Part shown: positions 1-64,000 of the stretch, piece by piece | Layout of the letters: every line of letters begins with the position of its first letter | Position numbering within the stretch: position 1 is the first letter of the stretch | NCBI GenBank assembly: GCA_016840945.1 | Contig: JAEORJ010000093.1 | Location: forward strand, 1-64,000 | Length of the DNA: 64,000 bases | Reading direction: 5' to 3' | From: Candidatus Gerdarchaeota archaeon | Lineage (GTDB): Archaea > Asgardarchaeota > Heimdallarchaeia > JABLTI01 | Program-made: the position numbers and the translations under genes | Notes under the pieces: generated by a model | Database searches by the model: none | What the model was told of the DNA's origin: nothing | The model's input: only the letters and a program-made list of their open reading frames with translations

Positions 1-65
1 AGAGTTTCTTAAATACAATTTGTCTTTCTAATTTAAAATAAATAAAAAATTACTAACAAAAAATT

Positions 66-90
66 AATATAAACCAAAATGGTTTATATT
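66..90. promoter_or_regulatory. Palindromic operator upstream of SBP copy 1
   Basis: Perfect inverted repeat with 11-base arms (AATATAAACCA and TGGTTTATATT) around a 3-base AAA centre, 30 bases before the likely ATG at 121. Nearly the same palindrome lies before the paralogous gene at 7179. The right arm contains TTTATATT, which could double as a TATA box, so a bound regulator would block promoter recognition. The sharing between two paralogs is seen in the sequence; the operator role is inferred. Confidence 0.6.
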
Positions 91-120
91 GTATTGGTTG
101 ATTGATGGGTTTTGAGGGAT

Positions 121-2019
121 ATGGATAAAGTATTTGTAAAAAGGATATCTTTGTCTGTAATAATTATTGCATTATGTTTTTTTAATAATGGAGCTTTTCA
201 AATAAGTAACATAAAATGTAACATTTATCCTTTCTTCACTTTAACAGTTAAGACTTTTAATAATCCACTCTATTTAGATCATTTAAATTTAATTAAACAA
301 CAATTGGCTAGAATAGGTATAGATTTAAAAATAGATTTTATTTCCACATCTCTCCTTTTGGAATCTGAGCCATATGCTTATTGTGATCTTGTATTTATGC
401 CAATATCATATAACACATTAAATACTAATTTTCAAAAATTATTTGGTGAAAATGGGTCATTGAATTATTGGGGCTATAATATAGAAATGGATTATGATGC
501 TAAATTAGAAACTGGCATCAATGAATGGCTTTTAGAAAAATGTAACAGTATTTTACCTTATAATTCAAATGAACACATTCAAGCTTGCTGGGATTGGCAA
601 CAATATTTTATGGATAAATTGTGCCCGATGAAACCTCTTTTTACATCTAAACGTTATGCTGTTTGTTGGTCTGAATTACAAGGTTATAATTTCACAAAAG
701 GGTTATTACAATCATGGGGAAAAATGTCTTGGTTGTATCAACATCAAGGTCAGATAAATAATAACGAAATTGTTATAGTTGATAAACCTTGGGCTGATCT
801 AAATCCTTTGTTCCAAGATGATTCTGCATCAGAATTTGTCAGTAATGCTATATTAGATCCGTTAATTTGGTTTGAACCTGATGGTAGTTATTGGCCTCAT
901 CTTGCTGAAGAAATAATTTTGTTAAATGACACTCACTTAAGAATCAAATGTAGAGAGGGCATAAGGTGGCAATTTGACCCTGAAAATATGTTTACTAGTG
1001 AATTTTTTGACGCTGAAGATATATTCTTCACGCTATATTCTTGGGCTCATTTGTCAAATATTCAACATGAATATGAATGGATAGATGATATGAAAATTGT
1101 TGATCAATACACAATTGATATTTTCATCGATAATGATAAATCAACTCCAGAAGCAAATCCTTTTGCTTCTGTTTTAGAAATGCTAGCTGTTAATATTTTA
1201 CCAGAGCACTTTTTAAATCAAACACAATTAGCAGATCTACAAACTCCAGATATATCACATGAATCATGGGCGGTTTTTGCTACCCATTGTTTTGGTACAG
1301 GGCTCTTTCAAATAGCTACTAGTATTCCAAACATTCAATCACTTCTAACATTAAATGAAAATTGTTGGAGATTAAATCAAGAATTAACTTCAGATCCATC
1401 GTTAGATTGGATCAATCGTTTTGGTACATTTGAGGGGGGACTAAATCAGCTTAATATTTTACATTACACTAATGATCAACTAGCTTTTTCAGAATTTGAG
1501 AAAGGATCAATTGATATTCTAAATAACATTGATTTTACTTCATATAGATTTAAGCTTGATAGTTATAAAACAAGACAAATTTATAATGTCCAATCAAAAC
1601 TAAACAATGATCTTTGGGTGCTTATTTATAATATGCGACCAAATAGCGAATTTCTAGGTTGTAATGAACCTACTTATTATGATCCAAATATAACTATTGG
1701 ATTAGCTGTGCGAAAGGCTATTTCTTATGCTATAAATAGAGACGAAATAAATACTGTTATACATGGAGGACTTTTTACTATTTCTGATTGGCCAATCCCT
1801 GCTGCAATGACTACTTGGTGCAATCCTAATATCATAGATTATTACTATGATCCAGATTTAGCATATCATATCTTTGCATGTTATTTTGACACTGGTGTTG
1901 GATGTTCACCATTTCCTGATTATACCAATCAATCTAGATTTTACATATATGTTATATTAGTTGCATTTCTAATTTTACCAACTTTTAATAAATTCATAAA
2001 TAAGAAAACCAGAAATTAA
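121..2019 (+). CDS. Membrane-anchored family-5 (oligopeptide-type) solute-binding protein, copy 1, circularly permuted
   Basis: Extracellular solute-binding protein of the peptide/nickel ABC transporter family (SBP_bac_5), about 632 residues, closely similar to the protein at 7179. An N-terminal hydrophobic segment is a signal peptide or anchor; a C-terminal membrane helix near residues 605-622 is followed by a basic tail. The first ~200 residues look like the usual C-terminal lobe (QQLARIGI, GGxNxxGY-like and LQGYN motifs), and the normal N-terminal lobe follows (NEIVIVDKPWADLNP), suggesting circular permutation. ATG 121 is preferred over TTG 112 because it aligns with the start of the paralog and follows GAGG. 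No permease or ATPase genes are adjacent. The AGY segment conserved in copy 2 before the anchor is diverged here. A 7-bp hairpin (2011-2029) spans the stop codon. Confidence 0.85.
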   Translation: MDKVFVKRISLSVIIIALCFFNNGAFQISNIKCNIYPFFTLTVKTFNNPLYLDHLNLIKQQLARIGIDLKIDFISTSLLLESEPYAYCDLVFMPISYNTLNTNFQKLFGENGSLNYWGYNIEMDYDAKLETGINEWLLEKCNSILPYNSNEHIQACWDWQQYFMDKLCPMKPLFTSKRYAVCWSELQGYNFTKGLLQSWGKMSWLYQHQGQINNNEIVIVDKPWADLNPLFQDDSASEFVSNAILDPLIWFEPDGSYWPHLAEEIILLNDTHLRIKCREGIRWQFDPENMFTSEFFDAEDIFFTLYSWAHLSNIQHEYEWIDDMKIVDQYTIDIFIDNDKSTPEANPFASVLEMLAVNILPEHFLNQTQLADLQTPDISHESWAVFATHCFGTGLFQIATSIPNIQSLLTLNENCWRLNQELTSDPSLDWINRFGTFEGGLNQLNILHYTNDQLAFSEFEKGSIDILNNIDFTSYRFKLDSYKTRQIYNVQSKLNNDLWVLIYNMRPNSEFLGCNEPTYYDPNITIGLAVRKAISYAINRDEINTVIHGGLFTISDWPIPAAMTTWCNPNIIDYYYDPDLAYHIFACYFDTGVGCSPFPDYTNQSRFYIYVILVAFLILPTFNKFINKKTRN

Positions 2020-2203
2020 TAGAATTTCTAAATAAAAATACTATTGATTTTCTAATTACTAAAGGGATAACTATTATAATTAATTTTAATAATAAGCAAA
2101 GCAATATATAGCAAATTATCCAACAATCTATGGAAGTTATTATTCCTATCTATTACCAATTTATCGATTTCTAACTAACAACATTACAAGTGGTAATAGA
2201 AAA

Positions 2204-3304
2204 ATGGATAAACCTAAACTTACAGAGCAGACCATTACAGGAGCTAGTTTTAGCAATTGGTTCACATTGTTGTGTCAGAACAAATTTGAAATTAGTTGGA
2301 AATTCCTTCCAAGAGCACTTTTTGCTAATCTTATCATACTTTTGTTTACTCCTTTCAGATTGTATGATTATATCCTTTATCATAGGAAAATCAAGAAAAC
2401 CAAAATAGAAAAGCCACCAATTTTCATCTTAGGACACTGGCGTTCAGGAACTTCGCATTTACATTCCTTAATCACAACCAATAAACGATTTTCTTATGCT
2501 TCTAATCTTCATACTTTTATGCCCTATGTTTTTCTAGGTAATCACAAATTTTTCTCTAAAATTATAGCTGATACAATGCCTAAGAAACGTCATATGGATA
2601 ATTTCAAGCTCAGAGTTGACGCTCCATCTGAGGAGGAATTTGCGATGGCCAATATGATGCCTTATTCAATTTATAATGGATTGCAATTTCCAAGGAGAAG
2701 ACGCTATTATGCAAAATTCTGCTCATATGAAGATGTTCCCCCAAAAATCGTTAAACGCTTCAAAAAAGAATACCTCTATTTCATCAAGAAATTAACTTAC
2801 TATGCTGATGGTAAGCAGTTAGTTTTGAAAAATCCTCCAAATACTGCACGAATTAAACTTCTGCTCGAGATGTTTCCAGATGCTAAATTCATCAATATTC
2901 ACCGGAATCCATACGATGTTTATCCTTCAACCTATAAAATGTATGATACAATGGTGCGATCATTTGTTTTACAAGATGTGAATGAGGAAACCATTAGTGA
3001 TTATATTATAGATCTTTACAAAATGATCTATGAGCGATATTTCCAAGATAAAGACTTGATTCCAAAGAATAATTTTGTAGATATTAGATATGAGGACATT
3101 ATTGCTGATCCAATGACTGTTGTTCAAAAAATCTATCATGATTTGAATCTTAATGATTTTGATAAAGCGTTGCCAGAAATCCAGAAATATATTAACTCCC
3201 AAAAGAGCTATAAGACAAATGTTCATACACTTTCACCTGAACTTGAAGAAAAAATAACCACTAATTGGGGTTTCTGTTTTGAAAAATGGGGTTATGAAAA
3301 ATAA
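2204..3304 (+). CDS. Sulfotransferase family protein
   Basis: Predicted PAPS-dependent sulfotransferase of the Sulfotransfer_3 type, 366 residues. The 5'-phosphosulfate loop is seen as GHWRSGTSH at residues 77-85, and the 3'-phosphate site as HRNPYDVYPS at 233-242, with Arg234 and Ser242 in the expected places. A hydrophobic stretch near residues 40-58 precedes the catalytic domain and may hold it at the membrane. The acceptor cannot be read from the sequence; lipids, glycans or small molecules are possible. It stands alone, 184 bases after the solute-binding protein gene and just before a small zinc-ribbon gene. Confidence 0.85.
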   Translation: MDKPKLTEQTITGASFSNWFTLLCQNKFEISWKFLPRALFANLIILLFTPFRLYDYILYHRKIKKTKIEKPPIFILGHWRSGTSHLHSLITTNKRFSYASNLHTFMPYVFLGNHKFFSKIIADTMPKKRHMDNFKLRVDAPSEEEFAMANMMPYSIYNGLQFPRRRRYYAKFCSYEDVPPKIVKRFKKEYLYFIKKLTYYADGKQLVLKNPPNTARIKLLLEMFPDAKFINIHRNPYDVYPSTYKMYDTMVRSFVLQDVNEETISDYIIDLYKMIYERYFQDKDLIPKNNFVDIRYEDIIADPMTVVQKIYHDLNLNDFDKALPEIQKYINSQKSYKTNVHTLSPELEEKITTNWGFCFEKWGYEK

Positions 3305-3361
3305 CTAATGATAAGCAAAAGAACTTATACATAATTAAGACTTGTATTTTGATGATATGAT

Positions 3362-3691
3362 ATGACAACTTGGGCTTGGACTTGTCGAAACTGTGGGTAT
3401 GAGTTCATTAATCCTATTTTTAGATTTATTGAACAATGTCCCAAGTGTCAAGCAGAATATATTAGGTTAGCTAATGCAAATGGCATCCGATCATTTGGTC
3501 TTTTACCTATTTATTCTTTAGTTGGTGAAACTATTGATAACCAAAAAACTTTGAATTCAGTAAAATTTGCCATTGCTGTAAAAGCTAAGAGTATCGAATG
3601 TTTTGATAAAAACTTTCACCAATATCTGCAAGAAAATTTCCTTGATGAACTTAAGAAAAAAGGGATTGAATTATTATTTACAGAAAAATAA
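3362..3691 (+). CDS. Small zinc-ribbon protein, function unknown
   Basis: Protein of 109 residues. The N-terminal half is a rubredoxin-like or zinc-ribbon knuckle pair: CRNCGYEF near residues 9-16 and CPKCQAEY near 27-34. The rest is predicted alpha/beta without recognised motifs. It begins 57 bases after the sulfotransferase on the same strand, so the two may be co-transcribed. It converges with the gene at 3712; a shared hairpin lies between them. I do not recognise a specific family. Confidence 0.6.
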   Translation: MTTWAWTCRNCGYEFINPIFRFIEQCPKCQAEYIRLANANGIRSFGLLPIYSLVGETIDNQKTLNSVKFAIAVKAKSIECFDKNFHQYLQENFLDELKKKGIELLFTEK

Positions 3692-3692
3692 A

Positions 3693-3730
3693 AAAACCTG
3701 TTAGAGCTTTCTTACTCTTTTTCAGGTTTT
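3693..3730. terminator. Bidirectional hairpin terminator between convergent genes
   Basis: AAAACCTG (3693-3700) pairs with CAGGTTTT (3723-3730), with an inner AGAG/CTCT pairing. The A-run and T-run give a U-rich tail on either strand. The hairpin overlaps the end of the minus-strand gene. Confidence 0.5.
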
Positions 3731-4713
3731 ATAATAACATTATCAGGCAAGTAAACAGCAAATTTACAATAGGGAACACCTGACAAAGCTGTTTCAACAG
3801 GTTCAATTCTTATTGGTTGTTCAAATAATTGCTCGAAGTAGTCTTTATACCAACCACCACTGCATTGGCAGAAATGTTTGGATACTTCATGCTCTGTACC
3901 GTTTTTAATAGCCCCTCGAACCCAAGGACAGAAGCAAGCATAGAATCGTTTCATTTTTTCATCTTCTGCTTCAATGGATTTCTTAGCTTGATATGGAATT
4001 TTCGTTAAGTAGATAATTTTACCTTCTCGTTTACCTAAAGCTGAATGAGGATCATTTTTTACATACTCAACTACTTTATCATCTACAATTTGAGCAAAAT
4101 TAGCTGTTCCTTCATCGCGATGTTTTTCAAAATTTTTTATTTGTTCTTGACTTTTCATTATAAGGAATGCATCTATGCCCATTTCATGATAATCTTTACG
4201 ATCTTTTTCCATATCTCCGCTTAAACCTTCATGTAAGCATGGTTTTAGCAATTCTATAACTTTCTCTTCTCCTAATTTGTCTTCAATGCGTTTCAAAATA
4301 ATTTTAGTGAATTCTGGTTTCTTCTCTGGATGAACTCCTAAAGGTGGAATTTTTAGTCCACTGAAAATTTCATCTCGGATTTCTTCTCCATGCAATTCTT
4401 TTATTCGTTCATATAGAGTGTCCATAGCCATATAGGATTCAGCAATATCAATTGCTTTTTCAATAAAATCATTCCTTTTTGCAAATCGTGAATAGCTAAG
4501 TAAAGCACGCAAAAATCCCAAAGGTTGATTTTCATCTTCTTTAACTAATAACTCCGTATAATTAACCAATTCATTGACATCTACAGTCTCAATTGATTCT
4601 TCCTGTTTTGCTAGGTATTTTTCATACTCATTAAGTGCGTCAATAAAAAGATTGATGGTATCTTCATCAGCTTTATTGGCAATTAGATACTCTCTAAATT
4701 TCTCAAATTTCAT
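3712..4713 (-). CDS. Cysteine-rich conserved protein of unknown function (possibly DUF6144-like)
   Basis: Protein of about 333 residues. The C-terminal third has a Cys-rich signature (FYACFCPWVRGAI, then HFCQCSGGWYKDYFE, then GVPYCKFAVYLP) that may bind metal or a cofactor. This resembles a family I remember as DUF6144, and the closing segment is reminiscent of the C-terminus of the ATC-hydrolase/V4R-like folds; both links are uncertain. The N-terminal part is helical and charged. The ATG at 4713 is chosen over the GTG at 4722 because GTGA then sits 5 bases upstream as a Shine-Dalgarno site, as in other genes here. Confidence 0.6.
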   Translation of the reverse strand: MKFEKFREYLIANKADEDTINLFIDALNEYEKYLAKQEESIETVDVNELVNYTELLVKEDENQPLGFLRALLSYSRFAKRNDFIEKAIDIAESYMAMDTLYERIKELHGEEIRDEIFSGLKIPPLGVHPEKKPEFTKIILKRIEDKLGEEKVIELLKPCLHEGLSGDMEKDRKDYHEMGIDAFLIMKSQEQIKNFEKHRDEGTANFAQIVDDKVVEYVKNDPHSALGKREGKIIYLTKIPYQAKKSIEAEDEKMKRFYACFCPWVRGAIKNGTEHEVSKHFCQCSGGWYKDYFEQLFEQPIRIEPVETALSGVPYCKFAVYLPDNVIIKPEKE

Positions 4714-4826
4714 CTTTCTCACTTCAGAATTATACTCAATTAAATTAGTCCAGATATTTGGTTATAAAGATTATCAACAAACTGAGAAATCTATCTCAAA
4801 AAAATGAGAAAAAATATTGTCCTTTC

Positions 4827-5903
4827 TTATAATTTCTTCATCAATTCATCAATGTTGAACATATATAATCTATATTCATAATAAGGCTTGAATCCTAGTC
4901 TTTTATTGATTGATAGCATAGCTGTGTTATGTTGAGCATTTCCAGTAATCCAATATTTAGCTTCTGGAAGATTTTCCTTAATATACACTAGCATTAATGC
5001 TTTCAACCATTTAGCTAACCCTCGTCCACGACATTGTTTTTTAACACCTGTTAAGCCCTGACCAAGATATTCGGGATTGTTAATTTTTGAATAAAACAAT
5101 TCAGTTAAAGCGCTAAATTGGCCATCAGGTTCAATTGAACGAAAAGTATAACTTGATTTATTGTTTTTCTTTAAATTAGCGAAATATTCTCGGTATCTTG
5201 TTGGATCAATTATTTCTTTTACTTCTTGATCTCCTTCTTCTACAACTGTAGGTGAATCATTTTCCAATTCTGCTAACAATTCACAATATCGCTCTATATT
5301 CTTCTCAGAATGACCAGGAAAACCTTCTATAATAACGTCGGGATTTTTCTCTTGCCCTTCATTAATCCAATTATAAACAATATCCCAATCAACATCTTTC
5401 ATATCTAATATGTTCTTTATTTTTAGATTTGTTATTTTAGCGCCAAATTTTTGACAAAAATTCATTCCTGATGGATAAGCTGATTTTACTTCGAAAAATT
5501 TACATTTTTTATCTAACAATTTTCGAGTTACAATTCTTAATATTTCTGTCCCTAATCCTTGCCTTCTAAAATCAGCATCGACTTCAATTTCTACTAACCC
5601 AATTTCTTTATTTTCGTTGTAAAAATCAGTGTTTTCTTTGACTATGCCAATAGAAAACCTAGCAATTAATTTTCTTTTAGAATCATCTTGATATACTATA
5701 AATCGTGTTAGATTATAATCTGGATTTCCTATTATTAGGTTCTTTTCTACACTCTCTCTGTTGGGTAATTGTTCCTTTATGTAAATTTCTGAAAATAGTT
5801 TTTCATTTAATTGGTGGTATTTTTCCCAAGTTTCATGAGATGTTTCTTTGGGATTGAATTCTGAAATTATTATTTTTTTAAGGTCTAAATTATCAACTGT
5901 CAT
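4827..5903 (-). CDS. Tandem GNAT-family acetyltransferase
   Basis: Protein of 358 residues with two GCN5-related N-acetyltransferase domains. The first carries the acetyl-CoA loop RRQGLG in VDADFRRQGLGTEIL (about residues 115-130). The second carries CRGRGLAKWLK and the closing NKRLGFKPYYEYRLY motif in the last 70 residues. This two-domain layout is like mycothiol synthase and related small-molecule acetyltransferases. A paralog with the same layout lies at 49771, and its ending (NRILQHKP) is equivalent. The substrate is unknown. Only about 100 bases separate it from its minus-strand neighbour at 3712, so co-transcription is possible. Confidence 0.85.
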   Translation of the reverse strand: MTVDNLDLKKIIISEFNPKETSHETWEKYHQLNEKLFSEIYIKEQLPNRESVEKNLIIGNPDYNLTRFIVYQDDSKRKLIARFSIGIVKENTDFYNENKEIGLVEIEVDADFRRQGLGTEILRIVTRKLLDKKCKFFEVKSAYPSGMNFCQKFGAKITNLKIKNILDMKDVDWDIVYNWINEGQEKNPDVIIEGFPGHSEKNIERYCELLAELENDSPTVVEEGDQEVKEIIDPTRYREYFANLKKNNKSSYTFRSIEPDGQFSALTELFYSKINNPEYLGQGLTGVKKQCRGRGLAKWLKALMLVYIKENLPEAKYWITGNAQHNTAMLSINKRLGFKPYYEYRLYMFNIDELMKKL

Positions 5904-5986
5904 TTTACTATCTCTAAAAATACTTGGGAAATTTAAGATTTTTTCTTACACTTTTCAATTTACTATTCATAAAAATTGAGGTGAGT

Positions 5987-7012
5987 TTAGGGTTTGATAA
6001 CTGTTCTAAACTCAGCTTTGAAATCCATTAACTGATGATGAACTTCATTTATAGCTACTGCATCTAATGGAACAGTCTTAGTAACCACATCACTTAAATC
6101 TAATTTACTTTGTTCCATCAAATCTAAAAGCATAGGAATTTCTGATAACAAATGATCAGAACAACCAATGATTTCTTTTTCTCTACAAATAGCATCAAAT
6201 GAATCAATTTGTACTAAATCTTTCGTTATTCCAACTAATCCTATACGCCCAAATCTTGCCAAGCATTTTATACCTTGTTCTATAGTAGCTTTGAGTCCAA
6301 CTAATTCTAAAACAACATCTACACCAGTATCTTGAGTTAAAGTCATAATTTGCTCAACTGGATTCTTCTTTTTAGCATTAATTGGAATAGCCCCCTTTTT
6401 CTCAGCAGATGCTAATTTATCAGAATCAATATCAACTGCATATATATCTCGAGCACCAAATATTTTTGCTAATTGAAGGGCTGATATACCTAATCCCCCC
6501 AGACCGAAAATAGCCATACTTTCTCCTGGTTGAAATCTAGTTTTTTTAATGGCATGTAGTGAAGTGACCGTAGAGCACATCATCACCGCTGCATGTTCAA
6601 AAGAAACATTATCTGGTAATTTATATATCCCTCGAGTGGGAACAGCAATATATTCTGCATACCCACCATTGACATTTTTACCTATCATTTTTCCTTCAGT
6701 GCAAAATTGCTCAGAACCCTTTACACAATAGTAACAATTACCACAAGTAATCATATAATTAACACAAACACGATCTCCAGGTTTGAATCGTTTAACCTTT
6801 GAACCGACTTCTTCAATTTCACCTGCAATCTCATGACCGAGGCTAATAGGTAAGAAATCTACCGAAGAAATACCATTACGATAATGTACATCTGAATGAC
6901 AGATACCTGCTGCTTTAATTTTTATTAACACTTCATCAGCTTTGGGATCTGGTTTAGGTAATTCTCTATTTTCCAAATCTCTTTTTAATTCAACTAATTG
7001 TACTGCTTTCAT
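5987..7012 (-). CDS. Zinc-dependent alcohol dehydrogenase (MDR superfamily)
   Basis: Medium-chain dehydrogenase/reductase of 341 residues, the usual length. The catalytic zinc ligands are visible as Cys in AGICHSDVH and the GHE motif (LGHEIAGEIEEVG). The four Cys of the structural zinc lobe are in TCGNCYYCVKGSEQFC. The nucleotide-binding Rossmann loop is FGLGGLGISALQLAK, followed by the acidic residues VDIDSDK, which favour NAD over NADP. It probably interconverts an alcohol and an aldehyde or ketone; the substrate is not evident. It is divergent from the solute-binding protein gene at 7179. Confidence 0.92.
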   Translation of the reverse strand: MKAVQLVELKRDLENRELPKPDPKADEVLIKIKAAGICHSDVHYRNGISSVDFLPISLGHEIAGEIEEVGSKVKRFKPGDRVCVNYMITCGNCYYCVKGSEQFCTEGKMIGKNVNGGYAEYIAVPTRGIYKLPDNVSFEHAAVMMCSTVTSLHAIKKTRFQPGESMAIFGLGGLGISALQLAKIFGARDIYAVDIDSDKLASAEKKGAIPINAKKKNPVEQIMTLTQDTGVDVVLELVGLKATIEQGIKCLARFGRIGLVGITKDLVQIDSFDAICREKEIIGCSDHLLSEIPMLLDLMEQSKLDLSDVVTKTVPLDAVAINEVHHQLMDFKAEFRTVIKP

Positions 7013-7104
7013 AATGAATAGTTGCTAGCTTTGATTTAAAATGATTCTTACAGTCTTAATTCCTCTGATAGCTTTATCAAGAAATATTCTTTAGGTCAAA
7101 AGCT

Positions 7105-7129
7105 ATATAAACCATTTTGGTTTATATTA
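7105..7129. promoter_or_regulatory. Palindromic operator upstream of SBP copy 2
   Basis: TATATAAACCA, TTT, TGGTTTATATT: arms matching at 10 of 11 positions, and the same core (TATAAACCA...TGGTTTATATT) as at 66-90. It lies 49 bases before ATG 7179 and again contains a TATA-like TTTATATT. It may also affect the divergent dehydrogenase gene. Confidence 0.6.
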
Positions 7130-7178
7130 TATTTGAATAAAGTACCTACCGAAAATAGGTGGATGGTGAAAGAGGTAA

Positions 7179-9044
7179 ATGAAAAAGATAAGCATTGAAA
7201 AATTATTTTCATATATGGTTATTTTTATTATTATTTTTAGTTCAGTTGGATATCAATCAGTTAATGCTGAGGATGATCCTTATTTTACTTTAGTTTTAAA
7301 ATATAGAGCAAATTCTATTGATGCCGATTATATGAATTTAGTACAACAACAACTGGCTCGAATCAGAATTGGTACTGAATTGTTGCCTGTAAAAACTATG
7401 ATTTCTTTTGAATTATGTATACAACCTGATTGGGATATTGGTTATTTGACTTTTGCAGGAACAGCTGTCGATCCTGATTTTACAGGCGTTTACAATGAAA
7501 ATGGTTCTTTGAATATTTTTGGTTATAGGACAACAATGGATTATGATGAAGAATTGGGAACGGGACTCAACGAATGGTATATGAAACAAGGAAATCTAAT
7601 GATGCCTCCTGATTCAGAAGAACGCGTTCAACACTACTGGGACTGGGAACAGCATTTAATGAATGATTTATTATTAATGAAGCCTGTTTTTTCAAAAAAC
7701 AAATATATGGAATATTGGTCTGGACTTGAAGGATATAATGTCTCTGATGGATTGTTACAATCATGGGGGAAGATGTCTTGGAGTGAATCTCATGGGGGGC
7801 AATCATCAATAAATGAGATTGTTATTGCTGATGGTCCTTGGGGGCATTTAAATCCTATTTTCTATGATAGTAAAGCATCTGAATTCATAACTGATGCAAT
7901 AATGGATCCATTGTTCTGGTTTGATGCTGATGGTTCTGTTTGGCCTCATTTAGCTGAAAGTTATACTTTCTTAAGTGATACACATTTACGTATTAACTGT
8001 AGAGAAGGTATAAAATGGCAGTCTGACTTGGACAATAACTTTACTAATGAATACTTTGATGCTGAAGATGTCTATTTTACACTTTATTGTTTAAAGACAA
8101 TGGCGGATTTTGACTTTTATTATAATTGGATAGATGATTTGAAAATTGTTGATCAGAATACAATTGATATCTATATCGATGGTGATCCTCATACTCCTGA
8201 AAAAGACCCTTATGCGCCGTGTTTAGCGTATCTAAAGGTAAACATGTTACCAGAACATTACCTAAACCAAACCCAATTAGTTGATGGCGTTACTCCAGAT
8301 ATTAACCATCTTTCCTGGTATAAATATGCATACAATTGTTTTGGCACAGGATTATTTACCATTAGTGAATTTGATGAAGCAGTTCAAACAGTGTTATCAG
8401 TTTGGGATAATTGTTGGAGACTAAATAATAGTATTACAGATAATCCTTCTTTAAATTGGGAGCAACGATTCGGTGATTTTTCTGGAGGGTTAGATCAATT
8501 ACGAGTTAAAATAATCAATCATGCTCAAATAATAGAAGAAGAGTTTTATGATGGAAAAATAGATTTGAGAGAGCTTGAACATCCTATTATTTATAGGGAT
8601 GATGTTTTTTATCCTTTCACTGAAACTCAAAAAGGGCTTCAAACTTCAATGAGCTTTTTTGCTTATAATAGTCGAGATTTCAAAATTTTAGGCAATGAAA
8701 CCCCTGCATTAAATGATCCTACAATTACAAAAGGTCTTGCTCTACGAAAAGCTATTTCTTATGCTATTAATAGAGTTGAATTGAATAATATTGTTAATGG
8801 CGGGGAATATTCTATAGTTGATTGGCCTATATATGCAAGCTTAAGTATTTGGTGCAATCCCAATATCATTCGCTATAATTACGATCTTGACAAAGCAAAA
8901 GAATATATGTACAAAGCAGGTTACGAAGGTATTTGGACCAACACTACTAGTGCTGGTTTTAATAATTTATTTCATACTGCTTTTATGTTATTAATTCCAA
9001 TAGCTATTGCTTATTTTACAAAAAAACGATTCAATCATAGATGA
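7179..9044 (+). CDS. Membrane-anchored family-5 (oligopeptide-type) solute-binding protein, copy 2, circularly permuted
   Basis: Paralog of the gene at 121, 621 residues. A signal peptide ends near VNA (residue 30). Residues ~34-205 match the usual C-terminal part of SBP_bac_5 proteins (YFTLVLKY, VQQQLARIRIG, WDIGYLTFAG, DPDF, SGLEGYNVSDG). From ~212 the usual mature N-terminus begins (INEIVIADGPWGHLNP, DPLFWFDADG, CREGIKW, FDAEDVYFTL), ending at LRKAISYAINR and the KAKEYMYKAGYE segment, then a membrane anchor near 598-614. In ordinary members AGY leads into the segment found here at the N-terminus. ATG 7179 follows AGAGG. Ligand probably a peptide or similar solute. Confidence 0.85.
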   Translation: MKKISIEKLFSYMVIFIIIFSSVGYQSVNAEDDPYFTLVLKYRANSIDADYMNLVQQQLARIRIGTELLPVKTMISFELCIQPDWDIGYLTFAGTAVDPDFTGVYNENGSLNIFGYRTTMDYDEELGTGLNEWYMKQGNLMMPPDSEERVQHYWDWEQHLMNDLLLMKPVFSKNKYMEYWSGLEGYNVSDGLLQSWGKMSWSESHGGQSSINEIVIADGPWGHLNPIFYDSKASEFITDAIMDPLFWFDADGSVWPHLAESYTFLSDTHLRINCREGIKWQSDLDNNFTNEYFDAEDVYFTLYCLKTMADFDFYYNWIDDLKIVDQNTIDIYIDGDPHTPEKDPYAPCLAYLKVNMLPEHYLNQTQLVDGVTPDINHLSWYKYAYNCFGTGLFTISEFDEAVQTVLSVWDNCWRLNNSITDNPSLNWEQRFGDFSGGLDQLRVKIINHAQIIEEEFYDGKIDLRELEHPIIYRDDVFYPFTETQKGLQTSMSFFAYNSRDFKILGNETPALNDPTITKGLALRKAISYAINRVELNNIVNGGEYSIVDWPIYASLSIWCNPNIIRYNYDLDKAKEYMYKAGYEGIWTNTTSAGFNNLFHTAFMLLIPIAIAYFTKKRFNHR

Positions 9045-9083
9045 TGCTTTTTGCAGAATAAGCATTTTTTTATTTTTTTTTTT
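9044..9083 (+). terminator. Hairpin plus T-run terminator
   Basis: ATGCTT (9044-9049) pairs with AAGCAT (9060-9065) across a 10-base loop, followed by a long T-rich tract to 9083. It starts inside the stop codon of the solute-binding protein gene. Confidence 0.6.
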
Positions 9084-9107
9084 AATACTATAAGCGATAT
9101 ATTCTTC

Positions 9108-9153
9108 TCTTTTGAAAACATAAGAGTAATATCTTCTAATTCAAAAGATATTA
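9108..9153 (+). promoter_or_regulatory. Leader with two mutually exclusive hairpins before the HEPN gene
   Basis: TCTTTTGAA (9108-9116) is complementary to TTCAAAAGA (9140-9148), and TAATATCTT (9127-9135) is complementary to AAGATATTA (9145-9153). The two right arms overlap, so only one hairpin can form at a time. The region lies 30 bases before ATG 9183. It could be an attenuator-like leader or overlapping operator sites; either role is inferred. Confidence 0.35.
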
Positions 9154-9182
9154 TAATCTAAGTTACCAATGAAGGGTAAAAA

Positions 9183-10562
9183 ATGGATTTAGAAAAAATT
9201 ATTGCCTACAGTAAAGAAATTGTTGACAATTTCTTAAGTTTTACAACAAGTGATAATTTAATCAAGGATGAGTCGAAACCGACAATTAATGTTTTTGAAA
9301 AAACAGAAAAGTGTTACCAAATAAAATTACGATTCATTTCTAATTTTATTGAAAAACAAAAATATGCCAATATAAACGAGAAACATATCATTTCTTATTT
9401 AGATAATTATTCTGATGAAGAGCCTATAGCTGATTTAAGTTCAGAGCTATTGACTGAATATAAAGAATACTTAATTAATTATAAACCGAAAGCCAAATCT
9501 CCCGAAGAAAAGATTAGCAGAATCATTTATTTGTATTTAGCAAAAATACTCATAAAAGCAAGCTCAAAAGCAATTTCTGAATCTGATTATGAAATGTATG
9601 CAAGCACACTCATAAATGATATAACCATTCAACCAAAAGAATTTACTTATATCATTGAAGTGCAAGGAATAGAATTTACCTCAACTGATAGAGCTTTCAA
9701 AATCAATAATGATATAGTTTTGAAAGAACTTGAAGAAAGTGATTTTAATGAAATAATTAATTTTGCAGGTTATTTTGGTGTTAAATCAACAACTATGCCA
9801 AAAGTAGGATTGATTATTCGTAAAAAAGAATTCTCAGGAACAGCTCTTAACGTATTAGCTGAAAGGATCAGAGAGCTTCTTCAATTATATTATTTAACAG
9901 ATATATCGTATGGTAAACGATTTTTCTTTATTAAAAGCATGACTACAAAAGATCCTTTACATATCCATGAATTATACAAAAAACCAGCTGGTGGAAGATT
10001 AGCATTAACATCAGATAATTTTAGTAGATTTCCCGGTTTTGTCCAAAATCTCTTACCAAAATTACTGACATTAAAAACAAATCCCGAAAAGGATTTCTTG
10101 AGATATTCCATTGAACGTTTTTGTTGGGCATTAGATACGACAAAACGAGCAGATCATCGTTTATTATTTGCAGTATTAGCATTTGAGCCATTGTTCCTTA
10201 AAGAAGGTGAAGGTTTGCTAGTTGAAAATATCTCAGAAAAAGTAAGTGAACGAGCAATACAATTTGGCAAATGCTGGAGGGGTGAACAACTTGAAGCCGC
10301 AAAATACCTTCAGCAAGCGTATCATTATAGAAATGATGTAGCTCATTGTAATCCTTATCCTGAGAATTGGAATAGTATCTTCTCAAACATCACTTTTCAA
10401 GTGTTAAACTATATTCAAGAAATCATTATCTACTATCTCTACTATTTCAATAGAGATAGAAAAAACGTTATTGATTATATTAATAAATCCTTTATTGATA
10501 AAACAATCCATTCTAAATTGGTTGAGTATGTTGATTTTGTAAAAGAACGTTTAAAAATTTGA
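9183..10562 (+). CDS. Apea-like HEPN domain protein
   Basis: Protein of 459 residues. The C-terminal helical domain carries the HEPN signature R-x4-H as RNDVAH (Arg383 to His388) within a helix-rich context (YRNDVAHCNPYPENW). This is typical of Apea-like HEPN domains, many of which are RNA-cleaving toxins or defence effectors. The N-terminal ~300 residues are not recognised. No nucleotidyltransferase antitoxin partner is adjacent, so a classical toxin-antitoxin pair is not supported. GAAGGG lies just upstream of the ATG. The leader is structured. The catalytic motif is seen; the RNase role is family knowledge. Confidence 0.65.
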   Translation: MDLEKIIAYSKEIVDNFLSFTTSDNLIKDESKPTINVFEKTEKCYQIKLRFISNFIEKQKYANINEKHIISYLDNYSDEEPIADLSSELLTEYKEYLINYKPKAKSPEEKISRIIYLYLAKILIKASSKAISESDYEMYASTLINDITIQPKEFTYIIEVQGIEFTSTDRAFKINNDIVLKELEESDFNEIINFAGYFGVKSTTMPKVGLIIRKKEFSGTALNVLAERIRELLQLYYLTDISYGKRFFFIKSMTTKDPLHIHELYKKPAGGRLALTSDNFSRFPGFVQNLLPKLLTLKTNPEKDFLRYSIERFCWALDTTKRADHRLLFAVLAFEPLFLKEGEGLLVENISEKVSERAIQFGKCWRGEQLEAAKYLQQAYHYRNDVAHCNPYPENWNSIFSNITFQVLNYIQEIIIYYLYYFNRDRKNVIDYINKSFIDKTIHSKLVEYVDFVKERLKI

Positions 10563-10636
10563 AATATAATTTCATGTAATTATTCTTATATCTATAATTA
10601 GTAACATTACTATTTTATTGACATTTGGTGAAAAAA

Positions 10637-11419
10637 ATGAAATTACTGCTTATACATGCAAGTCCTAGGAAAAATGGAAACACTACTAAAATTTCCAAAA
10701 TTTTAGAAGATGAATTCACTAAAAATACTGATGTTGAATTTGAATGGTTATTTTTGAGAGATTACCCATTAGAAGAATGTCGTGGCTGTCATAATTGCAT
10801 AATAAAAGGTGAAGATAAATGCCCACTAAAAGATTCTCGAGAAGCAATTCAAAATAAGATGACTGCTGTGGAGGGAGTAATAATGATTACACCAATGTAT
10901 TCATTTCATGTATCAACAATGATGAAGACCTTTATTGATCATTTTGCTTTTCTTGTTCATCGGCCTAGATTTCATAAGAAGAAAGCTATGGTTGTAAGTA
11001 TAGCTGGTGGACCATCTAAAGCACCAACAAACTATATGGCTCAAAATGCTCGCGCTTGGGGTTTTGATATTGAAACAAAGCTCAATACTATTGCTCATTT
11101 AGACGCACTCAGACCGAGTTTTGAGCAAAAGGAACGAAAGAAGATAGCTAAATCATGCCAGAAATTTTACAATGCTGTTAAAAAAGGCAAGATCAAAAAA
11201 CCTAGTATCTATGATATAGTTTTCTTTAAAATTTGGCAACTAAATTCCATTGCAGTAAAAAGTAGTTATCAAACAGATTATGAATACTGGAAAGAACAAG
11301 GTTGGTATGAAAGTAAATATTATTTCCCTGTGAGAATTGGTTTAATTAAAAGAATGATATCAGCTTTTGCCTTTTCAATTGTAAAATCAATGATGCATCG
11401 AGTCTACAAAGACTATTGA
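10637..11419 (+). CDS. Flavodoxin-like NADPH-dependent FMN reductase family protein
   Basis: Protein of 260 residues of the flavodoxin-like fold (iron-sulfur flavoprotein / FMN reductase group). The phosphate loop of FMN binding is ASPRKNGNTTKIS near the N-terminus. Cysteines CRGCHNCIIKGEDKC lie in the region where related iron-sulfur flavoproteins bind a cluster. TPMYSFHVSTMMKTFIDHF is the conserved second FMN-binding segment. The C-terminal ~90 residues are basic and partly hydrophobic and are not typical of the core fold. ATG 10637 has GGTG six bases upstream, so TTG 10625 is rejected. The physiological substrate is unknown. Confidence 0.85.
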   Translation: MKLLLIHASPRKNGNTTKISKILEDEFTKNTDVEFEWLFLRDYPLEECRGCHNCIIKGEDKCPLKDSREAIQNKMTAVEGVIMITPMYSFHVSTMMKTFIDHFAFLVHRPRFHKKKAMVVSIAGGPSKAPTNYMAQNARAWGFDIETKLNTIAHLDALRPSFEQKERKKIAKSCQKFYNAVKKGKIKKPSIYDIVFFKIWQLNSIAVKSSYQTDYEYWKEQGWYESKYYFPVRIGLIKRMISAFAFSIVKSMMHRVYKDY

Positions 11420-11505
11420 AAATCTTCTATGATTCTTTCGCAGTATTATTTCTTTTTCGTTGAAAAGCTTCAATAATTTATCTTGATAATACAAAATATA
11501 CCACT

Positions 11506-11529
11506 AGCAACCGCTGTGGTTGTTTTTTC
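11506..11529 (+). terminator. Intrinsic-terminator-like hairpin
   Basis: AGCAACC (11506-11512) pairs with GGTTGTT (11518-11524) around a GCTGT loop, with one G-T wobble, followed by a T-run. It lies 87 bases after the flavoprotein gene and upstream of the ABC exporter. Confidence 0.45.
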
Positions 11530-11639
11530 TAAGTTAGTTCGCTATTGAAACATTAAAATTTCGTTGAACATTCAATCAAAACGTAAAGTATAAAAGATAA
11601 TAATTATTGTTTACGACTGTAAATTGGTATTATACTAAT

Positions 11640-13436
11640 ATGAGCTTGAAGCAGGAAGTCAAGATTAGCATGGGTTATAAAAAATGGTTTGCTAAACAAC
11701 TTTTGAAAGAGAAATGGTTGTTTGTTGTTCTCCTTATCTTTCTAATATTATTCATTGGTACGGTTTCACTTACTCCTATGTTCATAGGTAATGTCTTTGA
11801 TGTTCTTGATGATGCAACTATCCTAGCAAACCATGAAGAAGCTTTCAGAATGGTACTGAATATTTGCTTATTAATTGCTATGGCAGGAGTAATTCGTACC
11901 GTTGGTGATTATGTTCAAAGCTATACAAATGAAGTAGTAGCTCATAAAATAACCAAAAATGTCACAGAAGAATTCTATAATGATATGCTAGAGAAAAGTC
12001 AAGAATTCCACGATCGCGTTAAAGTTGGCGATATCATGGCCCGAGCGACCTATGATACTCGTCAAATGAATATCTTTATCGCCCCCGGGTTAAAGTTCTT
12101 ATTTGAAGGGTTCTTTCAAGTAACCTTTTCTGTTGCACTAATGTTAACTTATAGTTGGAAGATTACTTTACTTCTAGTTGCTGCTTTACCATTTTATGTT
12201 ATTACTATTTGGGATTACAATAAAAAATTACGCCCAATCTCTCAAGCTCAAATGGAGCAAAATAGTCTTATCAATGCTCGATTGCAAGAAACGATAACAG
12301 GTATTCGAGTTGTTCGAGCTTTTGTAAAGGAACAAGAAGAGATAAAAATATTTGATCAAGAGACCGAGAAATTAAAAGATATCAATACTCAAAGAGGAAT
12401 CATAAGCGCGAAATATTATGCTATTGTTATTACTACTTTTGTAATAGCTTTTAGCTTTTTATGGGGTGCACATGAAGTTACGATTGACAATATGACTAGG
12501 TCTGATGTTATAACCTTTGTTTTACTTACTATGAATTTAATGATGCCAACTTGGCAGTTTGGTTGGGCGATCACACAATTCCAAGTTGGTATGGCGGCTA
12601 CTAAACGCATCTATGAGATGAAAGAGCGTCATGAATATGTTCCAACAGCTGAAAATCCTATTCCTTGGGATAATAGACAAGGTGCCATCAAATTTGATCA
12701 TGTGTCTTTCTCTTATAATGGTAAAAGTACCAGAAGGAAAGCTCTGGAAGGCATTACCTTTAATGTTCCAGCAGGAGCGACTACTGCTATAATAGGTAAC
12801 CCCGGTTCAGGTAAATCAACATTGATTAAATTATTAATGCGTTTGTATGATCCAACAGGTGGAAAGATATTAGTTGATGGTATTGATATCAAAGAACTTG
12901 ATTTAGATGTTTTAAGAGATCATATCGGTGTTATTGAGCAGGAAGTCTTTCTTTTTAGCAAAACAATAAGAGATAATATCAAATATGGCAAACCTGATGC
13001 TACTCAAGAGGAAGTCGAAGAGGTGGCTAAACTTGCTCAAGCTCATGATTTTATCATGGAATTTGAGAATGGTTATGATACTATTGTAGGTGAACGTGGT
13101 GTCACTCTTTCTGGAGGACAAAAACAAAGAGTAGCTATTGCTCGAGCATTATTGGTAAATCCCACAATATTGATTCTCGATGATGCCAGTAGTGCAATAG
13201 ACGCTGAAACTGAACGGAAAATACAAATTGCTATTGCTAATGTGTTGAAAAACAGAACCACTTTCATTATTACTCACCGTTTGGCTACTATCAAAAATGC
13301 CAATATGATTGTTGTATTACGTAATGGTTTGTTAATGGACCATGGAACTCATGATGAGTTGATACAAAGGAATGTGGATTATCGTCGGTTATTTGAACGA
13401 TTCTCTGAATTACCGCCATTGAAGGTGCAGGGGTGA
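11640..13436 (+). CDS. ABC exporter subunit A (half transporter, degenerate catalytic site)
   Basis: Type IV multidrug-exporter half transporter, about 598 residues: six membrane helices, then a nucleotide-binding domain. Walker A is GNPGSGKST, the signature is LSGGQKQR, Walker B is ILILDDASSA and the switch His is in THRLAT. The residue after the Walker B Asp is Asp rather than the catalytic Glu, as in the degenerate-site partner of heterodimeric exporters such as TM287/288. It is translationally coupled to the next gene, 4 bases away. ATG 11640 is preferred over TTG 11607; TATAAAAG at 11589-11596 is a good promoter element. Confidence 0.92.
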   Translation: MSLKQEVKISMGYKKWFAKQLLKEKWLFVVLLIFLILFIGTVSLTPMFIGNVFDVLDDATILANHEEAFRMVLNICLLIAMAGVIRTVGDYVQSYTNEVVAHKITKNVTEEFYNDMLEKSQEFHDRVKVGDIMARATYDTRQMNIFIAPGLKFLFEGFFQVTFSVALMLTYSWKITLLLVAALPFYVITIWDYNKKLRPISQAQMEQNSLINARLQETITGIRVVRAFVKEQEEIKIFDQETEKLKDINTQRGIISAKYYAIVITTFVIAFSFLWGAHEVTIDNMTRSDVITFVLLTMNLMMPTWQFGWAITQFQVGMAATKRIYEMKERHEYVPTAENPIPWDNRQGAIKFDHVSFSYNGKSTRRKALEGITFNVPAGATTAIIGNPGSGKSTLIKLLMRLYDPTGGKILVDGIDIKELDLDVLRDHIGVIEQEVFLFSKTIRDNIKYGKPDATQEEVEEVAKLAQAHDFIMEFENGYDTIVGERGVTLSGGQKQRVAIARALLVNPTILILDDASSAIDAETERKIQIAIANVLKNRTTFIITHRLATIKNANMIVVLRNGLLMDHGTHDELIQRNVDYRRLFERFSELPPLKVQG

Positions 13437-13440
13437 TACG

Positions 13441-15255
13441 ATGACTGTCCATGAAAGCCACAAAGAATTTTACGATCGAAAATACTCTGATAAGGATCTT
13501 ATCAAACGTTTCTGGAAATACCTTACTTTTTATAGAGCACAATTAATAATTATTATAATAAGCATTCTAGTTATCTCCGGTGTTAGTATCCTTCCACCAT
13601 TATTAATTCAATGGGCATATGAACTGCTCCAACCTGGTAGTCTATGGTTGCCTGTAATGCCATATGCTCTAGGTTATGTAGCGATTACTATATTCTTATG
13701 GGGTATACAAGTAATTCAAGGCATATTAGTTACTAAAATCACTCAAAAAATGATTAAGAGAATCCAATTAGAAACCTATATCAGTTTACAAGAACATGAT
13801 TTAAATTTCTATGATAGACAAGCAACTGGGAAAATCATGTCCCGATTAACAAACGATTCTCAAGAATTGAATGAAATGATTACAGTTGTAGCACAATTTG
13901 TATCTAATTTCGTAATAGTCTTTTCTGTATTAGGGATAATGTTCTGGACAAACTGGAAATTAGCATTAGTGACTCTTGGGATGGGTCCGGTGGTATTCGT
14001 AGTTGGACTTTTATTTAGAAGAATGATACGAAGACGAAGTGGCCAATGGAGAGCCTCTATTGGTGAAGTAAATGCTTCATTTCAAGAAAGTGTTTCAGGA
14101 ATATCTGTAGCAAAAGCTTTTGGTAGAGAAGAGGTATCCAAAGATGAATTTGAAGTGATTAATGACGCCACTTTTAAACACGCACGAAGGCGAGCTTTTG
14201 CGATAACCGGTATTTGGCCAGTTATGGATGGAATTAGTGTTTTAGGAGTATTTGGAATTACATTATTTGGAAGTTGGTTAGTAATCGATGGTGCTACTGA
14301 TGCTGCAACAATTTGGTTATTTATCTTTCTCTTGAATAGATTCCTCTATCCACTAATGCGAGTAGCATCGCAGATATCAACTATCCAAAGCGGTTTTGCA
14401 GCTATGGAGCGAATATTTAGTATTATGGATTATGAACGAAAAGTGATCAATCCTATAGAACCAAAAAACAAAGAGATTTACGGGGAAATAGTATTCGACC
14501 ATGTCTATCATGAATATGAAACAAATACCTTGGTTTTGAAGGATGTCAATTTTGATATTAAACCCAAAGAATCAATTGCTATTGTAGGTGCAACTGGAGC
14601 TGGGAAAACAACGATTGCCTCCTTGATTATGAGATTTTATGATATTCTAAAAGGGGAGATAAGAATAGATGGTCAAAATATTAAGGAATATGACATCCAC
14701 TATTTGAGAAAACATATTGGTTTAGTCAGTCAAGATGTTTTCCTATTCAGCGGTACAGTATTGGATAATATCAGATATGGTAAACCTGACGCTACCATTG
14801 AAGAAGTTGAACGAGTGATTGATATTGTTCATGCTCGAGAATTCATTGATGCTTTACCTGACGGTTTAGAAACAGAATTAGGTGAACGTGGAAAAGGTTT
14901 GTCTGCCGGTCAAAGACAAATGGTGTCATTTGCCAGAACTTTGCTAACTGATCCTAAAATCTTGATTCTTGATGAAGCGACTGCCGCAGTCGATGCGTAC
15001 ACTGAAAGTAAAATACAAGAGGCTCTTGATTATCTTCTAGCAGATAGAACCTCAATTGTTGTTGCTCATCGTTTAACTACAGTTCAAAATTCCGATCGAA
15101 TACTTGTACTTGATCATGGGAAATTGGTAGAAGAAGGTAACCATGAAGAATTGATGGCTAAAGGCGGTATTTATTCCGACCTCTATGAAACCTATTTCAA
15201 GCACCAATCATCAGAATGGATTTCTCAAGTTAGTGAAGAGATTTTTTCAGAATAA
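13441..15255 (+). CDS. ABC exporter subunit B (half transporter, canonical catalytic site)
   Basis: Partner of the preceding gene, 604 residues, same fold: six membrane helices, then the ATPase domain. Walker A is GATGAGKTT, Walker B is ILILDEATAA with the catalytic Glu, and AHRLTT holds the switch His. Its signature is LSAGQRQM, with Ala for the first Gly. The complementary defects of the two subunits (Asp for Glu in A, altered signature in B) predict a heterodimer with one competent and one impaired ATP site. Likely exports a hydrophobic drug, lipid or peptide; substrate unknown. Confidence 0.92.
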   Translation: MTVHESHKEFYDRKYSDKDLIKRFWKYLTFYRAQLIIIIISILVISGVSILPPLLIQWAYELLQPGSLWLPVMPYALGYVAITIFLWGIQVIQGILVTKITQKMIKRIQLETYISLQEHDLNFYDRQATGKIMSRLTNDSQELNEMITVVAQFVSNFVIVFSVLGIMFWTNWKLALVTLGMGPVVFVVGLLFRRMIRRRSGQWRASIGEVNASFQESVSGISVAKAFGREEVSKDEFEVINDATFKHARRRAFAITGIWPVMDGISVLGVFGITLFGSWLVIDGATDAATIWLFIFLLNRFLYPLMRVASQISTIQSGFAAMERIFSIMDYERKVINPIEPKNKEIYGEIVFDHVYHEYETNTLVLKDVNFDIKPKESIAIVGATGAGKTTIASLIMRFYDILKGEIRIDGQNIKEYDIHYLRKHIGLVSQDVFLFSGTVLDNIRYGKPDATIEEVERVIDIVHAREFIDALPDGLETELGERGKGLSAGQRQMVSFARTLLTDPKILILDEATAAVDAYTESKIQEALDYLLADRTSIVVAHRLTTVQNSDRILVLDHGKLVEEGNHEELMAKGGIYSDLYETYFKHQSSEWISQVSEEIFSE

Positions 15256-15266
15256 CAGAAATTCAA

Positions 15267-15893
15267 CTAATTTTTTTCATTCAATTTTTTTACAAAAATC
15301 CATGTAAAGTGATTTTTAGAGTATAAATCCAAACCATACTTTTGATAAAAGCTTATGCCTAATTTATTATCTGCTCCTACTTCTAGATGGTAGCCAATAA
15401 TATTATTATTCTTGAGATGTTTCTCGAGTGTTTGCATTAGTCTATGCCCTATCCCTTTCCTCTGATATTGAGGTAGGATGTCAATATGTAAATGTGCAGG
15501 GTAATTCCTATACAAAGTTTTTCTTTTTCTAGTATGGATTTTATTAATAATAAAATAAGTATAGATCCTAGAGCGAAGCGTTCGTAGTTTTAATTCCTTT
15601 CTTTTTGCCTTTATTTTTTGAGTCATTTTTATTTTAAATTGCTCTTCTTGTTTCACAGTATCTTTTGTACTAAATATATAACCTATAGCCTTGTTAGTTT
15701 CTGAATCCACTGCTACAAAACAATTTTCAGATTCAAACCAGACGTAATAGAGACACCAAAACATACCAAATAATTGTTTATCATGGAAGATTTGTTTTAA
15801 TGTGGGATCACCTGTTATAAAACAAATATCGATTAGTGCAGCTTCATCTTCTTCCTCTACTTTTCTAATCTCAATGGTCATTCTCTTCAACAT
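15267..15893 (-). CDS. GNAT-family N-acetyltransferase
   Basis: Single-domain acetyltransferase of 208 residues. The acetyl-CoA loop is QRKGIG in ILPQYQRKGIGHRLMQ, and the closing motif is LGISFYQKYGLDLY. A long basic insertion between residues ~80 and 130 (rich in Lys and Arg) is unusual and could contact nucleic acid or membrane. The start is either ATG 15893 or the ATG four codons later; the core begins at MTIEIRKVEEED. It converges with the ABC exporter. The substrate is unknown. Confidence 0.8.
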   Translation of the reverse strand: MLKRMTIEIRKVEEEDEAALIDICFITGDPTLKQIFHDKQLFGMFWCLYYVWFESENCFVAVDSETNKAIGYIFSTKDTVKQEEQFKIKMTQKIKAKRKELKLRTLRSRIYTYFIINKIHTRKRKTLYRNYPAHLHIDILPQYQRKGIGHRLMQTLEKHLKNNNIIGYHLEVGADNKLGISFYQKYGLDLYSKNHFTWIFVKKLNEKN

Positions 15894-15933
15894 CTAATTT
15901 GCTTCTACTTGTAGCATTATTTTTTCTCTTGAT

Positions 15934-17007
15934 TTATTTCAATTTTGAATAATAATCGCGAGCTCTTTGAGCTTCTGTTGTGTTGCCCATTGCTAAATAG
16001 GTTTTTTCCAAAAATATCCAATTATCTTTGTTTTTTGGCTCAACCATTACAATATTTTGACTAATCCTTAAAGCAATAGCATATTGTTTCTGCTCAAAAA
16101 ATAGTTCAGCAGATTTCTTGAAATATATCAATCCATCAACAAAACGTTTCTTCTCACCATAAAATGTAGCTAGTTCTGTTAACAATGTCAAGTCTCTTGG
16201 ATTAAGAGCAATACCCATTTCACCAAAACCATTCGCTTCTGTCTTTAATCCTAATTCTTCATAGACTAAGACTAATTCAAACCAAAAATCAGGATCCTTG
16301 GGATAATCTCTAATACGATTAAATTTCTTAAGAATTTGATAATGAGTGCAATAGATTAATTTTCTAATTTTATCAATTACCGATATCCAAAAAAGATAAT
16401 CATCATCTATTTTGTCTATAAAAACTGGGTATTTTACCTCATCTTTATATCGAGTATAATAGATGCTGTAGTCAGGAAAGAGGATGTCAAAAAAGTATAT
16501 TGTCTTTTTAATTATAGTTTCTAATGAGCTAGTGTTGGTTAATTTATAATAATTAATTATTTTATCAGCCCACACAGTAAAGGCGCTAACTCGATAATCT
16601 GGTGGAACAATAAATGATTGTAAATTGAGTTCTTTCAAGTACTCTTTATATTTTGCTGGATTAGGCATGTCCAATTTTGACAATATTTTCAAGTAAATTA
16701 ATTTGGTATATTCTTTGACTCTGGCTTCCTCTTCAGTTAGCTCTTTTTCCCCAGCAATTTTAAACCAATCTAGAGGATCATCCATAGGAGTTCCTTTCTC
16801 TCTAATTTTAAAACCTTCTTCACCTAATTCAGTAAATGATGCTGTTACATAATATTGAGTGAATTTTTCTTCCACATATTTTGCTATAAAATCAGTAATT
16901 TTCTGATAAGAAAATTCATCTGACAAATTATTTCTAGAAACAATTTCATTTGACCATTTAGTGATTATTTCATCACTAGGTTCGGGTATCTCATTGGAGG
17001 AACTCAT
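15934..17007 (-). CDS. TPR-containing protein with unrecognised N-terminal domain
   Basis: Protein of 357 residues. The last ~120 residues form three or so tetratricopeptide repeats (DPDFWFELVLVYEELG, GIALNPRDLTLLTELATFYG, MVEPKNKDNWIFLEKTYLAMG). The acidic, helical N-terminal 230 residues match nothing I know. No signal peptide or membrane helix. TPRs usually act as protein-docking scaffolds. It follows the gene at 17044 on the same strand after a 36-base gap, so the two are probably co-transcribed and may act together. Confidence 0.6.
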   Translation of the reverse strand: MSSSNEIPEPSDEIITKWSNEIVSRNNLSDEFSYQKITDFIAKYVEEKFTQYYVTASFTELGEEGFKIREKGTPMDDPLDWFKIAGEKELTEEEARVKEYTKLIYLKILSKLDMPNPAKYKEYLKELNLQSFIVPPDYRVSAFTVWADKIINYYKLTNTSSLETIIKKTIYFFDILFPDYSIYYTRYKDEVKYPVFIDKIDDDYLFWISVIDKIRKLIYCTHYQILKKFNRIRDYPKDPDFWFELVLVYEELGLKTEANGFGEMGIALNPRDLTLLTELATFYGEKKRFVDGLIYFKKSAELFFEQKQYAIALRISQNIVMVEPKNKDNWIFLEKTYLAMGNTTEAQRARDYYSKLK

Positions 17008-17043
17008 AATTTACTACACCAGATTTTCAAATCATTTTTTAAA

Positions 17044-18228
17044 TCATGTTATTTTTTTATGATTTTTTCCCACCTCTAAATCCTTAAATGGCTCTCTAAT
17101 CAATCTTAAACAATTAAGTGCTCCATCTAAATATGTTAATTGTTCTTCTATTGCATATGATTCTAAATGATCAAGTGGTTGCTTGTCCCAATATAATGTT
17201 TTCAACCAATATGCTTTCTTCTCCAATAATTGCTTTAGGAATATCTCTTGTTGTTGTAGTGCTTTCTTGTACAATGGAATAAGTTTGGAATAATGCTCAG
17301 AATTAATTTTATGGTGATTGATGATATTCTCGCTAAAGGATTCAGAACTATTACCAGTAGCTACATCGATTAAGTATTTACAAGCTTTTAATAAACTCAC
17401 ACCATACAAAAAGGATGTTAGATCATGTTTACCAATATATAAGTCAATACAATTCAATATGAGTTCAGGATTGAATATAAAAGTTGATTTTAGCATCTCA
17501 AAGCATTCCTTTCTAAGCAAATATCGCTCATCAAAAAGGTTCCTATGGACAAATTCAAAGAATAATTCTTGTTCAGTTACACCATTAATTTGATAGTGTT
17601 GCAAAGCTAAAATTGGAAACCATTTCTGCTCAAGAATTGATGTTTGTTGAAGATCTATTAATCGTTTAAAGAATTCCTGCTCTAATCTATGATCCAATAA
17701 TTGGCTTTTAACACACCAATTAAATTTCTTCTCCGTATCTTGTATCTGTTTTTGAAAAACTTCAGTTAGTTTCTCCTTGTTGGAATTAGTTTCTTCCTCG
17801 AGTAATCCTTCTTCACAGTATAATCTTTCAATGGTATCATCAAAAGTGGTTTCTTCCTTTGAATCAAGAATCACTAAATTCGAATAATCAAAACCAATTT
17901 CTTTGGGTAAATGAAGAAAGAATTCAGGGAAATAATTATTTTGTGCAAGATATTCCCACACAGCTAAAAATTGTTGTAAAATCTTTTTTGATTCATTGGT
18001 TGTTTCCTCAGGTTGTTCAGCTTTAATTCTTTCAATAATATTAGTGATTTCTCTAAATGGATACAACCAAGCAAAGAATTCTACCTCATCTGTTCCACCA
18101 TAAAAATTAAAATGACGATGATGAGCTGCTATGCAAATCTTAAAACGTTCTTCACCAATTGTATCAGATGTCCATGCTACATCAAATTTTAATTGGTGAT
18201 TCAAACAAATAATGGAAACAAGAGTCAA
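17044..18228 (-). CDS. Uncharacterised helical protein, probable partner of the TPR protein
   Basis: Protein of up to 394 residues that I do not recognise. The first ~50 residues look like a beta-rich module (LKFDVAW, FKICIAAHHRHFNFYG); the rest is helical, Glu/Lys/Leu-rich and likely to form helical repeats or coiled coils. No ATG lies near the 5' end; TTG 18228 or the TTG eight codons later are the candidate starts, without a clear Shine-Dalgarno site, so the mRNA may be leaderless. It lies directly upstream of the TPR gene at 15934. Confidence 0.5.
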   Translation of the reverse strand: MTLVSIICLNHQLKFDVAWTSDTIGEERFKICIAAHHRHFNFYGGTDEVEFFAWLYPFREITNIIERIKAEQPEETTNESKKILQQFLAVWEYLAQNNYFPEFFLHLPKEIGFDYSNLVILDSKEETTFDDTIERLYCEEGLLEEETNSNKEKLTEVFQKQIQDTEKKFNWCVKSQLLDHRLEQEFFKRLIDLQQTSILEQKWFPILALQHYQINGVTEQELFFEFVHRNLFDERYLLRKECFEMLKSTFIFNPELILNCIDLYIGKHDLTSFLYGVSLLKACKYLIDVATGNSSESFSENIINHHKINSEHYSKLIPLYKKALQQQEIFLKQLLEKKAYWLKTLYWDKQPLDHLESYAIEEQLTYLDGALNCLRLIREPFKDLEVGKNHKKIT

Positions 18229-18281
18229 TTTTATCTTGTATACTAATTAATATTGTTCTATTTATTTTTCGCTTTATAATC

Positions 18282-19106
18282 TTACTTTTTCTTTTCTGCC
18301 ATAATTGAAAAGGTTAATGGTAATTGTATTTTGGGATTATCATAATACCACAAGCCATCATCTGATTGTTTTAGAAATGGAAAACTTTGAAATGTAGTAT
18401 AAGGGAATTCGTTCATTTGTTTAATGATTAATCCAGCATTTATCAGGGCATTTATTACATCACTCATACTATGAGCCCATTCATGACCTGTTACTTTTTC
18501 TTTTGTTCTCTTCTCTGTTTTAGCATACGATCCTTCTATTGTATATGTTAATGGGCTTGAATCATGGAAATAACTGCGTTTTAAAGCAAAATCATCTTTT
18601 GCATCCCAATCGAAAACCCATGTAAATCTATGAAATTCAGCTATATAGAATAGTGCTCCAGGTTTTAGGAAATGTGCTATGACTTTTGCCCACTTATCAA
18701 GGTCATCAAGCCAGCAAAGAACACCATAGGAAGTGAAAACGATGTCAAATTTTTCATCAAGCGCTTGAGGTAAATCATAGATATTTGATTGAATGAAATT
18801 CGCTTCAAGGTTGGTTTTATCAGCTAATGATCGAGCTAGTTTTATGGATTCTTCAGACATATCCACACCGGTTACAATTGCTCCTTCACGAGCCCACGAT
18901 AAAGTATCTAATCCGAAATGACATTGTAAATGCAATAAGGCCTTTCCCTTTACTAAATCTCCTATTTCCCCTAACTCAATTTTACTAAGTGTGCTTTTTC
19001 CCTCTAAGAATTCCTTTGTTTTATAGGTTTCAGAATCTTTATGTAATATGGTGAATTCATCCCACATTTTTTTATTATCATTATAAAAGGTATTTCTATC
19101 GTTCAT
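18282..19106 (-). CDS. Class I SAM-dependent methyltransferase
   Basis: Rossmann-fold methyltransferase of 274 residues. Motif I is seen as ALLHLQCHFGLDTL, in which His-Leu-Gln-Cys replaces the usual DxGxG, as in the subgroup sharing the HLQCHFG motif. The acidic residue binding the SAM ribose is in GVDMSEESI, and motif post-II is FDIVFTSYGVLCWL. The C-terminal domain contains an EWAHSMSDVINAL segment shared with the same subgroup. The substrate is unknown. It starts 141 bases from the divergent hydrolase gene at 19247. Confidence 0.85.
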   Translation of the reverse strand: MNDRNTFYNDNKKMWDEFTILHKDSETYKTKEFLEGKSTLSKIELGEIGDLVKGKALLHLQCHFGLDTLSWAREGAIVTGVDMSEESIKLARSLADKTNLEANFIQSNIYDLPQALDEKFDIVFTSYGVLCWLDDLDKWAKVIAHFLKPGALFYIAEFHRFTWVFDWDAKDDFALKRSYFHDSSPLTYTIEGSYAKTEKRTKEKVTGHEWAHSMSDVINALINAGLIIKQMNEFPYTTFQSFPFLKQSDDGLWYYDNPKIQLPLTFSIMAEKKK

Positions 19107-19246
19107 AATTCAATGTAAAATTGTTTATTCTAAAATACTTGTGATAAATCTAGACAAAATAATTGCCAAAAATAACTTTCAAACGAAATTATTTTAATTA
19201 ATAAATTCTAAATTTTCAATTATTACTATCTATTAGAGAGATTATT

Positions 19247-20200
19247 ATGGTATCACAAATAATTCAAACTGAAGAACAAAAGGTTAGAATTAATGAGCTA
19301 ATAAAAGAAAATGATAGGGAGGTACCGTTATTTTATGAGGAAGGGATAACTGAAGAAATTTATATTCCAGTAGATGGTGCGGAGCTAAGAGTTTTTTACT
19401 ATAAACCTAAAACCTCAGAAACAAAACGACCTATTTTATTTGTATCTGGTTTTGGTACTTCACCTTGGTCTTGGAGAGATTTTAATAAACCACTTTTCGA
19501 GAAAGGAGAATATTATTTTCTCGAGACTCGAGAGAAAACTTCTAGCAAAATATTAACTAAAAGACAAAAAACCAAGATGTCAATGGATCAGAAAGGAAAA
19601 GATATAGCTGAAGTAATTCGTTTTCTTGGCTTAGAATCAAAAGATTTTGTTCTATTTGGAACCAGCTATTGTGCTAGTATAATATTAACTGCTTTAGCCA
19701 AGAACTATTTCACAGCACCAACAATAGTTGTTCATGACCCAACTTATAATTGGAAACGTCAAAGAAGAATGTATCTAACTTTGGGATTAATACCTTCTTT
19801 TATTTTAAGCCCATTCCGAATGACATTTGCTAAATTGGTTTTGCTAGGTTTAAACAATCCTGCAGCAAAAGAACGATATCTAGATTTTGTGAAAAATGCT
19901 GAAGTATGGAAATGGAAACGTTCAATCAGACAAAATTTTGACTTTAATCTTCCTGATTATTTATCTAATATTACCAATGAAATCTTTCTTGTTCATGGAC
20001 CAAAAGATCGCTATCACGGAGATGACATTTATGAGAAGATTGTCAAGCAGACAGCCAATGGTCGTTATCTCTATATGTTATCTGATAAAAAATATCGTGA
20101 GTTGGTAGTAGGTATAGTAGCTTATGAATTTGCTAAAGTAACTCAAAACAATGTCCCCCCTGAAACTTTGAAAATTTTCGAGTTTAATCTGAAAGATTAA
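19247..20200 (+). CDS. Alpha/beta hydrolase family protein
   Basis: Protein of 317 residues with an alpha/beta-hydrolase core. FVSGFGTSPWSWRDF is the oxyanion-hole region, and FGTSYCASI is the nucleophile elbow, with Cys in place of the usual last Gly of GxSxG. A possible His comes late in the protein, but HGPKDRYHGDD gives the clearest acid/His candidates. The overall order is that of esterases or acyl hydrolases; the substrate is unknown. The stop codon forms the end of a hairpin terminator, and the gene converges with the peptidase gene 5 bases away. Confidence 0.75.
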   Translation: MVSQIIQTEEQKVRINELIKENDREVPLFYEEGITEEIYIPVDGAELRVFYYKPKTSETKRPILFVSGFGTSPWSWRDFNKPLFEKGEYYFLETREKTSSKILTKRQKTKMSMDQKGKDIAEVIRFLGLESKDFVLFGTSYCASIILTALAKNYFTAPTIVVHDPTYNWKRQRRMYLTLGLIPSFILSPFRMTFAKLVLLGLNNPAAKERYLDFVKNAEVWKWKRSIRQNFDFNLPDYLSNITNEIFLVHGPKDRYHGDDIYEKIVKQTANGRYLYMLSDKKYRELVVGIVAYEFAKVTQNNVPPETLKIFEFNLKD

Positions 20201-20205
20201 TTTTT
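20184..20205 (+). terminator. Hairpin ending in the stop codon, followed by a T-run
   Basis: TTAATCT (20184-20190) pairs perfectly with AGATTAA (20194-20200) around GAA, followed by TTTTT. The right arm includes the stop codon of the hydrolase gene. Confidence 0.5.
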
Positions 20206-20828
20206 CATGGATAACAAATGGTACTATTCGTTCGTACAGCTATTTCATCAAATATTATTTGAGCTGTATTTGATGAATGATCATAAGGGCATACATGACC
20301 AAAATAACTTCTAACAGTGTAATGAATGTGTGGAAAATCTCCACCAATGAGTAGTGTACCGATTTCATCACCTATCTGAACCTTCTGACCAAATTTCACT
20401 TTCAATAAGGACATTTGATATTCATGGAACTCAGTCGAATTTGAATAAGGTTCAAACACTAGCATTATCGACCATTTCCAATTGATTCTAATATTGATGC
20501 TGATCATAATATGTCCTTTATTTTTATTAACAGATGAAGTGATTATTCCTACTGTACCTGTACATGGAGAAATTACTTTAGAACCATTAATTCCTATTTG
20601 TAGATCTATACCGCTATGTGGGTCTCCAGCATATGCTCCATCGTATTCAATTAAATTATAGCCTCGTAATTTTATTATATCATCTGGATTTTCAAATGGG
20701 AATTCTAGTGCGGGTTCGCCATATGTTGGATTCCATTTTAATATAAAAGGCATAATAGGTATGAAAATGCCAATGATCGTTAATATGGATAAAAATATCG
20801 CTAGAAAGATTTTGGTTCGCTTTTTCAT
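20205..20828 (-). CDS. M23-like (LytM/peptidase) domain membrane protein
   Basis: Protein of 207 residues with an N-terminal membrane helix (residues ~5-28, after MKKRTK). The outer domain matches the M23 metallopeptidase fold: HSGIDL carries the H-x3-D zinc ligands, SPCTGTVGIIT and VQIGDEIGTLL are the usual beta-hairpin signatures, and HIHY gives the H-x-H motif. Between them, the usual segment ending in a catalytic His plus a YxHL motif is replaced by INIRINWKWSIMLVF, so activity is uncertain. M23 enzymes cut bacterial cell-wall peptides; in an archaeon the role may be pseudomurein-independent, or antagonism of bacteria (inference). Confidence 0.7.
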   Translation of the reverse strand: MKKRTKIFLAIFLSILTIIGIFIPIMPFILKWNPTYGEPALEFPFENPDDIIKLRGYNLIEYDGAYAGDPHSGIDLQIGINGSKVISPCTGTVGIITSSVNKNKGHIMISINIRINWKWSIMLVFEPYSNSTEFHEYQMSLLKVKFGQKVQIGDEIGTLLIGGDFPHIHYTVRSYFGHVCPYDHSSNTAQIIFDEIAVRTNSTICYP

Positions 20829-20916
20829 AAGTTATATTTCCCCAGTTTTAATAAATAGACAATATTTCCTATATAATCTAATTATATATTTAGGATTATT
20901 GTTTCAAAAAAATCAA

Positions 20917-21864
20917 TTATTTCTTGATTTTTGATTTAGCATTAATCCAGAATATTTCTTCATTATGAATGACTTTCTTTATAATTTTCTTTTCAGCCAT
21001 CTTTTCAAGTAGATTTTTTGCTTCTATCTCTGGTAAATCTAACATAGTAATAATTTGACTTTCTCTTAAAGGATGTCTCGAGGTTATTTTGATGATTTGG
21101 TCTTCTATATCTGCTTGTTTATTAATGCTGAATCCTACCTCTGTTTCATAATAAGCAATATTTGTTGCTCCTAACTCTTTACATATCTCAATTATACGTT
21201 CATTATCAGGTATTTTTACCCAGTTTTCTGCTGGTGGTCTTATTGGTACATTAACATATACTCTATCACACTTCATCAAGGTTAATGTTTCTTTGATTTT
21301 GGTAATATTTTCAGGATGATCATTTAGTCCTTTTACCAACATCACTTCCATCCAAATTTCACCTGAATACTCTTTACGAAAGTCTATCATTCCTTGTATT
21401 ATTTCTTCTATAGCCAAACCTCTTATTGGACGGTTAATTTTCTTGAATAATTCCGGTTCAACGGTATCCAAAGGTGGTAAGATTACATCCGCTTCTAATA
21501 ATTCTTTACGAACTTTTGGATCAAATAATAAAGCTCCATTAGTTATCACTGCAATTGGTTTTGTTGTCAATTCTTTTGTCTTCTCTATCAACCATCCCAG
21601 TTCTAAGTATAAGGTTGGCTCTCCTTCTCCAACAAATGTAATATAATCAAAATCATCCTTTTGAATTCCTTCCTCAATTTCTTTTAGAATATACTCTTTA
21701 GGATAGAATTCTTCTCGCATATTTGTATAATGTGTTGTTCTCCCAATTTGGCAGTATACACAAGAATAATTACAAGTTTTAGGAGGAATTGGGCTTACAC
21801 CCAATGATCGTCCTAACCTTCTGGAAGGAACTGGACCAAAAATAAATTGATAATTTTGAGTCAT
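20917..21864 (-). CDS. Radical SAM protein with C-terminal winged-helix-like domain
   Basis: Radical SAM enzyme of the COG0731 type, 315 residues. The cluster motif CNYSCVYC is at residues 31-38 (C-x3-C-x2-C), after the PSRRLGRSLGV lead seen in this family. GEGEPTL and ITNGALL are the conserved SAM-contacting strands. The last ~75 residues (TSRHPLRESQIITMLDLPEIEAKNLLE) look like a small helix-turn-helix domain. The role is not established; members are often annotated as Fe-S oxidoreductases related to tRNA wybutosine enzymes, but the substrate is open. Confidence 0.88.
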   Translation of the reverse strand: MTQNYQFIFGPVPSRRLGRSLGVSPIPPKTCNYSCVYCQIGRTTHYTNMREEFYPKEYILKEIEEGIQKDDFDYITFVGEGEPTLYLELGWLIEKTKELTTKPIAVITNGALLFDPKVRKELLEADVILPPLDTVEPELFKKINRPIRGLAIEEIIQGMIDFRKEYSGEIWMEVMLVKGLNDHPENITKIKETLTLMKCDRVYVNVPIRPPAENWVKIPDNERIIEICKELGATNIAYYETEVGFSINKQADIEDQIIKITSRHPLRESQIITMLDLPEIEAKNLLEKMAEKKIIKKVIHNEEIFWINAKSKIKK

Positions 21865-22166
21865 TGATATTCTACTTCAGTATTATTCTAATTGAAACTA
21901 TGCATGTTCTTCTCCTAAAAAATATATGGTTCATTTAAAATGATTATTAATTTAAGATTAGCATTATTCATTTTATGGCACTGATTATTTTTTCAAAAAA
22001 GGATATATAATTAAACACAATATCATAAATTTGGAGGAAAAAAACCAAAATTTCGCTATGAGATTGGTATGAATTGAATAGTTATTCTAGGTTTTTTCTC
22101 ACATCCTTAAGATTTTCAAATGAAAAATAGGAGATAAACTGTTGATATTAAAATGGAGGGATGTCA
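21865..22166 (+). promoter_or_regulatory. Divergent intergenic region with long leader of the Cwh43-like gene
   Basis: 302 bases without a supported gene. TATATAAT at 22005-22012 is a plausible TATA box reading rightward and would give a leader of roughly 130 bases. AAAAAACC (22039-22046) is complementary to GGTTTTTT (22090-22097), with GAG/CTC just outside. GGAGG at 22033 sits before a four-codon ORF, so a short upstream ORF is possible but unsupported. GGAGGG at 22155-22160 favours ATG 22167 over ATG 22161. Confidence 0.35.
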
Positions 22167-24233
22167 ATGAGCTCTATAATGAATTTCTTCAAGAAAATCT
22201 ATAATGAATTACTCTTTATTTCTATTGTTTTTCTTATCTATTTCCAAGTGTTGAATGTTTTCATAACTAATGTGTATGCCTTGAATTTTGCTATTATGGG
22301 TATTGGCCCCTATACACTTTTAGTAGTGTTCTTTTTATCACCACCTATTTTACTATTCTTCAAAAAGAAATTTCCAATCATTGGAATATATGTTACAGTA
22401 GGACTGTTGGCAATTTCAAGAATACTAATGGTCATAATAACAAACACAACTGCTTTAGCTTTTATAACAGGTGTGGGTGTGTCTTCTTTTGGGATATTTC
22501 TACCAGCATATTTAACAAGAAAGGCCCAAGAAAAAGAATCTTGTACTACTCCTTATTACATAACAGTTACTCAAGGATTAGCAATAGCTTTTGGTCTCAT
22601 ATTAGCTCTTAAAGCAATAGGTAACTCCTATGATTATTCTGTTTTTGGACTAGGCAGAATCTTGACAGGTGTTTTTGTAGTAATCGTTTGTTTAATGTTA
22701 CCTGGATTACCACCGGAATCCATCACAGAAGAAGAGCAGCTTCCATTAAAAGATGAAGCGATTGTTGAAACAGAATCAGAAATCACACCATCAGAACCTA
22801 AGAAAAAATCAAATTTTGGTAAAATATTCTTACTTTCTATGGGAATAATAGCAATTATTCTGATAGAATGGTTTGCTTTAGCATATCCAACAGCGTTTGC
22901 TCGTTGGTCGGATTCGTCATACCTAATCGTTTCAGTATTGACTCTGGGTGCAAATATATTATTTTTAATTCTAATCACTTTTATTCCAAAACTATTAAGT
23001 GGCTTAAAAATCTGGATATTAACAATATTAAATGTACTATTGATAACATCATTAGTGTTAGTTGCTGCATTACCACAACCGCAATTAAGTGTTGTTCAAA
23101 TAGTATTCACTTATATTGCAGCCTGCCTTTCACCAGTAGCATTGCTGGATTTCATGGTGTTAACTAAGAAATTAAACAAAATGCAACCTAGTGCTCGAAC
23201 ATTAGGAGGAACATTTGGAATATCATCTTTGATATTTCTAATTGTAACATTCTTGATGGTCTCATCATTTAATTATGAATGGGTTCCTGGAATGTTAATA
23301 CTCAAAGACCGTTTTTACATTCTAATAATACTTACTTCACTGTTATTCCTCTTTCCAGTTATTTTCGTAAAAGGTACTAAAGGGTTTTTGAAACCTGCTT
23401 TTAAGAAACCATCTAAGAAACTCTGTCGAACAAATCAGATAATGGCTATTGCTTTAATAGTAATTTTTGCTGGAGTATCAAGTGCTGCTTTTGGTCTTTA
23501 TTACATTAATCCTGCTGCACAAGCAACACCGACAACTTTGACTATTATGACTTATAATGTGCATCAAGGCGAAGATAAACTTGGCCAGAACAATTTTGAG
23601 AGGATTTTAACATCAGTTAAGAAATATGATCCTGATATATTAGCATTGCAAGAATCAGATACGGCTAGAATTTGTTTTGGCAATATCGATCTGGTGCGAT
23701 ATCTGGCTGAGAATCTGAACATGTACTATTATTATGGACCAAAAACAGTTACAGGTGTTTACGGTGTTGCAACATTATCAAAATATCCTATTGAATTCAC
23801 TGAAACATACTTTATGCCAAGTGGTGATCATTCTAAAAGAGTGATTATTAGAACTGATTTACGAATAGGCATTGAATTGATAACTTTCTATAATACTCAT
23901 TTTGGTTTAGAGCATGAAGAACGCACACCTCAAGCTGAATATGTTAGAGATTTAACCGTTGGTGCTACTAGGACATTCATGTGTGGTGACTTTAACACAA
24001 AGGACAATGAAACTGAATATCCAATTTTTACCACTAGTTTCTTAGATAGCTGGTTGGAAATAAATCCATCAGGTTTAAATATAACAGGTTGGAATGGTGA
24101 TACAAATCGGTTTCCACAAAGGAGAATTGATTATATTCTTTTCACTCCTGATTTTACAATATTGGATGTTTCTGTTTTAACTTGGGCTGTCGAATCTGAT
24201 CATTGGCCAGTGCTTTCGATAATTAGCCTTTAA
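22167..24233 (+). CDS. Cwh43-like membrane protein with C-terminal endonuclease/exonuclease/phosphatase domain
   Basis: Protein of 688 residues. The N-terminal ~450 residues contain roughly a dozen membrane helices in two blocks separated by a charged acidic loop (about residues 180-220). The C-terminal ~230 residues are an EEP-fold domain: TYNVHQGE, ILALQESD (metal-binding Glu), THFGLEHE, CGDFNTKDN (D-x-N) and ESDHWPV (Asp-His) mark the active site. NIDLVRYLAENLNMYYYYGP closely recalls eukaryotic Cwh43/PGAP2-interacting protein, which remodels the lipid of GPI anchors. By analogy this may act on a polar lipid head group at the outer membrane face; that is inference. Start set by GGAGGG six bases before ATG 22167. 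Confidence 0.8.
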   Translation: MSSIMNFFKKIYNELLFISIVFLIYFQVLNVFITNVYALNFAIMGIGPYTLLVVFFLSPPILLFFKKKFPIIGIYVTVGLLAISRILMVIITNTTALAFITGVGVSSFGIFLPAYLTRKAQEKESCTTPYYITVTQGLAIAFGLILALKAIGNSYDYSVFGLGRILTGVFVVIVCLMLPGLPPESITEEEQLPLKDEAIVETESEITPSEPKKKSNFGKIFLLSMGIIAIILIEWFALAYPTAFARWSDSSYLIVSVLTLGANILFLILITFIPKLLSGLKIWILTILNVLLITSLVLVAALPQPQLSVVQIVFTYIAACLSPVALLDFMVLTKKLNKMQPSARTLGGTFGISSLIFLIVTFLMVSSFNYEWVPGMLILKDRFYILIILTSLLFLFPVIFVKGTKGFLKPAFKKPSKKLCRTNQIMAIALIVIFAGVSSAAFGLYYINPAAQATPTTLTIMTYNVHQGEDKLGQNNFERILTSVKKYDPDILALQESDTARICFGNIDLVRYLAENLNMYYYYGPKTVTGVYGVATLSKYPIEFTETYFMPSGDHSKRVIIRTDLRIGIELITFYNTHFGLEHEERTPQAEYVRDLTVGATRTFMCGDFNTKDNETEYPIFTTSFLDSWLEINPSGLNITGWNGDTNRFPQRRIDYILFTPDFTILDVSVLTWAVESDHWPVLSIISL

Positions 24234-24242
24234 AGAATTATT

Positions 24243-24276
24243 AAAGAGGTTTTATCCTCTTTTCTTCTTTTTTTCT
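24243..24276 (+). terminator. Hairpin plus T-rich tract
   Basis: AAAGAGG (24243-24249) pairs with CCTCTTT (24256-24262) across a 6-base loop, followed by a T-rich tail, 9 bases after the Cwh43-like gene. Confidence 0.6.
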
Positions 24277-24361
24277 TCGCAAACATAAGAATCGTTTCTC
24301 ATAATTATGAGAATCTATATAAATTCCTTTTTCTTATGAAATACTCAGAGGAGTGTTGTTA

Positions 24362-25411
24362 ATGCAAAAAAAGAAATTAACACTTATTCTTTTTTGTATA
24401 ATCATCATTAGTAGTGGATTTGCATATTCCTATACTTCATTAACTGTAGATGGAATTTATTCTGAAGATACTAGTATTCTATTATTGATGGATGATGATT
24501 GGGGTGCAAATTATAATGAAATTGTAGCAAAATTTGCATCATTTGGGTGGAATATCACAGTAGCTAGTACTAAAATGGAGATTATATCTTGCGCTTATAA
24601 TGCTTATGTGAGTTTAGATGTTGATATATTAGTTAATGACATCGATTATATTACAGACATCACACAATTTGATTGCGTGAATATTATGCCTGGGGAATCT
24701 CATGAGAACCTGATTGGTAACCAAGTTGTTCGCGATTTGATTAATTCTGCTGTTAACAATGATTTAGTAGTTAGTGCTTGGTGCCGTGGAGTACGAGTTT
24801 TAGCTGATGCTGATGTTATAGATGGCAAAAATGTCACAGGTCATTCTGATTACTCTACTGAATATATTGCTGCTGGTGCAAACTTCTTTCCCAATTCAGC
24901 TCCAATAACTGATGGTAACATAATCACCACAACGAGAAGCTTCTTTTATCAAACTGATATGTGTTTAGCAATTGCTATAGCACTAGGTGTTCATGAATAC
25001 AATCCTCCTGCAATAGAGGAAATCTCTTTTGTTAATATAGGTGAAAATAATTATAATATTTCTATTGAATTTACAGATGAAACTGGTGTTGTATCAGCCT
25101 CTATAATTTTGCATGCTTTAACTGATGTTGAAATAAATGGTGTACCCATTACGACTATGTCCAAGACTTTGGGAGACTCAAACAATGATGATATCTTTGA
25201 AGGTACTATGAATAATATGCCAAATGGTCTTTTTTCTGTTGATGTTAAAACACAAGATATTTTCTGGAATTCAATTACTTACGTTAATGCTACAACCTTT
25301 GACACACAAAATACTAATGCTGGTTCTTTTATAGGAATTGTAAGCTCATTTATTGGAATAGCTTTCACCATAGTAATTACTCAGGTATTCCATAGAAAAA
25401 TGAGAAAATGA
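24362..25411 (+). CDS. Extracellular, membrane-anchored DJ-1/PfpI-type domain protein
   Basis: Protein of 349 residues. Signal peptide at the N-terminus (MQKKKLTLILF..., basic then hydrophobic), then a DJ-1/PfpI (class I glutamine amidotransferase-like) domain: DCVNIMPGESHENL supplies the acidic turn, and SAWCRGVRVLADADVI holds the nucleophile elbow with Cys141, matching the family's A-I-C-x-G motif. A beta-sandwich-like region (about residues 220-315) and a C-terminal membrane helix with basic tail follow. Most DJ-1/PfpI proteins are cytosolic, so an outward-facing anchored form is unusual. ATG 24362 follows AGAGGAG. Confidence 0.8.
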   Translation: MQKKKLTLILFCIIIISSGFAYSYTSLTVDGIYSEDTSILLLMDDDWGANYNEIVAKFASFGWNITVASTKMEIISCAYNAYVSLDVDILVNDIDYITDITQFDCVNIMPGESHENLIGNQVVRDLINSAVNNDLVVSAWCRGVRVLADADVIDGKNVTGHSDYSTEYIAAGANFFPNSAPITDGNIITTTRSFFYQTDMCLAIAIALGVHEYNPPAIEEISFVNIGENNYNISIEFTDETGVVSASIILHALTDVEINGVPITTMSKTLGDSNNDDIFEGTMNNMPNGLFSVDVKTQDIFWNSITYVNATTFDTQNTNAGSFIGIVSSFIGIAFTIVITQVFHRKMRK

Positions 25412-25428
25412 ATTCAACTCATTAGTAG

Positions 25429-25470
25429 ATGTGAAATTACTAAGAATTTAGTAATTTATCACATTTTTTC
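25429..25470. terminator. Strong bidirectional hairpin between convergent genes
   Basis: ATGTGAAATTACTAA (25429-25443) pairs with the complementary 25448-25464 segment; 15 base pairs with one 2-base bulge and a GAAT loop. A T-run follows on the plus strand. Confidence 0.65.
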
Positions 25471-25506
25471 ATTTTATTAGTATCATTACTTCTTTTGTTC
25501 AGATTC

Positions 25507-25797
25507 TTAGAAATCTCGCCGGACTCTTTCTTTTTTTATGCGCTCCAAGAAATCTACTATATATACATCAACCTTACGATTGAATACTTTCTCATCAAAT
25601 TTCTTTTCTATTAATGCTTCAAGCTGTATTAATAACCGATCGTCATAAGGGTCGAAATTTAATTCACCATCAGGTTTGACTTCAATATTTTCTACAACAG
25701 TAAATAGTTTCTTGATAAGTATCTCTTCTATTTCACTATGGATACTTCTTCTAGCCGGAAGATTTTCTTTGAAATTATCTTCCACTTTTTCGGACAT
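25507..25797 (-). CDS. Small charged protein of unknown function
   Basis: 96 residues, highly charged, predicted mostly helical with a central beta-prone stretch (VVENIEVKPDGELNFDPYDDRLLIQLEALIEKKF). No cysteine pairs, signal peptide or membrane helix. I recognise no family. GGGGGAAATA precedes the ATG, a good Shine-Dalgarno site, which supports it as a real gene. It converges with the DJ-1-like gene across a strong hairpin. Confidence 0.55.
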   Translation of the reverse strand: MSEKVEDNFKENLPARRSIHSEIEEILIKKLFTVVENIEVKPDGELNFDPYDDRLLIQLEALIEKKFDEKVFNRKVDVYIVDFLERIKKERVRRDF

Positions 25798-25924
25798 TAT
25801 TTCCCCCTTATATTAATATTCGTCGACAAAATATAAAAGACTATAGCTAATCTTGGATAAATCCTAAGGTAAAAAAAATCATAAATGAACTTACAAGCTA
25901 TATAATGAAATAATAAAATAAGAA

Positions 25925-27214
25925 TTAAGTTGGAAAGTAGGTTATTTTTCCTTTCTCAACCATTATTTTACCATCTTTTATTACATGTGTGAAATTCTGT
26001 GGGTTTGCTATAACAGAGATGTCTTCTAAAGGATTTTTTGAACAAATCACTAAATCTGCTAATTTGTTAACTTCGATTGAACCTATTTTATCATCCAACC
26101 AAATTGCTTTAGCACCTTCTATTGTTGCTGCTTGTAATGCTTGGCTTGGAGTCATTCCTATATAATCTACCATAAATTTCACTTCTTCACCTGTTCGTCC
26201 ATGAAAATTACCTGGAGTTCCAGCATCTGTTCCAATGGCGATTTTGACTCCTTTCTCGAAAGCCATTCTATGAGCTTCTCGTTGTACTTTTGCTGTTTCC
26301 TTTGTTTTTAATTGAACTTCAGGTGGCATTTGATTGAGAATATCTGATTTCATCAAATTAATTAATGCTGCTTGAGTGGGTATTAAGTAAGTACCATTTT
26401 TGACCATTAGCTCAGCAGTTTCTTCATCAATAAAACTTCCATGTTCAATAGTATCAATTCCAAATTTCACTGCACGATAAATTCCTTCTCGACCATGGGC
26501 ATGACAAGCAACATGCATATCCAAACGATGAGCTTCTTCTACCATAGTAATTATTTCTTCATCCAACCAGAAACTCTTCCCTAATTTCGATTCAATACCA
26601 TGAAGCACTCCACCTGTAGTGGCAGTTTTAATGAAATCAGAACCAAGCATTTTTCTTTCACGGACAGCTTGTCTTACTCCATCTACTCCTGCAGGTATTT
26701 CGTAGTATTTTCTGTAATAATCAATATAGAAATCGGGTGAAACAATCTCTGAATTTCCAAATGCCCCGACAAAGCGATCAGCAACTGATAATCTTGGTCC
26801 AGCAAGAATGCCTTGATTGAAAATTCTGCGTAAGGCTGGTGACCAATCAGGATTTGCTCCACAATCCCTAACACATGTGAATCCACTCATTAAATGCTTT
26901 TGAGCATTTGCTAGACCTATATAGTGCCACATAAAAGTTTTAGTTCTAAATAATTCTCTTTCTGATTGAGCTTCTCCTGTAGCATCAAGATGAACATGTG
27001 TTTCAATCATACCTGGGAGAATTGTTTTCCCTGAAACATCAATTATTCTATCACCTTTCTCTTTCTCAAAAGAACTATCATTTCCAATCCATGCAATTAT
27101 ATTGCCTGAGATTACAATTGTTTGATTATTCTTTATTTTCCCCTTTAAAGAATCAAAAACATCCCCTGATTTTAGAATTAATCTCTCATTCTTTGGTACC
27201 ATTTTCATGCACAT
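25925..27214 (-). CDS. Metal-dependent amidohydrolase (imidazolonepropionase/prolidase-like)
   Basis: Amidohydrolase of 429 residues. Metal ligands in order: HVHLD (H-x-H), the Lys of DFIKTATTGG, HAHG, IEHGSF and the Asp of IGTDAGTPG. The N-terminal beta-sandwich and the C-terminal LADLVICSKNPLED segment complete the two-part fold. The motifs are those of the group annotated as imidazolonepropionase-like or Xaa-Pro dipeptidase amidohydrolases; the substrate is not certain. Three closely spaced ATGs (27214, 27208, 27202) compete for the start. Confidence 0.9.
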   Translation of the reverse strand: MCMKMVPKNERLILKSGDVFDSLKGKIKNNQTIVISGNIIAWIGNDSSFEKEKGDRIIDVSGKTILPGMIETHVHLDATGEAQSERELFRTKTFMWHYIGLANAQKHLMSGFTCVRDCGANPDWSPALRRIFNQGILAGPRLSVADRFVGAFGNSEIVSPDFYIDYYRKYYEIPAGVDGVRQAVRERKMLGSDFIKTATTGGVLHGIESKLGKSFWLDEEIITMVEEAHRLDMHVACHAHGREGIYRAVKFGIDTIEHGSFIDEETAELMVKNGTYLIPTQAALINLMKSDILNQMPPEVQLKTKETAKVQREAHRMAFEKGVKIAIGTDAGTPGNFHGRTGEEVKFMVDYIGMTPSQALQAATIEGAKAIWLDDKIGSIEVNKLADLVICSKNPLEDISVIANPQNFTHVIKDGKIMVEKGKITYFPT

Positions 27215-27333
27215 CAGTATTAGATTACAAAATACATTTGTTAAAAATAATAAAAAGATTATTACAATGATTTAATGTCTTTTTAAGCTAAAGCATTAAT
27301 TAAATCAATAAAAAGAATTGAAAAATAGGAAAG

Positions 27334-28380
27334 TTAGTTCTTTCCTATTACTTCAATCATTCTTTCTAAAAACTCAATTATGGTTGTGCCCAAGGTCATA
27401 GACGTTTGGCCTAAATCGATTAATGATAATGTTCGACCTACGCCTTCTTTTAGTACTTCTGGAATTTTTGTCTCACTGATTTTTGTTGGTTTGTCTTTTT
27501 GAGAGATTGCGAAAGTAATGACACAATTATCTGTTGTCTGTTTGATCATTTTTGCTAGCTCATTAGTATGTACTTCTTCAGATTTTTGTTCAGAGAAATT
27601 AGCAAAATGGAGTATGCCATTGAGATTATGTGATAAGTATTTGTGTGTTACAGGATTGCTAGGTTCTGTGACAATAATTGTTCCTTCGATATTTCTGAAT
27701 TTAAAGTCAATTTTGTTATCTTCAAATCTGTAGTATGTTAGTAACAATGAATTTTTCTCGAAAATAGCTGTTCTAGCAATAGAAAGTAATAATTGGTCAG
27801 TTCCTGAAAAAAGTAGTTTAATTGGTTTATCTCGGTATTTAACGACATTGTAAAGAAGTTCAAAACTTTTTCCGATGACAACATTAGTTTCTTCGATTTC
27901 TGATAGTTCAAATTTGCTTTGTTCTTTAAAGATACACTTTTCTATTTGAGAGTTCAAAGTGTTGATTTCATTTCTTTGGATATCTTTGATTGATTTGAAA
28001 TTATTGATCCAATTAGCAATATCGAATGCAATGTTATTCCTTGCTTTTGTAGTATAACTTTCTGCTGCTGTAGGGTAGAATATTAAAAGAAAAGCTGGTA
28101 CTTTACCACCATTTTGTTTTATTCTTTCATCTTTGACTTCTGGATTTTCAATTTGAAAAGTATAGACATACAATAGTAATTCTGTTCGGTAGACAACTGG
28201 CAAAGGTCCATATAGTGCTCCTGTACTTTCACCATAATTTAAAATAATAGAATAGTAATTAGCAATATTTCTTAGATCACATTCACTCATACCAGGAATT
28301 AATGGATCGTGGTAAATGCCCATGCCTTTATCATTAAAAGCTGAAAGAGAAGTATAGACATTAAACTTTTCACTAAGCAT
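27334..28380 (-). CDS. Longin-like protein with degenerate GTPase-like C-terminal domain
   Basis: Protein of 348 residues, last gene of the GTPase cluster, beginning 3 bases after GTPase A with GGAG upstream. Residues ~1-135 have the alternating strands and helices of a longin/roadblock-like domain (GALYGPLPVVYRTELLLYVYTF). Residues ~185-346 follow the layout of the adjacent Arf-like GTPases without their motifs: GTDQLLLS (193-200) where GASGAGKT should be, GTIIVTEPSNP where DVGGQE should be, SQKD (293-296) for NKQD, and a closing helix LGTTIIEFLERMIEVI equivalent to the last helix of the GTPases. It probably cannot bind GTP normally. The domain reading is inferred by eye. Confidence 0.6.
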   Translation of the reverse strand: MLSEKFNVYTSLSAFNDKGMGIYHDPLIPGMSECDLRNIANYYSIILNYGESTGALYGPLPVVYRTELLLYVYTFQIENPEVKDERIKQNGGKVPAFLLIFYPTAAESYTTKARNNIAFDIANWINNFKSIKDIQRNEINTLNSQIEKCIFKEQSKFELSEIEETNVVIGKSFELLYNVVKYRDKPIKLLFSGTDQLLLSIARTAIFEKNSLLLTYYRFEDNKIDFKFRNIEGTIIVTEPSNPVTHKYLSHNLNGILHFANFSEQKSEEVHTNELAKMIKQTTDNCVITFAISQKDKPTKISETKIPEVLKEGVGRTLSLIDLGQTSMTLGTTIIEFLERMIEVIGKN

Positions 28381-28383
28381 GGT

Positions 28384-28971
28384 CTATTTCTCCTTCGATT
28401 TTTTAGTAGCAATTTTGTCTATAAGCCATAAAATAGCATCTTCAATACCATCACCAAATTTAGCTGAGCTTGGTAAAATATTGAAAGATCGACCGACTAA
28501 TTCACCAATACCATAAAGATTAATCGCATCTTGAGCAGATAATGGATTAATCTCCTTAAGATCTTGTTTATTTACAAGAATTAGGATTGGTGTTTTTTCT
28601 CCGACTAAAGTTAACATGTAATCAAAAGAGAATTTGGAGACCTCAAAAGAATCACTATTCTCAGTTTGACGAACGGTGCCATCAATAACATAAATGATAG
28701 CATCAGCTTGAGATATACCTAAGCTCCAAAGACTTTCGCGATAAAGTTCTTGTCCTCCAACATCTATTGCTGTCAAGGACCAACCTCCTATATTAATAGG
28801 TGATTGCCTAATATCAATACCCAAAGTTGTCCTTGGATTATCTAAGACGGGTTCACCCGTTTCAAGAAATCTAACTAGAGTAGTTTTTCCAGCTCCACTA
28901 GCACCAAGAATGCAAATATTTGATTTTTGTTCTATGGATTTTCTGCCAAATATACGACTTAACCAGCTCAT
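28384..28971 (-). CDS. Arf-like small GTPase A
   Basis: 195 residues with all GTPase motifs: P-loop GASGAGKT (23-30), switch Thr in RTTLGID, DVGGQ (70-74) as in Arf and SR-beta, NKQD (134-137), SAKFG (169-173). The start MSWLSRIFGRK is an amphipathic, basic helix almost identical in the second copy at 31628, suggesting membrane docking without the myristoylated Gly2 of eukaryotic Arf. Gln74 is in the catalytic position, so hydrolysis is expected. The GTP-dependent switch role is family knowledge; partners are probably the two flanking longin-like proteins. AGGTGAT precedes the ATG. Confidence 0.9.
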   Translation of the reverse strand: MSWLSRIFGRKSIEQKSNICILGASGAGKTTLVRFLETGEPVLDNPRTTLGIDIRQSPINIGGWSLTAIDVGGQELYRESLWSLGISQADAIIYVIDGTVRQTENSDSFEVSKFSFDYMLTLVGEKTPILILVNKQDLKEINPLSAQDAINLYGIGELVGRSFNILPSSAKFGDGIEDAILWLIDKIATKKSKEK

Positions 28972-28979
28972 AGTATCAC

Positions 28980-29876
28980 CTACTCAAGTTGTTCTAAGAT
29001 ATTCCTTTCAATTGGCAAATCGTAGTAATTTGCTCGCATCCATTGTATTAATGAAGCGTCAGCTACTGCTAAATTATTCTTAGCTGCAAAATCAGCCACC
29101 GGTATAATATCATTGGATGAAATAGCCATTTCAAAGAATTTCTTAATCTCATCAATAATGACCTCTCTATTATGTTCTTCATATAGCTTAGCTATTTTTT
29201 TACAAAATGGTGAAGTATATAGACCATATGCTGTTTTTGCTGGCAAGAATAAAATTGTATATTCCCCTTTATTACTATCAATTATCTTAAGAACATAATC
29301 ATTAAGAACTAAACCTGTAAGAGCTACTCTATTTGTTACATTGCTAGTGTTACCAATTAATGTAATGTGTTTTTTCAATTCATTTGGAATGTAGCTGTAG
29401 AACATCGTTAGAAATTCTTTTAGCTGTATTTTTTCACCTACAACCAGTGTTTTTTGTCTAGTTAATATAGAGAATATAAAGTTGTCAAGATTTTCATAGA
29501 CTGCTTCTGTAACAGGACTTTCTTTATACTCTAAAACAATCTCATCTGGTAAAACTGTTGCAGGATTACTGATTATTGGTTGTAGTAAATCATTAATGCT
29601 ATCTAAAAATCCTAATGGATTTAGCTTCAGTGCTTTATCATCAATTTGAATAATCAATGCAACACCAGAATCTTGATCTTCAACTAGTAATAGTGAGCTC
29701 AAGTAGAGATTCTTATCAACAGTTACTAATTTAAAAACTTCATTTTCAGGATCACCTAAAGGCAAAGCTTCTATGAGTAATTTTTTCATTAATTCTTCTG
29801 AAAAACCAACTACTTTTAGAGCAGAAGCTCCTTTTTCTCTTCCAATTTCAACTAAAGCATAGTTCTTAAAGATCAT
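28980..29876 (-). CDS. Longin-like protein of the GTPase cluster
   Basis: 298 residues. The N-terminal ~100 residues (YALVEIGREKGASALKVVGF, then NLYLSSLLLVEDQDSGVALI) look like a longin or roadblock-type module. The middle (VVGEKIQLKEFLTMFYSYIP) is reminiscent of DENN-type lobes, but this is weak. The C-terminal ~100 residues are helical. Its ATG overlaps the stop of the membrane-protein gene by 4 bases (ATGA), with AGGAGG upstream, and it ends 8 bases before GTPase A, so the three are almost certainly one transcript. A role as adaptor or exchange factor for the GTPase is inferred from context. Confidence 0.55.
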   Translation of the reverse strand: MIFKNYALVEIGREKGASALKVVGFSEELMKKLLIEALPLGDPENEVFKLVTVDKNLYLSSLLLVEDQDSGVALIIQIDDKALKLNPLGFLDSINDLLQPIISNPATVLPDEIVLEYKESPVTEAVYENLDNFIFSILTRQKTLVVGEKIQLKEFLTMFYSYIPNELKKHITLIGNTSNVTNRVALTGLVLNDYVLKIIDSNKGEYTILFLPAKTAYGLYTSPFCKKIAKLYEEHNREVIIDEIKKFFEMAISSNDIIPVADFAAKNNLAVADASLIQWMRANYYDLPIERNILEQLE

Positions 29877-30775
29877 TGGGGAATCCTCCTAGATTTCTTT
29901 AATTCAGCTTGTTTATTCATCAAGTCTGTAAAGCTTGGTGGTAAAACCCCTGTTCTTTGTTGCAACCAAATGGGTGGAAATAATGTATAGTAATAACTGA
30001 CAAGTGAAGTAAAATAGAACACTAAAGCCATTGAGGGCATAGCATATCGGTAAAATGGTGTATCATCAATATTGAACGTGTTGAAACCAATATGGATAAT
30101 GTTTGCTAATCCGTCTAATAAAACACCTAAAGTACCTAAAGCTGCTGCTCTTAAACGTAATCTTACCATCTTATTTGCAGTACTTCTAGCTTCAACAAGT
30201 AAACTTACAATTGTAAATACCGCTGCAGCTACAACAACCAAACCAAAGATAATAATGGAATAATCCATCAAACTTGCAGGTAATTCATAGAAAGTTCCAA
30301 CTAAATAGAGATTTTCTACAAAAAATAATAGTACAAATTCTATAATCGCAAGAATTTTGATTACTCGTCTTATATTCGTTCTAAAGTTAATTATGTTAAG
30401 CATAAGTAAGTTAAGAGCGGTAATCAATATTGTATAACCTAATACAGACACATAAATTGAGAAATTTGGATCAAATATTTGCCCATTTAGGAAATTACCA
30501 AGATGATCCGAGAAGTAGCTTAAACTGATAAAAGTAATGGCTACAAAAAGGAATCTGAAATGTCTGATAGTATTTCCTTTTGTTTGGTTATTTCCTAATT
30601 TCCCAGATATAAACAATTGAAAAATTATTGAAAACACAACGACCAAACCAAAAACTAATGTTCCGATAAGTGATTCGTATCTGTAATCAAATGTTGCTAC
30701 GAACCATTCTAACAATGTTGCCAAATGTATCACCTGTTTTATTGTAAATTTATTATAACTATGCTTTTTCATCAT
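29873..30775 (-). CDS. Seven-helix membrane protein of the GTPase cluster
   Basis: 300 residues with about seven hydrophobic helices and short loops, and a basic C-terminal tail (LNKQAELKKSRRIPQ-like). No catalytic motifs seen. The topology recalls the 7TM signalling-receptor N-terminal modules found in archaeal sensors, but no output domain is attached. It overlaps the next gene by 4 bases, so it is translated with the longin-like protein and may be the membrane receptor or docking site of the GTPase module (inference). Two ATGs in tandem open the frame. Confidence 0.6.
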   Translation of the reverse strand: MMKKHSYNKFTIKQVIHLATLLEWFVATFDYRYESLIGTLVFGLVVVFSIIFQLFISGKLGNNQTKGNTIRHFRFLFVAITFISLSYFSDHLGNFLNGQIFDPNFSIYVSVLGYTILITALNLLMLNIINFRTNIRRVIKILAIIEFVLLFFVENLYLVGTFYELPASLMDYSIIIFGLVVVAAAVFTIVSLLVEARSTANKMVRLRLRAAALGTLGVLLDGLANIIHIGFNTFNIDDTPFYRYAMPSMALVFYFTSLVSYYYTLFPPIWLQQRTGVLPPSFTDLMNKQAELKKSRRIPQ

Positions 30776-30851
30776 TATTTAAAAATATATCTAATTTTGC
30801 AAAACAATTTAAAAAAATGATAAATTTTCAAAAAAATATGAAAATTATTTT

Positions 30852-31538
30852 TTATACTGTTGAATCTCGTAATGTTAATATTTGTTTTACAATTTGACCT
30901 AAATCTGTTAGTGAACGAGAATGACCACTGACTTCAATCAAACCAAGTTCTTTAAGTTGTTTGAGATAATTTGAAGCTGTTCCCAAAGAAATTTGCATAA
31001 TATCTTTTATTTGATCTAGGTTATTTCCCTCACTAATACAATTTAACAAAGCCATGCTTACAGGTTCTGTAACCAGTGCTTCAAAAGATTTAACCAGATT
31101 CTGCTCGAAAATTATTTCTTGATTATCTAGTTCTTTAGAAACAAAAACTTTGATCTCCATATTGTACAAGCTTTTAACAATTTGCGCTGCTTGAATAAGA
31201 GATATATTCATTACTAGTGATGTGTCTCCTAGGTTAAGCATATATTCATGTCCTGGTTGATAATCCATTATTAATGCTTTAGCAAAATCAAGTATGACAT
31301 TTAGAAAATCCTTCTCTTTTGTTATGTCAATTACTTGCATGTTAAATTGGATTTTTGTTAGTTGGCAATATTCACGAAGTTTATTTAATGTCTTTTCTAA
31401 AAATGCATAATTTGTTGTTCCTTTTATTGTATCAGCTTTTGATACAAACACAACAATTTTTTTTGCTGGATGAATTCTATCAAAATCAATTATTCTTTGG
31501 AAATCTTTCTTAAGTGGCGCAATTTGTATGAGAGACAT
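30852..31538 (-). CDS. CARF-like Rossmann domain fused to winged helix, putative regulator
   Basis: 228 residues. Residues ~20-140 have a CARF-like Rossmann layout: KIVVFVSKADTIKG as the first strand and loop, and YMLNLGDTSLVMNISLIQAAQIV matching the N-x-T-G-G-T-K-x-M-type motif of Csa3 and relatives. Residues ~160-228 are a winged helix (ISEGNNLDQIKDIMQISLGTASNYLKQLKELGLIEV), ending with a TDLG turn. Csa3-like proteins sense cyclic oligonucleotides and regulate CRISPR genes, but there is no CRISPR locus here. Placed between GTPase B and the rest of the cluster, it probably regulates this cluster. The CARF reading is moderately sure. Confidence 0.6.
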   Translation of the reverse strand: MSLIQIAPLKKDFQRIIDFDRIHPAKKIVVFVSKADTIKGTTNYAFLEKTLNKLREYCQLTKIQFNMQVIDITKEKDFLNVILDFAKALIMDYQPGHEYMLNLGDTSLVMNISLIQAAQIVKSLYNMEIKVFVSKELDNQEIIFEQNLVKSFEALVTEPVSMALLNCISEGNNLDQIKDIMQISLGTASNYLKQLKELGLIEVSGHSRSLTDLGQIVKQILTLRDSTV

Positions 31539-31627
31539 AATTAATTATTTGTTTTTATCATGGAATAAACTTTACGGTTTTTTGAAAATTTCACAAAACG
31601 AATAAAAAAAATGAAAAATTTAGAAAT

Positions 31628-32206
31628 CTATTTTTTGGTTTCTTGTATCTTGTCAATTAACCATAATATAGCTGTTTCAACACCATTGCCAAACTTTGCT
31701 GAAGTAGGTAGTATATTGAATGATCTTCCTACCAATCCTGAGATATCATAGAGTTCAATAGCTGCATGTGTTGTAAGAGGATTCTCGTTAGATAAATCTT
31801 GTTTATTAATCAACATTAGAATTGGTGTTTTGCTGTCGACAATTGATAACATATAATCAAAGCTAAATTTGCTAACCTCGTATTGTAAATTATCAACAGT
31901 TGGTCGAACAATACCATCAATAACATATATTACTGCGTCAGCTTGACTAACTCCTAAACTCCATAAACTCTCTCGATATAGATCCTGACCGCCAACATCT
32001 ATTGCAGATAGAGACCATCCACCTATATTAATTGGATTTTGTCTAATATCTATCCCTAAAGTTGTTCTTGGATCAATTTCAACAGGTTGGCCAGTTTCTA
32101 AATAACGCACAAGGGTTGTTTTCCCTGCACCAGAAGCTCCTAAAATGACAATACTCGCTTTTTGCTCCATATTTTTCCTGCCGAATAATCTCGAGAGCCA
32201 ACTCAT
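31628..32206 (-). CDS. Arf-like small GTPase B
   Basis: 192 residues, a close paralog of GTPase A. P-loop GASGAGKT, RTTLGID, DVGGQ, NKQD and SAKFG are all present. The N-terminus MSWLSRLFGRK matches MSWLSRIFGRK of copy A, so an amphipathic membrane-binding helix is conserved. AAGGTGA lies 5 bases before ATG 32206; the GTG nine bases further upstream is part of that Shine-Dalgarno site and is rejected as start. First gene of the minus-strand cluster, divergent from 32367, with the regulator gene 89 bases downstream. Confidence 0.9.
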   Translation of the reverse strand: MSWLSRLFGRKNMEQKASIVILGASGAGKTTLVRYLETGQPVEIDPRTTLGIDIRQNPINIGGWSLSAIDVGGQDLYRESLWSLGVSQADAVIYVIDGIVRPTVDNLQYEVSKFSFDYMLSIVDSKTPILMLINKQDLSNENPLTTHAAIELYDISGLVGRSFNILPTSAKFGNGVETAILWLIDKIQETKK

Positions 32207-32366
32207 TATTCTCACCTTGGATAAAATTATAATATTATTTTGTTAACGCATGTTTGTATATAATATTTAGTGTATGGACAAAAACAAACGAATTACGGCA
32301 AAAACTCTTATAGCTTTATTACTCTATCTTTTTATTGTTATCAAAAAACTGTGAAATTAGATTGAA

Positions 32367-33356
32367 GTGTGTTTATTGCTAAATTTTAATCAATTAACAA
32401 AACAAGTTGAGAAACATTCTCGGATAAATATTATTGAAGATGATAAGGTAAGTATACTTTTAACAGAAACTGGCGGAAGAATATTATCGGTAGATTTTGG
32501 TTATGGAAATCTACTTTGGGTTAATCCTGATTTTGAGAAAATACTTGAAATTAAAGATTGGAATATCGGTGGAATTCGTTCTTGGTTTGCACCTGAGCAA
32601 TTGTTCTTTTATCTATCACCTAATGATTTTACAAATTGGTTTTGCCAAAAAGAAATTGATCCAGCAAATTATCGATTTGAAAAAAATAGCTCTCAAAAAT
32701 CGATTTTAAAAACATCATTGAATTTTATCAATATGGGTTCAAAAAGCCGAATCACTGGCAAATTCACAAAAAAAATTGAATTAATTGATTGTAAAAAAAA
32801 TGATGATGAATTTCAATGTTCAATAGAAATTCAGAATAAATTACAATTAGAGGATTGTGATACTAATATCAATACTTGGACATTAATACAAGTACCAACT
32901 AATGACTTGAATCCTGGTTTAGTTTCTATACCAATTAAAGATGATTCAAAACCTATTCACTATTTTACTCCAATACCCGATGATTATCTAAAAGTAGAAT
33001 CAAATGAAACCCATTTTCTAATGGATGGAAAAAAAGAATTGAAATTAGGAATTAAACCTGAAGATGTTAAAGATCTCAATAATGATCTTTTCAGCTATTC
33101 TTATTCTTTAAATCAAAAAAAAGCGAAAATAACATTAAAATCATCACCTATAGCTCAAAACCAAAACCAATGTGTCGACACAGCTAAATTTAATCCTCAA
33201 GGTCCTAAAGGGGTATTGCAATTCTACAATTCTGATTATACAAAAAGTAACTTAAGATTTGGTGAATTAGAAATCCATAGTAAACCGTTTATCAAAGGGT
33301 CAAACCAAAAAATTGCTAAAGATGAATTAATAATAAGTTTTCAAATGAAAAAATAA
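32367..33356 (+). CDS. Galactose-mutarotase-like fold protein, function unknown
   Basis: 329 residues. The start of the fold, TETGGRILSVDFGYGNLLWVNP, and GGIRSWFAPEQLF resemble aldose-1-epimerase-like beta-sandwich proteins that bind sugars, possibly the DUF6786-type group. No clear catalytic His/Glu pair is visible, so the enzymatic role is open. Rich in Lys and Asn, with no signal peptide. No ATG near the 5' end: GTG 32367 or TTG 32376 are the candidate starts. It is divergent from GTPase B and the 160-base gap is their shared promoter region. Confidence 0.55.
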   Translation: MCLLLNFNQLTKQVEKHSRINIIEDDKVSILLTETGGRILSVDFGYGNLLWVNPDFEKILEIKDWNIGGIRSWFAPEQLFFYLSPNDFTNWFCQKEIDPANYRFEKNSSQKSILKTSLNFINMGSKSRITGKFTKKIELIDCKKNDDEFQCSIEIQNKLQLEDCDTNINTWTLIQVPTNDLNPGLVSIPIKDDSKPIHYFTPIPDDYLKVESNETHFLMDGKKELKLGIKPEDVKDLNNDLFSYSYSLNQKKAKITLKSSPIAQNQNQCVDTAKFNPQGPKGVLQFYNSDYTKSNLRFGELEIHSKPFIKGSNQKIAKDELIISFQMKK

Positions 33357-33382
33357 AAAAAGAAAAAAATAAAGCAATTAAA

Positions 33383-34066
33383 TTATTTCATATGGAACCC
33401 GTCATATGCTCTAACAAGAGCTCTTTTTGCTGCAAGGTCTTTTTCTTTTAATGAATTTAGATATTCATCTGCTGCTTTTCTATCTAATAAATGATGATTT
33501 AGTGTTTTTTCTAAAGTATCAATTCTAACATTTAATTTTATATTCTTTTCAGAGATTGTTTCTATATCAACTATTGGTAGTAAAAGATCCCATTTGCTAC
33601 CTAGACCTTTTGGAATTCCAGGAGTACCGGGATTTAAGCAACTAACGACAAACGACACTTGGCCACAAGGAAGCACGATAAGGTTTACTATTTTACCTAT
33701 TAACTTGCCATCCATATCGACTATCGTCTTTCTTCTTAAATCAGTATAAGTGTGAACTGCTGTAGTAATGGCTGCTTCTTGAACATTTTCCTTGAAATGT
33801 TTCTTTGAAACAGAAAGGTGTATATTTCTTCTCGTGAATTTTTCAATATGATTTGCTGTAATCGAATATTCAGTATCATGGATAAATCCTAATCGTTTTC
33901 GGAATCTATCCCAAAATTGACCGCCAAGAATAAAGGAATGGATATTCAAATCCTTATCAAATGAAACATCTGTAACATTGCCTAGTTGCTTACCTTCTGA
34001 ACTTTTAATTGCTTTTTGTCTTATTTCATAGAAATTTTCGTGAGTATCAAGTGTGCACATATCCAT
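33383..34066 (-). CDS. Protein with two PRC-barrel-like domains
   Basis: 227 residues. Two copies of a PRC-barrel pattern are visible: SSEGKQLGNVTDVSFDKD (about residues 18-36) and DMDGKLIGKIVNLIVLP (about 118-134), each a G-x-x-I/L-G-x-V hairpin. PRC barrels occur in photosynthetic reaction-centre H subunits, RimM and small archaeal proteins of unknown role, some linked to cell division. Helical C-terminal tail. A small palindrome (TATCAT CT ATGATA, 34071-34084) lies just before its start. Start is ATG 34066 or the ATG two codons later. Confidence 0.7.
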   Translation of the reverse strand: MDMCTLDTHENFYEIRQKAIKSSEGKQLGNVTDVSFDKDLNIHSFILGGQFWDRFRKRLGFIHDTEYSITANHIEKFTRRNIHLSVSKKHFKENVQEAAITTAVHTYTDLRRKTIVDMDGKLIGKIVNLIVLPCGQVSFVVSCLNPGTPGIPKGLGSKWDLLLPIVDIETISEKNIKLNVRIDTLEKTLNHHLLDRKAADEYLNSLKEKDLAAKRALVRAYDGFHMK

Positions 34067-34227
34067 GGCATATCATCTATGATAAGTACAGTTGTTTGCC
34101 TACTTATAGCTTCCAAAGTATTTTCTGAGATTAATTAAACAAAAAAGTATAGAAAGTAATGAACTCGACAAAATTTCTTCTATTAAATTATAATGGGTTT
34201 ATTATTCTGGTTATTTTTTCTTTCAAG

Positions 34228-34268
34228 TCACATTATGATACTTAACAATTAGAGTGTTCATAATGTGA
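34228..34268. promoter_or_regulatory. Perfect 11-base inverted repeat upstream of the beta-lactamase-family gene
   Basis: TCACATTATGA (34228-34238) and TCATAATGTGA (34258-34268) are perfect inverted copies separated by 19 bases, 30 bases centre to centre (about three helical turns). They lie 60 bases before ATG 34328. This geometry suits two half-sites of a dimeric regulator on one DNA face, or a hairpin in the leader. Confidence 0.4.
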
Positions 34269-34327
34269 GCTTTGTTTTTAAATTACATGTATATTAGCAA
34301 ACTAAACAGTTAACTTTGGGGTTACAA

Positions 34328-35800
34328 ATGAACAACGAAAGAAAAATTGATTTTACTATTTTTGATAATTACGCAAATACGTTACTTCAAAAATTAAAGA
34401 ATGTAGGTTTGGGAATTTCTTTTGTTTCAAAAGATAAAGTATTGTATAGCAAAGGATTAGGCCTAAGGAATATAGCTGATAATTTGCCTTTTACAGAAAA
34501 TACTCTCTTTCCTCTTGGTTCTCATACGAAATCATTTACAGCCACAGCAATTGCGTTATTAATTCATGAAGGACTACTGAATTGGGATATTCCTATCAGA
34601 GAATATATTCCTAAATTTAGAGTAAAAGATCAATACCTAACTGAAAAAATGACCGTTAGAGATCTGTTATCTCATACTACAGGATATCCACATCATCAAT
34701 TGATGTATATGAGTTCTGAGTGGCGATATGATAAAATTCTCGAGCGAATTCCTTATTTAGAATTTTCACATGAATATAGAACGATTTTCAAGTATGCTAA
34801 CATAAATTATATAATTGCCACAAAAATTATAGAAGAGCTTACTGGTGAGAATTATTTTGATTTTATCAAGAAACGATTCCTTAATCCTTTAGGAATGAAG
34901 AATACCAATTTTTCAATTACTGAATCATTCAAAACTGATGATTATACCAAAGGATATAGATTAACAAATGATGGCGTAGAAGAGGAATTTTATCCGGATA
35001 TTAAATATCTAGCTGGTGGTGCAGGAAGTGTTAATTCTACATTAATAGATATGGGTAAATGGATACAATTTCACCTCAATAAAGGATCAATCAAAGGAAA
35101 AGAGATTATTTCACCAAAAACATTGAACGAGCTTTATTCAACCCAAAGAATGGATCAAAATCCGTTCACAATGCTAAGTAAAGGAGAAGATTATGTGCAA
35201 TGTTATGGTTATGCTCACGGTTTTTGGACATTAGTTTATCGAGGTTTAAAAATAATTCAGCATTATGGCACTGGACCAGGAATAATTTTTAACGGAGGTT
35301 TCATGCCTAATGATGATATAGGTTTTGTTCTGTACTCAAATACATCTGGTAGTGATATACCCTTTATATTGAATTTTCATGTTGCAGATCAACTTTTAGA
35401 TAATGATCCAATAGATTGGGGATTATTAATAACAGAATTTGAGGAAATGCAAAAGCAGTCACAACAAAATAGGAAACCAGAATCTAAAGAAGAAAAAGAA
35501 CCTACAAAACCTCCATCTCATCCCCTAGAAGCTTTTGCTGGTATCTATAAACATCCAGCTTATGGCTCATTTGAATTCATTGCCGAAAAAGATAAACTAC
35601 GAGCATTTTTTGGGAAAAATTCAGAAGTTGAGATCAATCACTCTAATTATAACACTTTCATAGTTTCAATAACAACTCTTGGTGGATTCGGTGCATCATA
35701 TAATGTTTTATTTAGAGCTGATTTTAATGGTGAGATAACTCATCTCGAGATAAATGCTGAACGAGCTATTAAACCAGTTACATTTGAGAAGATGAAATAA
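34328..35800 (+). CDS. Beta-lactamase-family serine hydrolase (class C/esterase type)
   Basis: 490 residues. The catalytic S-x-x-K is in GSHTKSFTA, the Y-x-N-like motif in YANINYIIA and the third motif in HYGTGPG. These mark the serine beta-lactamase/esterase family. The C-terminal ~120 residues form a separate beta domain (DUF3471-like) after a Lys/Glu/Pro linker (KPESKEEKEPTKPPSHP). No signal peptide, so it is cytosolic and probably an esterase or peptidase rather than a resistance enzyme. ATG 34328 is chosen over TTG 34316. A perfect inverted repeat precedes it. Confidence 0.85.
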   Translation: MNNERKIDFTIFDNYANTLLQKLKNVGLGISFVSKDKVLYSKGLGLRNIADNLPFTENTLFPLGSHTKSFTATAIALLIHEGLLNWDIPIREYIPKFRVKDQYLTEKMTVRDLLSHTTGYPHHQLMYMSSEWRYDKILERIPYLEFSHEYRTIFKYANINYIIATKIIEELTGENYFDFIKKRFLNPLGMKNTNFSITESFKTDDYTKGYRLTNDGVEEEFYPDIKYLAGGAGSVNSTLIDMGKWIQFHLNKGSIKGKEIISPKTLNELYSTQRMDQNPFTMLSKGEDYVQCYGYAHGFWTLVYRGLKIIQHYGTGPGIIFNGGFMPNDDIGFVLYSNTSGSDIPFILNFHVADQLLDNDPIDWGLLITEFEEMQKQSQQNRKPESKEEKEPTKPPSHPLEAFAGIYKHPAYGSFEFIAEKDKLRAFFGKNSEVEINHSNYNTFIVSITTLGGFGASYNVLFRADFNGEITHLEINAERAIKPVTFEKMK

Positions 35801-35804
35801 TTGA

Positions 35805-35837
35805 ATGTTGGATAATACCCAACATATCTTTTCTTTT
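35805..35837 (+). terminator. Hairpin plus T-rich tail
   Basis: ATGTTGG (35805-35811) pairs perfectly with CCAACAT (35819-35825) around a 7-base loop, followed by TATCTTTTCTTTT. It lies just after the hydrolase gene stop. Confidence 0.6.
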
Positions 35838-35907
35838 GTCGGTATTGTAACCTTGGTTGAATTGTAAATAATTAAATACTAAATTACTATATTCATCTTG
35901 ATGGCAT

Positions 35908-37818
35908 ATGAAATCTAGGGCGTTATTTGTTTTCGTATTATTGTTTTCAACAATAATGATTCAGGGTGAGTTTGGTGGTAGAAAGGCTATCTCTGTAGCA
36001 AGTTTAGAAACTAGGGTGATTAATATATCTACTAGTGATTCTAATACAATTTCAATTAACAGCGAAGATGATGAAGCAATAGTCGTATTAGTAAACTATA
36101 CTCTTTGGCAAAATCAAGCAGTAAAAGATGCAGTTAATTTATATTTATTTGATTTAAACAATACTGGTTTTGATCCTATCTTATACACAAATCAAGTCAA
36201 TAATGTTGTAGCTCTGAAAGCATTATTACAAGGTTGGTATATCTCAGATGAAATAATTGGCGCAGTATTAATTGGCGAATTCCCTCATGAGGAGTTTTAT
36301 CATAATTATAGTTATTCTTTTCCAGAAGAAGTCTTCATCTGTGATTTGTACCTTATGGATTTAGATGGGATTTGGGAAGACAATCTATTAGGTGATGGAA
36401 TTTACGACACTCATTATGGAGAAACTGGTTTTAGTGATATTTATCCCGAAATATACATTAGTAGAATTGATGCTACAACACGAACTTTTGGTACATTAAC
36501 AGATGCTGAAGAAATTGTTCGCTATTTGAATCGATGCCATGATTATCGTATTGGTGGCATTAAACGTTCAGAAAGTGCTTTAATGTACATTGATGACGAT
36601 TGGCGAGGGTATGCCAGCTCTTGGACAAATTGGTTGAGTAATGCTTATTCCAATATTACTTCAGTCCATACACCTGCGACTGCAACAAATGCTGCAGATT
36701 GGATGGAGAGATTGGAACAAGATTATCAATGGGCTCACATTTGTGCTCATAGCAATGAAGTAACACAATATCTAAGAAATGATGAAATCTATGAACCCAT
36801 TAATAATTATGATATTGATGAAATTAGACCGAAATTTAACTTCTATACTCTTTTTAGTTGTCATGCAAACGATTGGAGTGTATCTGATTGTTTAGGAGTA
36901 ACATATCTCTTCTCAAGTGATTATTCTTTAGGTGTGCTCTCTTCAACAAAAGTTGGTGGAATATTACATGGTGAAGAGTTTTATGATAATTTAGCATTAG
37001 AACGTTCGGTTGGCTTAAGTCTTTATAATTGGTACCAAGGAATTGATGAGTCGGAATATTCTGTTAACTGGTTTTATGGAATGTGTTTATTTGGTGATCC
37101 TTTTCTTACAATAAATGTGGATGACAGTATTCTAAATCCTCAATTGACATCTCAAACACACCCCAATTCTGATGTTTGGTATACTAGTGCCAAACCAATC
37201 TTCAATTGGACAGAGCCATTAAGATTGAATGGTGTTGTAGGTTATTATTATATTCTCGATCAATTGCCAATAACTATTCCAACTGAAGTATCAGGAACAT
37301 TCACTACTTCAACAAGTCTAGTAACAGATACACCTTTGACTGAAGGAATTTATTATCTGCATTTAAGAACTAAAGATGGTAGTGATTTATTAGATAATGT
37401 TACATACCACAAAAAAATAAAAATCGATAATCAAAACCCTGTTGTTACCATAGATGATACTTTAGAAGGCTTAAAAAACAAACCAGGTGATTTTGAACTA
37501 CAGTGGGAAGTTATAGATAGTTTATCTGGTTGTAAAAATGTTGTAATTAGAGTAAATGGTCTTATTAAATATAATTTAGATGGAGATATTATAGCTAAAA
37601 ATCTATCTTTATTGACAAACGGTTTGTATGAGATAAATATCACTGCTTACGATTATGCAGGTTTGTCAGCAACTGATCAGATAACAATTATGATCTATGA
37701 TTTTTCACAAACAGTTTATTATCCAATTGTAGTTTGGGGTTCAGTAGGACTTGGTGGTGTTGGAATATTAACAGCAGTAATTATCATGATTATAAGGAGA
37801 GTTAGAAAACCAAAATGA
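35908..37818 (+). CDS. Cell-surface C25-like (gingipain/caspase-fold) cysteine protease
   Basis: 636 residues: signal peptide (MKSRALFVFVLLF...), a caspase-like-fold domain to about residue 405, Ig-like beta domains, then a C-terminal membrane helix near 608-629 with tail RRVRKPK. Catalytic dyad candidates are His281 in HICAHSNE and Cys318 in LFSCHANDW, in the order and spacing of C25 peptidases. GEFPHEEF and the MCLFGDPFLTIN closing motif also fit. Expected to be tethered outside the cell; the target proteins are unknown. A GC-rich hairpin terminator follows. Confidence 0.8.
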   Translation: MKSRALFVFVLLFSTIMIQGEFGGRKAISVASLETRVINISTSDSNTISINSEDDEAIVVLVNYTLWQNQAVKDAVNLYLFDLNNTGFDPILYTNQVNNVVALKALLQGWYISDEIIGAVLIGEFPHEEFYHNYSYSFPEEVFICDLYLMDLDGIWEDNLLGDGIYDTHYGETGFSDIYPEIYISRIDATTRTFGTLTDAEEIVRYLNRCHDYRIGGIKRSESALMYIDDDWRGYASSWTNWLSNAYSNITSVHTPATATNAADWMERLEQDYQWAHICAHSNEVTQYLRNDEIYEPINNYDIDEIRPKFNFYTLFSCHANDWSVSDCLGVTYLFSSDYSLGVLSSTKVGGILHGEEFYDNLALERSVGLSLYNWYQGIDESEYSVNWFYGMCLFGDPFLTINVDDSILNPQLTSQTHPNSDVWYTSAKPIFNWTEPLRLNGVVGYYYILDQLPITIPTEVSGTFTTSTSLVTDTPLTEGIYYLHLRTKDGSDLLDNVTYHKKIKIDNQNPVVTIDDTLEGLKNKPGDFELQWEVIDSLSGCKNVVIRVNGLIKYNLDGDIIAKNLSLLTNGLYEINITAYDYAGLSATDQITIMIYDFSQTVYYPIVVWGSVGLGGVGILTAVIIMIIRRVRKPK

Positions 37819-37825
37819 AAATAAT

Positions 37826-37855
37826 GCCGGTAAACCCGGCTAACTACTTTTTTTT
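37826..37855. terminator. GC-rich hairpin terminator between convergent genes
   Basis: GCCGG (37826-37830) pairs with CCGGC (37836-37840) around TAAAC, followed by a T8 run reaching the stop of the minus-strand gene at 37854. Confidence 0.6.
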
Positions 37856-38873
37856 ACAATTCAATTAATTCATAATCAACCGAACCAAGACCGATTTTTT
37901 GACCATACTCAAAAACATGTTCTAATTCTTCGGTATTGTTAAGGAAAGGATTAATTCCATTGTTGTATTTAGTAACTAAATCAGTAGATGCTTTGTCTAT
38001 AGCCAGAGGATCTTTTGAATAAACAATACCTATGTCTTTCATGAAAGGTGTCTGCTTTATACTCATACAATCACATTTCATTGTGATGTTAGTTATAGAA
38101 TTTATATACCACCAATTATGACCGATAGTAGCTGCTTTGGCGTAATCAGTAATTTTCTCAATGAATTCTTTACCACGTCTTACACCAAATGGCACCCGAA
38201 AAGCTTTCTCAGGACAAATACCAATACAGTATGCACAACCAACACATTTTTCATCATCAACAATAGCATAATCTTCGACAGTTATTGCGTTGGTAACACA
38301 ATTCTCTGCACAAATACCACAAGCAGTACATTTTCCAGGATCAGCTTTTGGTGCAATACCTCCATGCATATCTAATTTTCCCCCGCGAGCACCAATACCC
38401 ATTCCAAGATTTTTTATCGCTCCACCAATTCCCGCTGCAATATGCCCTTTGAAATGAGCAACTGAAATTAAATCTTTATAGCGTCTTAAACCAGTACTAA
38501 TCTTAGCATTTTTAGTGTATTTGGTATTCATTTCTACTTCGATATATTCATCACCTTCCTCTCCATCGAGAATATCAATATCTAGAAAACTGAATCCATG
38601 CTCTCGAGCAAGCGCGATATGGGTTTTACTTTTAGATCTAACTCCAGGATAAAGACAATTACTTTCAACAAAAATCGGTTTTTTAAAAATTTCAGGTAAT
38701 CCCCGTAAATGTTCGGGATTAATATGCGTATCATTGTTTTCAGCACCAAAATGAATTTTGATTGCTACTTTTTCTTCATTCTCTACCTCTGCTGCTATTC
38801 TTCTAAAGAATTCATTATAACCTTCAGGTAGGTCTTCAACATTTTTGTAAAAATAGACTTTGGATTTGACCAT
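37854..38873 (-). CDS. DUF362 protein with two 4Fe-4S ferredoxin motifs
   Basis: 339 residues. The N-terminal DUF362 domain contains KVAIKIHFGAENND and FVESNCLYPG, and GHIAAGIGGAIKNLGMG is the conserved central motif. Two 4Fe-4S binding clusters follow: CTACGICAENC and CVGCAYCIGIC, each with the CP/CV ending. Probably an electron-transfer or redox-maturation protein; the partner is unknown. TATATAA on the minus strand (38911-38917) is a plausible TATA box 38 bases before the ATG. Confidence 0.88.
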   Translation of the reverse strand: MVKSKVYFYKNVEDLPEGYNEFFRRIAAEVENEEKVAIKIHFGAENNDTHINPEHLRGLPEIFKKPIFVESNCLYPGVRSKSKTHIALAREHGFSFLDIDILDGEEGDEYIEVEMNTKYTKNAKISTGLRRYKDLISVAHFKGHIAAGIGGAIKNLGMGIGARGGKLDMHGGIAPKADPGKCTACGICAENCVTNAITVEDYAIVDDEKCVGCAYCIGICPEKAFRVPFGVRRGKEFIEKITDYAKAATIGHNWWYINSITNITMKCDCMSIKQTPFMKDIGIVYSKDPLAIDKASTDLVTKYNNGINPFLNNTEELEHVFEYGQKIGLGSVDYELIEL

Positions 38874-38910
38874 TTAAGACACCAATTTATTATTCATTGT
38901 CATTGGCAAT

Positions 38911-38917
38911 TTATATA
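38911..38917 (-). promoter_or_regulatory. TATA box of the DUF362 gene
   Basis: TATATAA on the minus strand, within GATATATAAATTGCC. A start site about 25 bases downstream would leave a leader of roughly a dozen bases before ATG 38873. Confidence 0.4.
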
Positions 38918-39050
38918 TCATTCTTCTTATTTTTTAAGACACAACTATCTGATTTCATTCAAATATCTCATAAAATCACCTTATTGAATTAATCAAGACT
39001 GTGGGGAATATATAAGAGGGAGAAAAAAATACTCACCCTTTGATTTAACA

Positions 39051-40463
39051 ATGAATTCAAAAGAACGTTATTTAGAATTCCTAAAAAAAGCGCCTAAATA
39101 CGAATCTGCCTTTAGGAAACACCTAGAGAAAATTGTCTCTTTCCCTACAGTTGCTTTTCGCGATTATAAGGAAATTGCTGATTGTGCTGAATATATCAAA
39201 AATCTATTTGATTCATATGGTTATGAAGCAAAAATCTACCCCACTGCTAAAGATGGTCACCCCGTAGTTTTTGCTGAAAAAAACATGCAAGCTAAAAAAA
39301 CACTAATGTTTTATCATCATTATGATGTTCAACCTGAAGATCCAATTGATCTATGGGAATCTTCTCCTTGGACTTTAACTGAGAGGAACGATAGATTGTT
39401 CGGTCGCGGTACTGTTGATGATAAAGGTGAGTTAATATTAAGTCTTATAGCTATGCAGATGTTAGAAGATGAATATGGTGAGATGCCAATTAACATAAAA
39501 TTTGTAATGGAAGGGGAAGAGGAAGCTGGCTCAAATAACCTACCTTTATTTGCAGAAAAACATACCGATCTACTTAAAGCAGATGGTTGTATTTGGGAAG
39601 GTGCGTCTATATGCTCAATAAAAGATGATTATACAAAATTTGAAAATCCCATATACTTAATTTGTGGTGTAAAAGGGTGTGCTTATTTTCATGTTACCTC
39701 TGCAGGTCCACCCAGTTTTCCAAGAACAGATGTTCATTCAGGAGAAGCTGCAGCTACTCCTAATGCTGCTTGGCGATTAGTTTGGTTTTTGAATTCACTA
39801 AAAGATGATAAAGAGAACATCCTTATCGATGGATTTAATGATTTAATTTTTACACCTGATGAAATGGATATTAAAGCACTCGAAGGTGTAGGTGAAAGCT
39901 TTGAGAAGAATTTCAAAATTGATTACCTATTAGACCACCTTTTACTTGATCGAAAGGGTTTAGATTTAGCCACAGAACTTTATCTTAAGCCTTCATTATC
40001 AATATGCGGATTAAAAAGCGGTTCATCAGAGGATGATAGCTCAAAAACGATAGTTCCTTCATCAGCTTTAGCTAAATTGGATTTTCGTTTAGTGCCTAAT
40101 TTAACCATGGATAAAGTACAAGATTTACTAACTAAGCACATGAAAAAGCATGGTTTTACAGATTTCAATATTAAAATGGTTACTGGATATAATCCTGCAA
40201 AAACACCTTTAACACATCCATTTATTCAAGCAATTAGAGTTGTTTCAGAGGAAATAACAGACTCATTACCAGTTCAGTATATGCCAATCGCAGCAGGTTC
40301 TGGTCCAGCTTATTTATTTACACCTTATACACCTATTTGCTTAGCTGCAAATCATGTTGAAAATACAAATGGTCACGCTCCAAATGAGAATTTCCCAATA
40401 AGTTGTCTTAATAGTAGCTTAGCTTATAATGTTGTAATTGCAGAAAAGATGATTGAGAAGTAA
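39051..40463 (+). CDS. M20-family metallopeptidase (dipeptidase-like)
   Basis: 470 residues, the usual M20 length. MFYHHYDVQPED carries the first zinc His and catalytic Asp, GRGTVDDKG the bridging Asp, and EGEEEAGSNN the catalytic Glu pair. DVHSGEA lies in the dimerisation lid region and late HVENTNGHAPNENF gives the final His ligand. Typical of cytosolic carnosinase-like dipeptidases or amidohydrolases that cut short peptides. The stop codon sits in the loop of a hairpin. Confidence 0.93.
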   Translation: MNSKERYLEFLKKAPKYESAFRKHLEKIVSFPTVAFRDYKEIADCAEYIKNLFDSYGYEAKIYPTAKDGHPVVFAEKNMQAKKTLMFYHHYDVQPEDPIDLWESSPWTLTERNDRLFGRGTVDDKGELILSLIAMQMLEDEYGEMPINIKFVMEGEEEAGSNNLPLFAEKHTDLLKADGCIWEGASICSIKDDYTKFENPIYLICGVKGCAYFHVTSAGPPSFPRTDVHSGEAAATPNAAWRLVWFLNSLKDDKENILIDGFNDLIFTPDEMDIKALEGVGESFEKNFKIDYLLDHLLLDRKGLDLATELYLKPSLSICGLKSGSSEDDSSKTIVPSSALAKLDFRLVPNLTMDKVQDLLTKHMKKHGFTDFNIKMVTGYNPAKTPLTHPFIQAIRVVSEEITDSLPVQYMPIAAGSGPAYLFTPYTPICLAANHVENTNGHAPNENFPISCLNSSLAYNVVIAEKMIEK

Positions 40464-40487
40464 TATCTTCTCATTTCTCTATTTTTT
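40454..40487 (+). terminator. Hairpin over the stop codon plus T-run
   Basis: TGAGAAG (40454-40460) pairs with CTTCTCA (40467-40473); the stop codon TAA opens the 6-base loop. A T7 run follows at the end. Confidence 0.5.
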
Positions 40488-40557
40488 TGTACTTTCAAAT
40501 TTTCCATAAAATAAATTATATGTTACATAATGGTTAAATTTCTAATACACATTTGAT

Positions 40558-41229
40558 TTGATTAATAATGGAGTTGTTCTTATTACCAAAAAAGGCTTTA
40601 AAGAAATAAACGACCCAGAGTTACTTCTATCACTAGCATCTGAATTTCTAGAAAAAGACGAATTTGAATCAGCAAAAGAATGTTTTGAATTAGCTTTATC
40701 GCACGAGACAGATGAAAAAAAGCAACAAATTATTTCTTTATTGATGCAACAATTAGCTGTTGGTAAATCATTACTTGGTAATCGTGCTGGATTCTTAAAT
40801 AATCTAGCTGTTAAACAATATGCTGATGGTCAAACTGACCTTGCTTTATTGCTTCTCGAGAGGATAGTTGCTGAATTCCCTGATAATTTCAGTGCTTGGT
40901 TGAATTTAGGAACCTTTTATTGTGAAACAGGTCAACCAGCAAAAGCTCTCTATCCATATCAAAAAGCACTTGAATTAGAATCTACAAAAGCCACTGTCTG
41001 GTATTATTTAGCAATTGCTTATGGGGATTTGCTTCAATTTGAAGATGCTTTAGAGAATAGTTTTATGGCTTTGGTGCTTGATCCTTTAAACAAAAAAATT
41101 TGGTCAAATCATGGTTATTTATTACAAAGCAAAAACATTACAATAACAAAAGAAATCTTTGATGATATTAAGAGTAAAATACTGAAGAAACGGGAAGAAT
41201 TAGGTTTACAATTCATTGAAATACCATAA
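40558..41229 (+). CDS. TPR-repeat protein
   Basis: 223 residues, almost entirely tetratricopeptide repeats: ESAKECFELALSHE, DNFSAWLNLGTFYCETGQPAKALYPYQ, TKATVWYYLAIAYGDLLQFEDAL and NKKIWSNHGYLL mark about four units. No signal peptide or catalytic domain; a docking scaffold. Similar in style to the protein at 52386. Start uncertain: TTG 40558 has no good Shine-Dalgarno site, while ATT 40582 has GGAG eight bases upstream, which would remove eight residues. Confidence 0.8.
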   Translation: MINNGVVLITKKGFKEINDPELLLSLASEFLEKDEFESAKECFELALSHETDEKKQQIISLLMQQLAVGKSLLGNRAGFLNNLAVKQYADGQTDLALLLLERIVAEFPDNFSAWLNLGTFYCETGQPAKALYPYQKALELESTKATVWYYLAIAYGDLLQFEDALENSFMALVLDPLNKKIWSNHGYLLQSKNITITKEIFDDIKSKILKKREELGLQFIEIP

Positions 41230-41247
41230 AAAGCTTAATCTAAACGA

Positions 41248-41382
41248 TTATTTGTTCTTTTTCATTCGTATTAAGCCACACTCAGGGCAAACAAATTTAG
41301 TCTGTTTATGAAAACCTCCTCTTCTTTGAACTGGCTTCATATGAATTCGTTGATCTTTTCGTTTGCATCTTGGGCATTCCAT
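41248..41382 (-). CDS. Small zinc-ribbon protein (44 residues)
   Basis: Short gene with the sequence MECPRCKRKD... and ...KFVCPECGLIRMKKNK: two CxxC knuckles (residues 3-6 and 32-35) spaced like a zinc ribbon, with many Lys/Arg. Such tiny ribbons are common in archaea and often bind nucleic acid. A TATA box on the same strand (TATAAAAA at 41406-41413) ends 24 bases before the ATG, which predicts a leaderless mRNA and supports a real gene. Confidence 0.65.
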   Translation of the reverse strand: MECPRCKRKDQRIHMKPVQRRGGFHKQTKFVCPECGLIRMKKNK

Positions 41383-41718
41383 ATTAATCACACGATTAGG
41401 ATGTCTTTTTATACTTTTTTTGTCTCGTTCCTCTTAAAAATTATCATACTAGGCAAATTGAAATTTTTAGTTTTTTATCTTTGAATCGCTTTTCATTGAT
41501 AATAATCAAAAGACATTTTAATAACTATATGATTATTTTCGATACAATTTAAAAAAGCTTAATCTTCATTTGAAATGGAGAATGAGTGTGAGAGTAGATT
41601 TGCAATAGTCAGAGATAACTTAAAAATCATCAAAGAAATCTATTACAAATCAATTTAATCTTTACTTGGAGCGTGATTTCCTTGCTCGTTCAATACAACT
41701 TTACCTAAGGTGACCTCA
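41383..41718 (+). promoter_or_regulatory. Intergenic region and leader of the MgtE-like gene
   Basis: 336 bases with no confident gene beyond the TATA box above. A 27-codon ORF (ATG 41575 to TAA 41658), 60 bases before the transporter start, has an ordinary mixed composition and could be a leader peptide, but nothing else supports it. AAGGTGA at 41707-41713 is the Shine-Dalgarno site of the transporter. I see no classical Mg2+ riboswitch. Confidence 0.3.
41406..41413 (-). promoter_or_regulatory. TATA box for the 44-residue zinc-ribbon gene
   Basis: TATAAAAA on the minus strand. Its distance to ATG 41382 places transcription start at or near the start codon (leaderless). Confidence 0.5.
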
Positions 41719-43071
41719 TTGTCGAAGACTAGTATCGGGAAAAAAACAGTTGTCAATTTGTTTGTTGGTATTTTCCTACAAGCTCTAATTGCATTAGTCT
41801 TCGAATCCGGTGGAATTGTTTCAGGAACGATCGCTTCATTCTTGTTAGATACTGAAAAAGTGAAATGGGTTTTCTTAGTTTATGGTCCACTATTAGCTGC
41901 AAGAGGAGATATGGCTGTTTTAGCTGGTAAACTAGGTACTGGCCTCCATTTAGGTTCTGTCAAACCATCTTTTAAAAATAATACTAATGTTTACAGAAGC
42001 TTAATAGCTTCTACATTAACTATTGCTATGTTAGATGGTATTTTAGTAGGTGTAGTGACTTATGTTATCAATTTAATTATCTATCCAGTGGGAATTAAAG
42101 TGATTAATCCCATTTTATTTCTTGTAATTCCTATATTAGTTATGACATTTGCTGCTTTGCTTTCAACTCAAATAACCAGTGCTGTATCGTTTATCACTTT
42201 TAAGAGGGGATTGAATCCTGATGTTTATGTTGTACCAATTATGTCCGCAATAAATAATATTCTAATAACAATATTATACGCTGTTGTGCTAATGATTCTC
42301 AAACCTTGGGGCCCACTGACAACTGTGGGTGATCAAACAATTTATGCTGTGGCGGAAACTAGCGATTTAATTGGTACTTATATTGCCATAATCCCTGTTG
42401 TTTTAGCAATTGCTGGAGCAATATTTGTTGTTGTAAAAAGTCTAAAAGAAAAAGAATATCGAAAAATGACAAAAGAAGCTTTAGTAGCCATAATCATTAG
42501 TGTAGTTTTAGGATCAATTACTGGTATAATCCTTTCTAGTGGTGAAGAAGCATTATTGGCTTACCCACAATTACTGATCGCTTTTCCAGCTCTGATTGGT
42601 ACATTGGCTGATCAAATAGCTATAACATCAAATATTTTTATTACTGACTTTTCTTCAGGTTATATTCCATCTGAATTCAAATCATTGAAACAACCAAAGG
42701 TTTATGCTACCTTTCTGGGTGTTGGTGCTGCTAGTACTATTATAACCATGATTATGGTTTTGATTGGAACTTTCATCTCATGGTCATCTATTGTTACCTA
42801 TTGGCATATTCCATTAGTAATGATTGTAACTTTGCTAGCAAATATTATTGGATTTGCATTTGTTGGTCTGCTTATCTTTTCATTGTCTATTGTAGCTTTT
42901 AAGAAAGAACTCGATCCTGACAACTTTGCTATTCCTCTAGCTGCTTGTCTAGCAGATTTAGTCTGTGCAGGATTAATAATAGTTTTCTCATTCCTAATAT
43001 TGCCTGATGTAGGAAATCATGAAACAACTGTAGAAGCAGCAAGGGTTATTGTTAGTAGTTTTCTAACTTAA
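41719..43071 (+). CDS. MgtE/SLC41-type divalent cation transporter (two repeats)
   Basis: 450 residues, two MgtE-type membrane modules in tandem. The first has FESGGIVSGTIASFLL and the signature PLLAARGDMAVLAGKLGTGLHLGS. The second has PALIGTLADQIAITSNIFITDFSSG. No CBS or N-domain regulatory part is present, so it is closer to SLC41/archaeal forms than to bacterial MgtE. Probably transports Mg2+ or another divalent cation. TTG 41719 is chosen because AAGGTGA ends five bases upstream; the GTG at 41710 is part of that site. Confidence 0.85.
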   Translation: MSKTSIGKKTVVNLFVGIFLQALIALVFESGGIVSGTIASFLLDTEKVKWVFLVYGPLLAARGDMAVLAGKLGTGLHLGSVKPSFKNNTNVYRSLIASTLTIAMLDGILVGVVTYVINLIIYPVGIKVINPILFLVIPILVMTFAALLSTQITSAVSFITFKRGLNPDVYVVPIMSAINNILITILYAVVLMILKPWGPLTTVGDQTIYAVAETSDLIGTYIAIIPVVLAIAGAIFVVVKSLKEKEYRKMTKEALVAIIISVVLGSITGIILSSGEEALLAYPQLLIAFPALIGTLADQIAITSNIFITDFSSGYIPSEFKSLKQPKVYATFLGVGAASTIITMIMVLIGTFISWSSIVTYWHIPLVMIVTLLANIIGFAFVGLLIFSLSIVAFKKELDPDNFAIPLAACLADLVCAGLIIVFSFLILPDVGNHETTVEAARVIVSSFLT

Positions 43072-43086
43072 CTAATTGTAAACAAA

Positions 43087-44640
43087 TTATAGATAATCTA
43101 TTCTTTTCAAAGCAGAAATAATGGCTAATGTTGCATTATCTTTATACTCCGATATACCCCATGAGCCGTCACTGTTTTGATTATCCATAATCCAAGGTAA
43201 TGCTAGCATAATTCCTATTTTAGCGGGTAAAATGTCGTATTTGGCGAAAACTTGTAATTGAAAATAAGGCGTTAAATTATATCGTTCAACCTCGTCTAAA
43301 AATTCTGGTTGCTGAAGCAGATTGAAAAATAACACCACAAAACGCCATAGATGAGCTTCCGTGATACGCCACAGTTTTTCATCCTTAGCTTGATGTAATG
43401 CCCCTACTGTTATATACTCACATCCTTGTTGAGGAAATTGCTGCTTTAGCTCATATTCAATACAATCATCCAATTTTGTTTCTTTCAATCGTATAAGATG
43501 AGTTTTTGAAAGATTTGCTGATAGAAGTTTCAGGTTTCTAATGCCTCCATGATAATATTCAAACATCACTTGATGTTCAAATTTCTGGATATCTTTTAAC
43601 TCAAATGGTTTCTTTCGCTTCCAAGAGCTAATGCCATGTTGATAACGGCATTCGCACCAGTTACTAAATGTCAATGTTTGTAATGCTGTGAAAATTCTTT
43701 CGTGATACTCATAACCTAATGCTAATAATGCTTCTAAAACTAACGCATTTGGCCACATGATCCTCTGCCCACAAGCGTTATAATATAAAGGATCTGCTTG
43801 AGTTATCTGATTAATCTCAGTTTTCAAACGTTTTCTAAATCTTGATCTAGGACCATCAGTTTGTTCTTTCCTTTCTAAAACAATTTGTTTTTGTTCACTT
43901 ACTAAATCACCATTCAAAAAGAACATTCCTGGATTATGAGGTGATTCTGGTTGATTGATTAACCATGAAATTGCTGATTGCATTTGAGGATAATTATTGC
44001 TCATGCCTAATTCATTTAGTTCGAGAAGATTTCGCGCAGTAAGCACAACAGAATTTTCCCAAGAGCCATTAGGTTCTTGATTTAGTAATCTGTCTTGTAT
44101 AAGCTCTTGTTGTAAATCTGTATCATTCTTATCTATGATTTCAAGGATTTTTCTTGCTTTCCAAGCATTGAACGTTTTTATATTCAACCAATAATTTTCT
44201 GGATTATATTTTAATTTGAATTGTTGAGCAGCAGTCTCTTTTAATCTTTCAAAGAGCACTTGTGGTTCAGCAAATGTTTCTACCTGTCGTATTAGGAGTT
44301 GTGGGTATTCTAAATCAACAATTCTTGGGAATTCACTTTCTTTGATATTTACCTCGAATTTTTTCAATGCTACAGCATTCATTCTTTCGATAAAACATAC
44401 AACGGTTTTGCTATCGATACCTAATTTATTCAGCACATAAGATGGTAATTGTATTCGGTTGTTTCCTTGAATAGAGAGCTTTACTCCTCCGGTACTTGTT
44501 GAGAGAAGTATTTCCTCGCCTACTCTAATTGTTATTGAGTCACCTTCTAACATACCTAAGTAAAGTAGAACATCCTTAGGTATTCTCACAAAACCATTTT
44601 CAGACATTTTATTATAACTGATTATTTGAGGTATTCTCAA
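43087..44640 (-). CDS. AbrB-like double domain fused to an alpha-toroid (prenyltransferase/terpene cyclase-like)
   Basis: About 517 residues. The first ~105 residues hold two swapped-hairpin AbrB/SpoVT-type repeats (GFVRIPKDVLLYLGMLEGDSITI; NRIQLPSYVLNKLGIDSKTVV), usually DNA-binding. The rest is an alpha/alpha toroid with QW-type motifs (QEPNGSWENSVVLTARNL; QNSDGSWGISEYKDNATLAI). The cyclase acid motif DXDD is not seen, so the toroid is probably a binding or scaffold domain. TTG 44640 has AGGTGAT four bases upstream and is preferred to GTG 44649, which is part of that site. Confidence 0.7.
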   Translation of the reverse strand: MRIPQIISYNKMSENGFVRIPKDVLLYLGMLEGDSITIRVGEEILLSTSTGGVKLSIQGNNRIQLPSYVLNKLGIDSKTVVCFIERMNAVALKKFEVNIKESEFPRIVDLEYPQLLIRQVETFAEPQVLFERLKETAAQQFKLKYNPENYWLNIKTFNAWKARKILEIIDKNDTDLQQELIQDRLLNQEPNGSWENSVVLTARNLLELNELGMSNNYPQMQSAISWLINQPESPHNPGMFFLNGDLVSEQKQIVLERKEQTDGPRSRFRKRLKTEINQITQADPLYYNACGQRIMWPNALVLEALLALGYEYHERIFTALQTLTFSNWCECRYQHGISSWKRKKPFELKDIQKFEHQVMFEYYHGGIRNLKLLSANLSKTHLIRLKETKLDDCIEYELKQQFPQQGCEYITVGALHQAKDEKLWRITEAHLWRFVVLFFNLLQQPEFLDEVERYNLTPYFQLQVFAKYDILPAKIGIMLALPWIMDNQNSDGSWGISEYKDNATLAIISALKRIDYL

Positions 44641-44770
44641 AGTAATCACCTCATGATTCTGAACCTTAATTAATTGTAATAAATAGTATACATTTCAATA
44701 TTTATGCTACTATTATAGCTTTGAATGTCATTTTCTTATTATTTTACTCCTTTAGCATTTATACAAAAAG

Positions 44771-44816
44771 TTTATAAGTTTTGTAATATAGTATTGTCTT
44801 AAGACAATACGGAGGG
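44771..44816 (+). promoter_or_regulatory. TATA box, palindromic operator and RBS of the secreted-protein gene
   Basis: TTTATAA (44771-44777), then the perfect 20-base palindrome GTATTGTCTTAAGACAATAC (44791-44810), followed directly by GGAGGG (44811-44816). The palindrome lies where transcription should start. The same elements in the same spacing occur before the gene at 47700, indicating common control. Confidence 0.65.
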
Positions 44817-44823
44817 AACAAAA

Positions 44824-45417
44824 ATTAAACTAAAACATAAAAAGCTAATGGCTTTTTTAACAATCATCTTTTTTGCTAATATCATTGCAATAACAACTCT
44901 ACAAGCAAGTGCTATTGATTCAAATCAAATATCTTTGATTAGTATACTAGCCAAAGGTGTTGATGCAGACATATCAAATGCTATAACATTCATTGAAGGA
45001 AAAATTGAATACGATAAAAATACCGGAATGCTTCTTGGAAAAGTGAACTTTCATTTAGATATTTATAATGAATTTAATGAGAAAATCTACACAATGAAAG
45101 GCGAACTAAAAGATGGTATGGTGCTTATAATTCCATTTAATTATTGTCCTGTACGAAACGTAATTTGGACTGATTTATGGTATGTTATAGGAACCGGCCT
45201 TCTAAAGACTTCTGATACAATTCTAACTATTGATTATCGTGGTGCAACAATAATTTTACCAAATACCGGTGGTCAATATATTCCAGCTACTATCGCTATG
45301 GCAATTAGTCCATATGGTGAGTATGTTGGTGGTGTTTGGCCTGACGGACCTTGGGCTTTTGCAGGCCTTCCTGGATTTGGCGGAGTAACTAACTTACTAA
45401 AATATTATGAAATATAA
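44824..45417 (+). CDS. Small secreted protein of unknown function, probable ATT start
   Basis: 197 residues if it starts at ATT 44824, seven bases after GGAGGG. That start gives (M)KLKHKKLMAFLTIIFFAN..., a proper signal peptide with a basic n-region and cleavage near ASA. The next in-frame start, ATG 44848, is 31 bases from the ribosome site and lacks the basic region. The mature part is beta-rich, glycine-rich at the end (LPNTGGQYIPA, GGVWPDGPW, LPGFGGVTN), with no known family. Shares its promoter/operator with the DUF169 gene at 47700. A hairpin terminator follows. Confidence 0.65.
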   Translation: MKLKHKKLMAFLTIIFFANIIAITTLQASAIDSNQISLISILAKGVDADISNAITFIEGKIEYDKNTGMLLGKVNFHLDIYNEFNEKIYTMKGELKDGMVLIIPFNYCPVRNVIWTDLWYVIGTGLLKTSDTILTIDYRGATIILPNTGGQYIPATIAMAISPYGEYVGGVWPDGPWAFAGLPGFGGVTNLLKYYEI

Positions 45418-45441
45418 AGCGAAATTACAAAGTAATCTGCC

Positions 45442-45470
45442 AGGGTGTTTATCACCCTTCTTTCTTTTTT
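45442..45470 (+). terminator. Hairpin plus T-rich tail
   Basis: AGGGTG (45442-45447) pairs with CACCCT (45453-45458) around TTTAT, followed by a T-rich tract to 45470. Confidence 0.6.
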
Positions 45471-45492
45471 ATAATATTAAAATAACTAAGTT

Positions 45493-47313
45493 TTATTCTT
45501 TAATAAATTCATAATACTTTCTGATAAAATCATCCCATTGTGATAGCTGTAATAGTAACTTCTCTTGTTGTAATGTTATTTTCTCAGCTAATCTGTATAA
45601 TCCCTCATCATCAGCTATTTTTCGAGTGTCAACTAGAAGAGTTCTGGCTTTTTTTAGATCTAGGTCAACCATCGATTTCTGCGCTTTTAACCAATGAGTT
45701 ATAATGTGTAAATTATTTGCTTCTAGCCGTAAGTGGTAGATGTTCTGTAATTTCGCTAATTCTGTTAGTTCGTCAACATAAAATTCCATTTCTTGTAATA
45801 TTTGAGTATCACCTGATATAGCAAATTCATTCATCAATAATTCACATAAATTAATGAGTGCTACAATAGTAAAATCATGTTTTGTTAATTTCTTTTTGAC
45901 AACCTCAATTAAAATATCAATAGCTTTTATCCAATCTCTAGGTCTGGTGCTTGCTTTTAATATTAATGCTTTAGCGGCTTGGCGAATTTGTTCTAGGTAG
46001 ATAGTTTGATATTTATTAGCTAATATTTCTAATTCTTGTAGATATTTGTTATACATATTTTTATTATTTTTATCTATCGAAATTTGGATGAGAATAAAAT
46101 AAGATTGAGCAATCTCGTTTGGAGAGACCAAAACTTTCAAACCTTTTTCAATATACTCAATAGCTAGATTGTACTCACCTTTTACATGATAGGTCCTTCC
46201 CATAGTCTTAAAAACTAATGCTTGATGACCGACATTTGTATTCTCTTTAAAACCTTCAAGAACCGCAAAGCAGATCTCCAAAACTTGATCAAATTTGCCT
46301 TTATCAAAAAGCATTGGTGCCAAACGAACTGATAAAACCATTGAACGAAAGATATCATCTCTCTCTTTTACTAAAGCTATTGCTTCATTCATATACTCAA
46401 TTGCTTTATCAAGTGATCCCTCTATTCGTTCTATCGCTGCTAATCCATCTAAATAAAGAGCTTGCCCCCATAATGCCGTGTTTTTCTTTAAAGATGGTAA
46501 AACTTCTTTGACTAATGGAATAGCTTTATCCCATTCCCCAAGACTATAATATAACGCCGCCTTCCAGTAAATCATTTGTGTTGTGTCTTGACCATGTTTT
46601 TTCATCAATTCAATGGTTTGGTCACAATATTTCATTGATTGGTTGACATCACCAATCACACCATAACCTTCTGCTAATCTAAAGCTAAAAAGCTGTATAA
46701 ATTGATTATAATTTATTTCCTCTGCTAATTCTAATCCCTTAGTATAGTAGTTAATTGATTCACGTACTTTTGCTGCTTGAAATTCATTGTTCCCTAGTAA
46801 TTCATATAAACTCAACCTAAGTTGTATATCAGATAATGTTTCAGCAATAGTTAAACTATGATTAGCTGCTTCTCGAGCTAATTGATTTTGCCCCATCATG
46901 TTATAATTATAACCTTTTAGAAAAAGTAACCAGGCTTTAGCTAGTCTAAAATCATTACTACTTTGAAATTTATTTTCAAATGAGTTTTCTGCTTCTTCAA
47001 TAATATTATTTGATTTCTTAAATTGCTCACCAATTCTTAAACAAAAGGCTTTTGCATAAAAGGCACTTAACAATAATAATGAATTATCAATTAATTCACA
47101 TTCAGTAATCAGCTGCTCTATTAATTCTAAATTTTTATCCCATGGTTGTTCAGAAGGAACAAAGCATGCCTTGATTAATTGTAATCGGATAGTTGTTTCT
47201 CGTTTATGTTTTTTCATTTCAAATTTTGCTAGACTTTTAGATGTTTCTTCATATTGGCCACTATTCCTAAGTAAAAGGATTTTTTGCAGCTCCTTATTAT
47301 CCCCCGCAAGCAT
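45493..47313 (-). CDS. Large TPR-repeat protein
   Basis: 606 residues, made of tandem tetratricopeptide-like repeats along most of its length: for example NHSLTIAETLSDIQLRLSLYELLGN, DKAIPLVKEVLPSLKK, DKAIEYMNEAIALVKERDD and YNLAIEYIEKGLKVL. No DNA-binding, kinase or membrane domain seen, so it is probably a cytosolic scaffold, like the TPR parts of MalT or LuxR-type regulators without the output domain. It is the only large gene between the two units sharing the GTATTGTCTTAAGAC operator. Confidence 0.85.
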   Translation of the reverse strand: MLAGDNKELQKILLLRNSGQYEETSKSLAKFEMKKHKRETTIRLQLIKACFVPSEQPWDKNLELIEQLITECELIDNSLLLLSAFYAKAFCLRIGEQFKKSNNIIEEAENSFENKFQSSNDFRLAKAWLLFLKGYNYNMMGQNQLAREAANHSLTIAETLSDIQLRLSLYELLGNNEFQAAKVRESINYYTKGLELAEEINYNQFIQLFSFRLAEGYGVIGDVNQSMKYCDQTIELMKKHGQDTTQMIYWKAALYYSLGEWDKAIPLVKEVLPSLKKNTALWGQALYLDGLAAIERIEGSLDKAIEYMNEAIALVKERDDIFRSMVLSVRLAPMLFDKGKFDQVLEICFAVLEGFKENTNVGHQALVFKTMGRTYHVKGEYNLAIEYIEKGLKVLVSPNEIAQSYFILIQISIDKNNKNMYNKYLQELEILANKYQTIYLEQIRQAAKALILKASTRPRDWIKAIDILIEVVKKKLTKHDFTIVALINLCELLMNEFAISGDTQILQEMEFYVDELTELAKLQNIYHLRLEANNLHIITHWLKAQKSMVDLDLKKARTLLVDTRKIADDEGLYRLAEKITLQQEKLLLQLSQWDDFIRKYYEFIKE

Positions 47314-47430
47314 GATTGATCAACTCATTATTTGCTGAAAAGTTTAGTTGCTCTAAACATATATCTGTGATTAATTTGATAAATATTTTTTATAAATTCA
47401 ATTAAGAATTACTTTTGGCATTAAATTCTC

Positions 47431-47586
47431 TTAAAAATTATTTTTTCCCTGCCTTCTTTCAAGTTTAGCTACTCTTTCTTCTAATTCTTTTATTCTCTTT
47501 TTTTTACGTTCATAATATGCTCTCTGCCTTTCTGCATTAGTAGCATACTTCCTTGGGCGTCCACCTCTTTTTTTATTCTCTGTCAT
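47431..47586 (-). CDS. Small basic AT-hook-like protein with coiled coil (51 residues)
   Basis: Short protein starting MTENKKRGGRPRKYATNAE and continuing as a basic helix and a coiled coil (ELEERVAKLERRQ). GGRPRKYA is AT-hook-like, and the AERQRAYYERKKKR segment resembles the small GRPRKYA-type proteins found across microbes and phages. DNA binding is likely. It is divergent from the DUF169 gene, 62 bases from its TATA box, so it is a candidate binder of the adjoining palindrome; that is inference. Confidence 0.65.
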   Translation of the reverse strand: MTENKKRGGRPRKYATNAERQRAYYERKKKRIKELEERVAKLERRQGKNNF

Positions 47587-47647
47587 CTAGCTCACAGTAG
47601 TTACATATCTCTAATGATTAAAAAGGGTTATGTCTTATTACAAAACA

Positions 47648-47694
47648 TTTATAAATTATGTAAGGTAGTATTGTCTTAAGACGATTGCGGAGGG
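47648..47694 (+). promoter_or_regulatory. TATA box, operator and RBS of the DUF169 gene
   Basis: TTTATAA (47648-47654), then GTATTGTCTTAAGACGATTG (47668-47687), which differs from the operator at 44791 only near the right end, then GGAGGG (47689-47694). TATA-to-operator distance is 20 bases in both copies. Confidence 0.65.
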
Positions 47695-47699
47695 TTATT

Positions 47700-48524
47700 A
47701 TGACTGAAAAAATTTCTGAAATTCAATTGGAAAGAATTCCAGTTGGTATAAAATATTTAAAGGAAAATGAGATGCCAGAAAACTTTGACACAATAGAAAA
47801 TCCTAAAGTTAGATCTTTTTGTGATGGATTAAGATTATTACATGAGAATAATTATCCTAATGGAGTGATCATTACTTTAGATAAAATCAAAGCCTGCAAG
47901 TGGTGTCCAGTTGGACTTGGATTAAAAACACCTCAAAATGGCATAGAGAAGAAAATAGAACCATTGTTTGAGGAATTGAATAAAGGAATTCATATTTTCA
48001 ATCTTACTGATGCTGTAAGAGAGCCAGACATTGTTTCAGTTATTGCCAAAAGTGAAAATGCTGAACAAATAATTAATACTGTTGGCTTGGAAAATTTCAC
48101 TAAAGAATATATTGATGAGCTTACATTTTCAGCTATATCACAATATACTGATGTGGAATTTCCTTCTAAACATGTTGAAAGAAAACGTAAAAGACATTTG
48201 CGAAGTATTAAGTTATTTCAATGGTTGTTTGCTTCAAAATTGATAAGCAATAGAGTTATGAATCGATTTCTAACTTTTATGCTAAAGCAATATCCATTCT
48301 CAAGAATGATGGATCCAATTTTAAGAAAATATAGTACAGGTATGTCATTTTGCTATTCAACTTCAGCCATTCCTTTGACAACTCAAAAAGCAAACGTTGT
48401 TTTCGCAGAAACTGGTGGAATTGGTTGGGGTGGTATTTCAAAAGATGACATGATTTTTGGAATGCCATACTCATTATACAAGACATTTGAATCTAAAGCT
48501 ACTATTGTGAGTAATAGTGAATAA
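47700..48524 (+). CDS. DUF169 family protein
   Basis: 274 residues. The family's motifs are visible: an N-terminal IKACKWCPVGLGLK with paired Cys, and a C-terminal segment containing FAETGGIGWGGISKDDMIFGMPYSLY. The family's function is unknown; members often occur in anaerobic archaea and bacteria near redox or metal genes. The paired Cys may bind metal or haem (inference). ATG 47700 is set by GGAGGG five bases upstream; the upstream TTG 47685 lies in the operator. It shares its promoter layout with the gene at 44824. Confidence 0.8.
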   Translation: MTEKISEIQLERIPVGIKYLKENEMPENFDTIENPKVRSFCDGLRLLHENNYPNGVIITLDKIKACKWCPVGLGLKTPQNGIEKKIEPLFEELNKGIHIFNLTDAVREPDIVSVIAKSENAEQIINTVGLENFTKEYIDELTFSAISQYTDVEFPSKHVERKRKRHLRSIKLFQWLFASKLISNRVMNRFLTFMLKQYPFSRMMDPILRKYSTGMSFCYSTSAIPLTTQKANVVFAETGGIGWGGISKDDMIFGMPYSLYKTFESKATIVSNSE

Positions 48525-48646
48525 TTCACTAAAGTCATTTGATGCAATGAAAAAAACTATTGTAAGAATTAATCTCTGACTCCTTTCTCTTGTTTTTAAT
48601 TCTTTTTTTAATTTAAATTCCTAGCAGATATTATTGTTTAAAACAA

Positions 48647-49480
48647 TTATAATGATTGGCAATTGGTGCAAATATAAGCTGAAGAACCATCAACACTCAA
48701 TTTTGTTATAGCTGTACCACAATTTGGACAAGGTTTATCTTTGGTATCTTTGCCTAGAAGTGTTTTATAATCACCTTGCTTATCATAAATATCAATCTCA
48801 GTATCTCTACCTTTTTTCTTGATAGCTTCTTTCATGATTGCTTTCATAGAAGTAAACAATGCTTCACGTTCAATTTCTGTTAAATCCGGAACTTTTCGTT
48901 TTGGATGAATTTTTGCTTTAAAGAAGATATCTTGTAAATAACCATTTCCAATACCACAAATGTATTTTTGTCCAACAAAGAAGGTCTTGCTGCTTTTATC
49001 ATGGTGATTCAATAATTCATTGAATTTATTAAAATCTAATTTATCATCAAGTGGTTCTATTCCAGGATTGCTCAGATATTTATGACCGTCATAATGCTCT
49101 TGTGTTTCTACTTTAAAGAATCCCCAAGCAATAATTCTAACTGTGAGCATACTATTGTCATTAAAAACAAGTTTGACCGTATATTTTTCTGGTAGGGTAC
49201 TAGTATACTTGTGATATAAGATCTGTCCGCTGGTTTCAAAATCTATTAAAACAACTCGATTTGAAGGTTTTAATTCAAAGTAAAAATATTTCCCTTTACT
49301 TCTTACCTTCTCAATTATTTGTTTAATTAATCGTTCCTCAAATTCCTTTGGCGTCAAATACATAAATCCTTGCTTGACTAATCCCTGAAAATTATCCATG
49401 GCAATTCTAGTTATTTCTTTACCTACAATTTCATTCTGTAATTGTTCTACAATATTCACAACTTCTGGATATTCTAACAT
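48647..49480 (-). CDS. Fpg/Nei-family DNA glycosylase-like protein lacking Pro2
   Basis: 278 residues. Begins MLEYPEV, aligned with the usual MPELPEV, so the catalytic Pro2 is Leu; Glu3 is kept. CGIGNGYLQDIFFKAKIHP is the helix-two-turn-helix motif, and CPNCGTAITKL...YICTNCQ is the zinc finger that binds damaged DNA. The GGGG five bases before ATG 49480 favours this start over 49510, which would add ten residues. A divergent Fpg-like subfamily with an altered position 2 exists; repair activity may be modified or lost. Confidence 0.85.
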   Translation of the reverse strand: MLEYPEVVNIVEQLQNEIVGKEITRIAMDNFQGLVKQGFMYLTPKEFEERLIKQIIEKVRSKGKYFYFELKPSNRVVLIDFETSGQILYHKYTSTLPEKYTVKLVFNDNSMLTVRIIAWGFFKVETQEHYDGHKYLSNPGIEPLDDKLDFNKFNELLNHHDKSSKTFFVGQKYICGIGNGYLQDIFFKAKIHPKRKVPDLTEIEREALFTSMKAIMKEAIKKKGRDTEIDIYDKQGDYKTLLGKDTKDKPCPNCGTAITKLSVDGSSAYICTNCQSL

Positions 49481-49770
49481 CTTTACCCCGATCCTATGAT
49501 AGAATTTCATATCTAAATCAAATCTTTATTGCTAAAAATGATTAATATTAGAGATAGACGAAAGTAAATATGATTTTACTATTGATTTTGATCTAACTAT
49601 TCATCTATGTAGTATAAATAGAGAACAATAGTATAAGTTCAATATTTTAAAATGGGCAGCTGCGTATTGTGTTATATATTAATGATCAGATTGGTTGGAA
49701 GCCTAATAGATTTGATGTAAAAAATGATGGTCTCTAAGCAATAATTGATTTGATCATAAAATTATAATTT

Positions 49771-50817
49771 CTATAATTGATTGATCTTCTCTAGTAGTTC
49801 CTCTCGAGTAAATTCATAAATATCAATTGTAAAGGCTGGTTTATGTTGTAAAATTCTATTAATTCGTAACATATATTCATTGCTTCCTGCATTGCCCGTT
49901 CTCCAAAACTTACCAAGTTTTTCTTGTAATAATTTGTTTAACATTTGATACTTGAGAGCTAACCCTAACCCATTACCTCTATGATCTTTTAATATACCAG
50001 TATCTTCTTGTAACACAATTCCAGGTATGTATTTGTTAACTATAGAACAAGTTAATCCAATAGGTGAACCAGTTTCTTTATGAACTGCCACAAAAGTCAT
50101 TATACGGTCGCCCATAAGCAAATTGCGTTGTTGCATTATTTGGTATCTTTCAGGTGTAAGTACATCGTCTTCATAGGATAGTTCCTCTCGAGGCATGTCA
50201 TTCCATATTTTTTCCACCATCTTAACATACTGTTCTAAATTAAAATAGAATATTGCGCCGTTATTTTCAAAATATATTATGTCATAACCTTTTTCCAAAG
50301 CTAATTTTCTTTGTTTTTCAGCTTCTTTTTTAACTTCATCAGCATTGAATTTTGTTAGATCGCTTTTACTTATTACTTCTTGATAGTTTTTCTTTTCTTT
50401 TAATTTACCAACGAAATATTTGCCATCTGTATCCTCAAAAATTTCAGTTGAAATTTTAGTTATCTGAGGAGGAAGATCTTCTAAAACTTTCAGTAATATT
50501 TTAGTGCCAATCTTTTTTCTTCGATGTTCTTTTGCTACATAAATCCAGAAATAACCTTGATCGAGATTATCATATTTGATATTGTAACTGAAATAACCAT
50601 AACCAAGTAACTTATCATTCTTATCAATAGCTAATGTGTAAATTCTTTTTGATTCCTCAGGTTCAGATATTGCCCAGTTTAGTCTAAAGAATTCTATTTC
50701 AGGAGGATCATCTTTTAAAATTTCGTGATGATTTTTTTGCATTAATTGAAATAGTTGCTCTAAGTATTTAGCCGGTATGTTAATTTTTGAACCTTGAATG
50801 AAGGTTATCTCAGACAT
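49771..50817 (-). CDS. Tandem GNAT-family acetyltransferase, paralog of the gene at 4827
   Basis: 348 residues with two acetyltransferase domains. The first has EHRRKKIGTKILLKVL, where the acetyl-CoA loop reads RRKKIG. The second has DHRGNGLGLALKYQML and the ending MLRINRILQHKPAFTIDIYEF, equivalent to the paralog's ending. Same length and architecture as 4827, so an old duplication. The substrate is unknown. ATG start, minus strand, 167 bases from the divergent gene at 50984. Confidence 0.85.
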   Translation of the reverse strand: MSEITFIQGSKINIPAKYLEQLFQLMQKNHHEILKDDPPEIEFFRLNWAISEPEESKRIYTLAIDKNDKLLGYGYFSYNIKYDNLDQGYFWIYVAKEHRRKKIGTKILLKVLEDLPPQITKISTEIFEDTDGKYFVGKLKEKKNYQEVISKSDLTKFNADEVKKEAEKQRKLALEKGYDIIYFENNGAIFYFNLEQYVKMVEKIWNDMPREELSYEDDVLTPERYQIMQQRNLLMGDRIMTFVAVHKETGSPIGLTCSIVNKYIPGIVLQEDTGILKDHRGNGLGLALKYQMLNKLLQEKLGKFWRTGNAGSNEYMLRINRILQHKPAFTIDIYEFTREELLEKINQL

Positions 50818-50983
50818 TTTTGTTCACTATCTATCGCCTAAATTCAAGTGTTTATTTATTCTTTGATTACCTTGGATTAATGCTGGAAATGATTGTTCCT
50901 AAATAGATAGGTTCATAATTGAAAACTAGTCATAATTCTTCAGAAGATGAGAATCATCTAATTTTAATTGGAAGTAAATTACT

Positions 50984-51844
50984 TTGAAAAATAAATCCCT
51001 TGAGGTTCCTCAAATTCCAAAAATTCTAACTAAGCGTTTTAATAAAATCAACGATCCAAATTATTCTTTATTTGAAAATGAATTACGAAGCCACCGTTTT
51101 ATGAAGAATTTCACACTTTATGGTTTGGCTATTGGTTTACCTCTTTTTATCATAGGATTGTATGTAATTATCCGTCACTCTATTTTAGGAATTATACCAT
51201 TGACTTTTGGTGGCTTAGGAGTTATGGTAATGATTTACTTACCAATAATGTTGATCGATAGAAAAAAATTCAATACCATTTTGCATTTGAAAGAAACAAA
51301 ACAAATGGATAAATTACTAGAGTTAGCTAAGAAGTATAGTATTTCTTTTGGTTATCTAGACCAAGAACTAGCTCGATTATCTACATATGCATTAATTGAT
51401 TTTAGATCACCTGAAATTGCTATTATATTAGCTGATAGATTCCAATTTCAACAATTATCGCAAGTTCGAGCTTTACTTCCAGCTTTCTATCTTTTAGCAA
51501 AAAAAATGGGTTATCAAGACCATATTACACTTTTCCAAGCAATAACTTCTGGTAGAAAGTTGTCCACTGAAGAAGTTATAGTTGATAACATTGACAAAGA
51601 AGTTGTAATCCCTATAACTAAAGTTTATTTCTTGGAGGAAATACCTGTATATGCCAAATGTATGGTATCAGGGTTAAGATTAGATTTCTATCAAGATATT
51701 GTAGTGGTATGTCCATATTGTTCTGCTTTTGCAAAGAAAGACTTACTGGCTGCTTGGTTGAAAGAAAAGAATAGCTGTCCTGTTTGTCAAAGAGAATTAA
51801 CAATAGATGATTGCCCAGAAGTGCGATTGCCAACATCGAAGTAA
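50984..51844 (+). CDS. Membrane protein with RING/zinc-ribbon-like C-terminus
   Basis: 286 residues. Two membrane helices at about 44-63 and 68-90, then a helical cytosolic part, then a zinc-binding tail: Cys226, CPYC (243-246) and CPVC (265-268), with KKDLLAAWLK between. The CPYC-WL-CPVC layout recalls RING or treble-clef fingers of ubiquitin ligases, but the first metal pair is incomplete (C-M-V-S) and the central His is missing. In Asgard archaea ubiquitin-like systems are known; a link here is only inferred. TTG 50984 is the only start; GGAAG lies upstream. Confidence 0.6.
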   Translation: MKNKSLEVPQIPKILTKRFNKINDPNYSLFENELRSHRFMKNFTLYGLAIGLPLFIIGLYVIIRHSILGIIPLTFGGLGVMVMIYLPIMLIDRKKFNTILHLKETKQMDKLLELAKKYSISFGYLDQELARLSTYALIDFRSPEIAIILADRFQFQQLSQVRALLPAFYLLAKKMGYQDHITLFQAITSGRKLSTEEVIVDNIDKEVVIPITKVYFLEEIPVYAKCMVSGLRLDFYQDIVVVCPYCSAFAKKDLLAAWLKEKNSCPVCQRELTIDDCPEVRLPTSK

Positions 51845-51864
51845 GATTATAAAATCTTTACTTC
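51838..51864. terminator. Bidirectional hairpin across two stop codons
   Basis: GAAGTAAGATT (51838-51848) pairs with AATCTTTACTTC (51853-51864) with one bulge. It includes the stop codon of each of the convergent genes. Confidence 0.5.
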
Positions 51865-52229
51865 CTAATTCGTGGATCACCAACTATCTGGATAGAATTA
51901 CCTTCTGAATCTTTAATATTGAAATAGGAAACATTATTCGGATTATCGAATATCTCTGTTGGTTGTAATCCAATTTGCTTTAAATACTCATGACTTTCTT
52001 CTAAATTTTCCACATCGAGAGTAAGTATACCCCAACTTGGTGGTTTTTGAGTTGCTGATGTTTTGAGGTTTAAACCTAAACGCACATCTCCTGGTAATTG
52101 TATTTCACACCAACCAACTTCCTCACCAATAAAAAAAGCCACCTCAAAATCAAAAGTTTCTTTATAGAAATCTTTTGCTCGAATTAAATTATCAACAGCG
52201 ATTTGAAAATAAACACGTCTAATTTTCAT
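51858..52229 (-). CDS. VOC/glyoxalase-fold protein
   Basis: 123 residues of the vicinal-oxygen-chelate fold. VYFQIAVDNLIRAKDFYKETFDFEV opens the fold, and WGILTLDVENLEESHEYLKQIG plus VSYFNIKDSEGNSIQIVGD close it; the late Asp-Ser-Glu-Gly-Asn is the family's DPDGN motif. Metal ligands are only partly visible, so enzyme, dioxygenase or binding protein are all possible. ATG 52229 is used; TTG 52244 adds five residues. Confidence 0.85.
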   Translation of the reverse strand: MKIRRVYFQIAVDNLIRAKDFYKETFDFEVAFFIGEEVGWCEIQLPGDVRLGLNLKTSATQKPPSWGILTLDVENLEESHEYLKQIGLQPTEIFDNPNNVSYFNIKDSEGNSIQIVGDPRIRK

Positions 52230-52385
52230 AGGATTATCATTCAAAAATTTACACCACAGTAAAATGTATTGTTAGCAGGAATATTAACTATTCTGATTAA
52301 TCATACTTTAATTTTATATTTGCTGGATACCATTATATATGAAAATGAGTATTTATACTACATATTTTTGTAGAGATGTATAGAC

Positions 52386-53270
52386 TTGGATAATCGTTTG
52401 AATAATGCTGATATACGTGATTTACTCAATGAGTTATTGTTAAAATTAGAGGATGAACCAAATAATACTGATTTGTTAAATTCCGCAGGAGTTTATTTTT
52501 CTGTTCTAGGTGAAAAAGAAAATGCTATAGAATATTACAAGAAAGCTCTCGAGATAAATGATAATTTGGGTGAAACATGGTATAATTTAGGACTTATTTA
52601 TCAAGATAATTTTGAGCTTGATGATGCAATAGATTGTTATGAAAAAGCCTTAGCTATTCTCCCAGAAAGCTTCTATATCTATAATAATTTAGGATTAGCT
52701 TATTACCATAAAGCGGATGATGAAAAAGCTGTAGAGATTTTCATGAAAGCTTTAAATTTTGTTAAAGATGACTATATGATTTTCTATAATTTAGGATTAG
52801 CTTTAACACAATTAGATCGTCTACAAGAAGCGAAAGAAAATTATGAAAAATCATTGAAATTAATTGAACAAGCAGATGAAACAGATAAAATTTTCCTAAA
52901 AGAACAAAAGATAAAGGTAATGCATAATTTAGCTACCACTTTATTAGAAATGGATGAGATAGAAAAGGCAATTCCTTATTTGCAACAAGTATTAGAATTA
53001 CATCCTAAAAGTATTGATGCTTTGGGTGATATTGGCGTTTGCTATAGTCTGCTAGGTGAACACCAAAAGGCAATAGATTACTATGCTAAAATATTGGAGC
53101 TAGATTCTAATGATTCATTAGCGCTGTATAATATTGCAATTGAATATGTTGAGCTTGAAAATATTACTAAAGCATTGGATTATCTCTATAAAGCTAAAAA
53201 AGCAGCTGGTGAAGTTTGGTTAGCTGGGCGAATAGATAATAAGATCGATGCATTAAAAGGGAAATTCTAG
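52386..53270 (+). CDS. TPR-repeat protein
   Basis: 294 residues, nearly all tetratricopeptide repeats of the canonical 34-residue type (ENAIEYYKKALEINDNLGETWYNLG, DDAIDCYEKALAILPESFYIYNNLG, EKAIPYLQQVLELHPKSIDALGDIG). At least seven units, no other domain. Scaffold for protein complexes; partner unknown. TTG start 52386 because no ATG lies upstream in frame. AAAAGGGA (53255-53262) pairs with TCCCTTTT (53280-53287) across the stop codon. Confidence 0.88.
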   Translation: MDNRLNNADIRDLLNELLLKLEDEPNNTDLLNSAGVYFSVLGEKENAIEYYKKALEINDNLGETWYNLGLIYQDNFELDDAIDCYEKALAILPESFYIYNNLGLAYYHKADDEKAVEIFMKALNFVKDDYMIFYNLGLALTQLDRLQEAKENYEKSLKLIEQADETDKIFLKEQKIKVMHNLATTLLEMDEIEKAIPYLQQVLELHPKSIDALGDIGVCYSLLGEHQKAIDYYAKILELDSNDSLALYNIAIEYVELENITKALDYLYKAKKAAGEVWLAGRIDNKIDALKGKF

Positions 53271-53366
53271 TATTATAAATCCCTTTTGATCAACGATATT
53301 CTCTAGGTCTAATTTACATCATACAAAAGATATTAAATTTAAAATCAAATGGAATTTTGAATAGTA

Positions 53367-53996
53367 ATGTCTGATAACAATGACCTATTTCCAGTTGAAG
53401 ATTTAATGAACTATTTCTTTATGCTTACCGAAGAGCATTTGAAGACAAAATACCCTGAATATGAAGCAAAAGAAATCATCTCTGAATTTAAACAGATTTT
53501 TAGAGAATTAATAGTCCAATATAGCAGTGATCCAATAAAACAAAATGACGCTATAAATCCCATTTTTCTTATTGCACTACATGATTCTCAACCAAATCTA
53601 TCTCGGGAAGAATTATTGGAGCAAATGCTAAGCGTTTATCGGAAATTATTGGAAGATATCCTCTTATCTCAAAATATTGGCTTAGCTACAAGTGATAATC
53701 CATGGAAAACCTTCGTAAAAGCTACTAAGGATGCTAATAAACAGTTATATGAAAATGAATTTTTCCAATGTCAAACAGTCGTTGAAAATGAACAAGAATT
53801 TGGCTTTAATATTAACCGTTGTATATATTATGAGATCTTTGTTGAAAACAATCATAAAGAGTTAGCTCCCTTACTTTGCGAATATGATTATATTTTAGCT
53901 GATAATTTGAGAGAATGGTTGATATTTAATAGAGATGAGACAATAGCTAACGGATTTGAAAAGTGTACTTTTCGTTATTATCTGAAGAAAAGCTAA
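53367..53996 (+). CDS. L-2-amino-thiazoline-4-carboxylate hydrolase-like protein
   Basis: 209 residues. The C-terminal half has the ATC-hydrolase family signature: FGFNINRCIYYEIF, APLLCEYDYILADNL and FEKCTFRYYLKK, each with a conserved Cys. The true role of most members is unknown, the name coming from cysteine-forming enzymes of a Pseudomonas pathway. The helical N-terminal half may be a dimerisation part. Lone gene between the TPR gene and the AAC(3)-like gene on the same strand, 97 and 78 bases away. Confidence 0.75.
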   Translation: MSDNNDLFPVEDLMNYFFMLTEEHLKTKYPEYEAKEIISEFKQIFRELIVQYSSDPIKQNDAINPIFLIALHDSQPNLSREELLEQMLSVYRKLLEDILLSQNIGLATSDNPWKTFVKATKDANKQLYENEFFQCQTVVENEQEFGFNINRCIYYEIFVENNHKELAPLLCEYDYILADNLREWLIFNRDETIANGFEKCTFRYYLKKS

Positions 53997-54073
53997 TCAA
54001 AATTAATCCTATCTAGTGATTATACTTTAAAATGCCTTTTTTTATCAAATTTCTAAAATGTGGTGTATTATTC

Positions 54074-54919
54074 ATGGAAATGTCTCCTCATGCAAAGAAG
54101 GAATTTGAAGCCGTAAAACTTACAGCTAAACCAAATACTGTGAAATCGATTAATAATGATTTACAAAAACTAGGATTAACGAAAGGAGATACAGTAATTG
54201 TACATAGTGCAATGAGTAAAATAGGTTGGATAGCTGGTGGACCTGAGACAGTAATCGATGCATTAATGGAAGTTCTCACTCCTCAAGGAAATTTAATTAT
54301 GCCTACAATGACAACAGGAAATACAAATCCAGAAAATTGGCAAAATCCTCCTGTACCGCAGGATTGGTGGCCAATAATTCGCGCTGAGATGTCTCCTTAT
54401 AGGCCTAAAATAACCCCTACAAGAGGGATGGGCAAAATACCTGAAACTTTCAGAAATTATCCTGGAGTTTATAGAAGTCTTCATCCTACATGTTCTTTTG
54501 CAGCTTGGGGTAAAAATGCAAAGGAAATCGTTAAACAACATCCTATTGATGAAACTTTTGGTGAAAAAAGTCCATTAGGGAAGATTAGAAAATTAAATGC
54601 TAAAATATTACTCTTAGGAGTTACACATGAGAACAATACTTCTCTCCATTTTGCAGAATGGTTGGCTAAATTACCAAATCATCCAATTGAAACTCAAGGA
54701 TCAGCTTTATTAGTTAATGGGAAAAGAGAGTGGATAACATGGAATGAAATAATGTATGATTCTGATGATTTTGCAATTTGTGGCGATGCTTATGAGCAAT
54801 CAATAAATTATAAACGAGGTAAAATAGGTGTTGCTGAAAGCCGACTAATCAATATGTCAAACATTATTGATTTTGCTATCGAGTGGCTCAGAAAGAATAG
54901 ACGTTATGAAAAATCGTAA
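54074..54919 (+). CDS. AAC(3)-type N-acetyltransferase family protein
   Basis: 281 residues of the aminoglycoside 3-N-acetyltransferase/YokD family. LGLTKGDTVIVHSAMSKIGW, GPETVIDALMEVLTPQGNLIMPT, and RSLHPTCSFAAWGKNA (with the conserved H-P) followed by LLLGVTHENNTSLHFAEW are the family's motifs. In archaea these enzymes probably acetylate an unknown amine; antibiotic resistance is not implied. Start set at ATG 54074 after GGTG; ATG 54032 would add 14 mostly hydrophobic residues. Confidence 0.85.
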   Translation: MEMSPHAKKEFEAVKLTAKPNTVKSINNDLQKLGLTKGDTVIVHSAMSKIGWIAGGPETVIDALMEVLTPQGNLIMPTMTTGNTNPENWQNPPVPQDWWPIIRAEMSPYRPKITPTRGMGKIPETFRNYPGVYRSLHPTCSFAAWGKNAKEIVKQHPIDETFGEKSPLGKIRKLNAKILLLGVTHENNTSLHFAEWLAKLPNHPIETQGSALLVNGKREWITWNEIMYDSDDFAICGDAYEQSINYKRGKIGVAESRLINMSNIIDFAIEWLRKNRRYEKS

Positions 54920-55020
54920 TCAAAACGATATTTTTTTGAATAAATCTTAAAAATAATTATCGTTTAGTACATCATACAGGATATAGAAAAAGAAAAATTA
55001 ATTCTTCAACTCGAACATAT

Positions 55021-55092
55021 TCTCTCAGTAAATTTCCCAAGAGAGTGGAAGTGGGGCGGGGTTTAAATTTTCCCCGTCCTAGTCCTTTTTAT
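55021..55092 (+). other. GC-rich tandem hairpins: structured RNA or terminator
   Basis: CTCTC (55022-55026) can pair with GAGAG (55041-55045). GGGCGGGG (55054-55061) pairs with CCCCGTCC (55072-55079), one G-T wobble, followed by TAGTCCTTTTT. It is the most GC-rich patch of any intergenic region here. It lies 100 bases after the AAC(3)-like gene, so it could be a distal terminator or a small RNA. Confidence 0.4.
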
Positions 55093-55155
55093 TAATATAA
55101 TAATTTAAGAAACTTCAAATAATGTATTAGTTATATACGCTTTAGTTGGTTTATT

Positions 55156-55725
55156 ATGACTGGACAAATCAATGATGAGTTTCTATACAAAGAGGAAGCT
55201 TATGCGATTGCTGGAATTGATGGGTCAGAATTGTTTGACCCTGAAAAAGTCGATCTACAAACTATACCTGCTTCAACAGCATGCTGGAGAGGTTTCCAAG
55301 CATTCTATATGATTAAAGATGATAAATTGGTTTTACATCATTTGAATTATAGTGCTAAAGAACCTGTGACGATAAACAATAAAAAGCCAAAAAAAGGTGA
55401 TTACATGTTCAAATATCAAATCCCTGAGCTTGATTTATTAATAGATTTTACAGGAACAATTTTGATAGCTAAGGATTTCATTCAAGAAATGTATGTTCAT
55501 ATGGGATTCCAAAGACCAACAACGTATAAAACAGTTCTTGAGCTTAGATTTGAAAATGGTGTTTTAGCTGATATTAAAGATTTATCAGATGAAATGGCTA
55601 AGAGAAGGGAAAGAGCTCCTAATGAAGGTGCTCAACCAAAATCACCTCAAGATGAAGATGTTAGGGGTTGGATAGAAGAAACCTTCTCGTTAGATTACAA
55701 AAAAGATGAAGAAAACGAAGAATAG
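55156..55725 (+). CDS. Conserved protein of unknown function
   Basis: 189 residues. TACWRGFQAFYMIKDDKLVLHHL is a conserved-looking motif I have seen in bacterial hypothetical proteins, but I cannot name the family. Central part beta-rich (DLLIDFTGTILIAKDFIQEMYVHMGFQ), then an acidic, charged C-terminal tail (EDVRGWIEETFSLDYKKDEENEE). No signal peptide or membrane helix. Converges with the DUF2804 gene; GAAGAA/TTCTTC pairs over its stop codon. Confidence 0.55.
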   Translation: MTGQINDEFLYKEEAYAIAGIDGSELFDPEKVDLQTIPASTACWRGFQAFYMIKDDKLVLHHLNYSAKEPVTINNKKPKKGDYMFKYQIPELDLLIDFTGTILIAKDFIQEMYVHMGFQRPTTYKTVLELRFENGVLADIKDLSDEMAKRRERAPNEGAQPKSPQDEDVRGWIEETFSLDYKKDEENEE

Positions 55726-55773
55726 ATTGCTTCTTCTTTTCTCTCATTAAAATTTCATTTTGCTAAATTTAGA

Positions 55774-56814
55774 TTACCATTGATTATAGACATCTTCAGC
55801 AAAACCAAGGAAATTTTTCACTTCAATTTTCTTTTTGTCATCTAATATCAGATAGCCGGTAAAATAACCAAAAACCTGATGTTGAATGGATTTGATGATC
55901 GCAAGATTGACTTTACTATACCGGTCGATTATTGGTTGAAAACTCATCTCAAAACGATTATCACTACTGGTAAATGCCCATGGTCTAGAATAATCGTTTT
56001 TATCAAAGTGGAATGTTACTTCGTCAATTTTATGGGCTTTTCCATCATAGAAGAGCATATTTTCAGAAGCAGGTGTTCTATCACTAAAACCATAACCAAG
56101 ATTCCAACCTAATGATTTGTCATTATGGTATCCTGAAGCAGAACCCCAATACCAACGGTTTTTGTAAGTCCATCGTCCTCGACCCCAATCAAGACCTCCC
56201 ATAGCGCTATCTTTAGTAAAGAGATATTCATCATCACCAATCTGAACATGCCCTTCTACAGGCATGCAATTGATCTTTTGGTTATAGTAAAATGCTTTTC
56301 TATTTTCCTTCCAAGAAGTAGCAATAACCATGCTTTCTTGTTTAGGTTCTTGATGAAGAGTAATAATAGCCTCTAATCCTTCTTTGTCTTCCCATGGAAA
56401 TTTTGGTGCGGATAAAGTAATTCTCCTTTCAGGAAGATTATACTCATATTTCAGAGCAAGTTTTTTATCTTTGTATTCTATCATGCCAACACTTGAATTT
56501 GCTGGAAAACCTAATTTTCCTCGAGTAAGCATAGCAATAGAATCATATTGTATATGCTTTTTAGTTTTGAAATCTAACCATGCAATAGCCATCAAACCAG
56601 CATATCCTAAATCAGAAATTGTACAAGTTAGACAATGTTGACGTTTATGGTCAATAACATAATAATAATCCCATTCCTTAATACGCAACCAACTTGCTTT
56701 AATTTTTGAACGATTATAGTCTAATAATAAATCGGTTGCCCATCCTTCCTCAGAAAGAGTTCCATCCTCAAGTAAAAGCGGTTTTCGTTCTGTTATTTGG
56801 TGTTGATTTGACAT
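55774..56814 (-). CDS. DUF2804 family protein
   Basis: 346 residues, the usual length. Family signatures: QITERKPLLLEDGTLSEEGWA at the start, YNRSKIKASWLRIKEWDYYYV, and WGRGRWTYKNRWYWGSASG near the middle with GYGFSDRTPASENMLFYDG. The family is uncharacterised and beta-rich, related to hydroxyneurosporene-synthase/lipocalin-like folds. No signal peptide. Divergent from the HEAT-repeat gene by 118 bases. Confidence 0.88.
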   Translation of the reverse strand: MSNQHQITERKPLLLEDGTLSEEGWATDLLLDYNRSKIKASWLRIKEWDYYYVIDHKRQHCLTCTISDLGYAGLMAIAWLDFKTKKHIQYDSIAMLTRGKLGFPANSSVGMIEYKDKKLALKYEYNLPERRITLSAPKFPWEDKEGLEAIITLHQEPKQESMVIATSWKENRKAFYYNQKINCMPVEGHVQIGDDEYLFTKDSAMGGLDWGRGRWTYKNRWYWGSASGYHNDKSLGWNLGYGFSDRTPASENMLFYDGKAHKIDEVTFHFDKNDYSRPWAFTSSDNRFEMSFQPIIDRYSKVNLAIIKSIQHQVFGYFTGYLILDDKKKIEVKNFLGFAEDVYNQW

Positions 56815-56932
56815 AACCTTAATGATAACAATTTTCGCTTAAGAATATTTTTCATTTTTAATTAAACTAATAAAATTAATATCTCTATTCAGTTATTTTT
56901 TAATATATACTTCAACAATCTTTGAGGATTTA

Positions 56933-57454
56933 ATGATGTCTGAAAAAGAAGAACTTATTCTTGATTTATTACAGAAATTACATGATAGTGATTGGGTTAT
57001 ACGATATAATGCTGCTCGAATGTTAGGCGCAATTGATGCAGAAGAAGCAATAAATGAAATAATTACTGCTTTGAAACATGAACCAAGTAGAGATGTGCGT
57101 TCAAAAATAGCTGAAGCATTAGGAAAGATAGACATCAAAGAAGCGATTGAACCATTAATTCATTTAGTTACCAATGATGGTAGTATGATAGTTAGATACA
57201 CTGCTGCTCGAGCTTTAGGACGAATTGGAGCTACTGTAGCTATCACACCAATAAAAGAACGATTAAAAAAAGAAACTAATCCAGAGAGCATCTTTTGGTT
57301 TAATATAGCTTTAATTCGATTAGAAAAAGATCCTAATGGTGAACCTACTAAAGTTATTGATTTATTAATTAAGAAAAAACTACTACCTGATAAATTAATC
57401 CTATTTTACAAAGAGTTCATCGAGCAAATTAAAAAAGAAAATAAGAAGAAATAG
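56933..57454 (+). CDS. HEAT-repeat (PBS lyase-like) protein
   Basis: 173 residues. Three or four short HEAT repeats of the PBS-lyase type: DSDWVIRYNAARMLGAIDAEEAI, PSRDVRSKIAEALGKIDIKEAI and GSMIVRYTAARALGRIGATVAI. Forms a short superhelix for protein binding; no catalytic domain. Start is ATG 56933 or the next codon's ATG, with GAGGA upstream. The stop codon sits in the loop of a hairpin shared with the convergent gene. Confidence 0.85.
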   Translation: MMSEKEELILDLLQKLHDSDWVIRYNAARMLGAIDAEEAINEIITALKHEPSRDVRSKIAEALGKIDIKEAIEPLIHLVTNDGSMIVRYTAARALGRIGATVAITPIKERLKKETNPESIFWFNIALIRLEKDPNGEPTKVIDLLIKKKLLPDKLILFYKEFIEQIKKENKKK

Positions 57455-57464
57455 TATTTCTTCT
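57444..57464. terminator. Bidirectional hairpin at convergent stops
   Basis: AGAAGAAA (57444-57451) pairs with TTTCTTCT (57457-57464) around TAGTA, which contains the stop codon of the HEAT-repeat gene; the right arm reaches the end of the minus-strand gene. Confidence 0.45.
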
Positions 57465-57855
57465 ATTCACCAGCTCGACCATAGCTGAAACCTGGTGCAC
57501 AATAACTAGATTTTGCTCCGACCAACCAAGCATCTAATTTATCCTTTTCATAAACAACCTTGCCGTTAATGATTAGTTTTATCTTCATTAATTGCCAACT
57601 ATCATCCTTGCCGGATTTTGTCTTCTTTCGAAAACATAAATAGCGAAACCATGACGAATCCATGCCAGCAGGAACATCAAGTTCATAAACATCCGTTTTT
57701 CCTTTTTCAAAATCATCATATTTTGGCTTATGTAAAAGCCAATCGTGGCTGCCAATATAAAGTTCGATGGGGTCATCAGTAGCACTTTTTCGGCTAGTAC
57801 CTGTAGTTAATTCGATGACAATCGATTCGGTTTTTTCATATTTTGTATCTGTCAA
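57463..57855 (-). CDS. PLAT/LH2-like beta-sandwich protein
   Basis: 130 residues. IVIELTTGTSRKSATDDPIELYIG, then YDDFEKGKTDVYELDV, and DDSWQLMKIKLIINGKVVYE match the sequence order of a PLAT/LH2 domain, which binds lipids or proteins in lipoxygenases and polycystins. The C-terminus AKSSYCAPGFSYG is unusual. No signal peptide. TTG start 57855 with AAGGTGAA upstream. Lipid binding is inferred from the fold only. Confidence 0.6.
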   Translation of the reverse strand: MTDTKYEKTESIVIELTTGTSRKSATDDPIELYIGSHDWLLHKPKYDDFEKGKTDVYELDVPAGMDSSWFRYLCFRKKTKSGKDDSWQLMKIKLIINGKVVYEKDKLDAWLVGAKSSYCAPGFSYGRAGE

Positions 57856-58116
57856 TAAAATTCACCTTCAACGTTTATTACATATAGACATACTTCTAAT
57901 CTATTATAAAACATCCCATTTAAAGAATCAAGGTTGATTTTCATAACATCTTTTAATAGATGATAAGATATTTAATTAATTAAAAAACGATACTATGAAA
58001 AAGAAAGATTCTCATGACAAAGATTTACCTCATTCCAAAACATTATTTAGGTTTATTAGAATGAAAATATGACTTTATAGAGAAAGTAACTATTTCAGTT
58101 ATTAGGGTGACAAAAA
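57856..58116 (+). promoter_or_regulatory. Leader of the giant repeat-protein gene
   Basis: 261 bases without a supported gene. GGGTGA (58105-58110) is the Shine-Dalgarno site six bases before ATG 58117. AT-rich blocks at 57971-57990 are TATA-like but not decisive. Confidence 0.3.
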
Positions 58117-61100
58117 ATGGCACTAAAAGGCTCGAGTAGAAAAATAATCGTTATAACATTACTAGGATTTTTTATTATAAGTGGAATATTATTACAGATA
58201 ACTCCAGCTCAAGGAGCTATTTCTGTATCATTGAATTGGACTTATAATATGAGCGCTAATAATTATCACAATACTCCAATAGCAGCTGATATTAATCAAG
58301 ATGGTTATATGGAGATTTTAATTGCTGATGATGATGGAACTCTATATTGTTTGGATTACCAAAAGAATGTTCTCTGGACTAAAGATTTGGGAACAGGCTC
58401 TGACATCATGTCACGAGTAACAGTTGCTGATATAGATGCTGATAAAGAAGTTGAAATTGTCTTTTTAGAGACCGCGACTGATACAGTCTATTGCTTAAAT
58501 ACTACAGGAGGAACTGAATGGACTTATAGTTCGATGAATGGTGGAGTAACTTATTCAGGAATAACTGTAGCAGATATCAATGATGACGGGCAATTAGAAC
58601 TCCTTTTTGGTAATGACAATAGTAGAGTTTATTGTTTAGCTAATAATGGTACCTTATTATGGGAATACGTTAATAGCTTCAGTGGGGCGATAACCACAAC
58701 ACCAGCAGTCGCCGACGTTGAAGATGATGGTGAAATGGAAGTCATTGTTGGAAATAGTGGTGGCAGCACCAAACAATTGATTTGTATCAATCACAACGGA
58801 ACATTGCAGTGGGCTTACAATGTCACTGGTGATATTTACAGCTCCCCAGCAATTGCTGATATCGATGATGATAGCAATCTAGAGATTATTTTTGGAAGTA
58901 ATGATTATTATATCCGAGCCTTAGAAGGAGGAACAACAAGTGCTTCTTTAGATTGGTCATATAATGCTAGTGGAGCAATTTTCGGTGACCCAGCAGTTTA
59001 TGACGTAGATGGTGATACATATGATGAAACAATTTTCACCACTAATGAAAGTGCAACCCTCTTTATTCTTGACCATAATGGTGCAGTACAAAACAGCACT
59101 ACTCTCGATGAAGGAAGTTTTGGATCACCTACAATAGCTGATTTAAACAATGATGGGAATTATGAAATAATAATTACTAAATCAAATGATGGCGGTGTAG
59201 GTGATGACAGCTTAAGGATTTATGCTGCAAATAGCACCCTTGAAACATCATATGATTGTGGCGATATAGATAGGGTAGGCACAACAATAGCTGATGTTGA
59301 TGCTGATGGTGTGTTTGAAATATTAACAACCAATACTACTGGAACAGTTTTCTGTATAGATGTCACAGGAGTAGCAGCGTCTGGATTGGCACCATGGCAT
59401 ACAAAACACGGTTCATTATATAATACCGGTTGGATGGATACCGATAGTGATTTGTTAGATGATTTCTCAGAAGTATTCTATGGTACAACAATAACTGATG
59501 CTGACACAGACAATGATATCTTAACAGATGGTGAAGAAATCATAACTTATGGAACAGATCCTACTGATATTGATACTGATAATGATAATTTAGATGATTA
59601 TGTTGAATTGTTTACTTATTCAACAGACCCTAATGATGCTGACACTGATGATGACGGTATGCCCGATGGTTGGGAAGTAACAAATAGTCTTAATCCTTTA
59701 ACTGATGATTCAACAGGTGATGGCGATACAGACGGTTTAAACAATTTAGGAGAGTATACAGCAGGAACCGATCCAAATGACTCCGATACCGAAAATGATG
59801 GAATGCCAGACGGTTGGGAAGTTACCTATGGCTTAAATCCATTGTCTGATGATTCAACCGGTGACGGTGATACAGATAATTTAAATAATTTAGCAGAGTA
59901 CACTGCTGGAACTGATCCTACAGATTCCGATTCTGATAATGATGGTATGCCAGACGGCTGGGAAGTAACCTACAGTTTAAACCCATTGAGTGATGACTCA
60001 ACTGGTGATGGCGATTCTGATAATTTAAATAACTTAGCAGAATATACTGCTGGTACTGATCCTACTGACTCTGATTCTGATAATGATGGTATGCCCGATG
60101 GATGGGAAGTTACCTATGGCCTTAATCCATTAAGTGACGATTCAACAGGTGATGGTGATACCGATAGTTTAAACAATTTGGGAGAATACACAGCGGGAAC
60201 CGATCCCACAGATTCCGATACCGATAACGATGGCATGCCAGATGGGTGGGAAGTAACAAATGGTTTGAATCCGTTAACTGATGATAGTACTGGAGATCCA
60301 GATGGAGATTCAGTCACAAATATTAATGAATACACTCAAAATACTGATCCAAATGATAATGATACGGACTCAGATGGAATGCCCGATGGTTGGGAAATAG
60401 CAAATGGATTAAATCCATTAGTAGATGATTCAGCAAACGATGATGATAGCGATAATTTAGATAATATAGGGGAATATACAGCGGGAACAGACCCACAAAA
60501 CAATGATACAGATACAGATGGTTTGTTGGATGGGGATGAAATAAATACCTACAGCACTGATCCATTAGACTCGGATAGCGATGATGACGGTTTGACAGAT
60601 GGTGAGGAAATAGCTGCAGGAACAGATCCTAACGATACCGATAGTGATGATGATGGTTTATCTGATTATGACGAGATAAACACCTATTCAACAGATCCAA
60701 ATGATAGCGATTCTGACGATGATACTTTAAGTGATCAAGAGGAAGTCACAATTGGTGTAGATGGTTATATAACAGACCCTAATAACAACGATACAGATTC
60801 CGATGGATTATTAGATGGCGCAGAAATGACTTATTCAACTGATCCCACAGATTCTGATTCTGATAACGACGGCATTTCTGATGGCGATGAAGTTTATACT
60901 TATACTACTGACCCCAATGATTCTGATAGTGATAATGACACTATCTCTGATGGTGAAGAAATTGTAGCAGGTGTGGATGGCTATATCACTAACCCATTAA
61001 ATAACGATACAGATTCAGATGGTCTATTAGATGCTTATGAGATCAACACTAGCTTAACTGATCCCACTGATTCTGATACTGACAATGATGGCCTAAGTGA

Positions 61101-64000
61101 TGGCGATGAAGTGAATACTTACTTTACAGATCCAACTGATACAGACACTGATAATGATTCATTAAGTGATCAAGAAGAGGTAACAATTGGCTTAGATGGT
61201 TATATTACTAATCCATTGAATAATGATACCGACTCAGATGGACTATTAGATGGCGATGAAGGAACATATTCATGTGATCCTACTGATCCCGATACTGACA
61301 ATGATGGTCTATCCGATGGCGATGAAGTTAACACTTACTCAACTGATCCAACAGATACTGATTCTGATAATGATACATTAGATGATAATGAGGAAGTAAC
61401 CCTAGGAGTAGACGGTTATATTACCAATCCATTAAATAACGACACAGATTCAGATGGGTTGTTAGATGGTGAAGAAGCATCATACTTGTGTGATCCAACT
61501 GACTCAGACTCTGATAATGACGGCTTAAGTGATGGTGATGAAGTAAATATCTATGGTACCAATCCAAATTCAACAGATAGTGATGGAGATACGATATCTG
61601 ATGATGAAGAAGTTGTATTGGGTGTGGATGGCTACATCACAAATCCATTAAGTAATGATACCGATTCAGACACACTTCTTGATGCATATGAAATCAATAC
61701 TAGCTTAACAGATCCCACTGATAGTGATTCCGACGATGACGGACTCTCTGATGGTGATGAAGTTAATGTTTACTTTACAAACCCCAATTCTGCTGATAGC
61801 GATTCAGATACAATAACTGACGATGAGGAAGTTGTTCTAGGTGTAGATGGTTATATTACCAATCCAAATTCCAATGATACTGACTCCGATGGATTATTAG
61901 ATGCTTATGAAATATATACAAGCTTGACTGATCCTACTGATAATGATACTGATAATGACTTGATGCCCGATGCTTGGGAAGTTGCTAATGGAACGGATCC
62001 AAATATCGATGATGCAAGTGATGATGATGATACTGACGGATTAACAAATCTACAAGAATATAATCTTGGCACAGATCCACAAGATAATGACACAGATGGT
62101 GACGGTATGCCAGATGGGTGGGAAGATAGCAATTCTTTGAATCCCTTAGTTGATGATTCAACTGCTGATCCTGATTCTGACAATTTGAATAATTTAGGGG
62201 AATATAATAATGGAACCGATCCTAATGAAGCAGATACTGACTCTGATGGCCTTAATGATGGCGAAGAAGTCACTTTAGGTGTAGACGGATACATTACAGA
62301 TCCCACTGATTCAGACAGTGATGATGATGGATTGAACGATGGAGATGAATATTCAAACTCTACAGATCCTAATGACAATGATTCTGATAATGATACTATT
62401 TTTGATGGTGAAGAAGTTGTTGCAGGTGTGGATGGTTATATCACTGACCCATTAGATCCTGACACTGATAATGATGGATTAGAAGATGGTTATGAAGTAA
62501 ATACCAGCTTAACTGATCCAACAGATATTGATACAGATAATGATAATATGAACGATAAATGGGAGGTCGATAATGGCACTAATCCTCTTGTTAATGATGC
62601 TGCTGTTGATGCTGACTCAGATGGTTTATCCAACATCCAAGAATACACAATAGGTACAGATCCACAAGATAATGACACAGACAATGATGGAATGCCTGAT
62701 GGTTGGGAATTTAGTAATAGTCTTAATCCATTAGCTGATGATTCCACAAATGACCCTGATTCAGATAATCTCAATAACCTAGGAGAATACAATAATGGAA
62801 CTAATCCTAATGTTGCTGATACAGACACAGATGGCATCAATGATGGGGAAGAAGTGGTCCTAGGAGCAGATGGCTATATAACTGATCCTTTGGATTCTGA
62901 TAGTGACGATGATGGGTTATCAGATGGTTATGAAACTGGTACCAGCAACACTAATCCAAATTCAAGTGATACGGATTCTGATTTGATGCCTGATTTATGG
63001 GAAGTAAACAATGGCACAGATCCTAATGTTAATGATGCCGCAGATGATGATGACTCTGATGGTTTAACAAATTATGAAGAATATACTTTAGGCACAGATC
63101 CATTAGATTCAGACTCTGACAATGATGGTATGCCTGATAAGTGGGAGGTTGACAATAGCTTAAATCCATTAGTAGATGATTCCACTAATGATCCTGATTC
63201 TGACAACCTAAATAATCTAGGCGAATACACATATGGAACAGATCCAAATGTTGCTGACACTGACAGTGATGGAATCGACGATGGTGAGGAAGTTGTTGTT
63301 GGTGTAGATGGTTGGATTACTAACGCTACCAATGCCGATACCGATGGTGACGGAATGGAAGATGGCTATGAAGTGACCTTTGGACTCAATCCAACAGCTG
63401 ACGATTCAACATTAGATGATGATTCAGATGGTCTTAGCAATTTAGATGAATTCTTTGGATCAACTGATCCTTTTGACGCCGATACTGATGATGACGGTTT
63501 AGAAGACGGAGAAGAAATTTTAGGTGTCTATATTCCTGATAATATGTATGCTAATGCTACAGGTTATATCCATTGTAATGCTACCAATCCTGATACTGAC
63601 GGTGATGGAATAAATGATTTTGAAGAAGCTTGCTTAGGTGTAGATGGTTATTACACTAACCCCAATGCTGCTGATTCAGATTCAGATGGTCTAGATGACA
63701 ATGCAGAGATTAATACTTATTCAACTGATCCTAACTCCACTGATAGTGATTCAGATACTATTTTGGATGGTGAGGAGGTTGTATTAGGTACTGATGGTTA
63801 TATTACAAATCCGAATAGTAACGACACTGATTCTGATGCTTTATTGGATGCTTATGAGATTAATACGAGCTTGACAGATCCAACTGATAGCGATTCTGAT
63901 GATGATTTAATCCTCGATGGTGAAGAAGTTGTTGCTGGTGTAGATGGTTATATCACTGATCCAAATGACGATGATAGTGATGATGACGGATTAACAGACG
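58117..64000 (+). CDS. Giant secreted calcium-binding repeat protein (FG-GAP/propeller plus thrombospondin type 3 repeats), 3' end beyond window
   Basis: Open frame running off the window, at least 1,961 residues. A signal peptide (residues 1-34, basic start, cleavage near AQG-A) is followed by a beta-propeller of roughly 400 residues with FG-GAP/VCBS-type units (VADINDDGQLELLFGN; IADIDDDSNLEIIFGS). From about residue 443 onward come thrombospondin type 3-like repeats rich in Asp, of the type DTDNDGLSDGDEVNTYSTDP. These bind Ca2+ and stiffen surface stalks. The C-terminal anchor is outside the window. Probably a surface adhesion or S-layer-associated stalk (inference). Confidence 0.85.
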   Translation, partial: MALKGSSRKIIVITLLGFFIISGILLQITPAQGAISVSLNWTYNMSANNYHNTPIAADINQDGYMEILIADDDGTLYCLDYQKNVLWTKDLGTGSDIMSRVTVADIDADKEVEIVFLETATDTVYCLNTTGGTEWTYSSMNGGVTYSGITVADINDDGQLELLFGNDNSRVYCLANNGTLLWEYVNSFSGAITTTPAVADVEDDGEMEVIVGNSGGSTKQLICINHNGTLQWAYNVTGDIYSSPAIADIDDDSNLEIIFGSNDYYIRALEGGTTSASLDWSYNASGAIFGDPAVYDVDGDTYDETIFTTNESATLFILDHNGAVQNSTTLDEGSFGSPTIADLNNDGNYEIIITKSNDGGVGDDSLRIYAANSTLETSYDCGDIDRVGTTIADVDADGVFEILTTNTTGTVFCIDVTGVAASGLAPWHTKHGSLYNTGWMDTDSDLLDDFSEVFYGTTITDADTDNDILTDGEEIITYGTDPTDIDTDNDNLDDYVELFTYSTDPNDADTDDDGMPDGWEVTNSLNPLTDDSTGDGDTDGLNNLGEYTAGTDPNDSDTENDGMPDGWEVTYGLNPLSDDSTGDGDTDNLNNLAEYTAGTDPTDSDSDNDGMPDGWEVTYSLNPLSDDSTGDGDSDNLNNLAEYTAGTDPTDSDSDNDGMPDGWEVTYGLNPLSDDSTGDGDTDSLNNLGEYTAGTDPTDSDTDNDGMPDGWEVTNGLNPLTDDSTGDPDGDSVTNINEYTQNTDPNDNDTDSDGMPDGWEIANGLNPLVDDSANDDDSDNLDNIGEYTAGTDPQNNDTDTDGLLDGDEINTYSTDPLDSDSDDDGLTDGEEIAAGTDPNDTDSDDDGLSDYDEINTYSTDPNDSDSDDDTLSDQEEVTIGVDGYITDPNNNDTDSDGLLDGAEMTYSTDPTDSDSDNDGISDGDEVYTYTTDPNDSDSDNDTISDGEEIVAGVDGYITNPLNNDTDSDGLLDAYEINTSLTDPTDSDTDNDGLSDGDEVNTYFTDPTDTDTDNDSLSDQEEVTIGLDGYITNPLNNDTDSDGLLDGDEGTYSCDPTDPDTDNDGLSDGDEVNTYSTDPTDTDSDNDTLDDNEEVTLGVDGYITNPLNNDTDSDGLLDGEEASYLCDPTDSDSDNDGLSDGDEVNIYGTNPNSTDSDGDTISDDEEVVLGVDGYITNPLSNDTDSDTLLDAYEINTSLTDPTDSDSDDDGLSDGDEVNVYFTNPNSADSDSDTITDDEEVVLGVDGYITNPNSNDTDSDGLLDAYEIYTSLTDPTDNDTDNDLMPDAWEVANGTDPNIDDASDDDDTDGLTNLQEYNLGTDPQDNDTDGDGMPDGWEDSNSLNPLVDDSTADPDSDNLNNLGEYNNGTDPNEADTDSDGLNDGEEVTLGVDGYITDPTDSDSDDDGLNDGDEYSNSTDPNDNDSDNDTIFDGEEVVAGVDGYITDPLDPDTDNDGLEDGYEVNTSLTDPTDIDTDNDNMNDKWEVDNGTNPLVNDAAVDADSDGLSNIQEYTIGTDPQDNDTDNDGMPDGWEFSNSLNPLADDSTNDPDSDNLNNLGEYNNGTNPNVADTDTDGINDGEEVVLGADGYITDPLDSDSDDDGLSDGYETGTSNTNPNSSDTDSDLMPDLWEVNNGTDPNVNDAADDDDSDGLTNYEEYTLGTDPLDSDSDNDGMPDKWEVDNSLNPLVDDSTNDPDSDNLNNLGEYTYGTDPNVADTDSDGIDDGEEVVVGVDGWITNATNADTDGDGMEDGYEVTFGLNPTADDSTLDDDSDGLSNLDEFFGSTDPFDADTDDDGLEDGEEILGVYIPDNMYANATGYIHCNATNPDTDGDGINDFEEACLGVDGYYTNPNAADSDSDGLDDNAEINTYSTDPNSTDSDSDTILDGEEVVLGTDGYITNPNSNDTDSDALLDAYEINTSLTDPTDSDSDDDLILDGEEVVAGVDGYITDPNDDDSDDDGLTD
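59659..60522 (+). repeat. Six tandem 144-base repeats inside the giant protein gene
   Basis: The codon ATG of the M-P-D-G-W-E motif recurs at 59659, 59803, 59947, 60091, 60235 and 60379, exactly every 144 bases, so the unit is 48 residues. Codons vary between copies where the residues are the same, indicating protein-level constraint rather than fresh DNA duplication. After 60522 the units become shorter, 22-23 residues. Confidence 0.85.

Follow-up and report, generated by a model that had tools for sequence, protein, structure and literature searches.

A six-gene archaeal cluster encoding two Arf-family GTPases and a predicted DENN-module protein

Layout of the cluster and its conservation in close relatives

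The window (the whole 64,000-nucleotide stretch of DNA that we analysed, from a Candidatus Gerdarchaeota archaeon) contains a cluster of six genes. In order of transcription, its features are:

31628-32206, minus strand: GTPase B, Arf family, 192 amino acids (complete G motifs; Pfam Arf, 80.2 bits)
30852-31538, minus strand: CARF-winged-helix regulator, Csa3-like, 228 amino acids (PADLOC Csa3, E 1.3e-11)
30826-30843, no strand: palindrome TTTCA-N8-TGAAA upstream of the 7TM gene (pattern scan; candidate operator)
29873-30775, minus strand: seven-helix membrane protein (7TM), 300 amino acids (profile hydropathy, 23 rows)
28980-29876, minus strand: predicted DENN-module protein, 298 amino acids (AlphaFold2 pLDDT 91.7 and fold matches)
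28384-28971, minus strand: GTPase A, Arf family, 195 amino acids (complete G motifs; Pfam Arf, 79.2 bits)
27334-28380, minus strand: predicted longin, long helix, and Arf-fold pseudo-GTPase, 348 amino acids (AlphaFold2 and fold matches)

The reading frame of GTPase B opens at a GTG at 32215, and the ATG is at 32206. A preliminary description of the sequence had reported six minus-strand genes with tight spacing of the last four (a 4-base overlap and gaps of 8 and 3 bases). All of this is confirmed: the intergenic gaps, in order of transcription, are 89, 76, -4, 8, and 3 bases.

The loci closest to the window are from MAGs named Candidatus Heimdallarchaeota. In one of them, L003, the six genes are all present in the identical order (gaps of 72, 142, -4, 8, and 7 bases), and the flanks differ from the window's on both sides of the cluster. 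Four other loci (L001, L002, L004, and L160) are on contigs that end inside the cluster, and the order agrees as far as each one reaches. (The CARF fragment of L160 was identified by eye. The assembly has an in-frame stop in the 298-residue frame of L002 and in the 7TM frame of L004.) Because the order recurs in L003 and in these four partial loci, the layout is not due to chance. The locus tags of named homologues are also consistent with the cluster's order: ACTSSH_02790 (348 amino acids), ACTSSH_02800 (298 amino acids), and ACTSSH_02805 (7TM); ACTSSH_01350 (7TM) and ACTSSH_01355 (298 amino acids); and ACTSO7_07570 (298 amino acids) and ACTSO7_07580 (348 amino acids).

Both GTPases score far above the Pfam cut-off for Arf (PF00025; 79.2 bits for GTPase A and 80.2 bits for GTPase B, versus a cut-off of 22.3). 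The GAGKTT, DVGGQ, NKQD, and SAK motifs are present in both of them, so they belong to the Arf family, as had been suggested. A glycine at position 2, for myristoylation, is a feature of classical Arf only. Residue 2 is serine in both GTPases, so we consider them to be Arf-related proteins, not classical Arfs. The three best solved relatives of the ArfA/ArfB profile were, in order of rank, HodArfR1 (8oul), ARL3, and GerdArfR1 (8oun). HodArfR1 and GerdArfR1 are Asgard proteins that are named Arf-related in their PDB titles; these are near relatives of ArfA and ArfB, but here two paralogues share one cluster with predicted DENN, longin-pseudo-Arf, and 7TM proteins. In our tree, GTPase B and three relatives form their own clade (support 95/92), while the copies of GTPase A are not resolved as a clade. 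The GTPase B clade is consistent with the A and B copies having arisen by duplication prior to the divergence of these genomes.

In the regulator, CARF and winged-helix domains are both present, and the PADLOC model for Csa3 covers residues 48-217 (E 1.3e-11). The CARF-like regulator of the preliminary description thus turns out to be a Csa3-like CARF-winged-helix protein. It shares this arrangement with the Csa3-type regulators, but it scores just 26.5 bits against TIGR01884, below the curated NCBIfam cut-off of 60.2, so we file it as a relative of Csa3 rather than as a member.

We noticed the palindrome by eye in the gaps of the window, L003, L004, and L160, before searching for it. Across the five loci that were scanned, there are seven copies (two each in L003 and L004, and one each in the window, L160, and L002), and all seven lie in a gap that precedes either the CARF gene or the 7TM gene. 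The window, L002, L003, and L004 have a copy before the 7TM gene. Three relatives have a copy before the CARF gene; the corresponding gap in the window has no exact copy. The gap of L002 was not inspected beforehand, and its copy is identical to L003's. The window's copy, between the CARF and 7TM genes, heads a four-gene operon and is the sole match in 64 kb, but taken alone it is not significant, as 48 of 100 shuffles contain one. By chance, the window should have 0.66 copies and the other loci 0.04-0.14, so it is the agreement of the loci, not the window's copy, that counts as evidence. The palindrome is a candidate operator of the CARF-winged-helix protein.

The similarity to Csa3 (E 1.3e-11) and the palindrome in the gaps flanking the CARF gene would also fit a second-messenger stress or defence unit, in which a cyclic oligonucleotide, once sensed by the CARF protein, would lead it to release a GTPase system that acts on the membrane. 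However, the strongest PADLOC match among the other five proteins has an E of 0.0048, and some of the five have no match; we consider such a unit improbable.

The predicted DENN-module, longin, and membrane proteins

The 298-residue protein has no match in Pfam or NCBIfam, DENN-type models included, and PDB profile searches with its family found no DENN chain. A search for PF02141 in 225 genomes of the phylum gave 0 matches, and the control genomes gave 0 too. One distant paralogue, P0023 (L024 1305-2207), matches Folliculin_C at E 0.04, but this is below the cut-off, an unrelated viral family scores better (E 0.02), and the match is at chance level; its relative P0028 has no Folliculin_C match. 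Because these sequence searches gave no DENN match for the 298-residue protein, we argue for DENN homology from the predicted fold.

The AlphaFold2 model, from an alignment of 33 rows, has a pLDDT of 91.7 and a pTM of 0.89. It is predicted to have a longin domain (about residues 1-103), a DENN core (about 130-218), and d-DENN helices (about 223-295), which is the tripartite plan of the DENN module (Zhang et al., PMC3521125). The N-terminal longin domain (u-DENN) of the model has strands at 6-12 and 16-23, a helix at 27-36, strands at 47-53, 56-64, and 70-78, and a helix at 87-103. The predicted DENN core has five strands within residues 143-217 with helices between them, and the predicted d-DENN region has two helical hairpins (helices 223-233, 237-251, 260-266, and 271-284). 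Foldseek gave six matches at E ≤ 0.001, and these are chains from the entries of DENND1A, DENND1B, and C9orf72-SMCR8-WDR41, with moderate TM-scores (0.38-0.47 by query length). The top ranks from VIA were DENND10, DENND1B, and DENND1A, each over 263-270 of the 298 residues, and the alignments to these three proteins run from residue 1 of the model to residues 287-290. So the 298-residue protein, which had been described as longin-like, is indeed predicted to have a longin fold, and we predict with high confidence that it is a complete single-chain DENN module.

The best fold match, DENND10, is described as being without key GEF residues and as having undetermined GEF or GAP activity (PMC10187114). 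We also considered that the DENN-module protein might have no catalytic activity and might instead serve as an adaptor or effector, linking the Arf GTPase with the 7TM protein in the way that DENND10 is a subunit of Commander. Such a role, like DENND10's, competes seriously with that of an exchange factor, even if we think it unlikely.

The 348-residue protein is predicted, from AlphaFold2 and fold matches, to have a longin domain (about residues 9-125), a long helix, and an Arf-fold pseudo-GTPase (about 185-347) without the nucleotide-binding (G) motifs. This agrees with the preliminary description, which had called it a longin/pseudo-GTPase. The model has a pLDDT of 87.9, and since its global pTM is just 0.58, the arrangement of its domains is unsure. 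A comparison of the predicted structures of the 298- and 348-residue proteins had been proposed as a check, and both show a predicted longin fold rather than unrelated folds.

Two adjacent longin proteins raise another explanation. C9orf72-SMCR8 acts as a GAP on ARF1, and FLCN-FNIP acts as a GAP on Rag. Similarly, the DENN-module and longin-pseudo-Arf proteins might pair up as a heterodimer via their longin domains and together have GAP activity towards the Arf GTPases. However, just one of the two proteins has a predicted DENN core, and no arginine finger is evident. The longin domain of the 298-residue protein has one nearly invariant arginine, R13, but the model places it between strands 1 and 2, and in SMCR8, FLCN, and NPRL2 the arginine finger is elsewhere in the longin domain. 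We consider a GAP heterodimer rather unlikely.

The 7TM family has seven hydrophobic peaks, in a hydropathy profile of 23 rows, and is predicted to be N-out/C-in, which is a GPCR-type trait. Along the profile, the mean numbers of lysines plus arginines are 0.8, 0.5, 0.4, and 0.7 for the outer segments and 3.2, 4.8, 4.8, and 5.0 for the inner segments. Individual sequences show five to seven peaks, and as the window's protein shows just five by itself, the count of seven helices, which had also been given in the preliminary description, rests on the profile. The conserved residues are E195, K202, and R207, in the basic loop that joins helices 5 and 6, and P268, in the C-terminal tail; the basic loops and the tail are on the predicted cytoplasmic side. 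A PDB profile search with the family gave a sole match, to one designed helical protein (E 3).

These features raise the idea of an archaeal receptor pathway, in which the 7TM protein would sense an outside signal and act, through its conserved basic loop and tail, on a DENN-type exchange factor, which in turn would charge the Arf-family switch at the membrane. The CARF protein would then be a second-messenger regulator that sets the supply of the parts. We offer this more elaborate scheme as speculation that we consider improbable.

Gene neighbourhoods in distant genomes

We searched 227 genomes from the phylum of G003, which we take to be the Asgard phylum (G001-G004 are Candidatus Heimdallarchaeota). 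The profile of the 298-residue family (A5) matched 26 of the 227 genomes at E ≤ 0.001; at E < 1e-10, 14 genomes remained, with 20 places. (In alignment A1, one row, L024 1305-2207, was picked by eye, having been missed by a single-sequence search; P0023 and P0028 entered via this row, and both were kept in profile A5.)

An Arf-subfamily gene lies within two genes of the DENN-like gene at 8 of the 20 places, and a 7TM-family gene is adjacent at 10; 11 places have one or both of these neighbours and 9 have neither. At four places, the DENN-like gene follows a gene for a DRG-type GTPase (MMR_HSR1, MMR_HSR1_Xtn, and TGS domains). Two more places are between genes for SRP54 and an Obg-like GTPase, and the last three have none of these neighbours. 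The four DRG-adjacent paralogues form one clade (100/99) in a tree of 24 rows that were chosen by the analyst and of which several are long-branched. In direct comparisons with hhalign, these paralogues match the window's clade weakly (42%) and two other clades at 90% and 99%. Proximity to a DRG-type GTPase fits a GTPase partner generally and so counts against an inert adaptor, but an adaptor fits too.

The three-gene core (Arf, DENN-like, and 7TM) recurs in distant genomes of the phylum, in permuted order. Since gene order varies between lineages, a functional link is indicated, rather than mere inheritance of the stretch. The conservation of gene order, which the preliminary description had proposed as a check, holds for close relatives (the full six genes in L003, and fragments elsewhere), but distant genomes keep just the permuted core. 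The three families also show strong co-occurrence over the 227 genomes, in a comparison that ignores kinship and uses cut-offs that were set after seeing the gaps in the scores.

For the 7TM family, the search gave 16 places at E < 1e-9. Thirteen of them adjoin an Arf, DENN, CARF, or Zn-ribbon gene, two are without such a neighbour, and one is a fragment at a contig end. (The matches in G001 are on two contigs and are possibly one gene that was split by the assembly.) The distant rows of alignments A2 and A7 were chosen for their position beside DENN-like genes, and the rows of A7 and A4 are included among the places found with them. When we left out each group of distant 7TM rows in turn, all of the groups were still found, at E of 4e-9 or better, while multi-TM ORFs from other loci (82 in the test set) reached E 0.03 at best. 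The 7TM protein of L019 matches the near clade at 97% but the far clade at just 52%.

A Zn-ribbon family with a conserved pattern of YCxxC, His, and Asp accompanies the core in distant genomes. At E < 1e-12 it is found in 9 of the 227 genomes, all of which are DENN carriers. (Its alignment, A8, was built from proteins that were chosen for their position in the clusters, and finding them adjacent therefore tests nothing.) The family has no match in G001-G003, so in the close clade the 348-residue and CARF genes seem to take its place; indeed, in-cluster occurrence of these two genes was seen only in the close clade. In the distant clusters, we saw no 348-type neighbour, which argues against the GAP heterodimer, and no CARF gene beside the core, which argues against the stress or defence unit.

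Proposed role and meaning

We propose that the cluster encodes a membrane Arf switch that is regulated by an archaeal DENN protein and is anchored or gated by the 7TM protein, and we think that this is probably correct, if far from certain. The DENN-module protein would use its longin and DENN surfaces to bind the Arf GTPases, whose nucleotide state it would set. It would more likely be an exchange factor than a GAP, as no arginine finger is evident. The longin and pseudo-Arf protein may pair with it by a longin-longin contact, and the 7TM protein may hold or gate the Arf-DENN platform at the membrane. On binding a nucleotide-like ligand, the CARF protein would adjust the expression of its own gene and of the operon. 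The evidence that suggests a GTPase partnership for the DENN-module protein is its gene neighbourhood. We infer that it may regulate GTPases, that the cluster may act in trafficking or signalling, and that the 7TM protein may be a receptor.

The eukaryotic DENN-module proteins (DENND1A/1B, DENND10, FLCN, SMCR8, and C9orf72) have the domain order that is predicted for the archaeal protein (longin, DENN core, d-DENN helices), and for DENND10, DENND1A, and DENND1B the fold match is nearly full-length. In contrast to them, the archaeal protein is compact (298 amino acids), is encoded beside an Arf-family GTPase, and has no match at the level of sequence. Also, DENN proteins are generally regarded as Rab GEFs (PMC3521125). 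C9orf72-SMCR8 with ARF1 (title of PDB 7mge) likewise combines DENN and longin proteins with an Arf GTPase, but the second protein of our cluster has a predicted pseudo-Arf domain where a DENN core would be. Since an Arf fold is predicted to follow the longin domain in the 348-residue protein, the cluster does not encode a heterodimer of two DENN chains of the C9orf72-SMCR8 or FLCN-FNIP type. In the bacterial MglA-MglB system (PMC3521125), a GTPase gene is also adjacent to the gene for a partner from the roadblock/longin superfamily. But the partner here is predicted to be a DENN module (longin and DENN) rather than a roadblock protein, so this is not an MglAB-type system, and a membrane protein and a CARF regulator are added.

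Asgard Arf-related GTPases and longins are already known (the PDB relatives above; PMC10933270). For one Asgard strain, MK-D1, it is stated that genes of small GTPases are generally outside of operons with roadblock, longin, or TRAPPC3 genes (PMC10933270). What appears to be new is the proposed control of small GTPases by a DENN module in archaea, along with the composition of the gene set. Our searches of the open-access literature turned up no archaeal DENN module. DENN-like proteins may be listed in a preprint that surveys the structures of Asgard proteins. The accessible text of Eme et al. 2023 (PMC10307638) makes no mention of longin, DENN, folliculin, or C9orf72, and that of a 2026 review (PMC12993045) makes no mention of longin or DENN.

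According to Zhang et al. 2012, the DENN module was formed by a fusion in the stem lineage of eukaryotes (PMC3521125). A predicted complete DENN module in Heimdallarchaeota would push the module's origin to before the eukaryotes, unless it was acquired from them. They also guessed that a DENN-Arf contact (Afi1-Arf3) was possibly ancestral (PMC3521125), and an archaeal DENN module that is adjacent to Arf would name the module's likely first partner. If the receptor pathway were real, then DENN would have arisen in archaea for Arf-type and other GTPases and later have been turned to Rab. Because the cluster explicitly pairs a switch with its candidate regulator, the pair can be expressed and assayed. 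The presence of this cluster in a relative of the ancestors of complex cells suggests that the pairing of switch and regulator may predate complex cells.

DENN-like genes and their GTPase neighbors

In four genomes, the gene for a DRG-type GTPase is directly followed by a paralogue of the 298-residue DENN-module protein, and these DENN-like paralogues form one clade. Both genes of each pair are on the same strand, with intergenic gaps of 6 to 38 bases. And in two genomes, a DENN-like paralogue has SRP54 on one side and the gene for an Obg-like (YGR210-type) GTPase on the other.

DENN-like genes beside GTPase genes (L-numbers are loci of relatives)
L093 2423-4471, DRG-type GTPase and DENN-like paralogue
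L095 5457-7505, DRG-type GTPase and DENN-like paralogue
L096 338-2382, DRG-type GTPase and DENN-like paralogue
L097 4431-6488, DRG-type GTPase and DENN-like paralogue
L021 470-4008, SRP54, DENN-like and Obg-like (YGR210-type) GTPase
L100 5181-8506, SRP54, DENN-like and Obg-like (YGR210-type) GTPase

In L092, another paralogue has the gene for an SRP54-type GTPase (judged by eye to be FtsY-like) about 4 kb away. In L020 (2649-4120), a Roadblock/LC7 gene directly precedes the DENN-like gene. In L099 (317-5984), an Arf-like gene is followed by a multi-TM protein, which did not match the 7TM family, and two DENN-like proteins (472 and 467 residues) are encoded close by.

The DENN-like core at L019 (3191-4090) weakly matches Pfam GAP1-M (E = 0.042), which in bacteria forms the middle domain of a GTPase-associated protein. 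In fold comparison, TagF also spans most of the length of the modeled 298-residue protein.

Cluster remnants and the Zn-ribbon family

On a 3.33-Mb contig of genome G012, we found broken remnants of GTPase A and the 348-residue gene (L047 7832-9408); DENN and 7TM profiles had no match in this genome. In distant genomes, a Zn-ribbon family with the conserved pattern YCxxC and S..H..H......D..G..R sits beside the cluster's Arf or 7TM genes.

Zn-ribbon family genes
L024 6596-7423
L022 6321-7076
L101 3998-4759
L161 505-1263
L005 8574-9371
L155 4346-5128
L156 5218-5997

The window end

An open frame of over 1961 residues (58117-64000) runs past the window end. The encoded N-terminal part is FG-GAP-like and is followed by dozens of repeats that are rich in aspartate and of the calcium-binding type; the product is likely a secreted protein.
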